A stretch of 64,000 bases of DNA from Fischerella sp. PCC 9605. Its GTDB lineage: Bacteria; Cyanobacteriota; Cyanobacteriia; Cyanobacteriales; Nostocaceae. The notes under the pieces were generated by a model. The model saw only the letters and a list, made by a program, of their open reading frames with translations, made no database searches and had not been told where the DNA came from. The stretch's first letter is position 1. Every line of letters starts with the position of its first letter. The stretch spans positions 552,518 through 616,517 of the forward strand of contig NZ_KI912148.1 in NCBI RefSeq assembly GCF_000517105.1. The letters are read 5' to 3'. The translations under genes were made by a program, and so were the position numbers. Below are positions 1 to 64,000 of the stretch, piece after piece.

Positions 1-1
1 G

Positions 2-349
2 TGGGAACGGCTGGATTTGGTGAAAGCAGGTAATTTAACCTTCCGCGAACCAGATCACCAGAAGTATCCGTGTATGAAGTTGGCTTATGCTGCGGGTAAA
101 GCTGGCGGTTCTATGCCAGCTGTGTTGAATGCGGCAAATGAACAAGCTGTCGCCTTATTTTTGGAAGAAAAAATTCGCTTTTTAGATATTCCTCGGTGCA
201 TCGAATGGGTGTGCGATCGCTTTTCATTCGATAACCGTTCAAATCCTACTTTAGATGACATTTTGGCTGCCGATCAATGGGCAAGGCAAGAAGTTTTGAC
301 TGCCACTGAAAATTTAGAATCTCGTCCGCGCATTATTTCTTTGCGATAA
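2..349 (+). CDS. dxr: 1-deoxy-D-xylulose 5-phosphate reductoisomerase, C-terminal part
   Basis: This is the 3' end of a gene that begins before the window; the reading frame is open from base 2 ([11 protein letters not shown]...). The residues [18 protein letters not shown] and [16 protein letters not shown] are typical of the C-terminal helical domain of DXR, the NADPH-dependent enzyme that converts DXP to 2-C-methyl-erythritol 4-phosphate in the plastid-type (MEP) isoprenoid pathway. About 115 of the roughly 390 residues expected are present. No start codon belongs inside the window, so the first in-frame TTG at 17 should not be read as the start. A strong hairpin follows the stop codon. 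The identification rests on recognised sequence, and I am confident of it. Confidence 0.93.
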
Positions 350-370
350 CCAATAACAAACTTAAATTAG

Positions 371-418
371 TCAGCGTTCAGTTTTAGGCTGAACGCTGAT
401 ACTAATGATAATTTTTTA
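371..418 (+). terminator. Rho-independent terminator after dxr
   Basis: An 11-bp perfect inverted repeat (TCAGCGTTCAG / CTGAACGCTGA, loop of 7) lies 21 bases after the dxr stop codon and is followed within about 12 bases by a run of T residues. The form and position are those of an intrinsic terminator. Confidence 0.75.
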
Positions 419-768
419 TATACTATTTTTAAACTTTCATAAAAAATGCTTTTTATAAATTTATCAAAATAGATTCCTAAAAACATGGTGCATTGTGTTA
501 TTGTCCGGTATATTAATAGCAGGAAAAATTAACACAAACACCAAATATATTCTAGAACTACCAAAAGCTTAACATCAATATGTTGAGCTTAATTAGTCAT
601 TAGTCACTATTATTTTGCATTCGATAGAAGACAGGCGATAACCAATTAATAACTATTAAACGATTTAGCTGTTATTTCTTAAATTAGAGAGCTTCTACAG
701 CCATAATTGTTAATAAAAATTAAATCGCCTTTTCTGTAATCATCTCCTATGCAACAAGAGCGAACTTT
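419..768. other. AT-rich intergenic stretch
   Basis: This is AT-rich DNA between the dxr terminator and the small membrane protein gene. I see no open frame worth reporting, no RNA gene and no strong repeat. It probably holds the promoter of the gene at 769, but no -10/-35 pair stands out. Confidence 0.5.
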
Positions 769-975
769 TTGGAATTGATAACTATGATTATTGCCCTAAT
801 TGTAGCTTGGTTAATATTTACAATATTAATTAAGGTTGTAAAAACGACCGTAAAAACTGCTCTCATGATTGCTACGGTCGTGGTGTTGCTACAGGTTGGT
901 TACGGTATTGGTCCTCAAGATATTTTGAACTATATGATGCAATTGCCCCAAAATATATTGCAGATACGCAAATAG
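769..975 (+). CDS. Small two-helix membrane protein
   Basis: This is a 68-residue protein with a hydrophobic N-terminal helix (about residues 5-24, IIALIVAWLIFTILI), a short basic stretch (KVVKTTVK), a second hydrophobic helix (about 31-47) and a short tail. I believe similar small proteins occur in other cyanobacteria, but no function is known to me. The start is uncertain: TTG at 769 gives MELITMIIALIV, and ATG at 784 removes five residues. The gene lies alone, in the same direction as dxr but behind its terminator. It is followed directly by G-rich and heptamer repeats. Confidence 0.6.
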   Translation: MELITMIIALIVAWLIFTILIKVVKTTVKTALMIATVVVLLQVGYGIGPQDILNYMMQLPQNILQIRK

Positions 976-977
976 AT

Positions 978-1087
978 AGGGGGAGTGGGGGAGTGGGAGA
1001 GTGGGGGAACAATTATTAACTACTAACTACTAACTACTAACCACTAACAATCAACCACCAACAACCAACAACCAACAACCAACCACT
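978..1087. repeat. G-rich tract plus heptamer-type tandem repeats
   Basis: A GGGGGAGTG-type G-rich tract (978-1008) is followed by ACTAACT/ACCAACA-type 7-bp repeats (1018-1087). It fills the gap between two convergent genes. The same repeat families recur at many gene ends in this window. Confidence 0.8.
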
Positions 1088-1091
1088 ATCA

Positions 1092-1589
1092 TCATTTATT
1101 CAGTGAGGATGATATTTTTGCCAATGCATCCTTAACATTTGCAGGTAGCTGACGCATGATCTTGCCTCTTTCCCGATCTACTGCCACTAATGTAACTTTT
1201 GCCGTAACATATAATTCCTGTCTATCTGGGGATTCAATTACATAATCCCAGTTGATGCGGACACTATTTACATCAGCCATGCGGGTTTTTACTACTGCTG
1301 GCATACCTAGCTGAATTGAGCGGTGATATCGTACTGACAATTCTACAACTGGTAAGTCACAACCTAACGCTACTAAATCAGCAAAATCAATACCGATCGA
1401 ACGCAAGCACTCTACCCTTGCTTCTTCCATCCAAGTTAGATATGTTCCATGCCAGACAACACCACCATAGTCAGTGTGGTGGGGTTGCACTCTGATAGGA
1501 TATTCAAACCAATACTCCAGTGTCTGACTCGCCGGATTGTCAATAGCACTTGTGGGTAATTGAGGTTGGTTTGTTTTTTCTTCAGACAT
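1092..1589 (-). CDS. Hotdog-fold acyl-CoA thioesterase (YbgC/FadM-like)
   Basis: This 165-residue protein has a single hotdog domain. The segment VQPHHTDYGGVVWHGTYLTW followed by MEEARVECLRSIGID matches the signature of the 4-hydroxybenzoyl-CoA thioesterase family, in which the Asp of HTDYGG is the catalytic acid. Later segments (VVELSVRYHRSIQLG, VNSVRINWDYVI) are the expected strands. Members hydrolyse acyl-CoA thioesters. In cyanobacteria one branch cleaves 1,4-dihydroxy-2-naphthoyl-CoA for phylloquinone synthesis, but I cannot tell from sequence alone whether this is that enzyme. About 28 extra residues precede the domain and are likely disordered. ATG at 1589 is the only good start. The gene is divergent from the CHAT gene at 1706. 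Confidence 0.85.
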   Translation of the reverse strand: MSEEKTNQPQLPTSAIDNPASQTLEYWFEYPIRVQPHHTDYGGVVWHGTYLTWMEEARVECLRSIGIDFADLVALGCDLPVVELSVRYHRSIQLGMPAVVKTRMADVNSVRINWDYVIESPDRQELYVTAKVTLVAVDRERGKIMRQLPANVKDALAKISSSLNK

Positions 1590-1705
1590 CTTAAATTTTC
1601 GTTGTAATTGTTAGAGATTTTCCACATTTGGAATAGCATAAAAAATAGTCGCCTTGTGCAACTATTTTTCTTTAACAACAAGCAAACCAAACTAGGAGGG
1701 TTTTT

Positions 1706-3820
1706 ATGTACCCTCGGAATTCATATTTTAATATTGTTACTGTTAGTGTAGTGTTTTCTCTGGGATCGGGGATGGCATTTTCGGCCGCTATTCCGGTAAC
1801 AGCAAATACAAGTATACAAAATAAATTTGTTGAAATAGCCCAAGCTTCAACTCAAAATCAGAATCAATCTGAGGAGATCAAGCGACTCAATCAAGAGGCT
1901 ATCCAACTATCTAGGCAAAATCGTTTTCAAGATGCATTACAGAAATTACAAACAGCTTTAGTTATCAGCACTGATACTGGCGATCGCTCTCTAGAAGCCG
2001 CAACTTTTAACAATATTGGCAGAGTTTACCAACAGCAAGGTCAATTTTCGCAAGCAGCTAAATCTTATCTGCAAGCTTTAGCTATCAACAAGGAACTCAG
2101 CCTTAACGAAAAGACTCCTGGGCAAGCTCATATTGCTTTAGGCAAAACCTATAGTAATTTAGGATACCTATACGCAATCCAAAATAAACCAGAGTTAGCA
2201 ATTTTCTTTTACAAAGGTTGCGTCAATAATCGCGAAAAAGCCCGCCTTAATCCTACTGCTCTTTCTGTACAGCAACTAGATGCCTATAACTTAACTGTTC
2301 CCCAGACTTACTATGCTTTGGGTGAAGGTTTGCTAAAAGGCGATCGCGTCGCGGAAGGGCAACGCATTGTGGATTTAATCAAAGTCGAAGAACTGGAGGG
2401 ATATCTCCAAAACGTTAAAGGTAATCAAAGAACTGTCAAAGGCATTGAGTTCACTCCAACTGAAAAAAAAATTAAACAAAAGGCGGATCAAACCCTCGAT
2501 AGTGCTGTTGTACTGGGTAAAGAACTGACAAAACTACGCCAGATTTCTCCAGAGAAGCGATCGCCAGAACAAAAACAACGCATCCAGCAATTAGTCAAGA
2601 CTCAGCAGCAAATGTTGGATGAGTTTAATAATTTTATCAATAGTCCAGATGTGAAAGCGCAAGTTGAACAAATCAGCCGCACAGCAAGACGGCAGAATTT
2701 GGATTTGGAGAGTCTTAACGAAATTCGGGATAACTTGGCGCAATTACCTAAAAAATCAGTACTTTTATATCCTCTGGTTTTAGAAGATAGCTTGGAATTG
2801 GTATTGGTAACTCCTGATTCTCCGCCAATTCATCGTACTGTTGCTGTTAAAAAAGAAAACCTCCAACAAACAATTGTTGCCTTTCGTCAGGCTTTAGAAA
2901 ATCCCAGTTTAGATGTGAAAAAACCTGGACGTCAATTGTATGACTGGCTAATTAAACCAATAGAAAAAGACCTTGCCCAAGCAGATACGCAAACTATAAT
3001 TTATGCACCAGATGGGCAGTTACGCTACATTTCTTTAGCTGCTTTACATGATGGCAAACAATGGTTAGTACAGCGATATGGTCTTAATCACATCACCGCT
3101 GCCAGCTTGACAAACTTTAACACCCCACCTTCATCAAATTTACGCATTTTAGCGGCGGCATTTACCAAAGGTAGTTATCAAGTCGAAGTAGCTGATCGAC
3201 AGCAGACCTTTTCTGGGTTGCCGTTTGCAGCAAAAGAGGTGGAATATTTAGTAGCTACAGTTCCGGAAACCAAGAAAATCTTAGATGATGCTTTCAGCCC
3301 GGAGATGACTGTACCACAAATGGATGATTTTACGATTGTGCATTTGGCAACACACGCGGCATTTGTCGTGGGTAAACCAGAAGATTCCTTTATCTTATTT
3401 GGGAATGGAGAACGTGCCACCCTCAAAGATGTTGCCACTTGGTCGTTGCCTCGAGTAGATTTGGTAGTGTTGAGCGCTTGCGAAACTGGAGTGGGAGGCA
3501 AGTTGGGTAACGGCGAGGAAATTTTGGGTTTTGGCTACCAGATGCAAAAAACCGGTGCGAGGTCAGCTATTGCTTCCTTGTGGACTGTAGATGATGGCGG
3601 AACACAGGCTTTGATGAGTGCTTTTTATGCCCTGCTACCCTCGGGAAAATTAACAAAAGCCGAAGCTTTGCGACAAGCACAAATTGCTTTGATTACTGGA
3701 AACAGGTCTTCTCCTAGTCAGCAGCAAGGCAGAAGTAACAATTTACCCATACCAGTGGGTGATAACCTCAGTCATCCCTACTATTGGGCACCCTTTATTT
3801 TGATTGGGAATGGATTGTAA
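1706..3820 (+). CDS. Secreted TPR and CHAT-domain protein
   Basis: This 704-residue protein has a signal-like N-terminus (hydrophobic about residues 9-30, followed by an Ala-rich region), then TPR motifs (about 55-215, for example AATFNNIGRVYQQQGQFSQA) and a helical linker. The C-terminal half (about 340-704) is a CHAT domain, a caspase-like cysteine peptidase fold. The candidate dyad is His550 in HLATH and Cys592 in VVLSACETG, in the usual order. CHAT-TPR proteins are common in filamentous cyanobacteria. Some members elsewhere are proteases activated by partner proteins, but the role here is unknown. The start is supported by an AGGAGGG ribosome-binding site at 1694-1700. No partner gene is apparent next to it. 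Confidence 0.88.
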   Translation: MYPRNSYFNIVTVSVVFSLGSGMAFSAAIPVTANTSIQNKFVEIAQASTQNQNQSEEIKRLNQEAIQLSRQNRFQDALQKLQTALVISTDTGDRSLEAATFNNIGRVYQQQGQFSQAAKSYLQALAINKELSLNEKTPGQAHIALGKTYSNLGYLYAIQNKPELAIFFYKGCVNNREKARLNPTALSVQQLDAYNLTVPQTYYALGEGLLKGDRVAEGQRIVDLIKVEELEGYLQNVKGNQRTVKGIEFTPTEKKIKQKADQTLDSAVVLGKELTKLRQISPEKRSPEQKQRIQQLVKTQQQMLDEFNNFINSPDVKAQVEQISRTARRQNLDLESLNEIRDNLAQLPKKSVLLYPLVLEDSLELVLVTPDSPPIHRTVAVKKENLQQTIVAFRQALENPSLDVKKPGRQLYDWLIKPIEKDLAQADTQTIIYAPDGQLRYISLAALHDGKQWLVQRYGLNHITAASLTNFNTPPSSNLRILAAAFTKGSYQVEVADRQQTFSGLPFAAKEVEYLVATVPETKKILDDAFSPEMTVPQMDDFTIVHLATHAAFVVGKPEDSFILFGNGERATLKDVATWSLPRVDLVVLSACETGVGGKLGNGEEILGFGYQMQKTGARSAIASLWTVDDGGTQALMSAFYALLPSGKLTKAEALRQAQIALITGNRSSPSQQQGRSNNLPIPVGDNLSHPYYWAPFILIGNGL

Positions 3821-4140
3821 TTAATTTTAGACAAACCATTTCCTGACATTGTAATCATACGAATGGCTGCAAACATTGCTTGGAGAGTTGGGACTAGTAC
3901 CGCTGCGCGAAAGTCAAAAGTCAAAAGTCAAAAGTCAAAAGTCAAAAAGCTTCCTGTTGTAGGCTTTTCGTCAATTTGGAATGATAGCTTTATTTTCGCC
4001 ACGTTGTACTGGTCAATAGTCAATAAATCAATAGCTTTTAGACCAATGACTCTGGACTATGGACTTTAAACTAACTCCCAATTCTCAATTTGGCATTTGA
4101 TCATGACCTTTTTCGGACTACCCTACCAGTTAAAGCCTAT
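3821..4140. other. Repeat-bearing gap between convergent genes
   Basis: This gap contains an AGTCAAA heptamer array and nothing else recognisable. An open frame at 3863-4069 runs through the repeat and has no protein-like features, so I do not call it a gene. Confidence 0.5.
3909..3950 (+). repeat. AGTCAAA heptamer array
   Basis: About five tandem copies of the 7-bp unit AGTCAAA lie downstream of the CHAT gene. The same unit occurs inside mntC (39078-39146) and, on the other strand, at 34123-34202. Confidence 0.85.
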
Positions 4141-4485
4141 TTAATAGCGTTTGGCGAGGGTTTTAGTAGTTACAGAAGCTTGGATTGGGTTTTTGACGAT
4201 ATTGGCAAGTTCCTGTAACTGATTGACTGCCTCCGCACCCTCTAACTTCATTAACTCGCGGTCATCTCGCATTTCTGTCCAAGTAATTCCGTAATCAGAT
4301 ACCAAAAACCGAATCAGATGGTTTTCGCCCAGGCTAACCATAAACGAAGCACTATTCATCTGATCGCCGCATGTATAGCAAGACGCAGGGTATCCGCGTC
4401 GCTCTAATACTATTGCCAAGGCTTGTAGGTTCATAACCAAGTCTTGGACGAATTGCCGATGTTGTTGCGCTAGTCTTAGAAACAC
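4141..4485 (-). CDS. DUF1815-type cyanobacterial protein
   Basis: This is a 114-residue soluble protein. I recognise it as a member of a small family limited to cyanobacteria (DUF1815), with no established function. It contains a pair of cysteines in SCYTCGDQM and a conserved-looking core (VSLGENHLIRFLVSDYGITW) with alternating strands. The start codon is GTG at 4485. It is supported by a good ribosome-binding site, TAGGAGGA on the minus strand at about 4491-4498, five bases upstream. No ATG in the first part of the frame would retain the conserved N-terminus. The gene is convergent with the CHAT gene and stands alone. Confidence 0.75.
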   Translation of the reverse strand: MFLRLAQQHRQFVQDLVMNLQALAIVLERRGYPASCYTCGDQMNSASFMVSLGENHLIRFLVSDYGITWTEMRDDRELMKLEGAEAVNQLQELANIVKNPIQASVTTKTLAKRY

Positions 4486-5301
4486 TAATGTCCTCCTAAC
4501 ACCACAGTTGTGTAAGTCCTTTTATATTTTTTTTAGATTCTCTCATCCACTGGTATTGTAAACTATTCATTACAATTCCCAGAAAAACATTACATTAAGA
4601 CATCAAGTCGTTAAAGGTCTACCTACTTTAAGGTAGTCTATCGCCATTTGTATGGCCGTATCAAAATATTCAATTTGCAAATTCAAAATATCAGACAGAA
4701 GTACCAAGTTTAATACTTTCTTTATACAATCTGCCAGGGTAGATGGTTGTTTAAAACAATCCGCTATAAGACTAACTCATATCTAGCACAAGTCAACTAC
4801 TAAATAGTTACATATTGCACCTTTATTGGCAATTTGCAGTCAAATCCCTAATTATTATTAACTCGTTCGCTATCTCACGTATTTTTATGTTGATTTGCAG
4901 ATGCAATTAACGTATGCGTTATCTCACAGCGCGATTTTAGATTACCCAAGTATTGGTTTAGCGACTCACTTTGCCCTGGATATATAGAATTTGGTAGATG
5001 ACCGCGGCGATCTGAAAGATTTGCAATAACTTGGTAAATAATTTTACAGTTTTAAACTGTACAGTAAATTTACCTAAGCCACAATCTCAGATGTAAAACC
5101 CAATTCGTTTGACTTACCCTGACAATAACTAAACCTTATCAAGGGATGTTGCCATTTCGGCAGTTTTTTAAATTAAACCATTATTAAAAAGTTATTATTT
5201 ATACTATTTTTGCAAGTTCTAGAAGAGTTGTAAACAGCTTGTTAAATAAAATCAAGCAAGTTGAAGAGAAGTTGATGATTGTATAGAATGTGTCCCCAAG
5301 T
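4486..5301. other. Long intergenic region without a recognised gene
   Basis: More than 800 bases between two minus-strand genes hold no frame with protein-like composition and no RNA gene that I can identify. At 4865-4889 there is a 25-base segment (GTTCGCTATCTCACGTAT...) that recurs with three differences at 8731-8755. The region near 4485 carries the ribosome-binding site and promoter of the DUF1815 gene. An unrecognised small RNA cannot be excluded. Confidence 0.5.
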
Positions 5302-5393
5302 AGGGGAGGGGGAGAGGGGGAGATGGGGAGAGTGGGAGAGTGGAGGGAGTAGTAAACCACTAACTACTAACCACTAACCACCAACCACCACCA
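5302..5393. repeat. G-rich tract and heptamer repeats after sdhA
   Basis: GGGGAGA-type repeats (5302-5349) and ACTAACTACTAACCA-type repeats (5355-5393) lie directly behind the sdhA stop codon. Confidence 0.8.
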
Positions 5394-5401
5394 ATCCCTA
5401 G

Positions 5402-7129
5402 TTAATATTTCCGTTCCTGTGGCTGAAACATCGTAATCGTCACTGGGCGATACTGAATATCAATTCCTGCTGGTGAATAATAAGCCATTGTGTGTTTGAG
5501 GAATTTTTCATCGTCTCGTTGGGAATAATCCTCGCGGAAGTGAGCGCCGCGACTTTCTTGACGATTAAGAGCTGAGGATAGAATCATCTGTCCTACTACC
5601 ATCAAACTTCGCAGTTCCAAGGCTTCAATGATTTCGGTATTCCAGCAACCACCTTTATCATCTAAATATATATGCGTATATTGTTGTTGCAATTCCTGTA
5701 ATTTTTGCAACCCTTCACTCATTAATGCTTCTGTACGGAAAACACCGCAAAATTGAGTCATGGTGTCTTGAAAAGCCTGACGGACTTGGTTAATGCGATA
5801 CTGTCCCGATTGATCTAGCAAAGCCTGAATTTGTTGCTTGGCTTCGTTGAGATAGCTTTGCTCGTTTATTTCCGGTAACTTGCGGTTTTGCACGTATTGG
5901 GCGATCGCCGCACCAGTTCGACGTCCGTAAACTACACATTCCAATAGGGAATTACTACCCAGGCGATTTGCGCCATGCACGGAAACACAAGCGGTTTCGC
6001 CAGCAGCAAAAAAGCCTTCTACGAGGCGATCCCCACTGCTGCGGACTCGGCCATCAGTATTAACGGGGATACCACCCATGCAATAGTGAATGGTAGGACG
6101 GACGGGCATCGGTTGAGTAACAGCATCAACACCTACTAGGCGATGGGCTTCTTCCCAGCAAAAGGGAATCCGACTCATGATTTTTTCCTTACCCATGTGG
6201 CGCAAGTCAAGATAAACGAAGGGGCCACCCGCACTACCATCGGGATGAATGCCACGACCAGCGCGAATTTCGTAAGTGATCGCCCTTGAGGTAATATCAC
6301 GCGGGGCCAGTTCCATGCGACTGGGAGCGTACCTAGCCATGAAGCGTTCTCCCTCACTATTGATTAAATAGGCTCCTTCACCACGCACAGCTTCCGATAT
6401 TAATACCCCCACTGGATACAACCCTGTAGGATGAAATTGCACAAATTCCATATCTTCCAAGGGCAAACCAGCGAGTGCCGTCATTGCTAGACCATCACCC
6501 GTAGAAGCAAAATCATTAGAAGTTGTGTTGTATACGCGTCCGTAGCCACCAGTGGCAAACATTACTGCTTTGGCGCGTACCACCTCGATCTGCCCATTCA
6601 AGATGTGATACATCACTACCCCTTTTGCCTGATTTTCTTCCAAAATCAGACGCATCACGTACCACTCTTCATAAACTTGCACGCCATATCGCCGCAGATT
6701 GTTGACTAATTCGTGCAAAATTGCGTGACCTGTCTTATCAGCAGCGTAACAAGTACGGTTGTGGGAATGTCCGCCAAAAGCGCGTTGGGCAATGCGTCCA
6801 TCGCCCAAGCGAGAGAACAAAACACCCATGTGTTCTAGATCAATAACTACATCCGGTGCTTCGCGGGTGAGAATTTCTACCGCATCTTGGTCTGCCAGGT
6901 AGTCAGAACCCTTCACCGTATCAAAGGCGTGCGCTTCCCAACTATCAGAGGAGTCAACATTTTTTAGTGTCGCTGCAATACCACCTTGGGCAGCGACTGA
7001 GTGAGAACGAATCGGGTGGGTTTTGGCAACCACAGCGACATTCAAACTTGGATGCTTTCTGGCAATTTCCACTGCGGCGCGACATCCAGCCAAACCACCA
7101 CCAACAATAATGACATCGTGTTCTAGCAT
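5402..7129 (-). CDS. sdhA: Succinate dehydrogenase/fumarate reductase flavoprotein subunit
   Basis: This 575-residue protein has the FAD-binding Rossmann start [19 protein letters not shown]. The stretch [11 protein letters not shown] contains the His to which FAD is bound covalently in this family. The capping-domain and active-site segments [26 protein letters not shown] and [10 protein letters not shown] are present, as is the C-terminal helical domain. It oxidises succinate to fumarate and feeds electrons to the plastoquinone pool from the thylakoid or cytoplasmic membrane. The length is normal for the family. The iron-sulphur subunit is not next to it, which is common in cyanobacteria. 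ATG at 7129 is a natural start. Upstream, 236 bases away on the same strand, is a small membrane protein gene. Confidence 0.93.
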
Positions 7130-7365
7130 AATCAGCCCCGGACTGTAAAAAAAGCTGCTGTTCTATAGTAGGAGCAGGCTTGAAAACTACCCCTACTCCC
7201 ACGTTAACTACTTGCTGTAAAAAAAATTCCCCGCTAACAGCAGGGAGTTTGTGCTAATGCATTTATTCTGTAGGAAGCAGGGAATTATCTCACTCTCCAC
7301 TCCCTTGTCATCTCCAATATCCAATCTTCCATTTCAAATCTAAAATCTCAAATATCAAATCCTGC

Positions 7366-7680
7366 TCAGCTAGTTGCTTCTGCTGGTTTTTGTTGGGAAA
7401 CATTACCAGGTATTGGTTCCATCTTTGTTCCCGCCTCCATAGGAGCTAACTCTATGTGATTTAACAAAGTCGTTACGAAGGCAAAAAGCAAGAAAGGCAA
7501 AGATAACAAAATGATAAGTCCAACCGTAGCTAAAGCATAAATCGGTCGTCTTGCACCCATCAGCGCCAAGGCAGATGCCAAACTGACTGTAATCGTAATC
7601 AGCCAAACAATAATTTGACCATAAATATCACCAAAGGTAAGGGTACAGACAAACCGATACTTTTGAATGTTATTCATCAT
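7366..7680 (-). CDS. Small membrane protein upstream of sdhA
   Basis: This 104-residue protein has two or three hydrophobic segments (about residues 20-40, IIVWLITITVSLASALALMG, and 46-72) and a polar, Pro-rich tail. I do not recognise a named family. It begins with MMNN, so either of the first two Met codons may be the start. It precedes sdhA on the same strand at a distance of 236 bases, which leaves co-transcription open. The name of the reaction chain next to it gives no evidence that it is an SDH membrane anchor: it lacks the conserved His residues expected of a haem-binding anchor in the membrane segments. Confidence 0.6.
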   Translation of the reverse strand: MMNNIQKYRFVCTLTFGDIYGQIIVWLITITVSLASALALMGARRPIYALATVGLIILLSLPFLLFAFVTTLLNHIELAPMEAGTKMEPIPGNVSQQKPAEATS

Positions 7681-8242
7681 TGAAATTTGCCTCTAGTATC
7701 TCCTTAGGTTCTACCTTAGAACCATGTTTGACTTTTCGATAATTTCTAAATATTTTTGAAACAATTGTAATATCACTTTACAATTAAATTTTTCTCTATA
7801 TAAAGGAATTACGAATTAAACTTCTCCTTAGACATCTCTCTTGACTTAAAGCTAGAGACTAATGCAACAAGGCAGGGAGAAGAAGGTAAAGAGTTTAAAA
7901 TATGAGTTTTTTGTCTATTTTAAACTGTATGTTTATTTCCGCCGTCCCGTACTAGACTTACAGTATCAATGAAGTTTACTTGAAGTTATATTTCATTCAA
8001 TTAAGTTTCCGTATTCCAGACAGAGTCAAGTATTATAAAATATGAATGATCCATTCCAAGTCAATATAGTAATTTAAGTTTTTTATTTAATTAAGAATTA
8101 TTAATAATCTATTTTCATCTGGGAAGCGTAAAGAAATATAAATAAAAATATCCTCATGTAACTTACTCTACAAAACGCAGATGAACAGGAATTAAATTGC
8201 GTGTTACACAAGGAAACTTACTTGGCTAAAGATTTTCTGATT
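7681..8242. other. AT-rich intergenic stretch
   Basis: This is 560 bases of AT-rich DNA with no supported gene, repeat array or RNA. It follows the damaged gene at 8243-8621 and precedes (on the minus strand) the small membrane protein gene, whose promoter it presumably contains. Confidence 0.45.
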
Positions 8243-8621
8243 CTAGGCTTTGCCATTGTCTTGGAAAAACCCGGCGGATTCACTAGAATCTAGCTGTTTA
8301 ATTTTCCTTTGTAAATCAAAGTCATTACTGCTAACAATGGTTTCTAAATTAGCAATTCTGTGTTCTAGTAGTCCTAACTGTTGTGGTTGTAAATAGCTAG
8401 TTTTTGATTTTTTATCATCAGAACGCCACACCAGAACGCCACACCGCAACAGTACCTACGGTTGCACCTGCGATCGCCGCCAAAGGAATAATCGGGCCGC
8501 TTCTGCTAGCTCTTGAAAGTGGGATACAAATTGCTAAAATTGCAACTGTCATACCCCAAATTCTTGAGGTTGTTCTAACTCGAATATCTTGCTCTGGCTT
8601 TTCCTGCACTTTTTTAGCCAT
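8243..8621 (-). pseudogene. Small membrane protein gene frameshifted by a 13-bp tandem duplication
   Basis: The minus-strand frame starting at ATG 8621 (MAKKVQEKPEQDIRVRTTS...) encodes a charged N-terminus and two short hydrophobic helices, then stops prematurely at 8418 after TVAVWRSGVAF. At 8420-8445 the 13 bases AGAACGCCACACC occur twice in direct tandem. Removing one copy restores a continuous frame, TVAVWRSDDKKSKTSY..., that runs to the stop at 8243 and gives about 121 residues. The restored C-terminal part (LLEHRIANLETIVSS) is a short coiled-coil-like region. A weak AAGG ribosome-binding site precedes the start. I do not recognise a family. The lesion is either a recent mutation or an assembly error. 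Confidence 0.8.
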
Positions 8622-8815
8622 ATCTATAAACCTTAAAGGATTTATTCTATAGACTGGCATCTTTTTCGATGAACTGCCTCCTACTATCGGGCTAAGTAAA
8701 ATTACTATAGAGTTATTTGCCTTTAGAATCACTTCGCTATTTCACGTATTTTGATGACTAAAGAAAGATATAGTTAATATTTGTTGAATAGTACTATCGA
8801 TTGTAAAAAGCATCC

Positions 8816-9502
8816 ATGACAACAGCATCTTACATTTTTCTAGCTGGAGCAAGTCGAGGCGTGGGGCGAGAAATTGCCCAATGCTTGAGGGAACAACAAC
8901 TCAAGGTAAAAGCACTCTTGAGAACAGATGCAACTCGTAATGAATTAGAAGCAATGGGAATTAAGGTAGTTCTGGGAGATGTGATGAATGCGGACGATGT
9001 AGAAAGTGCGATGCAGGGAGACGAACCAATTGATGCTGTAATTAGTACGATCGGTGGTTTAGCTAAAGACAACAATAGGGCAGATTATCTAGGTAATAAA
9101 AATCTGATCGATGCAGCAATCAAAGCTGGGGTGCAAAAGTTTATTTTAGTTTCTTCCATAGGTACAGGAAATAGTGTTGTTGCTTTATCTGCGCAAATAT
9201 TAGAAGCACTGTAACCTGTTTTGATTGATAAAGAAAAAGCTGAACAGCACTTAATCGAAAGTGGACTGACCTATACTATCATCCGTCCTGGTGGGTTACA
9301 GTCTGAACCTGCAACTAGAAATGGAATTTTAACCGAAGATCCGCGCATTGCTGGTATGATTAATCGCGCAGATGTAGCGCAGTTAGTTTGCCAGTGTTTA
9401 AATAGCGATCGCGCTAACAATAAAGTCTTGTCAGCAGTAGACGCAAATATGCTGTTTGGACAACCAGAGTTTGAGAAATTTAACCTGGATTCAACAGTTT
9501 AA
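8816..9502 (+). pseudogene. NAD(P)-binding SDR (NmrA-like) oxidoreductase with in-frame stop
   Basis: This is a 228-codon frame for an atypical short-chain dehydrogenase. It has the N-terminal dinucleotide-binding motif FLAGASRGVGREIAQ, then VVLGDVMNADDVESAM, FILVSSIGTG and, in the second part, YTIIRPGGLQSEPAT and INRADVAQLVCQCL. A single TAA at 9212-9214 interrupts it, between LSAQILEAL and PVLIDKEKAEQHL. The codon before and after are in the same frame, so this is a nonsense change and not a frameshift. Proteins of this family usually have Lys at this point as far as I recall, which would need only AAA to TAA. The two halves together make a normal-length protein. It could be a recent pseudogene, a sequencing error or, less likely, two polypeptides. 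Confidence 0.82.
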
Positions 9503-9764
9503 TAAAATACTTTTTATCACCCAGAAAATACTGAATTAAAAGCACCGTGGAGAACCCAGAGGAGAAAAAGGAGTATAATTGGGTCTAATAACCGTAAGAT
9601 GCTCTTGTCACTGACCTCGAGCTAAAAGTAAAGTTACGGAGCTTGGAAGCGGAAGTCTAACCAACTTCAAAAATCCGAGACTAAAAGCGTGTCCTACCTA
9701 ATTCTTGTCGTGCTTTTTCTGTAGACTAAAGCCACATAGTTTCCATAATTTCTGCGAGGCTTTT

Positions 9765-10748
9765 ATGACTGTTCGTGCTTTTTTCCAAGCAACAAAAGTC
9801 GAGACTGCCCAGCCTCCTTACGATACTATTAACTTGAAAATTCTATATCCAGCCCGAATGTCAGGCAGCCATGTAGAACAGGATATGGGCATTGTGCCTG
9901 CTGATGTGCAGCAGGTCCCTTTTCCTGTGGTGATTTTCTTTTGTGGGGTTAACTGCGAAGCCTACATTTACCAATGGCTGGCGGAGAAACTGGCTGAACG
10001 GGGATTGGTGGTAGTTATGTTTAACTGGGTTGCGGAAAATCTACCAGGAATAGTTAGCCTCACTCCTGGAGTAGATATTACTGCTTGGAAACCTGGAATT
10101 TATGGTAATGTTCCCACTGCTTCCGCTTTGTCCGCACTGCTGGCTAAATTGAAACAGTTACAGTCAGAAGGAATCCTGGCTGGGTTGCTTGATTTAGAAC
10201 GCATAATTGTAGGTGGACACTCCGCTGGTGGCAGAATTGCAATAGAAAACGCTAATCCCCGCTTTTTTCCCCAGGTAGTAGCATCTTTTGCTTATGCTGC
10301 CCACAGTATGGGAGCGACAATAGCTGGATATGAAGCAGGTACTATTTTGCCCTTACCAGACTCCTTACCGATGTTACTGATGGGAGGAACCCGTGATGGG
10401 GTGATTGCTAATAGTAGCCATCGCTATGGTATCAGTTCGGGTGACGCGACTACCGCAGTTATGCGTACATTTCGAGAAGCAATTTCTAGCAAACGAAATG
10501 ACAGCTATCTGGTACTTTTAGAGGGAGCAAACCACTTTACATTTGCTAATCCCTTCGACTCTACAACAGGTAGAGCATTTTTAGACTTCCCGGAAACTCA
10601 ATCTTCAGAACAATTCCGGTTGTTGATGGCTGATATTATAAGTTTGTTTATTGATGCTCATGTTCGCCACCAGCCAGAAGCATCTGAGGCGCTAAATAAA
10701 CTGCTAAATACTGCTAATCCTTTGATGAAATCTTGGGAACGCAAATAG
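9765..10748 (+). CDS. Alpha/beta hydrolase (chlorophyllase/dienelactone-hydrolase-like)
   Basis: This 327-residue protein has the order expected of an alpha/beta hydrolase. Strands VPFPVVIFFCG and GLVVVMFNW come first, then the nucleophile elbow GGHSAGGR, an acid candidate in LMGGTRDG and the catalytic His in EGANHFTF. Neither a signal peptide nor a membrane segment is present. The substrate is unknown: the layout resembles the PET-hydrolase/chlorophyllase type, but nothing in the sequence fixes the substrate. An upstream in-frame start would add 20 residues. I prefer ATG at 9765 because a GAGG ribosome-binding site lies seven bases before it. The gene stands between the broken oxidoreductase and the convergent yjbQ gene. 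Confidence 0.8.
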   Translation: MTVRAFFQATKVETAQPPYDTINLKILYPARMSGSHVEQDMGIVPADVQQVPFPVVIFFCGVNCEAYIYQWLAEKLAERGLVVVMFNWVAENLPGIVSLTPGVDITAWKPGIYGNVPTASALSALLAKLKQLQSEGILAGLLDLERIIVGGHSAGGRIAIENANPRFFPQVVASFAYAAHSMGATIAGYEAGTILPLPDSLPMLLMGGTRDGVIANSSHRYGISSGDATTAVMRTFREAISSKRNDSYLVLLEGANHFTFANPFDSTTGRAFLDFPETQSSEQFRLLMADIISLFIDAHVRHQPEASEALNKLLNTANPLMKSWERK

Positions 10749-10772
10749 GGAATTGGGAATTGGGAGTGGGGT

Positions 10773-11213
10773 TTATTCTCCGGAGATTTGGCAAAATACA
10801 GTTCTTTTACGCGGGCCATCCAATTCAAAAAACAAGACAGATTGATAAGTCCCTAAAGCTAACTTGCCATCAACAATAGGAATTACCTCGCTATTATTCA
10901 ACATCATTGCCATCAGATGAGAATGAGCATTCATGGGTTCATCTGGTGGGATATTTTTTCTGAAATGTAAGTCGTTATGCAAATAGCGTTCTGATGCTGG
11001 TGCTAATTTCTCTAAAAATACTTTGATATCTTCTAACAATCTTTCTTCATACTCGTTGATAGCTAAGGCAGTTGTTGTATGGCGAGAGAAGACCAAAACT
11101 TGTCCATTTTGAATTGATGTTGAGAAAATTAATGTCTCAATTTGGGGCGTGATGTTATGAATATTAATTCCTTGCTTGGTTTCGACTTCAATGAATTTAT
11201 TGATAATTGGCAT
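10773..11213 (-). CDS. yjbQ: YjbQ family protein (UPF0047)
   Basis: This 146-residue protein carries the family motifs VFSRHTTTALAINEYEE and LHNDLHFRKNI, with AHSHLMAMM near the C-terminus. The conserved His, Asn and Glu residues of these motifs line a metal-binding pocket in known structures. Some members weakly replace thiamine-phosphate synthase in vivo, and the true role of the family is unsettled. The length and domain are normal. It reads toward the alpha/beta hydrolase and is 115 bases downstream of the aminotransferase stop with hairpin repeats on the upstream side, so it probably has its own promoter. Confidence 0.85.
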   Translation of the reverse strand: MPIINKFIEVETKQGINIHNITPQIETLIFSTSIQNGQVLVFSRHTTTALAINEYEERLLEDIKVFLEKLAPASERYLHNDLHFRKNIPPDEPMNAHSHLMAMMLNNSEVIPIVDGKLALGTYQSVLFFELDGPRKRTVFCQISGE

Positions 11214-11259
11214 CTTTGTAGATTTGAAATTCTAAGATTGATAGTAACACTAGAATAAC

Positions 11260-11321
11260 TAACCACCAAGACACTAAGACACTAAGAAGTCATTTCTTGG
11301 TGTCTTGGTGTCTTGGTGTTT
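11260..11321. repeat. Hairpin repeat built from GACACTAAGACAC units
   Basis: AACCACCAAGACACTAAGA... is followed by its near inverted complement TTCTTGGTGTCTTGGTGTCT. The arms are about 28 bases with a few mismatches. A second hairpin made from the same GACACTAAGACAC motif lies at 26925-26993. Confidence 0.75.
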
Positions 11322-11327
11322 AAATTC

Positions 11328-12497
11328 TCACTTTTTAACAATCTTTTGTAAGCCTCTAACTAATCTTTCTATTCCTTCTTTGGCTGTCTGTTTTTGCAAT
11401 GCACCGTAGGCGACACGCAGATAACATCCGTGATTCATGCCAAAGGTAGTGCCTGGAATAACTGCAACTTGATGTTCCTGAATTAATCTTTTGACTAACT
11501 CAAAGGTATTTATCTGAGTATTAACTTTGAGGAAAAAATAGAAAGCACCATCGGCAAGGGCAACAGTACATAATCCTTCTAAGTGTTGGAGAGAGTCAAG
11601 CACCAATTCTCGCACTTGGGCGATCGCCTCAATATTATTTCTCAAATAGTCTGGTTGTGCCTGCAAAGCACCCAAAGCTGCATACTGGGAAACTACGGGT
11701 GGACAAATCAAAATTGTATCCTGGACTTTTTTGACGGCGACAAGCAGGTGTTTTGGGATCACCATGTAGCCAATGCGCCAGCTAGCAAAACCGTAGGCTT
11801 TGGAAAGGCTGTAAAGTGAAATGGTGTATTCGCTACTGCCAACAAATGCACCAGGGGAGGTGTGTTTGACTGCGTTGTAGGTAAAGTATTCGTAGGCTTC
11901 ATCGCTGATGTGATAGATACCGCGATCGCGACAAATTTGATTGACTTGTTGCAAAGCCGCTTCGGAATACACCGCACCGGTTGGATTGTTGGGAGAAATT
12001 GTCACTACTGCCCGTGTTTTTGGGGTGATAGCTTTGGCGATCGCATCGGGACGCAGTTGGTAATTTTCATCAGTTTCTACCAACACCGGATGACACCCCG
12101 CCATTGTAATTGCCATTTCGTGATTGAAATAATAGGGCGTGTTCAAAATAATTTCGTCACCTACAGAAGTAATAGCAAGAATGGCATTCATAAACGCCAT
12201 GTTGCTACCTGCTGTGACGACGATGCAGTTTTCCTGGTTGATTTCTATGTTGTTAAAGGTTTGCAATTTTGCTGTTAGTGCTGTTAGCAATGGAGGAATT
12301 CCCTCAACAGCTTTGTATAGATGATTAGTGGGTTCGGCGAGGAATTTCGGTAAAAGTTCAAAGGCTTCTGGTGGTGGGCTGTAAGAAACAACACCTTGTC
12401 CTAAAGAAATTGTTCCGGGGCAGCTTTTAATCAGTTCGCCAACAACAGGAATAATAGGCGATTGCACCGCCTCCATGCGAGAGGTAAAATTTATCAT
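11328..12497 (-). CDS. Class I/II pyridoxal-phosphate aminotransferase
   Basis: This 389-residue protein has the fold-type I aminotransferase layout: VTAGSNMAFMNAI, ISPNNPTGAVYS, DEAYEYF, and the PLP-binding Lys in SLSKAYGFASWRIGYM, with a C-terminal Arg in YLRVAYGAL for the substrate carboxylate. Members of this class make or degrade amino acids such as aspartate, alanine or aromatic ones. The sequence does not decide which. The stop and start codons are clear. Only five bases separate its ATG from the upstream potassium-channel gene, so the two are very likely co-transcribed, although no metabolic link is obvious. Confidence 0.9.
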   Translation of the reverse strand: MINFTSRMEAVQSPIIPVVGELIKSCPGTISLGQGVVSYSPPPEAFELLPKFLAEPTNHLYKAVEGIPPLLTALTAKLQTFNNIEINQENCIVVTAGSNMAFMNAILAITSVGDEIILNTPYYFNHEMAITMAGCHPVLVETDENYQLRPDAIAKAITPKTRAVVTISPNNPTGAVYSEAALQQVNQICRDRGIYHISDEAYEYFTYNAVKHTSPGAFVGSSEYTISLYSLSKAYGFASWRIGYMVIPKHLLVAVKKVQDTILICPPVVSQYAALGALQAQPDYLRNNIEAIAQVRELVLDSLQHLEGLCTVALADGAFYFFLKVNTQINTFELVKRLIQEHQVAVIPGTTFGMNHGCYLRVAYGALQKQTAKEGIERLVRGLQKIVKK

Positions 12498-12502
12498 CTG
12501 AG

Positions 12503-13393
12503 CTAATTATCTAGCGGCATAACATCGTGAAAGCGAGAATAGTCAATACTGCGCCTACCGTTCTGTGTCTTGGATAAAATATCTACAAATCTCATATTCC
12601 AAAAAATTTCCCCAGCAATAAACGAGTGACGAGAATGAATTGCCTGGGAGACAGTTTCATCAATTCCAGTTAGAGTTACCACTACTTCCATATCATCCTC
12701 AATCATCTGTTCTGGTGTCATCCCATAGAGGGGACTGTTTTCATCAATTGGATGCATAACTGTCCAAGTCAGGGCAAATAGTGGTGTCTGGCTGCGAAGT
12801 AGTTGCATATCGTAAAATCGCCGCATTGCCTCTCCTTCAGCAGTAATCTCGCTACGTACCAAAGTCACCCGCACTTGTGCTTCTAAGATCCAGTTTTGGC
12901 GCTCGTTTGCGACTCGAAACATTAGCGTTGGTACACGGTTGTAGGGCGTAATTACCGCCACACGGCTAAACATCACTCGCGCCTTAGGCAGCGAAAAGCG
13001 GGCAAATACCAGTCCAGTCGCCATTGCTAAACCCATCAGACCCAACAGTGCTTCAATGGTTACTAAGGTATTGGCGTAAGCTGTTTTGGGAAACATTGCC
13101 CCATAGCCGATAGATGCCATAGTCTGGACGCTGAAAAAAAAGGCATCCGGAAAGCTACCCGGCTGTGCGTTTTCTATGCCATCCCCTCCCGCTAGATATG
13201 CCAAGGCAAAGAAGGAGTTAGCAACTAAATACCCTAAAGCGATCAGCGCTAAGAACTTAGGCCAGGAAAGAGTGAGTAGCAAATGGTACAGGTCTCCCCA
13301 ATGGGAATTTGATATACCTTTACGCACAACATTAAAGTTGCCAGCACGGTTGATCATTCGTGGTGCTGGGGCTTGGCGATGGACTTTGTTCAT
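12503..13393 (-). CDS. Inward-rectifier-type potassium channel (KirBac-like)
   Basis: This protein of about 296 residues has two membrane helices (around LLLTLSWPKFLALIALGYL and LVTIEALLGLMGLAMATGLV). Between them lies a pore loop with the selectivity filter ASIGYG. The C-terminal 170 residues match the cytoplasmic immunoglobulin-like domain of Kir channels (for example PTLMFRVANERQNWI and ALTWTVMHPIDE). It should form a tetrameric potassium channel in a membrane. The frame is open further upstream to a TTG at 13432, but MNKVHRQAPAPRM from ATG 13393 looks like the natural start. No strong ribosome-binding site supports either one. It is the first gene of a probable pair with the aminotransferase. 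Confidence 0.88.
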   Translation of the reverse strand: MNKVHRQAPAPRMINRAGNFNVVRKGISNSHWGDLYHLLLTLSWPKFLALIALGYLVANSFFALAYLAGGDGIENAQPGSFPDAFFFSVQTMASIGYGAMFPKTAYANTLVTIEALLGLMGLAMATGLVFARFSLPKARVMFSRVAVITPYNRVPTLMFRVANERQNWILEAQVRVTLVRSEITAEGEAMRRFYDMQLLRSQTPLFALTWTVMHPIDENSPLYGMTPEQMIEDDMEVVVTLTGIDETVSQAIHSRHSFIAGEIFWNMRFVDILSKTQNGRRSIDYSRFHDVMPLDN

Positions 13394-13874
13394 CGACGGC
13401 ACAATTATGGTGGCAAGAACCGAGAACAGCAATATTTATTAAATTATCTAACAAATGCGCCCAAGGTTTCCCCTTATACTGTTGCGTTGGGGAGAAAAAT
13501 CACCACCAAAATAAAAATGCGATCGCTGCATTGTGTAAGTTCAGTAACTGCAACTAAGTAATTAAACAAATACCCATCATATGTCATTATTTATAGGTTC
13601 ATAGTTTTGTTGGTTTCTGTGCAGTAAAGGTAGTGGCTAAGGAAAAATTTTTGGTAACTACCTTTCTGCCGTCTCTAAAAACTAATTGAGTAACTTAATC
13701 TTGTTTGAAGCTGAGACACTTAGTTCAAAAAATACCTGTATCTCGGCTCAATCCTTTATTCCTTCACAACTTCCTCAAACTTGCTCTCTATACTGAAAGT
13801 GTAATATCAAAAATAAATTAGCTTTTAAGTCTAAGACGAATTAGAGAAAGCCATCACTTAGGGGGTGGCACATT
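13394..13874. other. Intergenic region between divergent genes
   Basis: The promoters of the channel gene (minus) and the small secreted protein gene (plus) must lie here. One HIP1 octamer is present near 13518. Several short overlapping frames lack protein-like composition and shadow one another. I see nothing further. Confidence 0.45.
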
Positions 13875-14177
13875 ATGAAGTTATTAAAAGTATTATTAGT
13901 AACGCTTCTATTTCTTACACCTGCTACTGCTTTGGCGCAACCAGAAAAGCAATCAACTTATGACAAAACAGTAACAACTGGGTCGAAACTAGACCAAGAA
14001 AGAAGGCTGCGGCTACGTATTAAACAGCAAACTCACAAGTCTAATACAGATATTGTGCGAGTGTTAAGAAAGACACGACAACTCAAGCGGTTTAGCAGGC
14101 CATATATAGTTGAATTCCAGAGAAGAATTGAGCAGATGCAACATCGGCCAGATGTACCACGTCTCCGGAAACACTAA
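13875..14177 (+). CDS. Small secreted basic protein, unknown function
   Basis: This 100-residue protein has a clear signal peptide: positive MKLLK, then a hydrophobic stretch LLVTLLFLTPATA, with a likely cleavage site after ALA. The mature part is about 79 residues and very rich in Arg and Lys (RRLRLRIKQQ, RVLRKTRQLKRF), with few hydrophobics. I do not recognise a family. A purine-rich GGGGGTGG element about ten bases before ATG 13875 supports the start. The basic mature protein could bind an acidic partner such as polysaccharide or nucleic acid outside the plasma membrane, but that is a guess from charge only. Confidence 0.65.
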   Translation: MKLLKVLLVTLLFLTPATALAQPEKQSTYDKTVTTGSKLDQERRLRLRIKQQTHKSNTDIVRVLRKTRQLKRFSRPYIVEFQRRIEQMQHRPDVPRLRKH

Positions 14178-14268
14178 AGGTATTTGTTGGGGGGTTGCTG
14201 AATCAAGGGATGATTCTTGTGAGATAGGCATCTTGCCTGCCTGAGAATACAAGCGACGGATGTCCGGT

Positions 14269-15477
14269 TCATCCTAGCAATACTGGAACCATATCCGTTT
14301 CTTCCCAAGGCACAATTCCCAAATCCATTCTGCCAACGTGACCGTAAACAGCCAGTTTTCTGTAAAATCCACCTTTGACGATCGCGCTCAGCAATCTCAA
14401 ATTAAATTTCTTGATAATTCCCGCTAGTCGGAAATCAAAATGCCTTTCCAAAAGTACCGTAATTTCTTCATCAGAAATTTTGCCTGTACCGAAAGTTTCT
14501 ACCTGAATGCTGACAGGTCTAGCCAGTCCAATCGAGTAGGCTAGCTGCACTTCACATTCTTCTGCTAAACCAGCCGCTACAATATTTTTGGCTGCATATC
14601 GGGCAGCATAAGCACCAACTCTGTCTATCCGCGTCGGGTCTTTACCACTTAAAGCTGCGCCACTATGCCGAGAATAACCTCCGTAAGTATCTATAGCATT
14701 CTTCCTACCAGTTAACCCTGAATGCACGGAGGGGCCACCAATTGTGAAAGGCTGGTCAAAGTCGATGAGGATTCTCGTCTTTTCATCGGGCTTTATTTCT
14801 TCGTTTTCAACTTCAAAGACAGAATCGATAATTGTTTCTTTAATCTCTTCCCGGAGTATTTTTTCATCAGCTAAATCTAATTGTGACTGCCTGTTTTGAC
14901 TCGCCAGAATAGAGATACTGTGGATTCTGTAGGGCTGGCGATCGCGATATTCAATTCCAACTTGAGTTTTGCCATCAGGTGCAATGTATGGGAGTATTTT
15001 CTCCTGCCGTACGGCGGTTAGTCGCCTTGCTAGTTGGTGTGCCAACCAAATCGGAAGCGGCATGAAAGCAGGGGTTTGATTGCAGGCAAAACCAAAGACC
15101 GTCACTTGATCGGTAACAGGAATTAACTCTATCTCTTCGTCGGATAATCTTTTTGCATCCCAATAACGGTAGCTGTGAGATGTTAATTCCTTCACGCTGG
15201 TGACAATACTACAGGTTTTAGCATTAAAATCAGGCTCATCATAACCGACCTGCTTAATTACCTGTCTGGCTGTTTTTGTGAAATCTACAACTGCATCAGA
15301 TTCAAATCTGGCAGCAATGAATACAATTGCAGTGGCTACAGCACATTCTGCAATTACCCTAGAATAAGGATCTCGCTGTAGAAATTTATCTACAATTGCA
15401 TCGCTGATTTGGTCGCAAAGTTTATCCGGGTGTCCTTCAGTGACGGACTCGGAACTGAACATGAAATCTTTTTTCAT
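14269..15477 (-). CDS. metK: Divergent S-adenosylmethionine synthetase paralogue
   Basis: This 402-residue protein aligns throughout with methionine adenosyltransferase. SSESVTEGHPDKLCDQISDA, TDQVTVFGFA, GLTGRKNAIDTYGG, SGKDPTRIDR, and AAYGH-like AVYGHVGRMD are all recognisable. It differs from the usual enzyme at key places. The GGPxGDxG motif reads GGPSVHSG, so the Asp equivalent to E. coli Asp238 is His. The GGEITT segment with the methionine-contacting Glu reads AARFES. The catalytic His and Asp of the N-terminal motif remain, as do Lys and Arg of TGRK. A standard metK is probably elsewhere in the genome, making this a second form with altered or lost activity. The ribosome-binding site is weak. 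Confidence 0.8.
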   Translation of the reverse strand: MKKDFMFSSESVTEGHPDKLCDQISDAIVDKFLQRDPYSRVIAECAVATAIVFIAARFESDAVVDFTKTARQVIKQVGYDEPDFNAKTCSIVTSVKELTSHSYRYWDAKRLSDEEIELIPVTDQVTVFGFACNQTPAFMPLPIWLAHQLARRLTAVRQEKILPYIAPDGKTQVGIEYRDRQPYRIHSISILASQNRQSQLDLADEKILREEIKETIIDSVFEVENEEIKPDEKTRILIDFDQPFTIGGPSVHSGLTGRKNAIDTYGGYSRHSGAALSGKDPTRIDRVGAYAARYAAKNIVAAGLAEECEVQLAYSIGLARPVSIQVETFGTGKISDEEITVLLERHFDFRLAGIIKKFNLRLLSAIVKGGFYRKLAVYGHVGRMDLGIVPWEETDMVPVLLG

Positions 15478-15510
15478 ATTTTATTTCGTTGTTTGTTGTT
15501 TGGAATTAAT

Positions 15511-15590
15511 CAACCAACCACCAAACCACCAACTACCAACCACCAACCACCAACTACCAACTACCAACCACCAACCACCAACAACTAACA
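15511..15590. repeat. ACCAACC/ACCAACT heptamer array
   Basis: About eleven consecutive 7-bp units of the ACCAACC, ACCAACT type lie between the ATPase stop codon and the metK-like start codon, just downstream of a hairpin. Confidence 0.85.
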
Positions 15591-15591
15591 A

Positions 15592-15624
15592 TTAAAAATA
15601 ATAACCCTGCACCTAAGTGCAGGG
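15592..15624 (-). terminator. Rho-independent terminator of the P-type ATPase gene
   Basis: CCCTGCAC / GTGCAGGG form a perfect 8-bp stem with a 4-base loop at 15605-15624. Read on the minus strand it is followed by TTATTATTTTTA and lies 20 bases after the ATPase stop codon. Confidence 0.7.
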
Positions 15625-15643
15625 CTGGCTGTTGGTTTCTCCT

Positions 15644-18600
15644 TTAATAGGAGACGACAGCAACAGTTTGCGGTTCCACCTCCTGGTGTTCTGTTTCTAA
15701 ATGTGCGATCGCAGCAACATCGTTGTTGCTAGCAGGAAGTAGACGGGTGGAGTTGTTATCTCCTTGCAGATACTTTGTCGTCAGTTCTTTTCTGCCTTCA
15801 TTCACTAAGAATGGAACTACGGCGCTACTGCCGATCACCGCAGCATCAACGAGTCCGATCGGAGCGATTTGCAATAGACCTTTTAGTCCCGGCACGGTTG
15901 CAGCTAGTATCTGGAGAACGAAGGAACCACCAAGCGCAATATTCAAGTATTTATTGGCTGGCAGTTTTTGCTTGCTGAATATGCTGTGATTCTGGGAACG
16001 ACAGCTGAGAGTGTGCAGCAGCTGAGCCATTGTCAAGCTCATGAAACCGATAGTACTTGCCTGTGGCCCGATACCATAACGTTTGATACCATACCAGTAG
16101 GCTGCTAAAGCACTGGCAGACAATGCCGCTGACTCTAGAATAATTCTCTTAAAGTCAGAACCCTTGATAATCGGTTCCTTGGGATCGCGGGGTGGCATGA
16201 GTAGCACATCGGGTTCCGGTGCTTCCATTGCTAAAGCCAGCGCTGGGAATATGTCTGTGATTAAGTTCAGCCACAACAGTTGTATAGCTGTCATCGGATG
16301 ACCAATACCAGCTGTCGTCGCTGCTAACATAACCATGATTTCGCTGGTGTTTGTAGACAGCAGGAAATGGACGGACTTTCTGATGTTGTTATAGATTGTC
16401 CGACCGTGGCTAACGGCAACAATCATGGTTTCGAGGTTGTCATCTTCCAGCACTACATCGGCGACTTCGCGGGCAACATCTGTTCCCGTATGCCCCATCG
16501 CAATACCCACATCAGCAGCTTTTAAGGCAGGAGCATCATTAATGCCATCACCTGTCATGGCAACAACCTTGCCACTACCCTGTAACGCTTGCACTACTTG
16601 CAGTTTGTTGGCAGGGCTAATCCGGGCAAAGACATGGACGCGATGCAAGAGTCCCTTCATCACTTCGGGATCGATGTTACTCAAGTGCGTGGAATCGAGA
16701 ATTTGCAGTTGTTCGCCCTTGCTCAGATTCAATTCTTTGCCGATGGCGTAGGCAGTTGGGCTTTGATCGCCAGTAATCATCACCGTGTCGATGCCAGCTT
16801 GATGGAAGTCTCCCATCAATCCTTTTACGCCATTTCTGACGGGATCGATCATGCCAACCAGTCCCAGCCAGATCAAGTCATCGCGAGTATGGAGACCATC
16901 GCAGTCATCAAGCTGGTAAGCAGCTCCTAATACCCGCAGCGCCTTGCCTGCCATGTCCTCGTTTTCGTTTTCGATGGCTAGCCTGTCTGCCTCTGTGAGC
17001 GGAACTTTGTGTCCATTCTTGATTTGAGCGCTGCACAGACTTAAAACTTCTGATGGACTACCTTTGACGGCAATCAGGTTTTGCCGCTCATCGGGAGTGG
17101 CGTGCAGCGTCGTCATGTAATTGCGTTCTTGGGAGCGGTGGCTGATTTTCAGTCGTGGGTAATTTGCCCGCAGACTGATAACGTTTACACCTCCCTTGAT
17201 AGCAACATCAATGAGTGCGTTTTCAGTGGCAGAACCTCTGACGATGTACTCATCGCCTTCTTGCTCTACTTCACTTTCATTGCACAGCGTCAAGACATGA
17301 ATCAGCTTTAAGAGCTGTTCGTTTTCATAAGGATTAATGGGTTCGTGTCCTACCAACAATTGGTCATGACCTACTTGGATGCACTTGTTATCCGTACACA
17401 GTTCTACAGCTGTCATCCGGTTCGCAGTAATGGTTCCGGTTTTATCCATGCAGATTGTCTGTACGGAACCAAGGGTTTCTACCGCATCCAAACGGCGGAT
17501 GAGGACGTTATGCTTCCTCATATTGGCGATCCCCAACGCCAAAGTTGTAGTAGCAACTGTGGGCAAACCTTCGGGAACTGCCGCCACTGCTAGGGAGATA
17601 GAAGCCTTGAGCATCTGCAATAGACCATTGCCACGCCACAGTCCAATACCAAAGAATAAGGCACAAACTGCCCCTGATACCATGACAAGCTGGCTACCTG
17701 CTTGGTCTAGTTGTTTCTCCATCGGAGTTTCGGGCATGGTGGCTTCACTGACCATCATTTGGATCTTGCCCATCTCCGTATATTTGCCAGTCGCCACTAC
17801 TACCGCAGTTCCCTGCCCACCAGTTACTAGTGTCCCCATGTAAACCATGTTATGGCGATCGCCCAAGGGAACATTTTCGCCGATGAGAGTATGGGCGGAT
17901 TTGGTTACAGGCATACTCTCACCCGTCAGCGCTGACTCATCTATGCTCAAACGCTGTGCTTCTAAGAGTCTGGCGTCTGCTGGTACGTAACTGCCGGGTT
18001 TAAGAACTAGAATATCCCCAACAACAATTTCGTGGGCGCTGATTTCTTGAATGCTGCCATCGCGGATTGTAAATGCCGTGGGATTAACTAGGTTCTTCAG
18101 CGAGCGAATCACCTTTTCGGAATTGCTTTCTGTAGCGTAACCAATGGCGGCATTGATGACTACAACCCCCATAATTACCACAGCATCGACCAAGCCTCCG
18201 GTAGCAACTGACACACCAGCTGCAACTGCCAAAAGTCCTACGGGCAAGGATTTAAACTGGTCAATAAACATACTCAACCCGGAGCGAGGCTCGGCTTCCG
18301 GTAAAGTATTTGGCCCGTATTTCTTCAGTCTTTCTTGTGCTTTCTTGCTAGATAAACCTGATGCTTTGGAAGTTTTTAACTCAGCAATAACTACATCAGT
18401 TTCTTTGAGATGCCAAGCTACAATTTCTTGCTGAGGAGCATCATTTGTCAGCTTTTGTTGACGATTATTTGATTTTTTGTTGCTTGCAGGTAAATTTTTC
18501 GCCTTTTTCTCCGCTCGGTCAATCTTGTTTGCTGTGCCGAGTGTTATAGAGTGCTGACTTTGCTTTGCATACTCTATGACTAGGCGTTCAATTTGTGCAG

Positions 18601-18850
18601 CGATCGCCGAAGCATTATGTCCTGGCTGGTAGATTACCAGAACATTACCAGTTGACGGGTTAGCACTCACTTGGGTGATGCCTTCTGCCCCTGACAACTC
18701 CAACTCTAGGTATTTCTTAAGAGCCTCCGAACCTTGCAGCCCATTAATCTTATACCTAGCCCTCCCCTCCACAGCAGTATGCAATGCCTTAACAAGAGCA
18801 TTCCTCCTGCGACGGGAGACGTTGCAGTGATTTTTCATTTCTTCATTCAA
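15644..18850 (-). CDS. Cation-transporting P-type ATPase (P2 type) with extra N-terminal domain
   Basis: This 1068-residue membrane pump shows all P-type landmarks: actuator-domain TGES in ALTGESMPV, phosphorylation site DKTGTIT, PEGLP in the fourth membrane helix, and hinge motif TGDGINDAP. PEGLP and NLITDIFPALALA place it with P2-type pumps for Ca2+ or related cations; the ion is not decided by the sequence. Residues about 1-105 are an added domain (HTAVEGRARYKINGL, TGNVLVIY) resembling a small ferredoxin-like metal-binding fold but without the CxxC pair. That same domain, and a segment of the third membrane helix region (KQLDQAG), recur in the PAP2 gene at 58316. It ends at a good terminator. 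Confidence 0.9.
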   Translation of the reverse strand: MNEEMKNHCNVSRRRRNALVKALHTAVEGRARYKINGLQGSEALKKYLELELSGAEGITQVSANPSTGNVLVIYQPGHNASAIAAQIERLVIEYAKQSQHSITLGTANKIDRAEKKAKNLPASNKKSNNRQQKLTNDAPQQEIVAWHLKETDVVIAELKTSKASGLSSKKAQERLKKYGPNTLPEAEPRSGLSMFIDQFKSLPVGLLAVAAGVSVATGGLVDAVVIMGVVVINAAIGYATESNSEKVIRSLKNLVNPTAFTIRDGSIQEISAHEIVVGDILVLKPGSYVPADARLLEAQRLSIDESALTGESMPVTKSAHTLIGENVPLGDRHNMVYMGTLVTGGQGTAVVVATGKYTEMGKIQMMVSEATMPETPMEKQLDQAGSQLVMVSGAVCALFFGIGLWRGNGLLQMLKASISLAVAAVPEGLPTVATTTLALGIANMRKHNVLIRRLDAVETLGSVQTICMDKTGTITANRMTAVELCTDNKCIQVGHDQLLVGHEPINPYENEQLLKLIHVLTLCNESEVEQEGDEYIVRGSATENALIDVAIKGGVNVISLRANYPRLKISHRSQERNYMTTLHATPDERQNLIAVKGSPSEVLSLCSAQIKNGHKVPLTEADRLAIENENEDMAGKALRVLGAAYQLDDCDGLHTRDDLIWLGLVGMIDPVRNGVKGLMGDFHQAGIDTVMITGDQSPTAYAIGKELNLSKGEQLQILDSTHLSNIDPEVMKGLLHRVHVFARISPANKLQVVQALQGSGKVVAMTGDGINDAPALKAADVGIAMGHTGTDVAREVADVVLEDDNLETMIVAVSHGRTIYNNIRKSVHFLLSTNTSEIMVMLAATTAGIGHPMTAIQLLWLNLITDIFPALALAMEAPEPDVLLMPPRDPKEPIIKGSDFKRIILESAALSASALAAYWYGIKRYGIGPQASTIGFMSLTMAQLLHTLSCRSQNHSIFSKQKLPANKYLNIALGGSFVLQILAATVPGLKGLLQIAPIGLVDAAVIGSSAVVPFLVNEGRKELTTKYLQGDNNSTRLLPASNNDVAAIAHLETEHQEVEPQTVAVVSY

Positions 18851-19005
18851 TTGTGAAAAAACTACTTTGCTTGAATTTTTAATTGTAATATTTATTCTAG
18901 TCTTAACCTAGTCTTAAACAGAAAATCTTTAGATAAATTAAATTGCCCTAGGGAAGATTAATTATACTTGAGCTTGGAAGGCGCTCTTTTCTGACATTGG
19001 GTAAG

Positions 19006-19668
19006 TTACTCAGTTCCTTCTCTTCCTTGTGCGATCGCTGCTTCAAATTCTTCCAATGCCTGAACGTTTCCCACCTGCCAAGCACGCTCTACTAAAGCAG
19101 GAATAATCTGTGTTAATTGTATATTTTCAAAAATGGCACTGGTGTCAGATTTAACGTAAATTCCCTGACTGAGCAAATAGATAGTCAGCCTACCGCTGTC
19201 ATAAATCCATACTTCTGGGACACCAATTGCTCGATAGGCTTCGAGAGTAGTTTTAGAAGTTACATCTGTTTCAATTGCTAAATCCGGTGGTGGATCATCT
19301 GCTTGCAGGCGGCGACGACCTATCATGCGTTGATAATTTTGGATATAAAAACAAGCATCGGGTTCAATTCCCGCTGTACCTTCCCGTTTGAAGGTGGTAG
19401 AACCAAAAGGCTGGTATTTGATGCCCTTAGCCTTCAGCAATGTTTTGACAATATCAGAAAGAAGGTCTCTGGGAATTTCATGTTCGGGTAGAGGAACCAT
19501 AATTTCTAAAGTACCCTTGCTGTAGGCTATTCTCGCGCTCCGGTGTTCTCCCAATTCCTGCAAAATCGACTCAAATTCCTGCCAACTCACATTTGGAATG
19601 GTAACTGCGCTACCAGGAGCAAGTCGCATCTGGCTAACAGGTTTGACAACAGGAGTTACAGCACTCAT
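19006..19668 (-). CDS. Uma2 family (DUF820) PD-(D/E)XK nuclease-like protein
   Basis: This 220-residue protein is typical of the Uma2 family, which is greatly expanded in filamentous cyanobacteria. The core is RIAYSKGTLEIMVPLPEHE, GIEPDACFYI, DPPPDLAIETDVTS, and EVWIYDSGRL, giving the Asp, Glu and Asp positions of a restriction-endonuclease fold. Activity has rarely been shown and the biological role is unknown. The length is normal. It lies alone between the ATPase gene and hemD on the same strand. No partner that would suggest a toxin-antitoxin or defence role is next to it. Confidence 0.85.
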   Translation of the reverse strand: MSAVTPVVKPVSQMRLAPGSAVTIPNVSWQEFESILQELGEHRSARIAYSKGTLEIMVPLPEHEIPRDLLSDIVKTLLKAKGIKYQPFGSTTFKREGTAGIEPDACFYIQNYQRMIGRRRLQADDPPPDLAIETDVTSKTTLEAYRAIGVPEVWIYDSGRLTIYLLSQGIYVKSDTSAIFENIQLTQIIPALVERAWQVGNVQALEEFEAAIAQGREGTE

Positions 19669-19736
19669 AAAGCGTATTTTTGATGAGGTCTTCTAATAAT
19701 GTTTTATCAACAGGCGATCGCTAATTCAGCGTACCT

Positions 19737-20588
19737 TTAGAATCGGCTGTCGTGCTTTGAAAGAGCATTTCCAGACTTAACCAGAAAAAATGAGGCGATC
19801 GCTTCTGCAAACCCTGCAAATGAACTGTAATCTTTGGCAACGATGGAAACATTTAAACCCAACTTTTTGGCATTAGTTGCAGTATATGGGCCAAAGCAAG
19901 CGATCGCACACTGCTCATAATCCTCTTTTGAGCTAACCATTTGCAAAAAACCTGCAACTTCCGCAGTGCTGCTAAAAGCGATGACATCTATATTTCCCTG
20001 ACGAATTAGCCTTAACTCCACCTCATAAAAACATTTGTCTAAACGCCGCGTCATATAGGTTGGTACGCGAGTGACACTCATACCCAGTTTTTCTAAACTA
20101 GCAACAAAGTTAGGAATTATATCGGGTTCTGGTACGCCGACAACTTCTGGAACTGGCACTAAAATGGTTTTCTCTCGAATATCTGGAATTTTAGCCAATT
20201 CAGCAATGATTCCTTCTGGGCTGGGTTGTTGAGGAATTAAATCTACTTTCACACCAAAAGCCGCTAATTGTTCCGCGTCCTTACCAATCGCAGAAAAACA
20301 ACAATTTTTTAGTAGCCAAGGGTCTAGCCCCAAATATTCTAAGCGTTGGAAAAATGCATCGATACCATTTCTACTTGTGAAAACAATCCAATCGAATGCA
20401 TCGATTTTTGCAAGTGCAGCATCCAACTCAGCAAAATTCTCTAGCAAACAAGTTTCTATAGTTGGCATCAGCAAAGGTAAAGCACCTTGTTGAATGAGTT
20501 GTTGCGATAATCTCACAGCGTAGTTTCGAGGTGCGGTGACAATGATGCGTTTACTGTATAAGGGTAGTTTGACAGATGGGGTCAGCAA
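19737..20588 (-). CDS. hemD: Uroporphyrinogen-III synthase
   Basis: This 283-residue protein has the two-lobed layout of HemD: RIIVTAPRNYAVRLSQQL at the start, LLMPTIET, FDWIVFTSRNGIDAFF, then a second lobe with VIAFSSTAEVAGFL and CAIACFGPYTATNAKKLG. It closes hydroxymethylbilane to uroporphyrinogen III for haem, chlorophyll and bilin synthesis. The start codon is TTG at 20588: the frame upstream has no ATG or GTG before a stop, and AGAAGG lies about eight bases before the TTG. The 106-bp inverted-repeat element begins only 39 bases upstream of this start and may overlap the promoter. Confidence 0.88.
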   Translation of the reverse strand: MLTPSVKLPLYSKRIIVTAPRNYAVRLSQQLIQQGALPLLMPTIETCLLENFAELDAALAKIDAFDWIVFTSRNGIDAFFQRLEYLGLDPWLLKNCCFSAIGKDAEQLAAFGVKVDLIPQQPSPEGIIAELAKIPDIREKTILVPVPEVVGVPEPDIIPNFVASLEKLGMSVTRVPTYMTRRLDKCFYEVELRLIRQGNIDVIAFSSTAEVAGFLQMVSSKEDYEQCAIACFGPYTATNAKKLGLNVSIVAKDYSSFAGFAEAIASFFLVKSGNALSKHDSRF

Positions 20589-20626
20589 ATTGTTTACCTT
20601 CTCAGTGTAGTTTTGACTAACCTAAG

Positions 20627-20732
20627 ATAAGCTAAAACACATTTAACCTGCATATTCTAAATTAGTCTAACTCTTGTGGGGTGAGCGTCCCCGCCCGCCA
20701 AGATCATGCAAATTAGATATGGAACAGCTTAT
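20627..20732. mobile_element. 106-bp inverted-repeat-ended element, copy 1 (MITE-like)
   Basis: The element starts with ATAAGCT and ends with AGCTTAT, a perfect 7-bp terminal inverted repeat. It encloses AACTCTTGTGGGGTGAGCG and CCCGCCAAGATCATGCAAAT. A second copy of identical length at 41103-41208 differs at six positions. It is too short to encode a protein. There is no clear target-site duplication at the flanks. Confidence 0.75.
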
Positions 20733-20762
20733 AAGACTAGGTTGCACTCAAAGATAGTACTT

Positions 20763-20814
20763 CCCTCACCCCCTCTCCCCCTCTCCCAATTTGGAACAGG
20801 GGAGGGGGAGAGGG
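20763..20814. repeat. C-rich/G-rich hairpin repeat
   Basis: CCCTCACCCCCTCTCC... is followed, after about 20 bases, by GGGGAGGGGGAGAGGG. The arms can pair over about 13 bases. A related hairpin lies at 53084-53144. Confidence 0.75.
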
Positions 20815-20982
20815 CACGAATTGCTATATCTGAACACAACTTGGTATAACGAACTGCCAAGGATACACTTGTATGAATGCTTATAAAAAATACCCCTCCT
20901 CAACCCCTCTTTAGAAAAGAGAGGGTGCCGTCAAGCGGGTGGGGTAATACGGAAATGATTAAGTAATCAAATAAACTTGTTA

Positions 20983-21813
20983 TTACAAGTCAGGAGGCAA
21001 AATGACGTTATCAATAGCATGAATAACGCCGTTGCTACCTTTGATATCTGGTTGAGTTACCTTCGCATCGTTGACCATCACATTGTTAGGGCCATCAACC
21101 TTAACGCTAATCGGGCCGCCTTCAACGCTTTTAACTTCGCCAGATTTCAAATCGCCAGATAATACCTGACCAGGCACTACATGGTAAGTCAAAATCTTCA
21201 CCAATACTTCTTTATTCTCTGGCTTCAACAAATCTTGCACAGCATCTTGGGGCAATTTCGCAAAAGCCTCATCAGTAGGAGCAAAAACGGTGAATGGTCC
21301 TGTACCTTGCAAAGTTTCTGCTAACCCGGCTGCTTTGAGAGCCTTTGTCAACACTGTAAAATCTTTGCTGGATTCCGCCACGGCTACTAGGGTTTTGTCT
21401 TCAGTTCCTGCTTCTGGTTGAGTTGGAGTTGTTCCTGGTTCAGAAGGTGGTGTTTCAGGAGTAGTAGGTGGAACAGCAGGTGCGGGAGTAGTTTGAGGAC
21501 AAGCAGCACGGTTGTAGGGACACTCCTGCAAAATACCGGGGCTAGGATTTAGTACTCCGCCACTACTGGTACCCTGCGCTATTATATTTTTAGCTGGAGT
21601 TTTACCCTTTGTTTGCTGTACCGACGCACTAGGTGTGTAATTGTTGTTTGCTAAAATTCGTTGACCACGGCTATAGGTCACTTCTTGAAAAATACCAGGA
21701 TTAGGATTTAATGCCTGGTTTGCCCCTACAGGTAAACCAACAAGGAAACTGACGCCCGTCACTCCCACAATACCAGCCAATTTGGTCAGCAAATTGCTAT
21801 TATTTACCTTCAT
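20983..21813 (-). CDS. Secreted fasciclin-domain protein
   Basis: This 276-residue protein has a signal peptide (about residues 1-32, hydrophobic LAGIVGVTGVSFLVGL), then two related short repeats (LNPNPGIFQEVTYSRG and LNPSPGILQECPYNRA), a Pro/Thr/Glu-rich linker and a C-terminal fasciclin domain of about 130 residues. The fasciclin motifs are clear: GPFTVFAPTDEAFAKL, LTYHVVPG and GSNGVIHAIDNVILP. Fasciclin domains mediate adhesion at cell surfaces. The protein is exported, probably to the periplasm or outer layers. It lies alone, with a 560-base AT-rich region upstream that should contain its promoter. Confidence 0.9.
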   Translation of the reverse strand: MKVNNSNLLTKLAGIVGVTGVSFLVGLPVGANQALNPNPGIFQEVTYSRGQRILANNNYTPSASVQQTKGKTPAKNIIAQGTSSGGVLNPSPGILQECPYNRAACPQTTPAPAVPPTTPETPPSEPGTTPTQPEAGTEDKTLVAVAESSKDFTVLTKALKAAGLAETLQGTGPFTVFAPTDEAFAKLPQDAVQDLLKPENKEVLVKILTYHVVPGQVLSGDLKSGEVKSVEGGPISVKVDGPNNVMVNDAKVTQPDIKGSNGVIHAIDNVILPPDL

Positions 21814-22375
21814 AAATTTTGTTTGGCTTTAATTTCCACACATTACATAAAGACTTATAACATTTTGCTTAGCAAAAAATCTAACCACAGTAGTAGGATT
21901 TTTCTGCTATGAGTGGTTGTCTTAGCAAAAGTGAATATCTTTGAGATAAAGACATGGATAATTATTTACGTGTTCCCACAGCCAAGACAAAGTTAATTCA
22001 GTAAATACACTCCCAGGTTTACTTCTCTATTAGCTTGTAAAATTCTTAAGTGATGAAGCTAATTTCCAATAAACAATAAGTATTTTTAGGTGATTTCACC
22101 AAAAAATTTTAACTCAGATGTTAATTGCTCGCAACTCATCAAAATTTTTCATTATAGCAATCCGGTTTGAGTACTAAATATCAAAAAATTTTTTCAAGAG
22201 CAAAACGGAATGACAAAATTATTTTCTGGTTACAGAATAATGAAAAAAGAGAGATAGAAGATTTGATCGTTTATTTAAGTTTGCTATCTCAGTTGAAATT
22301 AATATAAGTGAGATTAATTTACATTAAAAATAAAACAGTAAAATAAAATAATGAACCAATTGCAGGATTGGAAGA
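21814..22375. other. Promoter region between divergent genes
   Basis: This is 560 bases of AT-rich DNA between the fasciclin and GST genes. No frame, array or RNA gene can be supported. It should contain both promoters. Confidence 0.45.
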
Positions 22376-23173
22376 ATGCTGGAATTGTACCAATTTGAAC
22401 TATCTCAGTACTCGGAGAAAGTACGTCTGCTCCTTGATTATAAAGGATTAGAATACCGCAAAATCGAAGTTACACCTGGAATTGGTCAGGTAGAACTTTT
22501 TCGGTTGACAGGTCAGCGGCAAGTACCTGTACTGAAGGATGGTTATAAATATATTGTGGATTCTACTGAGATAGCTAAGTATTTAGACTCTCAGTATCCC
22601 GATCGCCCATTGATACCCCAAGATTCCAAGCAACGGGGTCTATGCTTAATGATGGAAGAATGGGCAGACGAATCAATTGGCATCAAGGGACGCAAAGCAC
22701 TGTTTTATGCGATTAGTCAAGACCAAAATTTCCGCAAAGCCTTATTACCCACTTCTGTTCCAGATGTCTTTAAAACAGTAGTGGAAGGAGTACCTAACGA
22801 CGTACTCAAACTTTTAGGTTTTGGAGTAGGTTATAGTCCGGAAGCAGTGCAAAGAGCGATCGCCGATTTGAAGCAAGACTTAGAAGCTTTATGTTTGCTA
22901 TTGGCAGATAGTCCTTATTTGGTAGGGGATGAACCTACTCTTGCTGACTTTGCAGTGGCGGGTTTGTCGATATTGTTGAAATTCCCTGATGGGCCTTATC
23001 TTGATCTGCCAGCAACTCTTAGAGGCAAAGGCGTACCAGGCTTAGCAGATAATCTTGTGTATGAACCATTCTTTGCTTGGCGCGATCGCCTTTACACTCA
23101 ATTTCGCAAACCACTAACAGGCCCTACTCAAAGAACAACTGGAACTGCACCAACTTCAATTGAAATTGAGTAA
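22376..23173 (+). CDS. Glutathione S-transferase family protein
   Basis: This 265-residue protein has an N-terminal thioredoxin-like domain (MLELYQFELSQYSEKVRLLL; RQVPVLKDG with the cis-Pro; VDSTEIAKYL with the glutathione-contacting Ser) and an all-helical C-terminal domain ending in a Pro/Thr-rich tail. The SxYSEKV arrangement lacks the Cys of omega-type enzymes, so a Ser may serve at the active site. The substrate is unknown. The C-terminal domain contains ADSPYLVGDEPTLADFAVAG, the usual N-capping motif of the family. It precedes the HerA-like gene on the same strand, with a 117-base repeat-filled gap. Confidence 0.87.
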   Translation: MLELYQFELSQYSEKVRLLLDYKGLEYRKIEVTPGIGQVELFRLTGQRQVPVLKDGYKYIVDSTEIAKYLDSQYPDRPLIPQDSKQRGLCLMMEEWADESIGIKGRKALFYAISQDQNFRKALLPTSVPDVFKTVVEGVPNDVLKLLGFGVGYSPEAVQRAIADLKQDLEALCLLLADSPYLVGDEPTLADFAVAGLSILLKFPDGPYLDLPATLRGKGVPGLADNLVYEPFFAWRDRLYTQFRKPLTGPTQRTTGTAPTSIEIE

Positions 23174-23174
23174 T

Positions 23175-23250
23175 TAGTTGTTGTTTGTTAGTTGTTGTTT
23201 GTTATTTGTTCTTTGTAACAATCAACAACCAACAACCATCCACCAACAAT
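23175..23250. repeat. TTAGTTGTTGTTTG/CAACAACCAACAACC inverted repeat
   Basis: TTGTTTGTTAGTTGTTG-type units are followed by CAATCAACAACCAACAACC, so the array can fold back on itself. It lies between the GST and HerA-like genes. Confidence 0.75.
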
Positions 23251-23290
23251 TTCAACATAAAATAGGGCACGTAAGTATGTAATTAATCAA

Positions 23291-25006
23291 ATGAATTTAG
23301 GGCAGCCATTAGGTTCGGTCATCCAAGGTTCTCTGACAGGCGGATTAGAAGTGCGATTGCACCCTGATATTTTGGTTGAAGATATGCGAGTAGGTAAATT
23401 TCTAGTGGTGCAAGGGGTGCGATCGCGTTTTTTCTGCATGCTTACGGATGTGGCGCTGGGAACTGCTAACCAACGAATCATCGCTAATCCTCCTAGCTGG
23501 GAGGACACTTTTTTACGCGAAGTTTTAGCGGGTAGCGGTACTTATGGCACTATTACTCTTGCCCCAATGTTGATGTTTACCCCTCCACAAGAGGAGGGGG
23601 AGAATGGAAGAAATTCAAAATCCCAAATATTTAGTTCTTTGGCATCATTTCAACCCCAAACCAGCACCACAATGGAATTGATGCCAGTTAAAACTATTCC
23701 TAGCCATTTTAGCCAAGTTTACGAAGCTTCGGAAGAAGATTTTCGCAGGGTATTTGGTTGGGAAGATGATCCCCAAAGAAAAAACTTTTCCATCGGCAAA
23801 CCACTAGATATGGATGTGCCGGTGTGCCTTGATTTAAACCGCTTTGTCGAACGCAGCAATGGCGTTTTTGGTAAATCTGGAACTGGTAAATCTTTTCTCA
23901 CACGCTTACTTTTAGCTGGGACAATTCGCAAAAATGCGGCGGTAAATTTAATATTTGATATGCACTCTGAGTATGGTTGGGAAGCTGTCTCAGAAGGTAA
24001 GCAATTTAGCACTGTTAAAGGCTTAAAGCAATTATTTCCTAGCAAAGTAGAAGTATATACCCTCGACCCTGAATCAACTAAGCGTCGTGGTGTTCCTCAT
24101 GCTCAAGAACTCTACCTCAGTTACGACCAAATAGAAGTAGAAGATGTGAAATTATGCTCTCGCGATCTAGGACTCTCAGACGCTAGCATCGATAATGCCA
24201 ATATCCTCTACGCCGAATTTGGTAAGTCTTGGATTCTACAGTTGTTAAGTATGACCAACGAAGAAATCAAGATGCTTTGTGAAGAGAAGCGGGGACATCA
24301 AGGTTCAATTACAGCATTGCAGCGCAAACTCTTTCGCCTGGAAAATTTAAAATATATGCGCGCCGCCTGTCCGCACAATTATATTAATCAAGTTTTGCGA
24401 TCGCTCGAAGCAGGTAAGAACGTCGTCATTGAGTTTGGTTCGCAATCAGACATGCTTTCTTACATGTTGGTGACAAATATGATTACCCGCCGCATTCACC
24501 AACATTATGTCAGCAAAGCAGAAAAGTTTTTGCAGACCAAAAATCCCAACGATAAACCAACGCAGTTAATGATTACCATCGAAGAAGCGCACCGCTTCCT
24601 CGACCCTGCCATAGTCCAAAGTACTATTTTTGGGACGATCGCCCGCGAAATGCGAAAATATTTTGTCACACTTCTCGTAGTCGATCAACGTCCGTCAGGC
24701 ATAGATAACGAAGTTATGTCCCAGATTGGTACTCGCGTCACCGCCTTGCTTAATGATGAAAAAGATATTGATGCGATTTTCACAGGCGTGTCTGGTGCTG
24801 GCAGTTTGAAATCGGTGTTAGCAAAGTTAGATTCTAAACAACAAGCCTTGATTTTAGGTCATGCTGTGCCGATGCCAGTCGTAGTTCGTACTCGTCCTTA
24901 CGATACAGTTTTCTATACAGAAATTGGCGATGCTGCTTGGGAAGAAAAATCAGATGAAGAGGTATTTGCAGCTGCTGAACTAGCAAAAGCAGACCTTGGG
25001 TTTTAA
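23291..25006 (+). CDS. HerA-like ATPase (DUF87)
   Basis: This 571-residue protein has an N-terminal barrel-like region, a Walker A motif GVFGKSGTGKSFL (about residues 193-205), Walker B TQLMITIEEAHRFL, and the trailing segment VVDQRPSGIDNEVMSQIGTR typical of the FtsK/HerA superfamily. HerA proteins are hexameric DNA-translocating ATPases that act with nucleases in end resection. Related forms occur in defence systems. In cyanobacteria this type is, as far as I know, a conserved chromosomal gene. At about residues 97-113 there is a low-complexity insert (PPQEEGENGRNSKSQ). Its stop abuts, base to base, the stop of the convergent nuclease-like gene. Confidence 0.85.
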   Translation: MNLGQPLGSVIQGSLTGGLEVRLHPDILVEDMRVGKFLVVQGVRSRFFCMLTDVALGTANQRIIANPPSWEDTFLREVLAGSGTYGTITLAPMLMFTPPQEEGENGRNSKSQIFSSLASFQPQTSTTMELMPVKTIPSHFSQVYEASEEDFRRVFGWEDDPQRKNFSIGKPLDMDVPVCLDLNRFVERSNGVFGKSGTGKSFLTRLLLAGTIRKNAAVNLIFDMHSEYGWEAVSEGKQFSTVKGLKQLFPSKVEVYTLDPESTKRRGVPHAQELYLSYDQIEVEDVKLCSRDLGLSDASIDNANILYAEFGKSWILQLLSMTNEEIKMLCEEKRGHQGSITALQRKLFRLENLKYMRAACPHNYINQVLRSLEAGKNVVIEFGSQSDMLSYMLVTNMITRRIHQHYVSKAEKFLQTKNPNDKPTQLMITIEEAHRFLDPAIVQSTIFGTIAREMRKYFVTLLVVDQRPSGIDNEVMSQIGTRVTALLNDEKDIDAIFTGVSGAGSLKSVLAKLDSKQQALILGHAVPMPVVVRTRPYDTVFYTEIGDAAWEEKSDEEVFAAAELAKADLGF

Positions 25007-25663
25007 TTAGTTTTGTATTTTTCCGTAAGCTTTCTTAACCCAATATCCTCTAGGTGGTTTTTCTATCCCGTAAACTTTACACCATTTTTCCACAGCCTTA
25101 TCAGATACACCATAGTCTTTAGCTATTTGTGCTGTTGGTTTTTCCCAAACCAATTTTTGTAGTTCTTCTTGTGATGGTCTTTCTACTTTTCTAGTGCGAA
25201 TTCTTGAGTCTGGATTAACCTTTCTGGTTGTTAAGTCAACTCCAAATTCTTTATAAGTTCGCTTTGGCGCTTCTTCTGTAAAGTCTGTAAAATCTTCCCA
25301 CCAGTAAAACGGTGTTGCTGAATTAGGTATTTGGGTATTTATACAGCAACCACCAAATTTAATCGATGGATAAACAACTTTATCTATATCAGGTAGATAA
25401 ACAGCATAAAAGTCAAAGTCGTCTGCTTGATACTTTTTTCGATGGACGCCGTTTTTGTCCACCCACACAGTTTTATGTGCTATTTTGTTTTCTCCAGCAT
25501 ATTTAGCTTGTATTTTGTAATACTTATCGTCTTTGTAGGCAACAAAATCAAAAGGTAAATGCTCACAAACAACTGGTGTGAGAATTAAGTATCCTTTCAC
25601 GGTTAAGTCTGCTATTGCTTTTGTAGCAGCAATATCACCCTTGTTCTTAGTATGATCTAGCAA
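25007..25663 (-). CDS. PD-(D/E)XK homing-endonuclease-like protein with C-terminal HTH
   Basis: This 218-residue protein starts with KNKGDIAATKAIADLTVKGY. It has a nuclease core PFDFVAYKDDKYYKIQAKYA, in which Asp and the QAK triplet fit the group I intron-associated PD-(D/E)XK family (I-Ssp6803I type). The C-terminal 60 residues contain a helix-turn-helix (IAKDYGVSDKAVEKWCKVYG) ending in PPRGYW, a DNA-binding module common next to small nucleases. No group I intron surrounds the gene; it lies between the HerA-like gene and tRNA-Arg, whose sequence is intact. It may be a free-standing homing endonuclease or a domesticated one. ATG at 25663 is the natural start. Confidence 0.75.
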   Translation of the reverse strand: MLDHTKNKGDIAATKAIADLTVKGYLILTPVVCEHLPFDFVAYKDDKYYKIQAKYAGENKIAHKTVWVDKNGVHRKKYQADDFDFYAVYLPDIDKVVYPSIKFGGCCINTQIPNSATPFYWWEDFTDFTEEAPKRTYKEFGVDLTTRKVNPDSRIRTRKVERPSQEELQKLVWEKPTAQIAKDYGVSDKAVEKWCKVYGIEKPPRGYWVKKAYGKIQN

Positions 25664-25732
25664 TAATGAACCCTCAAGCGAGGATATTATCCTATCACCT
25701 CACAGTGCTTGAGAGTTCATATTTAGTTAAAA

Positions 25733-25805
25733 CGAGCGCGGCAGGACTCGAACCTGCGGCCGACTGCTTAGAAGGCAGTTGCTCTATCCACTGAGCTACG
25801 CGCCC
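25733..25805 (-). tRNA. tRNA-Arg (anticodon UCU)
   Basis: The minus strand reads GGGCGCGTAGCTCAG... with a full cloverleaf. The acceptor stem is GGGCGCG with CGCGCTC (one G-U pair), the anticodon loop is CTTCTAA, giving UCU, and the T arm contains GGTTCGAGTCC. The discriminator is G and CCA is not encoded, as usual in cyanobacteria. There is no intron. Confidence 0.96.
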
Positions 25806-25878
25806 ATGTTAAAAAAGGCTTTGGGAAAAGCCGACTGTACTATTGTATCTGTCTCGCTTTAATAATGCAATCTCAATC

Positions 25879-26184
25879 TTATTTGCCGCCATAGAAAAAG
25901 GCAATTTCTTTGTCTTTGAGAGGCGCGAAACCAGCATCCATCAGCTTTTGGTTAAGTTCGGCTTGGGGAATGTGTTTTGCACCAATCCGGACGATGCGCG
26001 ATCGCATTGTATTGCTGACACCACTGCGCTGTCTGTTTCCCTCTAGCGCCATGACTTGATGATAAAGTTCTAGCTTCGCAGGCGGAATAGGACTACCGTC
26101 AAAATCAATTCCCTGCGCGATCGCTTCATCAACAGCATCAGCACCCTTAGTAGTTTGCTGGAATTCGTTAGTTTCAGCAGCCAT
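25879..26184 (-). CDS. Small conserved cyanobacterial protein (DUF4090-like)
   Basis: This is a 101-residue soluble protein. The segment SGVSNTMRSRIVRIGAKHIP and the C-terminal FAPLKDKEIAFFYGGK are strongly reminiscent of a small family found across cyanobacteria, which I believe is DUF4090. No function is established. It has no membrane segment or signal and is slightly basic in the middle. ATG at 26184 is the natural start. It lies between tRNA-Arg and a divergent small gene and so should have its own promoter in the 243-base gap. The family name is from memory and should be checked. Confidence 0.7.
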   Translation of the reverse strand: MAAETNEFQQTTKGADAVDEAIAQGIDFDGSPIPPAKLELYHQVMALEGNRQRSGVSNTMRSRIVRIGAKHIPQAELNQKLMDAGFAPLKDKEIAFFYGGK

Positions 26185-26427
26185 GGCAATGTAATTTTAT
26201 CCTTACTGCTGCATTCTACCAAGAAGCTTGAGCATAAAAAATAGCAATTGATTTTTCCCATACTGCCGATTATCCTTCCTCAAGCTGCTTCAAAGGCGTT
26301 TTTGGCGGGATCGCAAATAATAACTAAATAATAATATCTAAATAATTGCCGTATATTTTCGTATACGCTTGTATATATAAAGTTTTTGGTTTAATCTCAA
26401 ACCAACGGTATAGTCAAAGGTGGTGCA

Positions 26428-26799
26428 ATGTCTGACCCTCACACTCCTCAAAGCAAAGACCGTACCCTGGAAAAAGCTCTGACTAACAAAATTATCGACG
26501 ATTATTTTGAAAATTCAGAAAGCTGGCTACGAGCGATTTTGCGGATGTGTATTTTCTCTTTGGCTCACTTCGACGGACAACCTGTATTTATGGTGGAATG
26601 TCCCAATCAAGCAGTAGCTAAGCGGTTAAGTCGTAAAACCTATCCATTTCGAGGAATGGTATATTTTTTGACAGATGACTTTCATGCTAGCGATCGCAGT
26701 TTGTTTTGCTATCAAGAAGGCAATGAGGGGACTTGGCGCTGTTTTGACACCAACAATAACTCTTGGACTGAGTTGAAGAAAGGAGAAAGCAGAAGATAA
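26428..26799 (+). CDS. Small soluble protein, unknown function
   Basis: This 123-residue protein has a charged N-terminal helix (KDRTLEKALTNKIIDDYFENS) and a compact alpha/beta part with VFMVECPNQAVAKRL and FRGMVYFLTDDFHA. I do not recognise a named family, though the composition and codon use resemble normal cyanobacterial genes. It has no signal or membrane segment. ATG at 26428 follows GGTGGTGCA, a weak ribosome-binding site. The upstream region contains AT-rich repeats (AATAATAACTAAATAATAATAT) that may form the promoter. An AATTATG heptamer array follows its stop codon. Confidence 0.65.
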   Translation: MSDPHTPQSKDRTLEKALTNKIIDDYFENSESWLRAILRMCIFSLAHFDGQPVFMVECPNQAVAKRLSRKTYPFRGMVYFLTDDFHASDRSLFCYQEGNEGTWRCFDTNNNSWTELKKGESRR

Positions 26800-26800
26800 A

Positions 26801-26823
26801 AATTATGAATTATGAATTATGAA
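26801..26823 (+). repeat. AATTATG heptamer array
   Basis: Three consecutive AATTATG units lie immediately after the gene at 26428-26799. The same unit on the other strand forms the start of mntB (38106-38137). Confidence 0.8.
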
Positions 26824-26924
26824 ATTTTCAGCATTCATCATTCATGGTTTTCATCCACTCCCTAGTTCCTAATCCTAGCCCTATCAAAAGTGGGTTAAAA
26901 AACTCGAATTTGCTTGTAATTTTA

Positions 26925-26993
26925 CTTGGTGTCTTAGTGTCTTTGTGGTTCATAAAATTTATTTTTTCACCACAAAGACACTAAGACACAAAG
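26925..26993. repeat. Hairpin repeat with GTGTCTTAGTGTCTTTGTGG arms
   Basis: A perfect 20-bp inverted repeat (26929-26948 and 26970-26989) is separated by 21 AT-rich bases. It uses the same GACACTAAGACAC motif as the hairpin at 11260-11321. Confidence 0.85.
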
Positions 26994-27025
26994 AAAACTC
27001 GATGTTGAGGGATAGTCCCTAATCC

Positions 27026-27280
27026 CTATCCCCTTCTTGGGCGCGTTACTAAACCACCGACAAATGCACCCAAGATTGTACCAGTCCATAATCCTGTTGT
27101 GCTACCTTGCCAAATTGCTCCTGGTGTTACCCAAGCATGGCACATATGTTTGAAACCCCAAGCTTGGTTTTGACACTTTTGATAATGGAGTTTTACACTG
27201 ATTTGCCCACCAATGTAACCACTAAGAAAACCTGACAACAATGCTAAAAAGGTGCAAACTAGTACTCGGTTGTTAGTCAT
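27026..27280 (-). CDS. Small two-helix membrane protein
   Basis: This 84-residue protein has a first hydrophobic segment (LVCTFLALLSGFLSGYIGG, about residues 7-25) and a second Gly-rich one (TTGLWTGTILGAFVGGLV, about 62-78). Between them is a loop with two cysteines (KCQNQAW, MCHAWVTPG). I do not recognise a named family. The two Cys residues could form a disulphide if the loop is periplasmic. ATG at 27280 is the start, and the start region abuts a TTAGTCA/TTAGTAG repeat. It lies downstream of ppc on the same strand but 340 bases from it... with repeats between, on its upstream side. Confidence 0.6.
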   Translation of the reverse strand: MTNNRVLVCTFLALLSGFLSGYIGGQISVKLHYQKCQNQAWGFKHMCHAWVTPGAIWQGSTTGLWTGTILGAFVGGLVTRPRRG

Positions 27281-27366
27281 TAGTCAATAGTCATTTGTTA
27301 GTAGATAGTAGTTAGTAGTTAGTTGTGGGTTCTTAACCACTAACAACTAACCACTAACCACCAACA
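27275..27366. repeat. TAGTTAG-type inverted heptamer array
   Basis: GTAGATAGTAGTTAGTAG-type units are followed by ACCACTAACAACTAACC units, the inverted complement. It separates ppc from the small membrane protein gene. Confidence 0.85.
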
Positions 27367-27368
27367 TT

Positions 27369-30300
27369 TCAACCTGTATTTCTCATTCCGGCAGCGATAC
27401 CATTAATTGTTAATAATGCACCACGCAGTAGCTCACCCTTACTATATCGAGAGTGAATAACTCCCGAGGTAGCTATATTCTTAGACTGACGCAGGCGCTT
27501 GAGCAGAGAAACCTGGATGAAGCCCAACGGTACAATTGTGCCATTGCGTAACTGCACCGATCGCTGCAATACAGGATCGCCATCTAAAAGTCGTTCGTGT
27601 TCGGTGATTTTCAGGACTAAGTCCCGTGTGAGATAGTATTCGTTGGCAATTTGTTCAAATACTTTCTCAAAGCGGGGTTTATCTTCTGGATCGGATAATT
27701 CCTCGACGTAGCGCCGCGCCATTTGCAAGTCTACTTTTGCCAAGGTCATTTCTGCTTTGGAAATCACCATTTTGAAGAATGGCCATTTCATGTAGAAATA
27801 GCGTAGCAATTGTAGATGTTCTTCCGGTTCTTCGCTCAAAAATTCTTGCAAAGCTGTACCAACACCATACCAGGAAGGCAGTAAGAACCGCGTTTGCGTC
27901 CAGCTGAATACCCAAGGAATTGCCCGCAGACTGCTTAAATCTTTCTTGCCAGAGGGACGACGCGCCGGACGGGAACTAATTTGCAAGAGGCTAATTTCTT
28001 CAATCGGGGTAACTTGGTGGAAAAAGTCAATAAAATCTGGTTGTTCGTAGATGAGTGAGCGATAATGAGTGCGCGATCGCGCTGCTAACTCTTCCATTAT
28101 TTGATTCCAAGGTTCGATATTATCAAACCCTGTCCGCAGCAAACTTGCTTGAATTACAGCAGTGGTGATGGTTTCCAAGTTGTACAGCGCTAAGTCTCGC
28201 AAGGAATATTTGGAAGCCAAAACTTCACCTTGTTCAGTAATTTTGATTCGCCCATTGATACTGTGACCGGGCTGTGCCAAAATCGCTTCGTAAGCTGGCC
28301 CGCCACCACGTCCGACGGAACCGCCGCGTCCGTGGAAAATCCGCAGAGTCACCCCATGTTCTTCGGCGATGTGCTGTAGTGATTTTTGGGCTTTATGGAT
28401 TTCCCAGTTGCTACTTAAAAAGCCAGAGTCTTTGTTACTGTCAGAATACCCCAACATGACTTCTTGCAAGTTGGGAGTCAAAGGAGATGGGGAGATGGGG
28501 GGATGGGGAGATGGGGAGACATTCCCTCTGTCCCCTTGAATTGCAGCGTAACCACCTGCTAACAAAGCCCGATATAAAGGTAGTTCAAACAACTGTCGCA
28601 TGACGCTGCGGGAGCGTTGTAAGTCTTCTACAGTTTCAAATAGGGGAACTACTTGAATAGTACCAACAGCAGTACCGGGGTCGTAAAGTCCGGCTTCTTT
28701 GGCGAATAGCAAGACTTCTAGCACGTCGCTGACTTGGCGACACATACTGATAATGTAAGTTTTGCAGACATTACTACCAAATTCTTGTTGTAGCGATCGC
28801 ACTATCCGCAAAGTTTCAATGATATCGTTGGTTTTTGGTGAAAATGGTAGTTCTGCGGGAATTAACGGACGGCGGGTTTGCAATTCTCCAACTAGCCAAG
28901 CAACTTTTTCTTCCTCACAAAGTTCGTTGTAAGGATGCCTTAAAATACCAAAGTATTCCAGAATCTCATTCAAAGCGTCCGAGTGACAAGATGATTCTTG
29001 ACGGATATCCAAACAAGTCAAGTTAAAGCCAAAAATTTCTACTTGACAAATGAGATTTTCTAATTCTCGACTAGTTAAACCCGTTTCTGTCAAATTGCGT
29101 TCAATTAGCCGCAGTTCCGCTAAAAATTCTTCTCCAGAACGATAAATAGGAACGTCGCTTTTTGGTGTTTGCCTGCGATACAAAGCCAAATTGCGATCGC
29201 GTGTATTTTCCAATCGCCTCAGTACATAAGCCATTTTGAGCCGATACGGTTCTTGGCGATAACGCAGTGCCAGTTCATCATAAACATCACTCAACTGGGA
29301 CTGATCTATTTCTAGAGATTCCAATAAGTCTGGCAAAACATCACTCCAGTGCAGCGACACGCTTAACAAATTAATCAGCCGCTTCACTGACTGAATATAC
29401 CTTTCTATAACAATGTTGCGCTGATAGCAAGCTGTCTGCCAGGTAATTTCTGGTGTCACCGATGGGTTGCCATCTCTGTCTGCACCTACCCAAGAGCCAA
29501 ACTTGCAAAAGTTTTTGCTTGGTGGTTCTAGCCAAGGAAAGGTACTTGCCAAAGCGTACTTAAAGCGTTTGTAAAGTTGAGGAATGGCATCAAACAAAAC
29601 TTCTTGAAAGTAGTGCAGGGCATAATCTACTTCATCTAGTACGCTTGGTTTGAACTGGTGCAACTCATCGGTACGCCACCACAGCCGAATTTCTTCTAGC
29701 AACTGTTCCCGTAGTTCCGCAGCTTCCCAGTTATGGACACCGTTACCACCACGTTTTTCCACTACCTCCAGTTGTTGCAGCAGCTTTACCACTCGCCGCT
29801 GTTTATCGCGGATGGTATGACGGACAATTTCCGTTGGGTGAGCAGTGAATACTAACTGTACATCCAATTGTGCAATGAGGCGTTGAATTTGTTGGGGCGG
29901 TACGTTTAGCTGGTATAAATGAGGAAACAAGGCAGCGAAAGTACCTTTTTGTTTGCCGTTCGAGTTCGCTTGCCGATTTATATTCACTAAGTCTGCTGCC
30001 AGTCCGCTGTTGAGAGAGGTTTCTGGAACTTGTGAAATTGTGGGAGAGGTTGTATTTGTGAGGGTTTCCTGAGTCCCTGGTTCACCCCCCACCTCATAGC
30101 GAGTTATTTGCTGCCGTTGTTCGTAGTCCTGCTCTATGATGTTAATCAGCTGAAAGTACAATGCAAAGGCACGAGTTGCCCGAATCGCATCGTTAATGTT
30201 CAACTGTTCAATCAGCTTAAATACAGAGGAGGCTTGATCGTTGGTTGCTTGTCCTTCTGGCGAACACAAATCGCGTAGTTGCCGTAACAGATCCACCATT

Positions 30301-30431
30301 GTTTGACCGCATTCTTGCCGAAGTACGGATTCCCACAACTCCTCGACCATTTGTAGGCGATGGCGCAAAAATAAATCGGAGGCAGGGTAGATATTCACTT
30401 CCTGAGCAAAAAAGTATAAAAGAGAACTCAT
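27369..30431 (-). CDS. ppc: Phosphoenolpyruvate carboxylase
   Basis: This 1020-residue enzyme adds bicarbonate to PEP to give oxaloacetate. The catalytic regions are all present: [19 protein letters not shown] with the essential His, [51 protein letters not shown] and the C-terminal RNTG. Two low-complexity inserts are visible: a Ser/Thr/Asn-rich one before the N-terminal catalytic region (about residues 120-165), and a short Pro/Ser-rich one (about 640-660, [12 protein letters not shown]) just before [12 protein letters not shown]. The second is encoded by a GGGGAGAT-type repeat. ATG at 30431 has AGAGG seven bases upstream. The gene appears monocistronic. Confidence 0.95.
28482..28519. repeat. 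GGGGAGAT repeat inside ppc
   Basis: About five imperfect copies of GGGGAGAT lie within the ppc coding region. It is the same repeat family as the intergenic tracts at 978-1008, 5302-5349 and 55326-55350. It encodes a Pro/Ser-rich insert in the enzyme without breaking the frame. Confidence 0.8.
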
Positions 30432-30534
30432 ATCCTCTGTTGTAGTAAAGCCAATTAATTTTTATGATTCCAGCTTTTGTTCTGAAGCGTCATGGAATTT
30501 GCCACAATAATTTTGGGAAAATGTAGTATAATAT

Positions 30535-30771
30535 CTAACGCTTATTTTCTGTATCTGGCTCTGGGAAGTCAAGGATAGGCAGGCGATCGCCGCGAAATAA
30601 TTCTTCACTAGCTTCCCCTAAAGCTTGCAAGGTTTCTACAGCAGCTTTCTCTGCTATCAGCAACATGAGAACAGATGCCGTACCCATTTGTAAGAGAAAA
30701 GATTGGGGAATAGTGAACAAAACCAAATTTAGTCCGGAGTTAGCTGAAGATTGGGAATTGGCAGCCGACAT
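30535..30771 (-). CDS. Small cyanobacterial protein, unknown function
   Basis: This 78-residue protein has a Ser/Asn-rich N-terminus, a central hydrophobic part (LVLFTIPQSFLLQMGTASVLMLLIA, here described at about residues 15-40) that could be a membrane helix, and an acidic C-terminus (DFPEPDTENKR). I recall similar small proteins in other cyanobacteria but not a function. The start ATG at 30771 lacks a good ribosome-binding site on the minus strand. The strong AAGGAGG nearby is on the other strand. It lies upstream of ppc on the same strand with a 100-base gap. Confidence 0.6.
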   Translation of the reverse strand: MSAANSQSSANSGLNLVLFTIPQSFLLQMGTASVLMLLIAEKAAVETLQALGEASEELFRGDRLPILDFPEPDTENKR

Positions 30772-30798
30772 AAGTAATTTTTGGTGTAAGGAGGATAA

Positions 30799-30858
30799 AT
30801 GAAAAATGGTAAAAATCGAACAAAAGTCAAGCTTACAAGCTTACACAAAGAGGTTTAA
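30799..30858 (+). CDS. Candidate 19-residue basic micro-protein
   Basis: An ATG at 30799 is preceded by a perfect AAGGAGG (30788-30794) at four bases. The frame MKNGKNRTKVKLTSLHKEV then ends at TAA 30858. The peptide is basic and soluble. The evidence is only the ideal ribosome-binding site and a short frame, so it may be fortuitous or a leader. Confidence 0.25.
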   Translation: MKNGKNRTKVKLTSLHKEV

Positions 30859-30948
30859 TGATTTTGCAGAAAAATAACTTCACAAAAGTGCTCAAAAAAA
30901 CCTCATAGTGGATAATTCTATGGTTCTAGTTTACAAGTGATTAGGCAT

Positions 30949-31014
30949 TGTTAGTAGTTAGTGGTTAGTAGTTAGTGGTAAACAACTAACTACTAACTAC
31001 TAACCACTAACTAA
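30949..31014. repeat. Inverted TTAGTAG/CTAACTA heptamer array
   Basis: TTAGTAGTTAGTGG units are followed after a few bases by their inverted complement (ACTAACTACTAACC). The whole could form a long hairpin. It lies directly before the DUF1574 gene. Confidence 0.85.
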
Positions 31015-31059
31015 TTTTGCACTATCCCCAATACTAGCTTCCCCCAATCTCAACTTCCC

Positions 31060-34038
31060 ATGAAAACATTATTACCAATTAGCCAACAGTCTTTAGTGCA
31101 ATGGGTAAGCCAAGCAACAGGAATCAGCACTTTAGGGGTGAAAGTCCGGTTGCGGGGAAACGATCTACACATTCTTTGTGAAGGCATAGAGTGTCCTAAA
31201 CGTTGGCAGACTCTCTCAGATTTACTACACGCCCTACAGCATACAGACTTAGATGCTCTGACTAACACCGAACAAAACTCAATATACCAAGTTTTTGTCT
31301 ACGGTCGAAAGAAGGGTGAAAAGAAGCCGCGGTGGTGTCATCAGGTTTTTTTAAATCAATTAGAGCGGCATTTGCAACAAGTGGAGCAAGCCCTGCTTGC
31401 AGATGCTGAAAAATCTAGTCAAACTGGTGGGGCGCTGATTCTTTCTAACGAAAGTCTGGCACGTCAAGGCAATCCAGATGCGATCGCTCGCTATCTTAGC
31501 GAAACGCTGAGTAGCTTGGGAATAGGGGTAGAAGTTAAAGTCAAAAAGCAAGAAGTAGATCTAGAAAATCCAACCAATCAAAATCGGTTATTAATATATT
31601 GTCAGTCGAGCTACACTCCCGATCCATCATTAATCGCAGAACCAATAGCGCAGAAGTTGCGTAATCTCAAACTTTCTGGCTACCAAGATGCAGTCATTGC
31701 CACGACAATTTTTGGCGAAACAGGCTTTGACTGGGTACTGCGGGTAGATCTGACACCGGCCGAAGTAATGTTGAAAGAATGGGCGCGTTGGGGAGATGTG
31801 CAAGCGATCGCGCGGTTGTTGAATGAGAGGTTGTCTGAGTTCAAAGTCAAGGTAGGGGCAACTCTCAAAGAATCAACGCTACATGTATTTTGCAGCCCCG
31901 CTGTTGCTTCCAGAACAACAGCCCAAGCACCCGATCAAACACTGTGTATAGAAGCGATCGTCCCGCAATTGCAAGCCCTTGCACCTCAAGGAATTCTTGC
32001 CGCTACTATCTACGGACACAAAACAGCAGATGCAGAACCAACTTGGATTGATTGGCAATCTTTACCTGCAACTGAACATCCGGCACTAGCAGCATCAGCG
32101 CTAGAATTAACATCGGCTGGTGACGAACCTGCTATTATTTTCTTACTTGAGCGCTTGCTCAATCCTAACCTGGATGTTCGCCTCAAAACAGGTGGTACTC
32201 GCGTACTCCTGCTACGTAAAGGCGATTTGTTACACTTAATGTGCGAAGCACCTGTGTGCCCAGCACGCAAACGAGTAGCCAGTAAAGTTACTCAGTTTGT
32301 TAATCAGTTAAAAATACCAGGTATAGCAGGCGTACGAGTTTACGGCCGCCGTGCTGGCAACAAGGAACCTTTTTGGCACTATGGCGTCGATTTTGTCGAA
32401 CGCCAACGTTTAGTACCAGAAGCTATTCCAGAATTTGCTGCTACTGCTGTCTATGTTGGCGAGCTTTTAACATCTGAGGCTAGCGAGCCTGTGTTGCGTC
32501 CCGATTTAACCACCCAAGAAGTACAAAGTATCTTTGCAGAAGTGGCTCGGGATTGGGGTGCAAGAGTCAGAAGATGGCTGTTGGCTACACAGCTGTTTGT
32601 TGAAACTGACGAGCCACAAGAACAAAGCGCAGACGAAAAAGGATGGCGCGTTGCTTTTGTTTGGGGTATGCTGGGTTTTTTACTCACCCTACAATCAGAT
32701 TGGGTTTTGGGTTACATAGTTTCTCGTTACATACCTCCAGCGCCAAAAGTTGTTAGTGTTCCACTCACATCATCCTCTGCTTACGATTCCACAGAGGAAC
32801 TAGAAAGAACTGCCTTTTTTACCAATACATCAAGTGAAAAATCCCCTGCGTCTGGGAAGAATGTATTTAACACTTCCGGGTTCACGCAAAATATAGATAA
32901 TTTAAAACCAAGACAGAGAGCAACAGCAACAGCTATTCTTTTAGCAGCGCGATCGCAATTACCAAGTTTCAACGCTCGGCAATTAGATGAGCAATTGGCA
33001 CTTTACAAACAGCGTCTTGCCAAAAATGGTAAACCACCAGATGTGTTAATTATTGGTTCTTCTCGCGCTCTGAGGGGAGTAGATCCATCCGCGCTTTCTA
33101 AAGCTTTGGCGACTCAAGGCTATCCAAATCTTGATGTATTTAATTTTGGTATTAACGGAGCTACAGCCCAAGTTGTAAATTTTATCCTCCGACGGGTGCT
33201 GAAGCCATCAGAACTGCCAAAATTAATAATTTGGGCAGATGGTGCTCGTGCGTTCAACAATGGTAGAGAAGATGTAACTTTTAAAGCGATCGCTACATCA
33301 CCTGGTTATCAACAGGCATTGCAAAAAGCACAAGCAAACAAAGATTCTGATGATGTTGTCAGCACGACTGCACCTAATAATGAGGAGTCAAATTTAAAAA
33401 CTGAAACCAATAAAGATAATAATTATCAAAGTTTGGATCGCTTGTTGAATCAAGCTTTGACTGCTGTTTCTACTACTTATCCACAGCGCGACAATCTCAA
33501 AAAGTTGCTCACCCAAAAACTGAAGTCTTTACCTTTGAGTGGCGATCGCTCAAAAGGAGTCTCCACAAAATTCTCAGCCACAGTTACAGAACAAGATTAT
33601 TTGGATCAAGCTGTTGATTTTGATGGCTTTTTACCAATATCTATCCGCTTCAACCCAGCTACATACTATCAAAAACATCCTAAAGTTAATGGCAATTATG
33701 ACAATGACTATAAATCTTTCCAACTGGGAGGTGAGCAAGACGCTGCTTTGCAAGAAGTGCTCCAGTTTGTTGAGTCTAGAAAAATTTCTTTAGTATTTGT
33801 TAATATGCCCCTGAGCGGAGAATATCTAGATTCAGCACGCAGAAAATATGAACAAGATTTTCAGCAGTACATGCTAAAATTAGCCCAAAATTCCAACTTA
33901 ATTTACCGGGATTTGAGTTTAATTTGGCCTAAAACAAATGACTATTTTTCTGACCCTAGCCATCTCAATCGTTACGGGGCAGAGGAAATCTCAAGAAAAC
34001 TTGCGATCGATCCAATGATTCCTTGGTCGGCAAAGTAG
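31060..34038 (+). CDS. DUF1574-type protein with four N-terminal repeats, a membrane helix and an SGNH-like domain
   Basis: This 992-residue protein has four copies of a module of about 110 residues in its first half. Each has a VKVRL/HILCE-type strand pair, a Cys-Pro segment and an IYGRK- or VYGRR-type ending (for example ECPKRW with VYGRKKGEKKPRW, and VCPARKR with VYGRRAGNKEPFW). A membrane helix follows at about residues 532-555. The C-terminal part resembles the SGNH-like domain of DUF1574: VLIIGSSRALRGVDP with a candidate nucleophile Ser, and DPSHLNRYG with the Asp-His pair. The MBOAT gene 170 bases downstream suggests a two-protein acyl transfer system for an exported glycan, by analogy with AlgI and AlgJ/X. 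This is inference. Confidence 0.75.
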   Translation: MKTLLPISQQSLVQWVSQATGISTLGVKVRLRGNDLHILCEGIECPKRWQTLSDLLHALQHTDLDALTNTEQNSIYQVFVYGRKKGEKKPRWCHQVFLNQLERHLQQVEQALLADAEKSSQTGGALILSNESLARQGNPDAIARYLSETLSSLGIGVEVKVKKQEVDLENPTNQNRLLIYCQSSYTPDPSLIAEPIAQKLRNLKLSGYQDAVIATTIFGETGFDWVLRVDLTPAEVMLKEWARWGDVQAIARLLNERLSEFKVKVGATLKESTLHVFCSPAVASRTTAQAPDQTLCIEAIVPQLQALAPQGILAATIYGHKTADAEPTWIDWQSLPATEHPALAASALELTSAGDEPAIIFLLERLLNPNLDVRLKTGGTRVLLLRKGDLLHLMCEAPVCPARKRVASKVTQFVNQLKIPGIAGVRVYGRRAGNKEPFWHYGVDFVERQRLVPEAIPEFAATAVYVGELLTSEASEPVLRPDLTTQEVQSIFAEVARDWGARVRRWLLATQLFVETDEPQEQSADEKGWRVAFVWGMLGFLLTLQSDWVLGYIVSRYIPPAPKVVSVPLTSSSAYDSTEELERTAFFTNTSSEKSPASGKNVFNTSGFTQNIDNLKPRQRATATAILLAARSQLPSFNARQLDEQLALYKQRLAKNGKPPDVLIIGSSRALRGVDPSALSKALATQGYPNLDVFNFGINGATAQVVNFILRRVLKPSELPKLIIWADGARAFNNGREDVTFKAIATSPGYQQALQKAQANKDSDDVVSTTAPNNEESNLKTETNKDNNYQSLDRLLNQALTAVSTTYPQRDNLKKLLTQKLKSLPLSGDRSKGVSTKFSATVTEQDYLDQAVDFDGFLPISIRFNPATYYQKHPKVNGNYDNDYKSFQLGGEQDAALQEVLQFVESRKISLVFVNMPLSGEYLDSARRKYEQDFQQYMLKLAQNSNLIYRDLSLIWPKTNDYFSDPSHLNRYGAEEISRKLAIDPMIPWSAK

Positions 34039-34048
34039 ATTAACTGGA

Positions 34049-34081
34049 TAGTAGTTAGTGGTTAGTAGTTAGTAGTTAGTG
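34049..34081. repeat. TAGTTAG heptamer array
   Basis: About four TAGTTAG/TGGTTAG units lie directly after the DUF1574-type gene. Confidence 0.8.
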
Positions 34082-34122
34082 GAAAAACCAACTATTAATT
34101 TAACTACTCAAAATTTTCTATT

Positions 34123-34202
34123 GACTCTTGACTCTTGACAGACGTGCCATGGCACGTCTCTACAACTCTTGACTCTTGACTCTTGACCCTTGACCCTTGA
34201 CT
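34123..34202. repeat. GACTCTT heptamer array interrupted by a palindrome
   Basis: Tandem GACTCTT and GACCCTT units run from 34123 to 34202. Between two blocks lies a perfect 18-bp palindrome GACGTGCCATGGCACGTC at 34141-34158 followed by TCTAC. Confidence 0.85.
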
Positions 34203-34208
34203 ATTTAA

Positions 34209-35720
34209 ATGAACTTCATATCAATCTTATACGGACTGTTTTTACTCAGCGTACTGATAATTTATTGGTTGGTAACACAACAGAAATTACGGCTGTGGGC
34301 ATTACTGATTGCCAGCATTGCTTTCTATGCATCTTTACAGCTTCAGTACGTTCCACTGCTATTAACACTAATTTTTATTAACTTTCGTTTTGGACTAGCT
34401 ATTGGTTACAATAACTCACGCAGCCGAATAGATATCTATGATTTAGACTTGCAAATTTCTGACGAACAGATGCAGTTTCATCAAGCTGATTGGAACAGTC
34501 GGCGTTTAAAACTATTATGGCTGGGTGTAATTATTAATATTCTGCTGCTGTTAGGTTTTAAGTATGTCACTCCTTTAATTAAATTTTTTCACCATAATGA
34601 TTCAACAAATTCAGCACTGGTTTCTTTGAAATTAATTGCACCTTTAGGTATTTCATTTTTCACATTTGAGTGTATTGCTTATTTAGTTGATGTTTATCGT
34701 GGTGCGCCTGCTGCTAATCAGTTTGTTAAATTTGCAGCATATAAATTTTTCTTTGCTAAATTGATTTCTGGCCCAATTACTCGCTTCCACAACCTGGCAA
34801 ATCAATTCAATCATCTACACTTGCCTACAGCTGATGTTGTAACAGAAGCGCTATGGTTGATTGCACTAGGAGCAGTTAAAAAAGGTGTTTTGGCAGATCA
34901 CCTGGGAATATATGTAGATTTATGCTTCGGTAATTTACAAAGAGCAGGTAGCACTGATTTATGGTTAGCAATATTTGCCTACAGTTTTCAGTTGTATTTA
35001 GATTTCAGCGGTTATGTAGATATTGCCCGTGGTAGTGCTTTACTTTTCGGCTTGGTTTTACCAGAAAATTTTGACTTTCCCTACTTCAGCACAAGTATTG
35101 CAGACTTTTGGCGACGCTGGCATATAACGCTGGGAGATTGGCTGCGTAATTATATCTACTTCCCTTTAGGTGGTTCGCGTCAAGGATTGGGGCACACCTG
35201 CTTGAATTTAGTGATTGTGATGTTAATCGCTGGTATTTGGCATGGTGCGGCATTAGGTTTTTTTGTTTGGGGAGCTTGCCACGGTTTAGCCTTAGTTGTG
35301 CATAGACTTACTGATGCTTTTAGCGATCGCTTTGAGAACTTAGAAAATTTCTGGCACAATCCCTTGGGTACATTTGTAGCTTGGCTGCTGACACAACTGA
35401 TGGTTTTCACCTCTTGGATCTGGTTCCGCCTACCGAATCTGCAAGATTCTTCTTTAGTATTTCAGCACCTTTGGGGATATCCTGCTGATACCCAGTTTGC
35501 TCAAAAAGTCTATGTGGAAGCTCTAAACATCAGTCAATATCAACTAGGAATGCTGCTGGGCATTATTGCTATTTGCATGGCTGTAATTTATTACTTTAAC
35601 CGTCAACTGAAATTACAGTTCAATTGGCCTGTAAAACTCTTGTTTGTGCTTCCTTGCTTCTATGCGGTCTGGGTACTAGCTCCAGAAGGCAGTTTGCCGT
35701 ATATCTACTTTGATTTTTAA
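34209..35720 (+). CDS. MBOAT family O-acyltransferase (AlgI-like)
   Basis: This 503-residue protein has about ten membrane helices. The diagnostic MBOAT motifs are FQLYLDFSGYVDIARG, FPYFSTSIADFWRRWH and GIWHGAALGFFVWGACHG; the His in WHGA is the catalytic residue. AlgI-type members pass acetyl groups across the membrane to a partner that modifies polysaccharides. The gene follows the DUF1574-type gene on the same strand at 170 bases and is probably in the same unit, although the gap is filled with heptamer repeats. The polysaccharide is unknown. ATG at 34209 is the natural start. An insert of about 20 polar residues after the third helix is unusual. Confidence 0.88.
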   Translation: MNFISILYGLFLLSVLIIYWLVTQQKLRLWALLIASIAFYASLQLQYVPLLLTLIFINFRFGLAIGYNNSRSRIDIYDLDLQISDEQMQFHQADWNSRRLKLLWLGVIINILLLLGFKYVTPLIKFFHHNDSTNSALVSLKLIAPLGISFFTFECIAYLVDVYRGAPAANQFVKFAAYKFFFAKLISGPITRFHNLANQFNHLHLPTADVVTEALWLIALGAVKKGVLADHLGIYVDLCFGNLQRAGSTDLWLAIFAYSFQLYLDFSGYVDIARGSALLFGLVLPENFDFPYFSTSIADFWRRWHITLGDWLRNYIYFPLGGSRQGLGHTCLNLVIVMLIAGIWHGAALGFFVWGACHGLALVVHRLTDAFSDRFENLENFWHNPLGTFVAWLLTQLMVFTSWIWFRLPNLQDSSLVFQHLWGYPADTQFAQKVYVEALNISQYQLGMLLGIIAICMAVIYYFNRQLKLQFNWPVKLLFVLPCFYAVWVLAPEGSLPYIYFDF

Positions 35721-36017
35721 TGCAATAAGCAAGTTTCATCTTTCTTTACATATACTGATGTTTATTTTTGTCAGCCTACTTAGTTCATTAGTAGAACTGG
35801 CAATTGAACTATGTCTAACTAAGTTATTAAGAAATAATTCAAAAAATTAAGAAATAACTTTAATTATTACGACAATTTAATATATAAAAATTAACAAAAA
35901 ATGAGTGTTTAACCGCTTGAAATCAAATAAATTTTGTGTAAAGTTTTTAATACAGGCAACTAAATATTTTTGCCTGAATTCATAAGTCAAAAAAAATTCA
36001 TCGCACTCATAAGAGCA
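35721..36017. promoter_or_regulatory. psbA upstream region
   Basis: This is 297 bases of AT-rich DNA before psbA. The last 100 bases contain TTGAAAT at 35917 and AATACAG at 35949, which might be promoter parts, but their spacing is poor and I cannot assign a -35/-10 pair. The 5' untranslated region ends in GAGCA before ATG 36018. Upstream in-frame codons from 35970 are unlikely to be translated, because D1 starts with MTTTLQRR. Confidence 0.45.
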
Positions 36018-37100
36018 ATGACTACAACCTTACAAAGACGCGCAAGCGGCAACGTATGGGAACGGTTCTGCGATTGGGTAACCAGCACAGAAAACCGTTT
36101 ATATGTAGGTTGGTTCGGCGTCCTGATGATTCCTACTCTCTTAGCCGCCACCACCTGCTTCATTATCGCTTTCATCGCTGCTCCTCCCGTTGACATCGAT
36201 GGCATCCGTGAACCTGTAGCAGGTTCCTTACTGTATGGCAACAACATCATCTCTGGTGCTGTTGTTCCTTCTTCTAACGCCATTGGCTTGCACTTCTACC
36301 CCATCTGGGAAGCAGCTTCCTTAGATGAGTGGTTGTACAACGGTGGTCCATACCAGTTGGTAATCTTCCACTTCCTGATTGGCTGCTTCTGCTACATGGG
36401 ACGTCAGTGGGAGTTGTCCTACCGCTTAGGAATGCGTCCTTGGATCTGCGTAGCTTACTCTGCTCCTTTGGCATCTGCGACCGCAGTATTCTTGATCTAC
36501 CCCTTGGGTCAAGGTTCCTTCTCTGATGGTATGCCCTTGGGTATTTCTGGAACCTTCAACTTCATGATCGTGTTCCAAGCTGAGCACAACATTCTGATGC
36601 ACCCCTTCCACCAGCTAGGTGTAGCAGGTGTATTCGGTGGTAGCTTGTTCAGTGCAATGCACGGTTCTCTAGTAACTTCTTCCTTGGTGCGTGAAACCAC
36701 CGAGACCGAATCTCAGAACTACGGTTACAAGTTCGGTCAAGAAGAAGAAACCTACAACATCGTTGCAGCACACGGCTACTTCGGTCGTTTGATCTTCCAA
36801 TACGCTTCCTTCAACAACAGCCGCAGCTTGCACTTCTTCCTGGCTGCTTGGCCTGTAGTTGGTATCTGGTTCACCGCGCTGGGTATCAGCACGATGGCGT
36901 TCAACCTGAATGGTTTCAACTTCAACCAGTCAGTAATTGACTCTACTGGTCGCGTCATCAACACTTGGGCAGACATCATCAACCGCGCTAACTTGGGTAT
37001 GGAAGTTATGCACGAGCGCAATGCTCACAACTTCCCTCTCGACTTGGCTAGCACCGAAGCTGCTCCTGTTGCTATCAGTGCTCCTGCTATCAACGGTTAA
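36018..37100 (+). CDS. psbA: Photosystem II D1 protein
   Basis: This 360-residue D1 protein of the photosystem II reaction centre sits in the thylakoid membrane with five helices. All functional residues are present: Tyr161, Asp170, His190, His198, His215, Ser264, His272-region ligands, His332, Glu333, His337, Asp342 and Ala344, after which the C-terminal extension is cleaved. Residue 130 is Gln (YMGRQWELS), as in the standard low-light D1:1 form, and not the Glu of the high-light form. The start is ATG 36018, giving [12 protein letters not shown]. The upstream 16 codons in frame are not part of known D1 proteins. It is a single gene with two hairpins after the stop codon. Strong codon bias fits high expression. 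Confidence 0.97.
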
Positions 37101-37107
37101 TCTTCAT

Positions 37108-37134
37108 GTAGAGACGCGATAATCGCGTCTCTAC
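37108..37134 (+). repeat. GTAGAGACGCGAT hairpin after psbA
   Basis: A 13-bp perfect inverted repeat (GTAGAGACGCGAT and ATCGCGTCTCTAC) with almost no loop follows the stop codon. GTAGAGACG hairpins are a common dispersed repeat in cyanobacteria. A TCTCTAC half also lies at 34155. Confidence 0.8.
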
Positions 37135-37144
37135 TAGATAAATA

Positions 37145-37175
37145 AAAAAGCGTCCTCCGAAAGGAGGCGCTTTTT
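37145..37175 (+). terminator. Rho-independent terminator of psbA
   Basis: AAAAAGCGTCCTCC and GGAGGCGCTTTTT pair with a GAAA tetraloop and one bulged T, ending in a run of T. The position is 45 bases after the psbA stop codon. Confidence 0.88.
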
Positions 37176-37249
37176 GTTTGTGTTTAATTGCAGTAAAAGG
37201 GATTGGGGATTGGATTTTCACGCGTAAAAATTTTAGTAATTAATTGTGC

Positions 37250-38119
37250 TCACTGCTTTTGCTGCGAATAATTTTTACCGTGATTTAAAATCCCGTAATT
37301 GGGGCTAAAAAGTAATGCTAATAGAAATAATGCCGATACTACTAAAACAATAGCCGGCCCGGAGGGTAAATTATAAAAATAACTGAGGTACATACCGCTA
37401 ATACTAGAAATTACCCCAATTACTGCTCCTAAAATCATGACTTGGTGCAGGCGTTTAACTAATAAATAAGCGGTTGCTCCTGGTGTAATTAACAGTGATA
37501 GTACGAGAATAACGCCAACAGCTTTCATGCTGGCGACAATTGTTAAAGCAATTAGCAGCATCAGTCCAAAGTTGAGCCGATTTACTGGTAAACCTGCTGC
37601 TTGAGCACCTAAAGGATCAAAGGTATAAAATAGCAGTTCTTTGTATAACAAAAAGACCACTATGAACACTATGGCAGCAATGATGGCTGTGTCTCGCACA
37701 TCTTGTGCAGTCACGCCGAGAATATTGCCAAAGAGAAAGTGATTGAGGTCAATTTTATTTTCTTTTTGAATTACGGTAATCAAAGTAATACCAAGGGCAA
37801 AGAATGCCGAAAAAACTATTCCCATTGCTGCGTCTTCTTTAATAGGCGATCGCGTTCTGATCAAGGCGATGCACATTGTACTGACGACACCCGCAATAAA
37901 CGCGCCAATAAAAATATTACCTCCCAATAAAAAAGCGATCGCCAGTCCCGGCAAAACCGAGTGACTGATAGCATCACCCAGCAAAGCTAACCGCTGCACC
38001 ATCAAGTAGCTACCCACAACAGCACACAACATGCCTACTAAAATGGCGATGACAAGCGATCGCTGCATAAAGCCATACTGTAAAGGCTCAATCAACGCTT
38101 GCAGTAATTCATAATTCAT
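37250..38119 (-). CDS. mntB: Manganese-type ABC transporter permease
   Basis: This 289-residue protein has about eight membrane helices and belongs to the ZnuB/MntB permease family: LGDAISHSVLPGLAIAFLLG is the cytoplasmic coupling motif. It works with the ATPase gene 19 bases upstream and the divergent binding-protein gene. I assign manganese because the binding protein matches MntC. Its start lies inside an AATTCAT heptamer array, which supplies several alternative ATG codons in different frames. ATG at 38119 gives MNYELLQALIEPLQYGFMQR. The C-terminus ends with a polar tail. The gene is close enough to mntA to be in one operon. Confidence 0.85.
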   Translation of the reverse strand: MNYELLQALIEPLQYGFMQRSLVIAILVGMLCAVVGSYLMVQRLALLGDAISHSVLPGLAIAFLLGGNIFIGAFIAGVVSTMCIALIRTRSPIKEDAAMGIVFSAFFALGITLITVIQKENKIDLNHFLFGNILGVTAQDVRDTAIIAAIVFIVVFLLYKELLFYTFDPLGAQAAGLPVNRLNFGLMLLIALTIVASMKAVGVILVLSLLITPGATAYLLVKRLHQVMILGAVIGVISSISGMYLSYFYNLPSGPAIVLVVSALFLLALLFSPNYGILNHGKNYSQQKQ

Positions 38120-38137
38120 AATTCATAATTCATAATT
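38106..38137 (-). repeat. AATTCAT heptamer array at the start of mntB
   Basis: About four units of TATGAAT (minus strand) fill the 19-base gap between mntA and mntB and continue over the first four codons of mntB. Confidence 0.85.
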
Positions 38138-38138
38138 T

Positions 38139-38957
38139 TTATGCTGCCTCTTTCCAAAAGATTACATTACCACTGTAGGCGCGGGACAAATTTTCTTCAG
38201 TTAATACCTGCTGTCGAGAACCTGTAGCAATTACCTCGCGATTTAATAAAATTAACTCATCAAAATGAGTGATAGATTCCCCTAAGTCATGGTTGACAAC
38301 AAGAACTATTTTTCCAGCAGCAGCGAGTTCGTGAAATACTTCAAAAATGACTGACTGAGTTTTCTGATCGATACCCACAAACGGCTCATCAAAGCAAAAA
38401 ATTTCCGCTTCCTGTGCTAAAGCACGCGCTAAAAATACCCGTTGTTGCTGTCCTCCCGAAAGCTGTCCGATGGGACGGTTACGGTATTCAATTATGCCTA
38501 CTCTTTCCAAAGCAGCTTTTGCTACCTGCCGACTCACTGTACTAAAACTACGCAACCAACCTGTTTTCTTCACCCTTCCCATCATCACTACATCCCAAAC
38601 TGTAGCGGGATATGTCCAGTCAATTTGACTGCGCTGCGGTACATAAGCAACTTTCTCCAGTTGCTGTGTCAAAGGTTTTTCTTTATACAGCACCGTACCG
38701 CTACTGGGAACTAACCCCAGCATCGCTTTCATCAACGTGCTTTTACCAGCACCATTGGGGCCAAATATACCTGTTAGTTGTCCTGCTTTCACAGTACAGT
38801 TTACGTCCGTGAGGGCTTCTACTGCCCGATAATGCACGCTTAAATGGGCAATGTTAATGGCATCGTTAGCATCGGTATCAATAGATGTTATCGCTGGAGT
38901 GAGCATTTCTACTGTTCGTTTCTGGAGTAGAGTTGGCTGTAAAAATACGGTTTCCAT
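38139..38957 (-). CDS. mntA: Manganese-type ABC transporter ATP-binding protein
   Basis: This 272-residue ABC ATPase has Walker A FGPNGAGKSTLMKAM, the Q-loop region VAYVPQRSQIDW, the signature LSGGQQQRVFLARAL, Walker B EIFCFDEPF and the switch His in VNHDLGES. The sequence is typical of the zinc/manganese class of importers. The first 30 to 40 residues are an unusual extension with no match to the domain; an internal ATG at 38906 would give a shorter protein. It is transcribed with mntB and divergent from mntC. The intergenic region of 51 bases contains two copies of a TATGN4CATA-type palindrome that is a possible operator. Confidence 0.87.
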   Translation of the reverse strand: METVFLQPTLLQKRTVEMLTPAITSIDTDANDAINIAHLSVHYRAVEALTDVNCTVKAGQLTGIFGPNGAGKSTLMKAMLGLVPSSGTVLYKEKPLTQQLEKVAYVPQRSQIDWTYPATVWDVVMMGRVKKTGWLRSFSTVSRQVAKAALERVGIIEYRNRPIGQLSGGQQQRVFLARALAQEAEIFCFDEPFVGIDQKTQSVIFEVFHELAAAGKIVLVVNHDLGESITHFDELILLNREVIATGSRQQVLTEENLSRAYSGNVIFWKEAA

Positions 38958-38960
38958 AAT

Positions 38961-38972
38961 TATGTTTTCATA
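38961..38972. promoter_or_regulatory. Candidate operator TATGTTTTCATA, copy 1
   Basis: A TATG-N4-CATA palindrome lies 3 bases before the mntA start codon. An inverted copy over 11 bases occurs at 39008-39018, on the other side of the divergent intergenic region. The pairing suggests a regulator of this metal transporter, but no family motif is recognised. Confidence 0.5.
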
Positions 38973-39007
38973 GTTCTTGCTTCAGCTTACTATAAAAATG
39001 AAAAGAA

Positions 39008-39019
39008 TATGAAAACATC
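39008..39019. promoter_or_regulatory. Candidate operator TATGAAAACATC, copy 2
   Basis: This is the inverted partner of the site at 38961-38972, matching at 11 bases. It overlaps the first ATG of the mntC frame (39009), which makes that ATG less likely to be the start. Confidence 0.45.
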
Positions 39020-40187
39020 TATAGCTGGGATAATGTTGAACATACATGAAGCTAATGCTACAGGCGGAAGGCACAAACAAGTCAAAAGTCAAAAGTCAAA
39101 AGTCAAAAGTCAAAAGTCAAGAGTCAAGGGTCAAGAGTCAAAAGATTCCTCCACCCTTCCCCTCTCACCCTCCCACACCCCCCACACTTCCCACACTCCC
39201 CACCCCTCCCCCTCATCACTCTGGTGGCAGCAATTCCCCCATCACCTATGTCTGGGAATAGTTTTACCGCTTGCGTTATTTGGTTGTACACCATCGAATT
39301 CTTCTAACCCAGCGGCAGATGGCAAGCCGCAAGTTGTAGCAACTAGCACTATTATTGCCGATCTGGCTGAGGAAGTTGGCGGAGACGAAATTCAGCTAAA
39401 GGGAATTCTCCAACCGGGTACAGATCCGCATGTTTACGAACCAAGACCACAAGATAGTAAGTTTTTAGAAGAAGCGGACTTGATTTTGTATAACGGTTAC
39501 AACTTAGAACCCGGACTAATTAAGTTAATGAATGCAGCAGGAACTAAGGCGCGGAAGTTAGCGGTGGGAGAGGTAGCAAAGCCGTTACAACTGGAAAAAA
39601 GCAAAGGCGAGGTAGTCCCAGATCCGCACGTTTGGGGTGATGTGAAAAATGCGATCGCAATGGTGAACGCGATTCGGGATGCTTTAATTGAGTTATCACC
39701 AGAAGACAAAGCAGAATTTACCCAAAACGCACAGCAACTTACTACGGAATTAAAACAGTTAGATAGCTGGATTACTCAACAAATTCAAACTATTCCCCCA
39801 GATAAGCGCAAACTTGTAACCACCCACGATGCGTTTCAATATTACGGACGCGCTTACAACATACCAATTGCAGGTACATTAATTGGTATTAGTACAGAAG
39901 AACAACCCAGCGCCCAAACAGTCAAGCAACTAGTAGAGTCAATTAAAAAAATAGGTGTTCCGGCGATTTTTGCTGAGACTACAATTAACCCTACTTTGAT
40001 TAAAACTGTAGCGCAAGAAGCAGGGGTGAAATTAGCACCGCGTCAACTTTATTCTGATTCCATTGGTGCGCCTGGAAGTGATGGTGATTCTTATAGCAAA
40101 ATGATGCAGGCGAATACACAGACTATTGTCGAAGCATTGGCAGGAAAGTACACGCCGTTTCAACCTGCTACTTCAAAGAAAAATTGA
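39009..40187 (+). CDS. mntC: Manganese-binding lipoprotein of ABC transporter, with repeat-filled N-terminus
   Basis: The protein has 392 residues from the first ATG. From about residue 95 it is a cluster A-I metal-binding protein: GTDPHVYEPRPQD, VPDPHVWGDVKNAIAMV, TTHDAFQYYGRAY, AETTINPTLIKTV and LYSDSIGAPGSDGDSY give His, His, Glu and Asp ligands, as in MntC. A lipobox LALFGC with Cys93 follows a hydrophobic stretch. Before it, residues about 24-70 are encoded by AGTCAAA repeats and a C-rich tract and give a Lys/Gln/Ser then Pro/Ser/His-rich segment that has no place in a lipoprotein signal. The start may be ATG 39033 or 39009. The domain is confident, and the export of the protein is in doubt. 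Confidence 0.87.
   Translation: MKTSIAGIMLNIHEANATGGRHKQVKSQKSKVKSQKSRVKGQESKDSSTLPLSPSHTPHTSHTPHPSPSSLWWQQFPHHLCLGIVLPLALFGCTPSNSSNPAADGKPQVVATSTIIADLAEEVGGDEIQLKGILQPGTDPHVYEPRPQDSKFLEEADLILYNGYNLEPGLIKLMNAAGTKARKLAVGEVAKPLQLEKSKGEVVPDPHVWGDVKNAIAMVNAIRDALIELSPEDKAEFTQNAQQLTTELKQLDSWITQQIQTIPPDKRKLVTTHDAFQYYGRAYNIPIAGTLIGISTEEQPSAQTVKQLVESIKKIGVPAIFAETTINPTLIKTVAQEAGVKLAPRQLYSDSIGAPGSDGDSYSKMMQANTQTIVEALAGKYTPFQPATSKKN
39078..39146 (+). repeat. AGTCAAA heptamer array inside mntC
   Basis: Nine or ten consecutive AGTCAAA/AGTCAAG units lie in the mntC reading frame and are followed by a C-rich tract (to about 39225). The family is the same as at 3909-3950. Confidence 0.88.
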
Positions 40188-40221
40188 TATCCTCTCCGCA
40201 TTAGCGCTTCTGGCAAATGCG

Positions 40222-40243
40222 TTACCAAGTTCCAGCTTGGTAA
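40222..40243. repeat. TTACCAAG/CTTGGTAA hairpin after mntC
   Basis: An 8-bp perfect stem with a 6-base loop lies 35 bases after the mntC stop, within a longer weak inverted repeat. It might act as terminator for mntC, but its T run is short. Confidence 0.5.
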
Positions 40244-40305
40244 TGAGGGGATTTTGATTCGCTGGTAGTACTTGTACTATATCTGGTTCCCAGCCAGAGA
40301 AACGC

Positions 40306-40518
40306 CTACTCTTCTACTATTTCAAATAAATCTTCTAACAACACATCAAACGTCTGAGCTAATTTTTTGAGGGCAGTCAGGTCAACAGTTGACCTTTGCG
40401 GCAAGCGCATGTAAGTTTTTACCGTACCATATGGCACACCTGAGCGATCGGATACTTCCTTAATCGTCCAGCCTTCTTTGTCAGCAAATTCTTGAATGCG
40501 TAACCTTACCAAACCCAT
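40306..40518 (-). CDS. Small XRE/Cro-type HTH regulator
   Basis: The protein has 70 residues from ATG 40518 (MGLVRLRIQEFADKEGW). It consists of a single helix-turn-helix domain of the XRE class: IKEVSDRSGVPYGTVKTYMR, followed by LTALKKLAQTFDVLLEDLFE. A longer form from a TTG at 40593 would add 25 residues that do not look like part of the fold. No DNA target is known. It is convergent with mntC and divergent from the small gene at 40675. Regulation of that gene is possible from position alone. Confidence 0.8.
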   Translation of the reverse strand: MGLVRLRIQEFADKEGWTIKEVSDRSGVPYGTVKTYMRLPQRSTVDLTALKKLAQTFDVLLEDLFEIVEE

Positions 40519-40674
40519 GCTTGACAGATAGCGAATTTTCGCTGTAGTGTTAGGTTCAATAATAAAGCGATCGCCTCGGTCTGTCAAACTCAAGCGATCG
40601 CTAAATAAAACCGTACAAACTCGTAAAGGCTTCTAGTAAAAGCCACTTACGAAGTTATATTACGAAGTTATATT

Positions 40675-41136
40675 ATGATAATAACACCACAACCCCAATC
40701 ACAGCCAGCTCACCCTTTGGCTAGGTTTGTCACCCCAGAAGCGATCGCTCTCCTCCTCAAAATCAAAATCGAGCAGATTAAAGATATCCGGTTATGGCCT
40801 AATGTAATTTTGGTGGTAGCAAAAGGATTAACAAGATTTGTTAGCTACGCCGACTTACCCCCAATTGTCGAAGCCGAACCACCTCAAAAACAGGATTTCG
40901 CTCGTTGGCGCAAACGCTGGAAAAAGAACGAAACTAAGCAAGCACCCGAATTTTGGGGCGAATTTTACAAGCATAAATTTTGGCAGGCTGCTTGTGTGAA
41001 TCAACTCCAGACTTGGGGAGAACTGGTGAACGCAATTAAATTTACCCTCTGCCCAAAAGTGCTAGAGTTCTTGAGGAGTGAATATCTAGCAGTAAAGCAT
41101 AAACAAGCTAAAACACATTTAATCTGCATATTCTAA
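40675..41136 (+). CDS. Small basic protein of unknown function, C-terminus altered by a repeat element
   Basis: This is a 153-residue protein with no recognised domain. It is Trp- and Lys-rich in the second half (RWRKRWKKNETKQ, FWGEFYKHKFWQAAC) and hydrophobic in the first. The last 11 residues, QAKTHLICIF and the stop codon TAA, are encoded by the first 34 bases of the 106-bp repeat element at 41103-41208. The natural protein may therefore have been longer or have ended differently. The ATG at 40675 has no strong ribosome-binding site. The XRE gene lies 156 bases upstream in the other direction. Confidence 0.6.
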   Translation: MIITPQPQSQPAHPLARFVTPEAIALLLKIKIEQIKDIRLWPNVILVVAKGLTRFVSYADLPPIVEAEPPQKQDFARWRKRWKKNETKQAPEFWGEFYKHKFWQAACVNQLQTWGELVNAIKFTLCPKVLEFLRSEYLAVKHKQAKTHLICIF

Positions 41137-41208
41137 ATTAATCTAACTCTTGTGGGGTGGGCGTCCTCGCCCGCCAAGATCATGCAAATTAGATGTGGAA
41201 CAGCTTAT
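41103..41208. mobile_element. 106-bp inverted-repeat-ended element, copy 2 (MITE-like)
   Basis: This copy has the same length and ends as 20627-20732, with six base differences (about 94 percent identity). Its left end reads ACAAGCT and its right end AGCTTAT. The interior contains a GGGCG-TCCT-CGCCC stem that is perfect here and imperfect in copy 1, which suggests pairing matters. Confidence 0.75.
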
Positions 41209-41454
41209 CAGGCTTGTTAAGCTTTTTACTTTTGACCTTTGACTGTTGACTCTGGACAACCACCACGAAAAATATGCTTTTTCAGAGTAATCCTTAAAGG
41301 TTTTTCATTGCCTTGGAATAATTTAGATTACGATAGAATTGTAGAATTGTTAAGGCTTATTTACAGAATTTGCAGATCATCCCAAATTCTGTTAAAGCAG
41401 TCCACCACTATATATAAACTGTAATCCCCTTTAGAGTACTGGAACGCCCTTATT
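41209..41454. other. Intergenic region upstream of typA
   Basis: This begins with the tail of a heptamer-like tract (TTTGACTGTTGACTCTGGAC at 41233-41255). The rest is AT-rich and presumably holds the typA promoter. No gene is seen; a 61-codon frame at 41239 has no protein-like features. Confidence 0.5.
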
Positions 41455-43245
41455 ATGACGCTCCCAATCCGTAACGTCGCTATTATCGCCCACGTAGACC
41501 ACGGCAAAACAACCCTCGTTGATGCTCTCCTCAAACAATCCGGCATTTTCCGTGAAGGTGAAGACGTTCCGGATTGCGTCATGGACTCCAACGCCCTGGA
41601 AAGGGAACGGGGAATTACTATTCTTTCTAAAAATACAGCAGTCAAGTATAAAGACACGCTGATTAATATTGTCGATACTCCCGGACACGCTGACTTTGGC
41701 GGTGAAGTTGAACGTGTACTCGGCATGGTTGATGGTTGCATCCTGATTGTAGATGCCAACGAAGGCCCTATGCCTCAGACTCGCTTTGTGTTGAAAAAGG
41801 CACTGGAAAAAGGATTACGTCCCATTGTCGTAGTTAACAAGATTGACCGTCCGCAAGCAGACCCCTACGGTGCAATTGATAAAGTACTGGATCTGTTTCT
41901 GGAATTAGGTGCAGACGAAGACCAGTGTGATTTTCCTTATCTGTTCGCCTCTGGTTTAAGTGGTTATGCCAAAGATGACTTGGATGATGAACCCAAGGAT
42001 ATGCAGCCGTTGTTTGATGCAATTCTGCGTCATGTTCCACCACCAGTAGGCGATGTAAATAAACCATTGCAGCTGCAAGTTACGACCCTAGATTATTCTG
42101 AATATCTGGGACGGATTGTGATTGGCAGAATTCACAACGGTAAGATCCGCATGGGACAGCAAGCGGCTTTGGTGACAGAAAAGGGTGATATTGTCAAAGC
42201 CAAAATCACCAAGTTGATGGGCTTTGAAGGCTTAAAGCGGGTGGAAATGGAAGAAGCTTCTGCTGGTTATATTGTGGCAGTGGCTGGTTTTGCTGATGCA
42301 AATATTGGTGAAACAATCACCGATCCCAATGAACCCCAGGCTTTACCACTGATTAAAGTGGATGAACCGACATTACAGATGACCTTCTGGGTTAACGATT
42401 CACCTTTTGCCGGTCAAGAAGGAAAACTGGTGACATCTCGGCAAGTGCGCGATCGCCTTTTCCGCGAACTAGAAACCAACGTCGCCCTGCGCGTCGAAGA
42501 AACCGACTCTCCCGATAAATTCCTCGTTTCTGGTCGTGGTGAGTTGCACCTGGGTATTTTAATCGAAACCATGCGCCGTGAAGGTTATGAGTTTCAAGTC
42601 TCTCAGCCTCAGGTAATTTACCGCGAAGTCAACGGACAACCTTGTGAACCTTACGAACTCTTAGTTCTAGACGTTCCTGAAGATGGTGTTGGTAGCTGCA
42701 TTGAACGCTTAGGACAACGCAAGGGCGAAATGCAAGATATGCAAGTTGGTGGTAATGGACGCACCCAACTAGAGTTCGTGATTCCCGCCCGTGGATTAAT
42801 TGGTTTCCGGGGTGAATTCATGCGGATGACACGGGGTGAAGGTATCATGAATCACAGCTTCTTAGACTATCGTCCCATCACTGGCGATATTGAAGCCCGC
42901 AACAAAGGCGTGTTAATTGCTTTTGAAGAGGGTGTCTCTACTTTCTACGCGATGAAGAATGCCGAAGATAGAGGTGTATTCTTTATCACGCCTGGCACGA
43001 AGGTCTACAAGGGCATGATTGTCGGCGAACATAATCGTCCCCAAGACTTGGAACTGAATGTCTGTAAGACCAAGCAGCTTACCAACCACCGCGCTTCTAG
43101 CGGTGAAGAATTGGTGCAGTTGCAAGCGCCAGTAGACATGAGCTTAGAGCGTGCTTTAGAGTACATTGGGCCCGATGAATTGGTGGAAGTAACTCCTCAA
43201 TCAATTCGTCTGCGGAAGATGGCAAAGAAGTTGGCTAGGCGTTAG
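41455..43245 (+). CDS. typA: Ribosome-associated translational GTPase TypA/BipA
   Basis: This 596-residue member of the EF-G-like GTPases has G1 [42 protein letters not shown] and the five-domain layout ending in the BipA-specific C-terminal domain ([34 protein letters not shown]). It binds the 70S ribosome and assists large-subunit assembly at low temperature or stress. The start ATG 41455 gives the usual [17 protein letters not shown]. The length is normal. Intact and well conserved, it shows no sign of disturbance. Confidence 0.96.
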
Positions 43246-43383
43246 TAGTTAGTTGTTAACTACTAGAACGTCGATGGTGACAAGGGAGAGAATTTCTTCC
43301 TTGTCTCCCGTATCCCCTTTCCCAGTTCCTGCTTATCCTTCCAGCCTGACTCCGCAATGTTTTTCCCTTAGCCCCACTCTCCC

Positions 43384-44391
43384 TTACTGTGGGTACTCAT
43401 GAGATACATAGGGAACTTCTACTATTTCACCCGTGGCTTCTCCGACTTGGATTTGCAAACCTGCACCACCAGCTTTGGTACGGATGTAGCCTAAACCACG
43501 ATAACCTTCAGCGGTTTCTGTGCAGCTAGTTAGCTTGCCGATTTTTTCATCGCCGACTGTAATAGTTGTTCCTGGTTCGACGAGAGCGCTTAAACGTATA
43601 CCCCAAAGGTGCTGTTTTACACCTTGATAAGTATTTAAACGGGCGATGGTTTCTTGTCCGATATAACAACCTTTGTTAAAAGAAATTGTTTGCCATAATC
43701 CGGCTTCCAGAGGATTGTAATCATCTGTTAATTCCTGTTCGGGAGCCGGGCGACCTTGTATAATTCGCAACACTTCCCAAGCGCGATCGCTCATTGGAAC
43801 TGCACCCAATTCAACGATTTTGTTCCAAATAGTTTCTTTAACAGAGGCTGGCAAAATCAGGGTGTATCCTGGGGAAGCTAAGCCACTACCAATGGCAAAG
43901 ATGACCCCTCCTTTATCCCCCTCGTTCACGGAGGGGATGGAGAGGTGATTTCCGTAGGGTTGACCGATAATTGCCTCAGCACCCAGCTTTTCGACGATGG
44001 CGTCACTTCCCGGGCCTATCAGGCTAAAGGTTGCAGTTTCATCAGTGATATCGGTTAGCTGTACCTTGTCAGCAAAAAAGATGTAACGATCTAGCCATTG
44101 CATCAAAAACTCACGACGGTTGGGCGAAACCAACAATAGCACCGCATCTTCCATGACATAGCTTGTCACTAAGTCAATAGTACGGCCAGTGGATGTCACA
44201 AAAACTGTATCGCAGCCTTGACCTGGTTTAAGTGTTTGAAAATCGTTAGTGCTTTGGTTGTGCAAAAAGCGGAGGCGATCGTCATCAGAAACTTTGATGC
44301 GTCCCCAATGGGAGCGATCGCATACTGCAACTGTTGTTTGTGCTGCTTGGATAGCTGCTGTATCTTTAGCGTCAATAGCAGATGTAGACAT
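43384..44391 (-). CDS. ygfZ: YgfZ/GcvT-type folate-binding protein
   Basis: This 335-residue protein has the tetrahydrofolate-binding GcvT-like fold. The YgfZ signature KGCYIGQETIARLNTYQG contains the conserved Cys. YgfZ takes part in repair or assembly of certain iron-sulphur enzymes. A short segment of about 15 residues (SIPSVNEGDKGGV) at around residue 155-170 is encoded by a repeat-like sequence at 43904-43949 and has no counterpart that I know in the family; the frame is kept. ATG at 44391. It is convergent with typA and divergent from the repeat region at 44478. Confidence 0.88.
   Translation of the reverse strand: MSTSAIDAKDTAAIQAAQTTVAVCDRSHWGRIKVSDDDRLRFLHNQSTNDFQTLKPGQGCDTVFVTSTGRTIDLVTSYVMEDAVLLLVSPNRREFLMQWLDRYIFFADKVQLTDITDETATFSLIGPGSDAIVEKLGAEAIIGQPYGNHLSIPSVNEGDKGGVIFAIGSGLASPGYTLILPASVKETIWNKIVELGAVPMSDRAWEVLRIIQGRPAPEQELTDDYNPLEAGLWQTISFNKGCYIGQETIARLNTYQGVKQHLWGIRLSALVEPGTTITVGDEKIGKLTSCTETAEGYRGLGYIRTKAGGAGLQIQVGEATGEIVEVPYVSHEYPQ
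43904..43949. repeat. C-rich/G-rich hairpin inside ygfZ
   Basis: CCCCTCCTTTATCCCCCTC is followed by GGAGGGGATGGAGAGG, so the sequence can fold. It resembles the intergenic hairpins at 20763 and 53084 and adds about 15 codons to ygfZ. Confidence 0.55.
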
Positions 44392-44477
44392 GGCGATAGT
44401 TTAGCTTTTAAATTATAAATGATGAATATTTCATAATTTACATCCAATGGAACTTAGTACAGCTTTGTGTATTTTAA

Positions 44478-44600
44478 ACGCAGAGGGACGCAGAGTAGGC
44501 GCGGAGGGGAGGCAGCGCGTTGGAGGGTTTCCCCCCAACCCCACTGACGTGGGGGCCCCGCAGCCCCCCGTTGTAGCGACTGCCGTCGCGCAGAGTCTTT
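44478..44600. repeat. CGCAGAGG-type and G/C-rich dispersed repeat
   Basis: An ACGCAGAGGGACGCAGAG-type sequence is followed by GTTGGAGGGTTTCCCCCC and GTGGGGGCCCCGCAGC, far richer in G and C than the surroundings. I recognise these as common dispersed repeats of heterocyst-forming cyanobacteria. Confidence 0.7.
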
Positions 44601-44644
44601 CCACATTTAATTCGTTACGAATTTGTGCAATGTTGTACTTATTT

Positions 44645-47413
44645 TTACTTTTGACTCTTTACTTGTTTAGTATCTGCAATTAACTGCCGAAAGCGCTTAT
44701 CCCCTGCGATTAAATCAAAGTCTATATCTGCTTCTGCTTGTTGTTTATATCTGGGGTTAAGATTTATTGCCTTTTGTAAATTTTCCAAAGCTAATTCTAC
44801 TTTTTCTTGTAATGCATAACAAGCTGCTTTGTTGTAATATGCATTGGCATAGTCGGGTTTAATTTTCAAAGCATTGTCAAAGCTTTCAATCGCTTCATCG
44901 TCATAGCCAAGCATGACTAGGGCATAACCCCGGTTATTCCAAGCTTTATAGGAGTCAGGATTGAGTTTAATTGCTTCATCAAAAGATGCGATCGCTTTTT
45001 CATATTGTTCCAAGTCTTGCAGCGCTAGTCCGCGGTTTAACCAAGCAACAGCATCGTCTGGCTTGATTTTTGTAGCTCGATCAAAACAGCTTAAAGCTTC
45101 TTTATGTCGCTGTAAAAATCCTAACGCTACGCCTTTATCGCACCAAGCTTGATGATAATCAGGGTTGATTTTTAGGGCTTGTTCGTAGGAAGCGATCGCG
45201 TCTTTGTATTGCTTCAACCTGCTAAGTGACATACCCCGTTTCAACCAGATTACAGGGTCGTCTGGTTTAATTTTAATGGCTTTTTTGTAGAGAGCGATCG
45301 CATCTTCGTAGCGTCTTTCTGAGAAAAGCATATCTCCCTGTTTGAGATAATCATCAGCAGTCAATTTATCCTCTGGTTGAATAGATTCTGAGTCTTCGGA
45401 TTGCTGTGGTGCTAACTCTATTTTTTCCTGAACATCCGCGATCGCAGCTTCAAGATTAGATTGAGGTGTAATTTCAGAAAATTGCTCCAATAACTGCTCT
45501 TTTTGTTGTTGAGCTTCCATTTGCAATTGTGAGAGTTGAGATAGAAAATCAGACTTTAATTTTTCTAGCTTCTCTAGAATGAAAGATTTTTGTTCTTGTG
45601 CATTCAATTGTAATTCAGAAAATTGAGAAGCAAATTCAGAACCTGATTTTTCTAAACTCTCAAGAGCTAGTTCTTTTCTGCGTTGAGTATCTATCAGCAA
45701 TGCAGAGAGTTGTGAAGCCAACTCCATCTGCAATTTCTCTAATCTCTTCAGAACTCGCTGCTTTTGCTGCTGAGCATCTGACTGTATATCATTAAGTTCA
45801 AATGTTAACTCAGATATTGATTTTTCTAGTTCTGCAAATACCTGGTCTTTTTGTTGTTGAGTGCCTAACTGCATTTGAGTAAGTTGTGCAGTAAATTCCG
45901 CCTGCAATTTCTCCAAACTTTTCAGAACTCGCTGCTTTTGTTGCTGTGTATCAGATTGCACATCATTAAGTTGAGTTGTTAATTCAGATATTGATTTACT
46001 TAGCTCTGCAAATACTTGTTCTTTTTGTTGTTGAGTTCCTATTTGCAACTCAGATAATTGTACTGCAAATTCTGAGTGCGATTTCTGCAAGCTTTCTAGA
46101 ATTTGTTGCTTTTGTTGCTGTACTTCCGACTGCCAACCATTTAACTGAGATGCAAATTGGGATATTAAATCTTGCTTTGATTTTTCTAAATTTGTAAAAG
46201 CTTCTTCTTTTTGTTGTTGACTCACTAACTGCAATTCAGAAATTTGTGTAGTAAATTCTGACTGCAAATTAGTCAAACTTGCCAAAATTTGCTCTTGTTG
46301 TTGCTGAACTTCCGATTGCCATGCCAATAGTTGAGATGTCAATTCCTGGCGTGATTTTTCTAAATCAGCAAATATTTGTCCTTGATTTTGTTGAGTATCT
46401 AATTGCAATTGCACAAGTTGTGCAGCAAATTCTGATTGTAAATTTTCCATACTTTCTAGAATTTGCTGTTTTTGTTGCTGAGCATTTGACTGCACTGCAT
46501 GTAGTTCAGTTGTCAGTTCAGCAATGGATTTATTTATATTTGCTAAGGCTTGCTCTTTTTCTTGTTGAGTACCTAAGTGCAATTCAGTCAGTTGAGCTGA
46601 AAATTCTGCTTGCAATCTTGTTAAACTTTGCAAAAATTGTTCTTGTTGTTGCTGAACTTCCAATTGACGACTAGCCAATTGAGATGTAAAATCTTGGCGT
46701 GATTTATCTAAATCTGCAAAAGTTTGTTCCTTTTGTTTTTCATTCTCGAACTGGAATTCAGATATTTGTGATATGAGTTCTGATTTTAATTTTCCTAATG
46801 TATCAAGAGTTATATTTTTTTGATGTTGAGCATCTAACTCTAATTCAGCCAATCGCGAGCCAAACTCTGATTCTATATTTTTTAATTCTTGTTTCGAGGT
46901 ATTGATTTGTTTTTCTAATTCTGTTATATACTGTGCCTTTGACTGAGATATCTCTGATGGAATTATAGATATCATCTGTTGTCGCAATGCTTCTGCTTCT
47001 TTTTCTAATTCGGCGGTGATGTTTTGGGCTTGTTGTATGCTGCTTTGGGCTGTTTGCTTGACACTGATGAGTTGTTTTTGCAATTCTTCCAGTCCGTTCA
47101 GCTGTTCCATCGTTCTATCAACGATTTCCCGAACTACAGCCCTTCGCAGTAGCCAAAATGATGCAATTACCGCAACTGGAAATAGAGTGAGTATAACTAC
47201 CCAGATATTCAGCAGGCTGCGCGTACGGCCAAAGGCCCTGTCTACTTCAGTTTGGACTAGTTTTTGAATTTGCTGTTCTTGCTGTTGTTGATTAGCAGGG
47301 GGGGGAGATGGTGTGAGTTGAGCGCTGACATCACCAACAGATACCAGGACTGCGGAAAAAACCATAGCGCCTTTCAGCAGAAATGCGTAGAGAATTTGAT
47401 GCTTGCTCTTCAT
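44645..47413 (-). CDS. Membrane-anchored coiled-coil protein with 29-residue repeats and C-terminal TPRs
   Basis: This 922-residue protein has an N-terminal signal-like segment, a Gln-rich linker and a membrane helix (about residues 68-88, IWVVILTLFPVAVIASFWLL). Then comes a helical region of roughly residues 195-655 with 15 full repeats of 29 residues, of the pattern QQQKxxxLxxLEKxxxELxxQLxxxQxxx. One unit carries four extra residues. Six exact 34-residue TPR motifs follow (about 686-889). The last residues, KQVKSQK, are encoded by an AGTCAAA-type repeat. Such proteins form filaments or scaffolds; the role here is unknown. It precedes no obvious partner, but the next two genes on the same strand are also membrane proteins with coiled coils. 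Confidence 0.85.
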   Translation of the reverse strand: MKSKHQILYAFLLKGAMVFSAVLVSVGDVSAQLTPSPPPANQQQQEQQIQKLVQTEVDRAFGRTRSLLNIWVVILTLFPVAVIASFWLLRRAVVREIVDRTMEQLNGLEELQKQLISVKQTAQSSIQQAQNITAELEKEAEALRQQMISIIPSEISQSKAQYITELEKQINTSKQELKNIESEFGSRLAELELDAQHQKNITLDTLGKLKSELISQISEFQFENEKQKEQTFADLDKSRQDFTSQLASRQLEVQQQQEQFLQSLTRLQAEFSAQLTELHLGTQQEKEQALANINKSIAELTTELHAVQSNAQQQKQQILESMENLQSEFAAQLVQLQLDTQQNQGQIFADLEKSRQELTSQLLAWQSEVQQQQEQILASLTNLQSEFTTQISELQLVSQQQKEEAFTNLEKSKQDLISQFASQLNGWQSEVQQQKQQILESLQKSHSEFAVQLSELQIGTQQQKEQVFAELSKSISELTTQLNDVQSDTQQQKQRVLKSLEKLQAEFTAQLTQMQLGTQQQKDQVFAELEKSISELTFELNDIQSDAQQQKQRVLKRLEKLQMELASQLSALLIDTQRRKELALESLEKSGSEFASQFSELQLNAQEQKSFILEKLEKLKSDFLSQLSQLQMEAQQQKEQLLEQFSEITPQSNLEAAIADVQEKIELAPQQSEDSESIQPEDKLTADDYLKQGDMLFSERRYEDAIALYKKAIKIKPDDPVIWLKRGMSLSRLKQYKDAIASYEQALKINPDYHQAWCDKGVALGFLQRHKEALSCFDRATKIKPDDAVAWLNRGLALQDLEQYEKAIASFDEAIKLNPDSYKAWNNRGYALVMLGYDDEAIESFDNALKIKPDYANAYYNKAACYALQEKVELALENLQKAINLNPRYKQQAEADIDFDLIAGDKRFRQLIADTKQVKSQK
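45470..46828 (-). repeat. 87-bp coding repeats (29-residue units)
   Basis: There are fifteen in-frame units of about 87 bp. Adjacent units alternate between two subtypes (one with QILESL-type and one with QVFAEL-type starts), which suggests growth by duplication of two-unit, 174-bp blocks. Confidence 0.8.
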
Positions 47414-47626
47414 GAGTAAACCATCCTTAATCCGTTGGTTAATTTTGAAGCGGCGTGCCTATTTCCAATCTACCAGCCCTGATTTGAGGTTGCAGCAATC
47501 TTGGACAGAACCCACTCTCCATCATAGAACAAGGACGTTCTTGGTTGTTTGTTGCGCCAAACATCTACATTATTAACAACAAACAAGCACCTAGACAAAA
47601 TTTTTTCACCAATTTAAGTCAAATTG

Positions 47627-48862
47627 CTAAATCTGCACTTGAGCTTCTTTGATATGTTTTTCTGCTTGCTTCCAAATATTTATCAGAGTATCATTAAGCC
47701 GAATATATTTTTTTCTGAAGATATTAGAATTAACTGGTACTTGATATTTTTGAGTTAACGGTACACCTTTGATAGCGAAACTACTAGGCAACCATAATAC
47801 CCGTCGCAATTCTAAGAAGCCAGCAGATATAGAAGTAGAACAATTACCTTCGTGGCAATAACGCCAGATAATTTGAGCATCGTTGTAGCAGTTTAAGGCT
47901 TTCGACAATGCTTTGACACTATCATGATTCTTGATTGCTGGTGATTGTTGAATAATCTCGTTAAACTTAGACTTGAGCTTGTTAAGCTGAGCGGAATACT
48001 CCTGATATTCCATCTTTGTATCCACTGCTGTCGCGAAATTATACGAATTATTCACAAAAGATTCTAATTTGAGATTAGCAATTTTATATTTAATATCTGC
48101 TAATTTCTGCTGATAAGTCGATAAAAGGTTTTTACTCCTTTCTGATACAGTTGTACCAGGCGGAATAGTTTCTAAAACTTGAATAGCATTTTTTATTTTA
48201 GATTCTGCCTCACCTAAAGAATCTAGATCAGGCTGATTTTGATTAATTTTGTCTACTTCTCTATTCAATGCTTCTGAACTATTAAAAGCAGTAATTGCTA
48301 TTTGTTCTTTCTCAATGCGTTGATTAAGTCCACCCAACTTAATTTGATATTGTTTTAATTCTTGTTGAGCTTTTGCATAAATATTTACATCTGGTGGGAT
48401 ATTTTTCAAGCTAGCGATCGCTTTGGCTAAATCTGAGTAAATAGCCTGCCATGACTGTAGAGAAATAATAGTATTTTCATCAACACCTAAAGCCTTTTCG
48501 CTTAGCTTTTTAGCAGTAAAAAAGTTTTCTGTTACCTGGGCAGTTTTTATACAACTAGAAAAATTAGTGAGTTCACTCTGGATCTGTTGATAAGCGAAAC
48601 CAGGTAGATTGGGAATGCTCTGCAATAGCTTAGCAGCTTGATTAACTTTTTGGGAAGAATCTAGGACATTAGTATCAGCCGCAAAACTAGTTTGGCACAA
48701 CTGCGTCAAGAACATCTGAGCTTGCTGAATTTTTTTATCTTGCTCTTGCTTAAATTTAATCCAACCAATAAATCCACTAGCCACTAAAAGTGCCGAAATG
48801 AAGACTATCAATAAATGTTTTTTATCTGGTGTTTTGGTTTTCCTGCTTTCAGCAATAGCCAT
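47627..48862 (-). CDS. Membrane-anchored coiled-coil protein of unknown function
   Basis: This 411-residue protein has a basic N-terminus (SRKTKTPDKKH), one membrane helix (LLIVFISALLVASGFIGWI, about residues 17-35) and a long, mostly helical outer or inner part. Three places carry a related segment of the type A-x-L-x-x-IP followed by a helix (LLQSIPNLPGFAYQQ, SLKNIPPDVNIYAKAQ, VLETIPPGTTVSERS). A similar segment occurs in the C-terminal tail of the neighbouring Ser/Thr kinase. I do not recognise a family. ATG at 48862 is clear. The gene is on the same strand as the kinase, upstream of the coiled-coil/TPR gene and downstream of an 800-base gap. Confidence 0.7.
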   Translation of the reverse strand: MAIAESRKTKTPDKKHLLIVFISALLVASGFIGWIKFKQEQDKKIQQAQMFLTQLCQTSFAADTNVLDSSQKVNQAAKLLQSIPNLPGFAYQQIQSELTNFSSCIKTAQVTENFFTAKKLSEKALGVDENTIISLQSWQAIYSDLAKAIASLKNIPPDVNIYAKAQQELKQYQIKLGGLNQRIEKEQIAITAFNSSEALNREVDKINQNQPDLDSLGEAESKIKNAIQVLETIPPGTTVSERSKNLLSTYQQKLADIKYKIANLKLESFVNNSYNFATAVDTKMEYQEYSAQLNKLKSKFNEIIQQSPAIKNHDSVKALSKALNCYNDAQIIWRYCHEGNCSTSISAGFLELRRVLWLPSSFAIKGVPLTQKYQVPVNSNIFRKKYIRLNDTLINIWKQAEKHIKEAQVQI

Positions 48863-49668
48863 AGCTGCACTCCCAAAAAGTCTGAATGAGGCGAGTAATT
48901 ATAAAGTCACTTCTAGCTTTAGCTGGAGTTTTAAAGTTCATAAAATTATTACTTGAAAGGTACCAACCAGAATCTCAGCTAGCTCAATGCAAAAAGGTAT
49001 GAATTTTAACAGGCTTTTGCTTTGATAAAGTGATTTCTGTTAATATTACCAAGTTTTATTGAGTTTATTTCGTTAATTTTAAGATAAAATAGTGAGGAAC
49101 TTGTAAAGATATAGAGCTGCTGAAAGATAGTGGTGAGTAACGTCAAGCGTGGATATACAGCTAGTCCATATATTTTTTTGTCTAATATGTTGCAATTCAC
49201 TTAAAAATAAGATAAAAAATTAGATAAAACTTAAAGATTGTGTAGTGAAGTAGTGGTACTGCGATCGCCTTTCACTACATCAACATTAAAGAAATAATTC
49301 AATTCAAGTAACTGTCACAAAGTGTATATACTAAGACGGATCGCAAAGGGAATAAAAAATATGATATTTCCTCTGCCCTCTTGATGAATTCACAAATTCT
49401 CGCTCTATAGGAATCCGGTTTGATTATTGAAAAAATCTAAGTACACGTAGGGTGTGTTATCGGCGAGAGTACGGCACCAAAAACTTAGAATGGTGCGTTA
49501 GCCTTTGGCGTAACGCAACGGCAATAAAGGGGGAGGAAAATCCACACCCTTTTTTGCCTCCCCTACGTATCTTTTCAAAAATCAAATATTAGTCCTATTA
49601 TGAAGTACTATGCCATGCTCTTAGGGGTGAGTCGTTAACGTAGTGTAACGGACTCTATTAAGCACTCA
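48863..49668. other. Long intergenic region with dispersed repeats
   Basis: This region of 800 bases has no supported gene. Its second half carries dispersed repeat sequence: GTAGGGTGTGTTATCGGCG, GGTGCGTTAGCC and GCGTAACGCAACGG around 49446-49530, and an inverted repeat GAGTCGTTAACG / GTAACGGACTC near 49629-49655. A short frame at 49006-49200 has no protein-like features. Confidence 0.5.
49446..49530. repeat. GTAGGGTGTGTTA / GGTGCGTTA dispersed repeat
   Basis: GTAGGGTGTGTTA, GGTGCGTTAGCC and GCGTAACGCA are parts of a dispersed repeat I recognise from cyanobacterial intergenic regions. The sequence lies behind the kinase gene. Confidence 0.55.
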
Positions 49669-51594
49669 CTATTGGGGTTTTTCTTGGGAATTAGAATCAG
49701 GTTTGCCTCCCTGAGGCTGCTTTTTTTTGGCGAGATTTTCGGCAGCTTGCTTAAATAATGGTTCTATTTTCTTTCGCCAGTATTTAAGATTGGGCAATTT
49801 TTCTGGAGTGTTTTTATAAGCTAAAACTTTATCCCATTGACCATTATCAAGTGCCTGATTAATATCATTAAATAAAGCTTCCGATTTTGCCCAATCTTGC
49901 TGCCATTGGGTAATCATTTCTGCCGTTTCTTTAAAACTAGAAGCACTGACTGGTATAGACTTAATCTGTTCGACAGCACCATCTAAATCTCCAGATTCAT
50001 ACTTCTCTCTAGCTTGTTCGAGAATGTTGGCAGTGCTTGAATTGGGGATTTTCCCTTTCGATTTCCCTGACTCTGATGTTGGTGAAGATGACGATTCCAA
50101 TGTTTCTGGCGGTGAAGTTTCTACATCCACCACAGGTTTTGGCTTGGGAACTGGACGCCTGGCAATGATGGTATTATCATCTACTGTTTTGACTGCAATG
50201 CCCTTGTCTCGCAGGCAAGTAACCCATTCTTCATTATTTTTGATCGCATCGGAGTATATCCAAGCGGAATTTTTTGGGTCAAGTTTCACTTCCACCCAAC
50301 CACCTTTTGTTCGTTTGCCGGTTACTTCAAACTTAGTGCCACCTTTAACAGTTTGCACGATATTATTACTAGCGATCGCACTTGGTTCAGAACGGATATT
50401 AGCTTTGTTATAGCCAACCATAGCCAAGCAGTTGTGTGCTGTAGTTGTAGTCTCATGACCTCCTGAAATGTTGGCAGTAAAATTTTGTACATTCTTAACC
50501 AAAAATGGAGTAATTGCAGCAGCACTACCAGCCAAAATCACTATAATCCCTAGCTGCAATAAATCGAGACCACTCGAACTTCTTGAGACGGAGACGGGTT
50601 TAGGGGCTGCTTTTGGGGTTGGGGATACAGAATTTGCGGGTGCAACAGCGATAGTTTTCTGCTGAGACTGAATTGATGGGGATTTGACAAGCTGGTAGCC
50701 AGAATTTTTGGGGTATTGTGCAGACTGTGGGTGGATACCAAGAGATTGCAATGCTTGCAGCGCTTCTGTAGCGGTTTGATAGCGGTCTTTAAAGTGATAA
50801 CGTATCATGTTGGTCAGTACCGCCGCTAAATTTTTGTTGACAGGTACTAAATTGTGCCAAAGGATTTCGCCAGTTTGGGCGTCTTCTTGCAAATCCATTG
50901 GCCCGACTCCCGTCAACGCTTGAATGGCAATGATACCCAAAGCATAGATATCACTGTTGGGGCGGGGTTTGCCTTGTCCTTGTTCGGTGGGCATATAACC
51001 GGGAGTGCCAATGGCTACTGTCGCAGAGAACTGTCCGGCTGCGTTTAACTCTGCATATCCGGAGGGCGATGTATCGGCAAAACCCACTTCACGTGTACGT
51101 AATCGTTTGACAGCCCCAAAGTCTACTAAAACTAATTTATTATCCGAGTCGCGACGGATGAGATTTTCTGGCTTGATATCACGGTGAATTACGCCTTGGT
51201 TGTGGACAAATTCTAGGATACCCAGAACTTCTATTAACAAATCGATAACTTCGGCTTCAGTCCACATTTCACCAGGAATCAGTTCATCAATGAGGGGATG
51301 TCCTTCAATGAATTCTTGTACTAAGTAGAATTCTTGGTTTTCGTCAAAATAAGCCAAAAGTCGGGGAATTTGGTCGTGATTACCTAACTTTTCTAAAGTT
51401 TCGGCTTCACTGTGAAACAAGCGCTTGGCAGTATTAAACACTGAGGAATCCGCACTGACTGGCTTGAGGTGCTTGACCACACAAATTGGGTTTCCCGGTC
51501 GTTTTGTATCTTCGGCAATGTAGGTTTCACCAAATCCTCCTGTTGCCAGAACTCGGATGATTTGGTAACGGTGGTCTAATAACTTGCCAATCAT
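49669..51594 (-). CDS. Ser/Thr protein kinase with SH3b domain and helical tail
   Basis: This 641-residue protein has an N-terminal kinase domain (residues about 10-275): Gly loop ATGGFGETYIAED, catalytic Lys in CVVKHLKP, HRDIKPENLI, DFG in LVDFGAVKRL, and GTPGYMPTEQ. A Pro/Ser-rich linker and a membrane helix (about 345-367, LLQLGIIVILAGSAAAITPFL) follow, then a bacterial SH3 domain (about 395-460) and a tail with a TPR-like helical module (about 530-620, AVEQIKSIP...). The outer part may sense the cell wall or a ligand. ATG at 51594 has GGGAGGGAAC immediately upstream. The tail resembles repeats in the adjacent gene at 47627. The target is unknown. Confidence 0.9.
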   Translation of the reverse strand: MIGKLLDHRYQIIRVLATGGFGETYIAEDTKRPGNPICVVKHLKPVSADSSVFNTAKRLFHSEAETLEKLGNHDQIPRLLAYFDENQEFYLVQEFIEGHPLIDELIPGEMWTEAEVIDLLIEVLGILEFVHNQGVIHRDIKPENLIRRDSDNKLVLVDFGAVKRLRTREVGFADTSPSGYAELNAAGQFSATVAIGTPGYMPTEQGQGKPRPNSDIYALGIIAIQALTGVGPMDLQEDAQTGEILWHNLVPVNKNLAAVLTNMIRYHFKDRYQTATEALQALQSLGIHPQSAQYPKNSGYQLVKSPSIQSQQKTIAVAPANSVSPTPKAAPKPVSVSRSSSGLDLLQLGIIVILAGSAAAITPFLVKNVQNFTANISGGHETTTTAHNCLAMVGYNKANIRSEPSAIASNNIVQTVKGGTKFEVTGKRTKGGWVEVKLDPKNSAWIYSDAIKNNEEWVTCLRDKGIAVKTVDDNTIIARRPVPKPKPVVDVETSPPETLESSSSPTSESGKSKGKIPNSSTANILEQAREKYESGDLDGAVEQIKSIPVSASSFKETAEMITQWQQDWAKSEALFNDINQALDNGQWDKVLAYKNTPEKLPNLKYWRKKIEPLFKQAAENLAKKKQPQGGKPDSNSQEKPQ

Positions 51595-51758
51595 GTTCCC
51601 TCCCCACTGTTAACACCCAAATTTTCAGGATGGTAATAAATATCTCCAAACTTTTCTCAATAAAATCCGCTATCTTGAGAAAAGATTTGGATGTAAAACC
51701 CAGTTTTTTAATAAATACACCTTGTTAATTCTGCTTTCAATAACATTTTTTCATACCC

Positions 51759-52247
51759 ATGCCACCTAAAATAACCAACTCAATCGCGTGGCAGCAGGCT
51801 GAACTCCTCATGCAACCTGCTTTCATTCGCGTTGTAGATAATATTCGCAAGCTGCTGGATGTATCTGATTGGAAGGGAACATACCAGGATGTACTGATTT
51901 GGCCCCCAGACACTTCAGATGACACAAAAGCTGTTGTCACAGGGCTTTTGCAAGAACTGGAAGCTGCTACACCAGAGAAAGCTGTGGAAATTAGAGAGAC
52001 ACTTGCCCGTATGCCAATGCCCCATCCAGGATATCACTTGTGTTTGCAGCGTCAAGAGCAAGAAGTAAACGTTGATTTGTGGGAATTGTGTTATCAAGTG
52101 TGTTTTCTTGACTACAATCCTTTAATCAATCATGCAGTTGAGATTGATACTAGTTTAATCGATGAGGTCGGTGATGTGAACTGGCACAGGTTAGATACCA
52201 AGGCGAAGGAGTTAGTTGAAGGAGTGTTTGCAAGTTTACCGGAGTGA
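51759..52247 (+). CDS. Conserved-looking soluble protein, unknown function
   Basis: This 162-residue acidic protein has no signal or membrane segment. It has helical segments and motifs such as WQQAELLMQPAFIRVVDNI, MPMPHPGYHLCL and VCFLDYNPL. I have a weak memory of similar proteins in cyanobacteria but cannot give a family name. The ATG at 51759 is the natural start. It is divergent from the kinase gene. A clear intrinsic terminator follows its stop codon at 52262-52293. Confidence 0.7.
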   Translation: MPPKITNSIAWQQAELLMQPAFIRVVDNIRKLLDVSDWKGTYQDVLIWPPDTSDDTKAVVTGLLQELEAATPEKAVEIRETLARMPMPHPGYHLCLQRQEQEVNVDLWELCYQVCFLDYNPLINHAVEIDTSLIDEVGDVNWHRLDTKAKELVEGVFASLPE

Positions 52248-52261
52248 CCTCACAAGAACTG

Positions 52262-52293
52262 CCCCTCTCCGCTTGCGGAGAGGGGAGTTTTTT
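52262..52293 (+). terminator. Rho-independent terminator
   Basis: CCCCTCTCCGC and GCGGAGAGGGG form an 11-bp perfect stem with a 2-base loop, followed by AG and TTTTTT, 15 bases after the stop codon at 52247. Confidence 0.88.
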
Positions 52294-52319
52294 GGATGAA
52301 CTACGAAAAAGAGATAAAG

Positions 52320-52410
52320 GGGGCGATCGCTTTTTCGTTATGTTGCAAAATAGCCCACAGGCTGGAAGCCTGAGGCTGTACGAATGAAGCCCGCGAAGAC
52401 GGGCTGGGAG
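52320..52410. repeat. Dispersed repeat with AGGCTGGAAGCCT hairpin
   Basis: CACAGGCTGGAAGCCTGAGGC and AAGCCCGCGAAGACGGGCT are two adjoining short hairpins. I recognise this as a common cyanobacterial intergenic repeat. Confidence 0.55.
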
Positions 52411-52547
52411 GTTCTTCTATTGAGAATTTTTTGCTGACACTTGCCTGATTTCTGCATAAATAAACGTTAGCTTCACCTATTTGATAGATAGAAGGATTCA
52501 CTAGACTGAATTTTTGATGCATAAAAAATTAGAATCAGGTGCAAACT

Positions 52548-53027
52548 ATGAGTAACGAATTTAAACGAGGCGATCGCGTGGTTGTGAAACCTTTCTTTGG
52601 TGGTCTTTTTAATCGATATAACGAACAACACGGCAAGGTAGTAAGTATTAACGGCAACCAAGTAAAAGTAGAATTTGATGACAAAGAATATGGGACTCAG
52701 GATATTTCAGGGGACATTTTATCTAAAGAGAGCTTTGAACCACATGAAGTGAATGCTGAAATAGAAAATGTTGGCAAGCACTTTCAGGAAGTATTCCCCA
52801 AACTATCGGGAACAATGGGAGAACAAATGAAAAAAGAGCTACCCAATCATTTGGGATATCTCAAGAATGCTCAAGCATCTAATGATAAATCTTCGGTTTT
52901 AATAGAATCTAACTACCTGCTGGGATCGCTTCAAGTTATACGTAATACTGAATCTGAGCTTAAAGATTGGGGAGAAGAGGTAGAAGTTAGTCTAGATAAA
53001 ATACAATGGTGGGCTAAAAATCTGTAA
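52548..53027 (+). CDS. Small protein with KOW/SH3-like start, unknown function
   Basis: This 159-residue protein begins MSNEFKRGDRVVVKPFFGG and continues with GKVVSINGNQVKVEFDD, a barrel-like segment similar to KOW or SH3-like domains that bind nucleic acid or protein. The remaining two thirds are helical and acidic, with many Glu and Lys. No named family is recognised. A start at 52539 would add three residues. ATG at 52548 fits the GGTGCAAACT spacing to an AGG at about 52536. There is no signal and no neighbour that suggests a role. Confidence 0.65.
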   Translation: MSNEFKRGDRVVVKPFFGGLFNRYNEQHGKVVSINGNQVKVEFDDKEYGTQDISGDILSKESFEPHEVNAEIENVGKHFQEVFPKLSGTMGEQMKKELPNHLGYLKNAQASNDKSSVLIESNYLLGSLQVIRNTESELKDWGEEVEVSLDKIQWWAKNL

Positions 53028-53083
53028 CGATCGCTGATTTTCATAACTAACATCAAGTCCAGCTAATTCATGTTCATTAAAAA

Positions 53084-53144
53084 CCCTCACCCCGTCCTGT
53101 CGGACACCCCTCTCCCAACTAGGGAGAGGGGAAGGGGGTGAGGG
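53084..53144. repeat. CCCTCACCCC / GGGGTGAGGG hairpin repeat
   Basis: A 10-bp perfect outer stem (53084-53093, 53135-53144) encloses a second CCCCTCTCCC / GGGAGAGGGG stem. It is a cyanobacterial dispersed repeat, related to 20763-20814. Confidence 0.85.
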
Positions 53145-53263
53145 CAGATACGATAACTAATCAAACGGATTTGATATAAGACCACAAACGCGATCGCAAC
53201 TGACAAATGCATCATTCCTGTACCATTTAAGCGGAAACCAATCTCTCCACGAGTAGTTCTGCA

Positions 53264-54103
53264 ATGATGCCCATACGCCAAACTCTATCAAAGCCTGAGA
53301 TTCAACTTTCTTATTTAGAGTGGAACCAAGGTCAAGAACCTTTACTCTTGCTACACGGTTTAGCCGACCATGCCCTAGTTTGGTCTAGCTTGGGAGATTA
53401 TCTAGCAGCAGATTACCATATAGTCGCGCTAGATATGCGCGGTCATGGGGAAAGTAGCAAGCCAGAGAAAGACTATCGCTTTGAAAGTGCGATCGCAGAC
53501 CTAGAAGCATTGATGGATAAACTAGGATGGGCAAGCACTCATGTGGTGGCGCACTCTTGGAGTGGTAAATTAGCTTGCATTTGGGCAAGGCAACATCCAG
53601 AACGGTTGCGGAGTATGATTCTTGTTGATCCGATTTTCATCTGGAAAATGCCCAGCTTGTTTAAGCTAACATTTCCGTTGTTGTATCGCGTTTTGTCGTT
53701 TCTCAAAACGATGGGCCCCTTTGCTAGTTACGAAGAAGCCGAACAACAAGCGCGTCAGTTGACTGAATATCAAGGATGGAGTCCCCTACAACAGCAAGTT
53801 TTTCAAGCAGGTATCGAACAAAAACAGGATGGTAGCTGGGGTAGTAAGTTTACAATTGCCGCCCGCGATCGCATTTTTGAGGAAGTCATACAGATCCCCG
53901 GTTTAACAGTCCCCATTCACACTCCCGCCCTGTTTGTACAGCCAGAAAAAGGAGTTAACCGCCAAGATTGGCAACTCAAGCCCTACAAAACATACCTGAA
54001 AAATTTACGTTTATGCAAAGTTCCTGGCAATCATTGGCCGTTTTTGAGTCAGCCAGAGGCTTTTAACCAAACTGTAGAAGCTTTCTTGAAGGAAAATAAA
54101 TAA
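53264..54103 (+). CDS. Alpha/beta hydrolase
   Basis: This 279-residue protein has the canonical fold: LLLLHGLADHALVW (oxyanion region), VALDMRGHGESSKP, the nucleophile elbow VVAHSWSGKLA, an acid candidate in the ALFVQPE region, and catalytic His in VPGNHWPFLSQ. The elbow reads A-H-S-W-S-G instead of G-x-S-x-G. This variant is seen in other members of the family. The substrate is unknown. MM at the start leaves two possible Met codons at 53264 and 53267. No signal peptide is present. It is followed 22 bases later by the convergent ChaB gene. Confidence 0.87.
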   Translation: MMPIRQTLSKPEIQLSYLEWNQGQEPLLLLHGLADHALVWSSLGDYLAADYHIVALDMRGHGESSKPEKDYRFESAIADLEALMDKLGWASTHVVAHSWSGKLACIWARQHPERLRSMILVDPIFIWKMPSLFKLTFPLLYRVLSFLKTMGPFASYEEAEQQARQLTEYQGWSPLQQQVFQAGIEQKQDGSWGSKFTIAARDRIFEEVIQIPGLTVPIHTPALFVQPEKGVNRQDWQLKPYKTYLKNLRLCKVPGNHWPFLSQPEAFNQTVEAFLKENK

Positions 54104-54124
54104 TCAGCGCAAAGATATGTAGTC

Positions 54125-54328
54125 CTACTCTGGTTTTTTGTGCCAATTGCCATCTTCCCCTTTTTCGTAGTCTCGTTTCACTGCTGCCCAAGCCACGCGA
54201 AAAGCCGTTTCCTCTTCACCATATTCTTTTTCGGCATTGTTGAAGGCTGCAAGAAATATCTCCGCCGCGTGTTTGGGCAGATGCTTTTTCACAGAGTCTG
54301 GTAAATCCGCAATATCCTGATATGGCAT
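54125..54328 (-). CDS. ChaB-family small protein
   Basis: This 67-residue protein starts at ATG 54328 (MPYQDIADLPDSVKKHLP). The sequence LPDSVKKHLPKHAAEIFLAAFNNA and AWAAVKRDYEKG match the ChaB family, named for a gene next to E. coli chaA but of unknown function. The in-frame start at 54343 would add five residues. It is convergent with the hydrolase gene with a 21-base gap. Small, soluble and Glu/Lys-rich, it shows no lesions. Confidence 0.85.
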   Translation of the reverse strand: MPYQDIADLPDSVKKHLPKHAAEIFLAAFNNAEKEYGEEETAFRVAWAAVKRDYEKGEDGNWHKKPE

Positions 54329-54554
54329 AGATTCACACTCCAAACGCTAGTCCTCACCTCACTAGCTTTCATCTGAGTTAACAGATTTCCATCAGCCCTC
54401 AGTAATAAACACAACTCATGCTGCGGGTATGTTCTGGACTCAATCTCTTACAAACGCGATCAAAATTGATGCCGAAAAATCTCAGCTGAAGTATAAATGT
54501 GTCTACGGTAAAGTTGAGTATTCAGTACAAGCAACAGATATTGCCACACCAATT

Positions 54555-55325
54555 ATGAAAAGTCAAATCCTAGCCATAGCAACATTTACAGCCACAATCA
54601 GCTTTAGTCAAACTGCTCTCGCTGCGAATTCAGAACATATAAGACAGTTGTTAGCAAGCAAGCAATGTCAAAACTGTGACCTCAGCGGCGCGGGGTTAAT
54701 AATGGCTGACTTGAGTAATGCGAATCTAAAAGGAGCTAATCTTACAGGTGCTAACCTCAGCCGCGCTAACCTGAGTAGTGCTGATTTGACTGGTGCAGAC
54801 TTGAGCGGCGCTGGTTTATTTGGTGTAAATTTGAGCGGTGCTAAGCTCAATGGGGCAATTCTAATTGGTGCAGACTTGCGAAATACTTATCTAGTCAATG
54901 CAGAATTGACTGGCGTTAATCTCAACAGTGCTAACTTGCAAGGTGCATTTGGCATACCATTACAAATTGCCAAACCAGAAGAATTTTATGCTTGGGGTGT
55001 GGCTGAAGCGCAAAAAGGTAATCAGCAGCGAGCCTTAGAATATTTTAATCAAGCGATCGCAGCTAAACCTGACTTTGCTGGTGCTTACCTAGCTCGTGCC
55101 ATTGCTCGCTACCAACTATTTGACAGACAAGGCGCTTTTCAAGATGCCCAAATAGCAGAAAAATTATTTACAAATCAAAACGATAATGATGGAAGACAAA
55201 CAGCACAAGCTTTTATTAAAGAACTGCAAACACCCCAAACCGCAAAGTTAGATCGTGGTAAACCCAGTTTTATGGACTTCTTAGGAAGTCTTACCTCTGT
55301 CTTGCTTCAATTCATGCCATTTTAG
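54555..55325 (+). CDS. Secreted pentapeptide-repeat and TPR protein
   Basis: The protein has 256 residues from ATG 54555 (MKSQILAIATFTATISFS), a signal peptide cleaved after LAA. A block of about 20 pentapeptide repeats (about residues 37-132, A(N/D)LxG type, such as LTGANLSRANLSSADLTG) forms a right-handed quadrilateral helix. A TPR-like part follows (YAWGVAEAQKGNQQRALEYF). The frame continues upstream to 54429, but the extra 42 residues are not needed and would hide the signal peptide. An exported pentapeptide protein probably serves as a structural or binding element outside the cytoplasm. The partner is unknown. Confidence 0.82.
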   Translation: MKSQILAIATFTATISFSQTALAANSEHIRQLLASKQCQNCDLSGAGLIMADLSNANLKGANLTGANLSRANLSSADLTGADLSGAGLFGVNLSGAKLNGAILIGADLRNTYLVNAELTGVNLNSANLQGAFGIPLQIAKPEEFYAWGVAEAQKGNQQRALEYFNQAIAAKPDFAGAYLARAIARYQLFDRQGAFQDAQIAEKLFTNQNDNDGRQTAQAFIKELQTPQTAKLDRGKPSFMDFLGSLTSVLLQFMPF

Positions 55326-55470
55326 GAAGAGGGGGAGATGGGGGGAGTAGGGGTAGTAACCACCAACAAACAACCACCAACAAACAACCAACTACTAACC
55401 ACTAACCACTAACTATTAACTCTTGACCCTTGACTATTGACTGTTGACCAATGACTAATGACCAATGACT
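55326..55470. repeat. G-rich tract and mixed heptamer repeats
   Basis: A GGGGGAGATGG tract is followed by ACCAACAAACAACC, ACTAACC and GACTATTGACTGTTGACC units, then ACCAATGACTAATG. Together they fill the gap before tenA, and the last unit overlaps the tenA start codon. Confidence 0.85.
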
Positions 55471-56091
55471 ATTTCTACTGAATTGTGGGAAGCAAATCAA
55501 GACATAGCGCAAGCTTGTTTATTACATCCCTTTGTCGAAGGTATTGCTTATGGTACTCTCCCATCGGAGAAATTTGCCTACTATGTGGGACAAGATGCTT
55601 TTTTCTTAGAAGCTTTTGCCCGTGCTTACAGCATCGCCGCTGCGAAAGCGCCTGATTGGCAAGCTTTTACCACGTTTCACAATTTAGCTGATGGTGTGTT
55701 GCACGAACTGCGGCTGCATGAAGGCTATGCTGCTAAGTGGGGAATTGATTTGCATTCTGTACAACCAAGTGCAGCTACACGCCACTATACAGACTTCTTG
55801 CTAGCTACTGCTTGGGGTGGGGATGTGGGTTTAATTGCTGCGGCTATGTCTCCCTGTATGCGTCTATATGCTTTTTTAGGAGAACAGTTGGCTAAGGGTG
55901 GCATTCCCAATCATCAATACGCGGACTGGATTCGTACTTACAGCAGTAGAGATTTTCAGCCACTAGTGCAGCAGTTAGAAAGTTTGGTTGAGCGTTTTGC
56001 CACTGCTTCTACCCAACTCCACTCGATTTATCGCTATGCCATGTTGTGCGAACAAGACTTTTTCCAAGCAGCATGGCAGTATGGGGAGTAA
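55465..56091 (+). CDS. tenA: TenA-family thiaminase II-like protein
   Basis: This 208-residue all-helical protein has the TenA features: a Glu/Asp-rich helical bundle with YVGQDAFFLEAFARAY, WGGDVGLIAAAMSPCMRLY with the nucleophile Cys, and the C-terminal Tyr-containing helix (IYRYAMLCEQDFFQAAW). It hydrolyses aminopyrimidine in thiamine salvage. Some members act on other substrates. The start ATG 55465 (MTISTELWEANQDIAQ) is embedded in the preceding heptamer tract, which also provides ATGACTA upstream in other frames. Codon use and length are normal. Confidence 0.88.
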   Translation: MTISTELWEANQDIAQACLLHPFVEGIAYGTLPSEKFAYYVGQDAFFLEAFARAYSIAAAKAPDWQAFTTFHNLADGVLHELRLHEGYAAKWGIDLHSVQPSAATRHYTDFLLATAWGGDVGLIAAAMSPCMRLYAFLGEQLAKGGIPNHQYADWIRTYSSRDFQPLVQQLESLVERFATASTQLHSIYRYAMLCEQDFFQAAWQYGE

Positions 56092-56092
56092 T

Positions 56093-56215
56093 GTTAGTGG
56101 TTGGTGGTTAGTAGTTAGTAGGGGTATAAGGCTTTGTGCCGATACGGTGGTTAGTAGTTTTTTCTGACTCGGAATCATCTACTAGCAACCACTAACCACT
56201 AACACTATCTACTAA
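56093..56215. repeat. TTAGTGG/ACCACTAAC heptamer arrays with spacer
   Basis: GTTAGTGGTTGGTGGTTAGTAG is followed after about 90 bases by ACTAGCAACCACTAACCACTAAC, its inverted complement. The arrays lie downstream of tenA. Confidence 0.8.
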
Positions 56216-56331
56216 CCATCTGATTACAAATTCTTAACTTAATATCATATTTTGTCTGGCATAAATATTAAGTAACACAAATAACTGATACATTTTGTGA
56301 TGTGAGCCACACTAAATAAAGGAGTTTTAAA

Positions 56332-56459
56332 GCGATCGCCCTTGTCCAAGAAGGCGATACGATCCGATCACTATTGATGCTCATGCTCGTTTATTGCACC
56401 TGCACGTATCTGATGAACAATTAGCTCGTCGTCGCGCTCTTTGGCGACCCCGTCCACCA
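56332..56459 (+). pseudogene. Relic of dihydroxy-acid dehydratase (ilvD) C-terminus
   Basis: The frame [11 protein letters not shown] (56332-56364) and, in another frame, [27 protein letters not shown] (56370-56447, here described by residues) together match the C-terminal end of IlvD-type dehydratases. A 5-bp unit CGATC is duplicated in tandem at 56360-56369 and accounts for the frame change. No upstream part of ilvD is present. The sequence is a truncated remnant, not a gene. Confidence 0.72.
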
Positions 56460-56721
56460 CCACCCAGAAGGATTTGATCCGGAACGTTTTAGCCTAGAGA
56501 GAGCAGAAGACAAATCTAAACCTTGTAGTTACATACCCTTTGGTGGTGGGGTACGAGAATGCTTGGGCAAAGAATTTGCGAAACTGGAAATGAAGATTTT
56601 TGCAGTCCTCTTGCTACGTCACTATCAGTGGGAACTACTACCCGAACAGAACTTGGAAATGATTATGACCCCAACCCCTCATCCGAAAGATGGTTTAAAG
56701 GTAAGCTTTCAAAGATTTTAG
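56446..56721 (+). pseudogene. Relic of cytochrome P450 C-terminus
   Basis: A frame ending at TAG 56721 carries [18 protein letters not shown], the haem-binding motif IPFGGGVRECLGKEFAKLEM with its Cys ligand, and the C-terminal LLPEQNLEM...HPKDGLKVSF. It resembles the CYP120 type of cyanobacteria. Only about the last 85 of some 450 residues are present, and there is no start codon in a plausible place. It follows the ilvD relic directly, so the two relics were joined by a deletion or insertion event. Confidence 0.85.
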
Positions 56722-56735
56722 AGAGCGATCGCTCT

Positions 56736-57836
56736 TTATGGATAAGAAATACCATTAATTTGCTTCCCACCTGTATATGGACCGGGAAACTGAGAAGGTG
56801 AAAAAGAATTATACTGCTGTAATCCTGAAGGATTGCCAGAGTTGCTATTTACCCCCGGATTGCTGGGAGTGATAGCACCTTGAGTGGGAGTTTGGGTAAT
56901 AGGCGCTACCGCAGATGTGCCTGACTGAACACTGGGTATTGCCTGAGTGTCACTTAGATTAGTAGAGATATTGGGAAATTGGTTGGGAATATTAGCGGGA
57001 TGGGGAGCTAAATTTTGATTGGGGATAGAAGTGGAGTTTTGTGCCAAATTGGTTACTGTTGGCTGAGTATAACCCATTCCGTTTGTCACCGGAGCGATCG
57101 CATCTCCATTTAGCCCGGTATTGGACGGCGATCGCCCCAACGGATTTGTTTGAATTGAAGTTACGCCATTCCCAATGGACAGACTTTGGTTTGTTGATTG
57201 GTTGAGTGCTGTTTGCAGAGGACTGACTACAACAGTACTTTGAGTAGAGTCAATTTGATTAGTTAATCCCATCCCCACATTCGTTGAGGATTGTGCTGTA
57301 CCTATTTGAGCAGACGACGGCGTTAGGCCATTTACCCCTAAAAACTTACTCTCACTTTGAAAATCTTTTAGTTGCAATAAATTTTCTGCTTGTGCTACAA
57401 ACGGATTTTCTAGCTTTGATATTGGTGCAGAATTAACTTGCTTCAAGCTATTTAAATAAGCCTCAGTAGCTGCTGTCTGTTGTTTGCTCACATTGTCTAA
57501 AAAAGCTTGGCTGTTGTTTGCTTGGGTGTTTTTAGAATTGCTTGCCTTTGAAGGTAGAGTTCCGCGATCAAAGTCATAAAATAGGACTGGCAAGTTATCA
57601 ATATCCGCAGCAATAGCTTGATCTTCTGCTGACAAGGAAGAGTTTGCAGGCTTTTTTACAGCAAGTTGCTTTTTTTGCCCGAAATTAAATAAATCTGGGT
57701 GTGTCCAGTATTCTTTAATTACCAGTCCTACCACAGATAAAAAAATAGCTGTTCCCCAAAAACCAGGTTGTGCTAAATTCCATAACCTGGCTTTGAGATA
57801 GCGTAAGTAGGCAGGAGGGTAACGACGATCTGACAT
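56736..57836 (-). CDS. Membrane-anchored low-complexity protein (Asn/Ser/Gln-rich)
   Basis: The protein has 366 residues from ATG 57836 (MSDRRYPPAYLRYLKARLW); an earlier Met is two codons upstream. It has one membrane helix (about residues 28-44, WGTAIFLSVVGLVIKEYW). A short conserved-looking part with LPVLFYDFDRGTLPS comes next. The remaining 200 residues are rich in Asn, Gln, Ser, Thr, Pro and Gly without clear repeats. I do not recognise a family. It may be a surface or periplasmic linker protein. The stop codon lies 14 bases from the end of the P450 relic, on the opposite strand. Confidence 0.65.
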   Translation of the reverse strand: MSDRRYPPAYLRYLKARLWNLAQPGFWGTAIFLSVVGLVIKEYWTHPDLFNFGQKKQLAVKKPANSSLSAEDQAIAADIDNLPVLFYDFDRGTLPSKASNSKNTQANNSQAFLDNVSKQQTAATEAYLNSLKQVNSAPISKLENPFVAQAENLLQLKDFQSESKFLGVNGLTPSSAQIGTAQSSTNVGMGLTNQIDSTQSTVVVSPLQTALNQSTNQSLSIGNGVTSIQTNPLGRSPSNTGLNGDAIAPVTNGMGYTQPTVTNLAQNSTSIPNQNLAPHPANIPNQFPNISTNLSDTQAIPSVQSGTSAVAPITQTPTQGAITPSNPGVNSNSGNPSGLQQYNSFSPSQFPGPYTGGKQINGISYP

Positions 57837-57887
57837 GGGCAATTCCTATAAAACCAAGACAGAATATCAAAGCTAGGAGGCAGAGGA

Positions 57888-57931
57888 GGCGCTTCTTGTT
57901 GTTCGCCACCTGCGGGCGAACAAGAAGCGCC
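57888..57931. repeat. GGCGCTTCTTGTT hairpin
   Basis: GGCGCTTCTTGTTGTTCGCC (57888-57907) and GGCGAACAAGAAGCGCC (57915-57931) form a stem with a 3-base bulge. It is a dispersed-type repeat upstream of the low-complexity protein gene. Confidence 0.8.
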
Positions 57932-58315
57932 GTGGCAGAAGGCGCTCAAATTTTAGATTAGAGAAGGTATTCCCCAGATTTACAAGTACTTATTTAAGTA
58001 ATGTAAATTTTTAACAATGAAAACTCTACTCCGAGTCCTAGATAAATTTCTCACCCACACTAAAATAGTGATTTTATCCTAACGTTTCAGTAGTTATTAG
58101 TCATTAGTTATGCGGTTGCTTTAGTATAAAATTTACATTTAAACATGTAAAGGCTGTTTTACTTTTTAAGATAGCCATCCACATAGTTACATCAAACAAC
58201 GTTCATAAAGTTCATAATGAAGCTAGAAGTTGCTGTTGACTGTTGCAAGTTTAACAGCACAGTTCATTCAACCCACAGTCCCAAATAGCACCACGAGGAT
58301 TATTTCAGTATAAAA
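57932..58315. other. Intergenic region before the PAP2 gene
   Basis: This is AT-rich DNA between divergent genes. No gene is supported. It must contain the promoters of both flanking genes. Confidence 0.45.
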
Positions 58316-59293
58316 ATGGGCACTCCTATTGATAATCTCCGCAATGATATTCCTTTGATTCGGGCAATACATACTGCTGTTAAAGGAAGAGCTAGATACA
58401 AGGTAAGTGGACTTCATGATTCGGAAGCTCTCAAAAGATACCTTGAATTGAGATTGTCAGAGGAGGAAATCATTGCACAAGCTCGTGCTAGCCATCTCAC
58501 AGGCAATATTCTTGTTATTTTCCATCCAGATAAAAGCCCGAATGCGATCGCCCTGCTTCTCCAAGAGATCGTTTTAGATTACACCAAACAAGCCCGAACA
58601 TCACCTGTTACTTCAACAGTAACAGGTTCATCTATTGCTAAGGTTCAGGAAAACCTGAAACAATTAGACCAAGCAGGCAATCGACTTGTTCTGGTATCAG
58701 TAGCTGTTGGTACCCTGATCTCTTGCACAGTACTACTGCGCGGATATGGACTTGATAAAGCCATTTTGTTAGCAATTCAGAAACTGCACACACCACTTCT
58801 CGATCGCATTATGCTTGGTGTCACTTTTCTGGGTGAGCCACTAGTTTTGCTGTTGGTTTGTTTGGGATTGGGAACAGGACTGCGCCATTATAAGCGTCGC
58901 TCCGAAATAACTACTTTGACCACAGCTGCATTCGGTGCAATCAGCTTAAATTTTCTACTCAAAGAACTATTTTGTAGAGCACGTCCAGCATTGTGGAATT
59001 ATATTGTCAATGTGCGTCACTACAGCTTTCCTAGCGGTCATGCAATGGTGTCAATGGTAATTTATGGCTTTCTAGGCTATCTTCTTGCAAAACAATTTCC
59101 TCAATACCGAAGACGAATCTTTGCCTTGAGCGCTGTCTTAATTGTGGCGATCGGTTTTAGTCGGCTCTATCTGGGCGTACATTGGCCTACTGATGTGGTA
59201 GCTGGCTATGCCGCAGGTTTAGTATGGTTGACAGCCTGTATTCTTAGCTTGGAATTGGAGCAAAAATATCGCTTTTTAGGAGCTAGTGAGTAG
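58316..59293 (+). CDS. PAP2 phosphatase fused to segments of a P-type ATPase
   Basis: This 325-residue protein has a C-terminal PAP2-type acid phosphatase domain (about residues 150-315). It shows all three signatures: KELFCRARP, SFPSGHAM and SRLYLGVHWPTD, with several membrane helices. It would dephosphorylate a lipid phosphate such as undecaprenyl diphosphate or phosphatidic acid. The N-terminal 100 residues (AIHTAVKGRARYKVSGL, TGNILVIFHPD) match the extra N-terminal domain of the P-type ATPase at 15644-18850. Residues about 118-140 (KQLDQAGNRLVLVS) then match a different, later part of that ATPase. ATG at 58316. I know of no precedent for this fusion. Confidence 0.85.
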   Translation: MGTPIDNLRNDIPLIRAIHTAVKGRARYKVSGLHDSEALKRYLELRLSEEEIIAQARASHLTGNILVIFHPDKSPNAIALLLQEIVLDYTKQARTSPVTSTVTGSSIAKVQENLKQLDQAGNRLVLVSVAVGTLISCTVLLRGYGLDKAILLAIQKLHTPLLDRIMLGVTFLGEPLVLLLVCLGLGTGLRHYKRRSEITTLTTAAFGAISLNFLLKELFCRARPALWNYIVNVRHYSFPSGHAMVSMVIYGFLGYLLAKQFPQYRRRIFALSAVLIVAIGFSRLYLGVHWPTDVVAGYAAGLVWLTACILSLELEQKYRFLGASE

Positions 59294-59358
59294 TTATTGG
59301 TTAGTGGATAGTAGAAGCAGTCAACAACCAACTAACTACTAACTACTAACCACTAACC
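59285..59358. repeat. TTGGTTAGTGG/CTAACCAC heptamer arrays
   Basis: TTATTGGTTAGTGGATAGTAG units are followed by ACTAACTACTAACC units. They lie between the PAP2 gene and the convergent LptF/G gene, overlapping the PAP2 stop codon. Confidence 0.8.
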
Positions 59359-59362
59359 ATTC

Positions 59363-60532
59363 CTATCGTCGCGCCACCCGCATCAATAAAAATATACCGA
59401 TTCCTGTAAACACAAAGTTGGGCAACCAAGCCCCTATGAATGGAGAAAGGATATTTGCTTGTGCCATTGCACCAGCAATAAAGTGAAATAAATAATAACT
59501 AAATATAACTATAACGCTCACACCAAAGCTTGTGGCTCGCCCCGTACGTTGGGGTATAGTTCCCATTGCTGCACCCACTAAGCCAAAAACTACACAGACA
59601 AAAGGCAAGGAAATTCTTTGTTGAATCCGCACTTCTAGTTTGCGAATTTTTTGCTCATCTCCGCCAACACGTTCCAATTCTAATTGTTCTAACGATTGAG
59701 CAATACTCATCTCGTCGTAGTCGCGGCTTCTTTGTGCCACATCTAATGCTGTGCGGGGTAGTCTGAGTTGTTGTTTTTCAAATCGCAAAATGTTGCGATA
59801 GGAGCGGTCGGGGGCAACTAAATATATAGTACCGTTGTAGAAATCCCAGACATTTTGAGAAGCATTCCATTCGCCTGATTCTGCTACGACAATTTGATTC
59901 AAACCCTGCTGAGAACGATCAATAATTGTCAAGCCTTTCATCTGCTTGCCATCAAATTTGTCAGCGTAGAACAAGCGTGTTAATATTTTCTCCTTAGTAC
60001 CATCTTGTTGCTCAACACTGCGATATTCAGGATAAAAAATATTTTCCTGCTTAAATGTTGGCTTGTCTGATTTGAGTGCTTGGTCTAGGGTCAGAGATGC
60101 TTGGTAATTTGCTGCTGGTGCGATTTGCTCGTTAAACACAAATGTCAATCCTGTCACCATGAAACTCAACACTACAGCAGTTAAGACCATGCGATAGACA
60201 CTCACTCCACAACCACGCAGGGCAATCAATTCGCTTTCGCTAGCTAGACGACTGTAGGTCATCAAAGTAGCTAGCAGTGTGGACATGGGGAAGGCTAAAA
60301 CAATAAAATTGGGAAATTTTAATAAGAAAACTTTCAAGGCAATGCCTATTGGTAGCCCTGATTCTACTATTTTCCGTACTAAGTCAAATACGGCGTCAAT
60401 TGTGACACCCAGAGAAGAGAATGCCCCAACTCCAAACAAAAAAGGTGGCAATAATTCGCTCGCGAGGTAGCGATCCATTATGGAAAAGGGCAACAGCGAA
60501 TTGAGGGTGTAGAAAGATTTGTATTTAGCCAT
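59363..60532 (-). CDS. LptF/LptG-family LPS-export permease
   Basis: This 389-residue protein has three membrane helices near each end and a beta-rich periplasmic domain in the middle, the layout of YjgP/YjgQ proteins. MDRYLASELLPPFLFG, FPMSTLLATLMTYSRLASES and the C-terminal RRISLPF-like RISLPFVCVVFGLVGAAMG region are typical. It moves lipopolysaccharide to the outer membrane together with LptB. LptA and LptB genes follow upstream on the same strand. Cyanobacteria often have a single LptF/G-type protein. An upstream start, MAKYKSFYTL, precedes the usual MDRYLA by 18 codons; the choice is open. Confidence 0.88.
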   Translation of the reverse strand: MAKYKSFYTLNSLLPFSIMDRYLASELLPPFLFGVGAFSSLGVTIDAVFDLVRKIVESGLPIGIALKVFLLKFPNFIVLAFPMSTLLATLMTYSRLASESELIALRGCGVSVYRMVLTAVVLSFMVTGLTFVFNEQIAPAANYQASLTLDQALKSDKPTFKQENIFYPEYRSVEQQDGTKEKILTRLFYADKFDGKQMKGLTIIDRSQQGLNQIVVAESGEWNASQNVWDFYNGTIYLVAPDRSYRNILRFEKQQLRLPRTALDVAQRSRDYDEMSIAQSLEQLELERVGGDEQKIRKLEVRIQQRISLPFVCVVFGLVGAAMGTIPQRTGRATSFGVSVIVIFSYYLFHFIAGAMAQANILSPFIGAWLPNFVFTGIGIFLLMRVARR

Positions 60533-60533
60533 T

Positions 60534-60570
60534 GGTCATTGGTCATTGGTCATTAGTCATTAGTTATTAG
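60534..60570. repeat. GGTCATT heptamer array
   Basis: Four or five GGTCATT/AGTCATT units lie immediately upstream of the LptF/G start codon. Confidence 0.85.
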
Positions 60571-60589
60571 CCATAGACGCGCTAGCGGT

Positions 60590-60735
60590 GAGGGGTCGCA
60601 GTCTTGGACGCCACATGCTTTATGCCGGGAGACCCGTCCACCGCAGTGGCTCCGCTTCCCGTCACGATTGCGAACCCCCGAACCCGTAGACGCGCACAGC
60701 GCGGCTTCTCGTAGAGTAGGGCTTCCCGCAGGGTA
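60590..60735. repeat. GC-rich dispersed repeat with GCGCACAGCGCGGC and GGCTTCCCGCAGGGTAG
   Basis: A sequence of about 145 bases that is much richer in GC than its surroundings lies between the LptF/G gene and lptB. It includes AGACGCGCACAGCGCGGCTT, TCTCGTAGAGTAGGG and GGCTTCCCGCAGGGTAG, which I recognise as a frequent repeat of Nostoc-type genomes. It carries no gene. Confidence 0.75.
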
Positions 60736-60759
60736 GGACAAAGGACAAAGGACGAATGA

Positions 60760-61488
60760 CTAAACCTGAAAATTATCGCCCAAATAGTATTGCCGCACCA
60801 AGGGATTTTGATAGAGTTCGTCTGCATTGCCAGCAGCGAGGATTTGACCTTCGCGCATGATGTAGGCTCGATCTGTAATGGCAAGGGTTTCGCGGACGTT
60901 GTGATCTGTGATTAAGATCCCCATATGGCGATCGCGCAATTTTTCGATAATATGCTGAATTTCCGAAACTGCGATTGGGTCAACTCCCGCAAAAGGTTCA
61001 TCTAAAAGTAAAAATTTCGGTCCTTCCCTACCAGCTGCTAATGCTCTTGCCAATTCTGTCCGGCGTCGCTCACCTCCCGATAATTGAATTCCTTTGCTAT
61101 TAACCACTTTTTCCAAACGAAACTCTTGCAATAATGTTTCCAACCGCTTTGGCCACTCCCAACGTGGCACATTAGTTTGCTCTAGCACCAACAGAATATT
61201 ATCCCGCACTGACAGCTGCCGAAAAACACTCGCTTCCTGTGCTAGATAACCAATGCCCAATCGCGCCCTTTTATGCATTGGCAGTGAAGTAATATTATCG
61301 TGATCTAGCCATACAGTTCCCCGCTCGGGTTTTTCCAGACCTGTGGCTATGTAGAAAGTCGTTGTTTTACCAGCACCGTTCGGGCCAAGTAATCCGACAA
61401 TTTCACCTTGGGCAACAGAAAGGTTGACGCGATTGACAACCGCTCGCCTGCCATAAGATTTGTGAATATTCTCTAGGACAATTTTCAC
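60760..61488 (-). CDS. lptB: LPS-export ABC transporter ATP-binding protein
   Basis: This 242-residue ABC ATPase has Walker A LLGPNGAGKTTTFY, Q-loop IGYLAQEAS, signature LSGGERRRTELARAL, Walker B FLLLDEPFAGVDP and switch His in ITDHNVRETL, with the LptB-specific ending AYIMREGQILAAG. It powers lipopolysaccharide export with the LptF/G permease. The lptA-like gene lies upstream on the same strand and the LptF/G gene downstream, although both gaps hold long repeat arrays, so co-transcription is likely but not certain. ATG at 61488. Confidence 0.93.
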   Translation of the reverse strand: MKIVLENIHKSYGRRAVVNRVNLSVAQGEIVGLLGPNGAGKTTTFYIATGLEKPERGTVWLDHDNITSLPMHKRARLGIGYLAQEASVFRQLSVRDNILLVLEQTNVPRWEWPKRLETLLQEFRLEKVVNSKGIQLSGGERRRTELARALAAGREGPKFLLLDEPFAGVDPIAVSEIQHIIEKLRDRHMGILITDHNVRETLAITDRAYIMREGQILAAGNADELYQNPLVRQYYLGDNFQV

Positions 61489-61499
61489 TTTCTTTGCCC

Positions 61500-61650
61500 T
61501 TTGTTGTTGGTTGTTGGTTGTTGGTTGTTGATTGTTGATTGTTAGTTGTTGGTTGCTTTTGGGTAATTTTTAACTACTAACTACTAACTACTAACTACTA
61601 ACTACTAACCACTAACTACTAACCACTAACTACTATCCACCAACCATCAA
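61500..61650. repeat. GTTGTTG and ACTAACT heptamer arrays
   Basis: TTGTTGGTTGTTGGTTGTTG units (61501-61556) are followed by long ACTAACTACTAACC arrays (61568-61650), the longest of this type in the window. They lie between lptB and the lptA-like gene. Confidence 0.88.
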
Positions 61651-61655
61651 CACTC

Positions 61656-62162
61656 TTAATTAGAGCGTTGAAAAGGAGCTGTCGCTGGCGCTGGTGAAGT
61701 AGCTTGGTTCACTTGGCTATCGTTAACTATGTAGATAGATTCTACCTGACGACCAGCTTTAGGTTGAACAACAAATCGTCCGTTGTCAATCAAATATGTT
61801 ACCGTCTCACCCCGGATACTATTGCCGCCCTGTTGCAAAACATACACGTTCCCACTTAGAACTATGCGGCGTTCTTTGCTGAAATATTGGGCTTGGGCGG
61901 CTGTAGCCTGAATTCCTCGGGCTGCATACACCATTTGCACATTACCACGAGCGGTTGCCACTTGTGTTTTGGCGTCGTATTCTTGTATGTCCGATTTAAT
62001 CTGGATGGGGCGATTTTCTCCTGATGTTTGTCCTGATGTTTGTGCTGTAGCAATTTGTAGCTGATTGGGGAATGCGATCGCACCTAAAAATGCAGCTGGC
62101 AGCATCAACGCTAATGCAGCGCGACGTATCGAAAATAGAGGCAATTGATACCAAGGCATCAT
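61656..62162 (-). CDS. lptA: LptA/OstA-domain periplasmic LPS transport protein
   Basis: The 168-residue protein has a signal peptide (about residues 10-40, AALALMLPAAFLGAIAFP) and then an OstA/LptA-type beta-jellyroll: IQIKSDIQEYDAKTQVATARG, then QMVYAARGIQAT, VLSGNVYVLQQGGNSIRG and TYLIDNGRFVV. It belongs to the bridge that carries lipopolysaccharide across the periplasm. Next to lptB and an LptF/G gene, this is the expected context. ATG at 62162, or an internal ATG a few codons later. Confidence 0.85.
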   Translation of the reverse strand: MMPWYQLPLFSIRRAALALMLPAAFLGAIAFPNQLQIATAQTSGQTSGENRPIQIKSDIQEYDAKTQVATARGNVQMVYAARGIQATAAQAQYFSKERRIVLSGNVYVLQQGGNSIRGETVTYLIDNGRFVVQPKAGRQVESIYIVNDSQVNQATSPAPATAPFQRSN

Positions 62163-62333
62163 AGCAATTTGGGATTTAATATTTTAGCTTGTATTCTAAT
62201 TATCTCAACTACTTGAGTATGTCAGGATAGCTACTTGCTGAGAATAACTGACGTTTGCCTCAAACTTAAGGTTTCACTACCAACAAAAAAGGGGCATGAG
62301 GCAATGGGCATAGGAAAAATCAGTACTTCAATT

Positions 62334-62399
62334 CCCGATACCCTATTCCCCGATCCCTATTCCCCGATCCCTATTCCCCGATCCCTATTCCCTATTCCC
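62334..62399. repeat. 14-bp tandem repeats CCCTATTCCCCGAT
   Basis: Nearly four units of a 14-bp repeat (two related 7-mers) lie at the end of the DUF309 gene, and its stop codon is within the last unit. Confidence 0.88.
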
Positions 62400-62793
62400 T
62401 AGTCTCATTCTCTCGCACAATCTTGGGCAAGGGCAAAGCTTCATCTTCACCCAAGTTCATAGTCGCAATTTTTTCTGGCTCTGTTTGTTGTAATGTTCGC
62501 AATAATGCGACACTCTGATTCAATAACTCATCTACATCTATGCCACCGTAAACGGATGGGTAACGACGCAGGCGATTGCTGCCTTCTCCGAGCAAGATTG
62601 TAGCACCTCGCCAGTTACGATTACCCAGATGATATAGCGCTACGGCAATTTGTAAAATTCCTTGATAAAAGGTTTTTTCTGGCTCTGTTGCTTCTATCCA
62701 CAGAGCCTCTAAGGTATCATGACAGTCATAGAATTCCCCAGCATTAAACTGCTCTATACTTTGCCAAAATTGCTGGGGCAGGTCATCAGTCAT
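62392..62793 (-). CDS. DUF309 family protein
   Basis: This 133-residue all-helical protein has the DUF309 pattern, with the His and Glu residues of EFYDCHDTLEALWIEA and the later QIAVALYHLGNRNWRGA and LLGEGSNRLRRYP. The family is widespread in bacteria and its function is unknown. The last two residues and the stop codon lie within a 14-bp tandem repeat, so the C-terminus may be variable. ATG at 62793 is natural. It is alone, between the lpt genes and ftrC. Confidence 0.88.
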   Translation of the reverse strand: MTDDLPQQFWQSIEQFNAGEFYDCHDTLEALWIEATEPEKTFYQGILQIAVALYHLGNRNWRGATILLGEGSNRLRRYPSVYGGIDVDELLNQSVALLRTLQQTEPEKIATMNLGEDEALPLPKIVRENETRE

Positions 62794-62899
62794 TAGTTAT
62801 GAATTAGTTATCAATGAATGAATTGCCTTGTTTTGATCTACCAGTTACCAGTGGACAATTACCTGGCCACTGTTTACTGGTTACTGTTCACTGATTCGG

Positions 62900-63265
62900 T
62901 CAACCCATGCCATCTCGCACTTGTTTGATTGTTTCTAGAGAAATTTCTTGTTTGTCTCCAGCAAATTCATTATCTGGGGTGAGGAATAACATGCAGTGGC
63001 ACTCTTTACGCTCCCGCATTGGTACGCAGGGACAGTTCCAATAAGCAGCGTTCACCTCAGCTTCTTTGTCTTCGTAGTGGCGACAGGGGCATAAAGGAGA
63101 TCCGAGTTCATCTTTGTGTTTGGCAAGTCCTTCGATTACCACTGCGGTTACAGAAGGTTCAGAACAGAAGTATGTTCCAGTGCGCTTAGCATATTGTTCG
63201 GAAAAATGCCGCATTGCTTCTAAATTCTTGTCGCTGGATTTTGAGTTTACTTCTGGTGAGATCAT
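62900..63265 (-). CDS. ftrC: Ferredoxin-thioredoxin reductase, catalytic subunit
   Basis: This 121-residue protein contains the cysteine pattern of the FTR catalytic chain: TYFCSEPSVT, SPLCPCRHY, YWNCPCVPMRERKECHC. These bind a 4Fe-4S cluster and form the redox-active disulphide that passes electrons from ferredoxin to thioredoxin in the light. The variable subunit is not nearby. ATG at 63265 is clear and the length is normal. It occurs in oxygenic phototrophs and supports the cyanobacterial assignment. Confidence 0.93.
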   Translation of the reverse strand: MISPEVNSKSSDKNLEAMRHFSEQYAKRTGTYFCSEPSVTAVVIEGLAKHKDELGSPLCPCRHYEDKEAEVNAAYWNCPCVPMRERKECHCMLFLTPDNEFAGDKQEISLETIKQVRDGMG

Positions 63266-63488
63266 AGGGACGGCTACTCATAATTTACACATTTCTTTGC
63301 ATTGTACCGCAGCCTTAGTAAGCTATTACTGGGGAGAATCCCCCCTTTTGTTAGCCGCTCCAAATTAGCTATATTTCCTCAAATACTCGTCTGTTCAGCT
63401 TTCTGGGATCGCCAACAGCAAGAAGCATAGTTGTTAACTTTTGTAATTTATAGGCATTGGAATTATGAATACATGAAATTTGAATCAA

Positions 63489-63998
63489 CTATGAACTAAA
63501 GGTTTGTTGTAGTTGAGTTTCCAGTTTTTGTTCTGATTGCAGAACTATACCAGGACAATCTCTATTCACTACTGCTTGTTCTTGTGGTGCTTGCAGACTT
63601 TGCCACAATACCCAACGACTACCATCAGGAAGCGAGGAGAGAGTTAAGGGGTTTTGTGTCAGCCAAATCAAGGGGTAGCTTGTAGGAAGGGGATTGGTAG
63701 CATCTTCGCTAAAGTTAGTTGCTGCCAGGGTTTCCATCATAACGCGATCGCCTTTAACTAAACCAGTAGATGCTGTCCACAGTTGCACCTGCATTTGCTG
63801 TCGCTGTGCATAAAAATACAGCGAAGCTGCGGCAATTACTGCTTGTTCAAAGTTGGATTCTTCCCAGTTAGCGCTGCTATCAAGGGCGATAACTGTTTCG
63901 TGACCAGCAGTAACAATTTCTAACTCTCGCACTCGTAATTCTCCGTAGCGAGCGCTAGTGCGCCAGTGGATCAGACGCATGGGATCGCCAATGCGGTA
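63489..63998 (-). CDS. DUF58 protein, C-terminal part (gene runs off the window)
   Basis: This is the last 169 codons of a gene that begins outside the window. The frame is open to the edge and reads YRIGDPMRLIHWRTSARYGEL. The motif GDPxRxIHWRxSAR is diagnostic of DUF58 proteins, followed by the von Willebrand-like part (VIALDSSANWEESNFEQAV). DUF58 proteins often accompany MoxR ATPases and transglutaminase-like proteins, but no neighbour is visible. The first Met at 63980 is internal. Confidence 0.88.
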   Translation of the reverse strand, partial: YRIGDPMRLIHWRTSARYGELRVRELEIVTAGHETVIALDSSANWEESNFEQAVIAAASLYFYAQRQQMQVQLWTASTGLVKGDRVMMETLAATNFSEDATNPLPTSYPLIWLTQNPLTLSSLPDGSRWVLWQSLQAPQEQAVVNRDCPGIVLQSEQKLETQLQQTFSS

Positions 63999-64000
63999 AG

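Follow-up and report, generated by a model that had tools for sequence, protein, structure and literature searches.

The window, a stretch of 64,000 nucleotides from the cyanobacterium Fischerella sp. PCC 9605 (contig NZ_KI912148.1), carries a gene whose product joins an N-terminal HMA_2-like domain to a PAP2 lipid phosphatase domain. At a distance of 40 kb it also carries the gene of a P-type ATPase with an HMA_2 domain at its own N-terminus (Table 1). The genome has a size of 8.08 Mb, with 12 HMA_2 matches. According to Pfam, PAP2 (PF01569) reaches 82.3 bits in the phosphatase for a cut-off of 27.2. HMA_2 (PF19991) scores 25.5 bits there for a cut-off of 30, a value exceeded in the window ATPase (32.3 bits) and in two fused proteins of relatives, L308 (32.8 bits) and L179 (37.4 bits). 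The NCBIfam search gave the window phosphatase no name above cut-off, the SepP undecaprenyl-diphosphatase model (NF047884) scoring 50 bits, below its curated cut-off of 250. The ATPase obtains its best scores with Ca-type models, below their equivalog cut-offs (TIGR01522: 653 of 798 bits). Two genes convergent to the fusion gene follow at 59363-60532 (-) and 60760-61488 (-), which are presumed, by look alone, to encode an LptF/LptG-like permease and an LptB-like ABC ATPase, respectively.

Table 1. Features of the fusion gene and of the HMA_2-bearing ATPase gene in the window.
Feature	Position	Strand	Description	Basis
HMA_2-PAP2 fusion gene	58316..59293	+	325 aa, ATG start	ORF reading, Pfam, BLASTP
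HMA_2-like domain, residues 14-92	58355..58591	+	homologous to ATPase N-terminus; probably cytoplasmic	Pfam, BLASTP, fold comparison
Linker, residues 93-114	58592..58657	+	poorly conserved; putative remainder of the deleted ATPase portion	identity 0.25; pLDDT <50 at 96-113
ATPase M3-derived segment, residues 115-146	58658..58753	+	predicted present first membrane helix of the phosphatase	BLASTP, M3 HMM, model
PAP2 lipid phosphatase domain, residues 147-325	58754..59290	+	closest unfused PAP2 homologous from here	Pfam, alignment, tree
PAP2 motif C1 K-x6-RP, residues 216-224	58961..58987	+		invariant columns; motif count
PAP2 motif C2 PSGH, residues 239-242	59030..59041	+		invariant columns; motif count
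PAP2 motif C3 SR-x5-H-x3-D, residues 282-293	59159..59194	+		invariant columns; motif count
Type II (Ca-type) P-type ATPase with N-terminal HMA_2	15644..18850	-	1068 aa; probable living relative of the donor of the fusion front	
ATPase HMA_2 domain, residues 17-96	18563..18802	-		Pfam, alignment
ATPase M3 segment matching the fusion, residues 372-411	17618..17737	-		BLASTP, alignment, M3 HMM

Two Matches to a P-Type ATPase

The initial annotation had described the phosphatase as carrying two separate segments of this ATPase, explained by an internally deleted ATPase gene joined to a PAP2 domain. Both likenesses are found by BLASTP. The N-terminus of the phosphatase aligns with the N-terminal extension of the pump (residues 14-123 against 19-126, 44% identity, E 6e-25), and a second segment (115-146 against 379-410, 59% identity, E 2e-5) falls on the third membrane helix (M3), which had been placed some 270 residues further on. 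The two blocks are collinear, with a spacing that is larger by about 264 residues in the ATPase than in the phosphatase. Among the membrane and actuator parts of the pump, M3 alone is kept in the window protein.

A set of 1,956 distinct ORFs from the loci compared was scored with an M3 HMM made from 36 ATPase segments. The 36 ATPases came on top, followed by 21 fused proteins (E 1.7e-12 to 0.33), the first unrelated ORF appearing at E 2.1. Three unfused PAP2 proteins scored E 3.9-8.2 and one more fused protein only E 5.9, while no score within E 10 was obtained with this HMM for the remaining fused proteins. PAP2 relatives holding the segment with no link to ATPases were not seen: similarity to the nearest unfused relatives starts only at residue 144-146, and the best value of an unfused protein was E 3.9. 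The absence of the usual CxxC pair, noticed at the outset in the window protein, extends to all 58 fused proteins, out of 59, in which a motif allowed the HMA_2 part to be located, and to the first 100 residues of all 36 ATPases.

Fused Proteins Retaining More of the Pump

Several relatives, here called INTERMEDIATE forms, retain more ATPase parts than the window protein. The longest one (L255/L308, from G506) has 572 aa and comprises HMA_2, M1-M2, the actuator, and M3, with the junction to PAP2 at the position seen in the window protein. Within this single ORF, Pfam reports HMA_2 (32.8 bits), Cation_ATPase_N (54.7), E1-E2_ATPase (90.7), and PAP2 (87.5), all above cut-offs, and the identity to the ATPase L133 is 58% over 367 columns. 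Its actuator displays FGKN in place of the TGES of the ATPases. G506, the sole source of this 572-aa form, is a draft genome of 240 contigs with 3% contamination. Near the gene, at L308 321-2748, are encoded a cysteine-rich DUF326 protein and a P-type ATPase of 684 aa whose N-terminus is rich in His, with one ORF between; this provides a weak hint, from one genome, of a metal context.

Other forms retain less. The 477-aa protein L179 of Cyanobacteria bacterium UBA11371 matches L133 over 248 columns (45% identity, E 1e-51), with a separate M3 match (E 7e-6) and the actuator core gone. M1-M2 is retained in L065 (G017) and L295 (G650), and L059 (G049) has kept the actuator tail and M3 (71 residues, 59% identity, E 2e-17 against the window ATPase). 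With piecewise ATPase HMMs, HMA_2 was detected in all of the 55 distinct fused proteins compared, M3 in 37 (the segment being missed by the HMM in the other 18), M1-M2 in four, the actuator tail in two, and the actuator front in one. The ATPase P-domain HMM matched 0/55, and the idea that the fused protein is still a pump is thereby ruled out.

These relatives, with a full or partial intervening ATPase part at the same joint, uphold the proposal of an internally deleted ATPase joined to PAP2. As regards the sets, those of 55 and 57 fused proteins were chosen by PSGHA and R-x-R-Y/F-K motifs, with L058 and L060 added by hand. Motif counts made on them are thus partly circular, and the 59 proteins picked by BLAST alone give the fair count.

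Joint and Membrane Topology

The nearest unfused PAP2 relatives, with about 60-73% identity, mostly begin to match the window protein at residue 142-146; for other unfused PAP2 proteins the start varies from about 107 to 154, later for partial matches. In the alignment, the four closest unfused proteins show a first helix of their own at the position of the ATPase-like helix of the fused ones. Together with the end of the ATPase match at residue 146, these observations place the joint at about residue 146/147, just where an aspartate (D147) is invariant in 22/22 aligned proteins. The M3 of the pump would therefore substitute for the phosphatase's own helix 1. Since M3 in P-type ATPases crosses the membrane outward from the inside, as does helix 1 in PAP2 enzymes, the swap of one for the other keeps the topology.

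Phylogeny and Order of Events

A tree of the PAP2 part alone, with 28 fused and 57 unfused sequences, places the fused ones on one side of a branch (support 99/96), adjoining four unfused PAP2 proteins of the same family (98/81). A larger tree built on a different sample, with 57 fused and 23 unfused sequences, lets the long-branched unfused L088 fall among the fused ones; a single fused clade appears there in 36% of bootstrap trees and is neither rejected nor proven by the AU test (p 0.45). Combined HMA_2 and M3 columns set the 28 fused proteins apart from 36 ATPases (93/96). From the 82 HMA_2 columns alone, no such separation of fused proteins and ATPases is obtained, one group being found in 16% of bootstrap trees. 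The N-terminal halves of the long forms L255, L179, L295, and L065 make up one group against the 36 ATPases (99/97); of these ATPases, the 13 of the window type (100/100) lie on the same side as this group.

The placement of L255 inside the fused group is ambiguous in the tree, and the order of fusion and then deletion thus rests on parsimony. The simplest history, and a likely one, is a single fusion with the front half of a pump and a pruning afterwards by several routes. The deletion-fusion scheme first put forward consequently stands for the origin and is refined for the order, the fusion most likely having come first and the deletions later, by lineage-specific routes.

Enzyme Part and Selection

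PAP2 enzymes are characterized by the motifs C1 (K-x6-RP), C2 (PSGH), and C3 (R-x5-H-x3-D). All three, with the R, H, and D of C3, are intact in the whole BLAST-only set of 59 fused proteins, seven of which lack the serine that precedes the C3 arginine. The HMA_2 part evolves under purifying selection. Over 10 pairs, dN/dS is 0.08-0.29 for HMA_2, 0.06-0.34 for PAP2, and 0.14-1.96 for the linker with M3, and mean pairwise identities among 57 fused proteins are 0.62, 0.64, 0.25, and 0.43 for HMA_2, PAP2, linker, and M3, respectively. Selection thus keeps the HMA_2 domain as well as the enzyme and is laxer elsewhere. Within HMA_2, H19, R25, R27, K29, and T62-G63-N64 are invariant in 22 rows. Classical heavy-metal-associated domains bind metal at a CxxC site, and the invariant residues together with the lack of CxxC suggest that this domain would not bind soft metals through cysteines.

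Distribution and a Small HMA_2 Protein

The search for other PAP2 proteins with this N-terminal domain led to fused genes in 95 of the 217 genomes of the window's family, in 24 genera counted by eye (among the matches listed). The calls were made from match span and open-frame length, in a list reaching about E 1.7e-42; G646 was counted as fused by its 406-aa open frame, and G710 (277 aa, residues 150-323) was excluded. Distinct fused ORFs read number 59. A class-wide search of 242 genomes (threshold 1e-22) found no fused copy outside the window's family; for the wider order, a fused copy is recorded in four genomes (G159, G506, G435, and G569), which may owe it either to transfer or to descent with loss. 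In the contig scan, the matches reaching into the HMA_2 part came from cyanobacterial records only (L172-L179), and the named relatives of the full-length protein, among them members of Brasilonema, Nostoc, and Hassallia, are cyanobacteria, both statements holding for the best 80 of 569 relatives. Among plasmid records, no place covered 80% of the window-protein query.

Directly upstream of the fusion, on the same strand and at 20-234 bases, 13 of 39 flanked loci have a gene whose product is a small HMA_2 protein of 153-254 aa. These loci correspond to 37 distinct ones (L313 = L179, L177 = L056), and the fused L058, L060, and L312 were missed by the motif filter. At E <= 1e-35, the small gene was found in 58 of the 217 family genomes and 17 of 56 genera. 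Its presence follows that of the fusion, with 57 of 95 fusion genomes against one of 122 others (among the matches listed; Fisher 2e-25, kinship ignored and counts made by hand). The sole genome with the small gene and without the fusion is G711, which is 85% complete. The small gene adjoins the fusion in 28 genomes and is located elsewhere in 29, so that linkage alone does not explain the co-occurrence. This pattern suggests that the small HMA_2 protein may be a partner of the fusion.

The window genome is one of 38 fusion genomes, out of 95, in which no small HMA_2 gene was found at E <= 1e-35 (among the matches listed). The sequence of this genome most similar to the small protein, at E 6.7e-20, is a protein of 354 aa (open frame of 363 aa). 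Encoded at L077 3984-5048 (G000:C6:1463983-1465047), it has an N-terminal HMA_2 match and a C-terminal part of no recognised family. Elsewhere in the same genome, a cluster (L078 4531-10955; G000:C6:2768530-2774954) includes HMA_2-like proteins, a 777-aa P-type ATPase with an HMA_2-like domain, a DUF5132 protein, and a further HMA_2 protein. In L174-L176, a cluster resembling it is found no more than about 5 kb away from the fusion.

Proposed Origin and Role

A chimeric origin, in which the front of an HMA_2-bearing type II ATPase was joined to a PAP2 gene, is nearly certain from the sequence comparisons. In an ancestor of Nostocaceae-type cyanobacteria, about residues 1-410 of the ATPase, ending just past M3, would have been attached immediately before the conserved aspartate that is residue 147 in the window protein. 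The M3 of the pump would have replaced the phosphatase's own first helix with the topology kept. The actuator domain and M1-M2 would have been lost later, in steps differing by lineage, until HMA_2 and one helix remained. Taken together with an active phosphatase, this origin is still probable. From family knowledge and the model, the present protein is predicted to be a six-helix membrane lipid phosphatase with the active site outside and HMA_2 in the cytoplasm. Candidate substrates would be of the phosphatidylglycerophosphate, phosphatidate, or undecaprenyl-PP kind.

As the initial annotation supposed, the phosphatase may have gained a sensing domain of the pump. The retained HMA_2 module may be used for regulation or docking, by pairing with other HMA_2 proteins, the small HMA_2 protein first and possibly HMA_2 ATPases. 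Phosphatase activity would thereby be tied to the ligand or state read by the HMA_2 of the pump. Such a partner role is quite conceivable, if somewhat short of probable. A more tentative extension is that filamentous cyanobacteria possess a two-protein switch made up of HMA_2-PAP2 and the small HMA_2 protein, in which the domain acquired from a Ca-type pump would read for the lipid phosphatase the ion or ligand that it reads for the pump. If this were true, one shared domain would set both cation transport and the turnover of envelope or membrane lipids, and the extant forms would represent a rarely visible series, leading from a chimera of pump front and phosphatase to a minimal regulated enzyme.

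Alternatively, the fusion might primarily be an accessory of the ATPase, with HMA_2 and M3 mimicking the pump so as to act on it or on the surrounding lipids. The gene order of G003 (small HMA_2 - HMA_2-PAP2 - HMA_2 ATPase - metK, on one strand) is in agreement with this, as is the occurrence of class-A (window-type) ATPases in 9 of 25 fusion genomes against 2 of 35 others (Fisher p 0.005, for a 60-genome sample with kinship ignored, counts made by hand, and two matches classed by identity alone). However, a type II HMA_2 ATPase stands beside the fusion in only one of the 39 loci and 40 kb away from it in the window, and no class-A ATPase was found in 16 of the 25 sampled fusion genomes, which makes a mainly accessory function doubtful.

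It is unlikely that the N-terminal part is a leftover helping only insertion or stability, in an ordinary PAP2 phosphatase whose HMA_2 has no regulatory task. Indeed, whereas the linker has decayed, nearly all other ATPase parts are gone in most lineages, and some of the same genomes hold close unfused relatives devoid of HMA_2, the domain is about as conserved as the enzyme (0.62 vs. 0.64, for 0.25 in the linker) with a low dN/dS and a set of invariant residues, and a second HMA_2 gene co-occurs with it.

As for the origin, the HMA_2 part could have come from a free-standing HMA_2 gene, the KQLDQAG helix resembling M3 by chance or convergence. Free-standing HMA_2 genes do exist and adjoin the fusion in many genomes, and the M3 match of the window protein covers only 32 residues. 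Nevertheless, the whole intervening ATPase part is present in L308/L255 and parts of it in L179, L295, L065, and L059, and the fused HMA_2 resembles the ATPase type (HTAVKGRARYK...TGN), unlike that of the small protein (HAIPGRIRFRIP). This very improbable origin is rejected on the intermediates, unless all of them are secondary ATPase insertions. An assembly or reading artefact, for which the origin of the longest form in one draft genome could be invoked, has a negligible probability and is rejected for the fusion as such by its recurrence in 95 of 217 family genomes (among the matches listed), the 59 distinct ORFs, the invariant D147, and several independent intermediates.

For the chimeric origin retained here, the series of fusions shows a new protein assembled from two unrelated ones. 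Fusion genes are usually visible only as finished products; in this case, an apparent early state, several half-pruned states, and a minimal state are encountered in living species with a fixed joint. The exchange of one inside-to-outside helix for another offers a plausible structural reason for viability. HMA_2 appears as a portable module, the function of which could be found through what the pump, the phosphatase, and the small partner share.

Relation to Known Systems

The families involved (PAP2, HMA_2, and P-type ATPases) are known ones, and the fusion is filed as a new domain architecture and not as a new enzyme class. In the open-access parts of the literature searched, no description of an HMA_2-PAP2 protein was found among the matches listed, which leaves its absence unproven, and PF19991 is not mentioned in the open-access literature searched. 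The nearest systems are unfused cyanobacterial PAP2 proteins, such as L068 (G000:C7:263402-263935), which shares the catalytic domain with the fusion (70% identity from residue 145) and differs from it by its own first helix and the lack of an HMA_2 Pfam match.

The predicted model of the window protein is moderate (mean pLDDT 79.4, pTM 0.56) and consistent with a joint at about residue 146/147. Its span 124-319, which includes the M3-derived helix, superimposes on the B. subtilis PAP2-type phosphatase YodM (5jki) with Z 19.5 and rmsd 3.0 over 187 residues (HMM E 1.6e-31), and the PAP2 fold is also shared with A. aeolicus LpxE (6ebu; HMM E 5.1e-10, Z 14.6). Matches to both are confined to the PAP2 part at 26-27% identity, and the substrate is not transferable from them. 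Model residues 23-87 are fitted by HMA-type folds: the ferredoxin-like fold is shared with classical HMA domains (CopZ, ATP7B, HMA7) at Z about 7-8 over about 64 residues, a range in which Z <8 may reflect a common arrangement only. Unlike these domains, the HMA_2 of the fusions has no CxxC (0/58), and metal binding is not to be assumed.

Type II ATPases with an N-terminal HMA_2 have in common with the fusions this domain and the M3 helix, and even the N-terminal half through M3 in L308, whereas the fusions lack the P domain (55/55 tested) and cannot pump. DedA-PAP2 bifunctional proteins, encountered only as annotations of plasmid matches, also combine PAP2 with another membrane protein, but the partner differs.

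A side observation concerns metK, the gene of S-adenosylmethionine synthetase, which follows the window ATPase at 14269-15477 (-). The window genome contains three metK copies, two of which adjoin its two HMA_2 type II ATPases, the second pair being formed by the ATPase at L080 5259-8264 and metK at G000:C9:196476-197654 (L080 begins at C9:188000). No published work on this pairing was found in the accessible parts of the papers searched. A metK match just after the ATPase was present in 18 of 20 further ATPase loci (L314-L333); of these 18, one is truncated where its contig ends and another (G026) shows only 31 residues.
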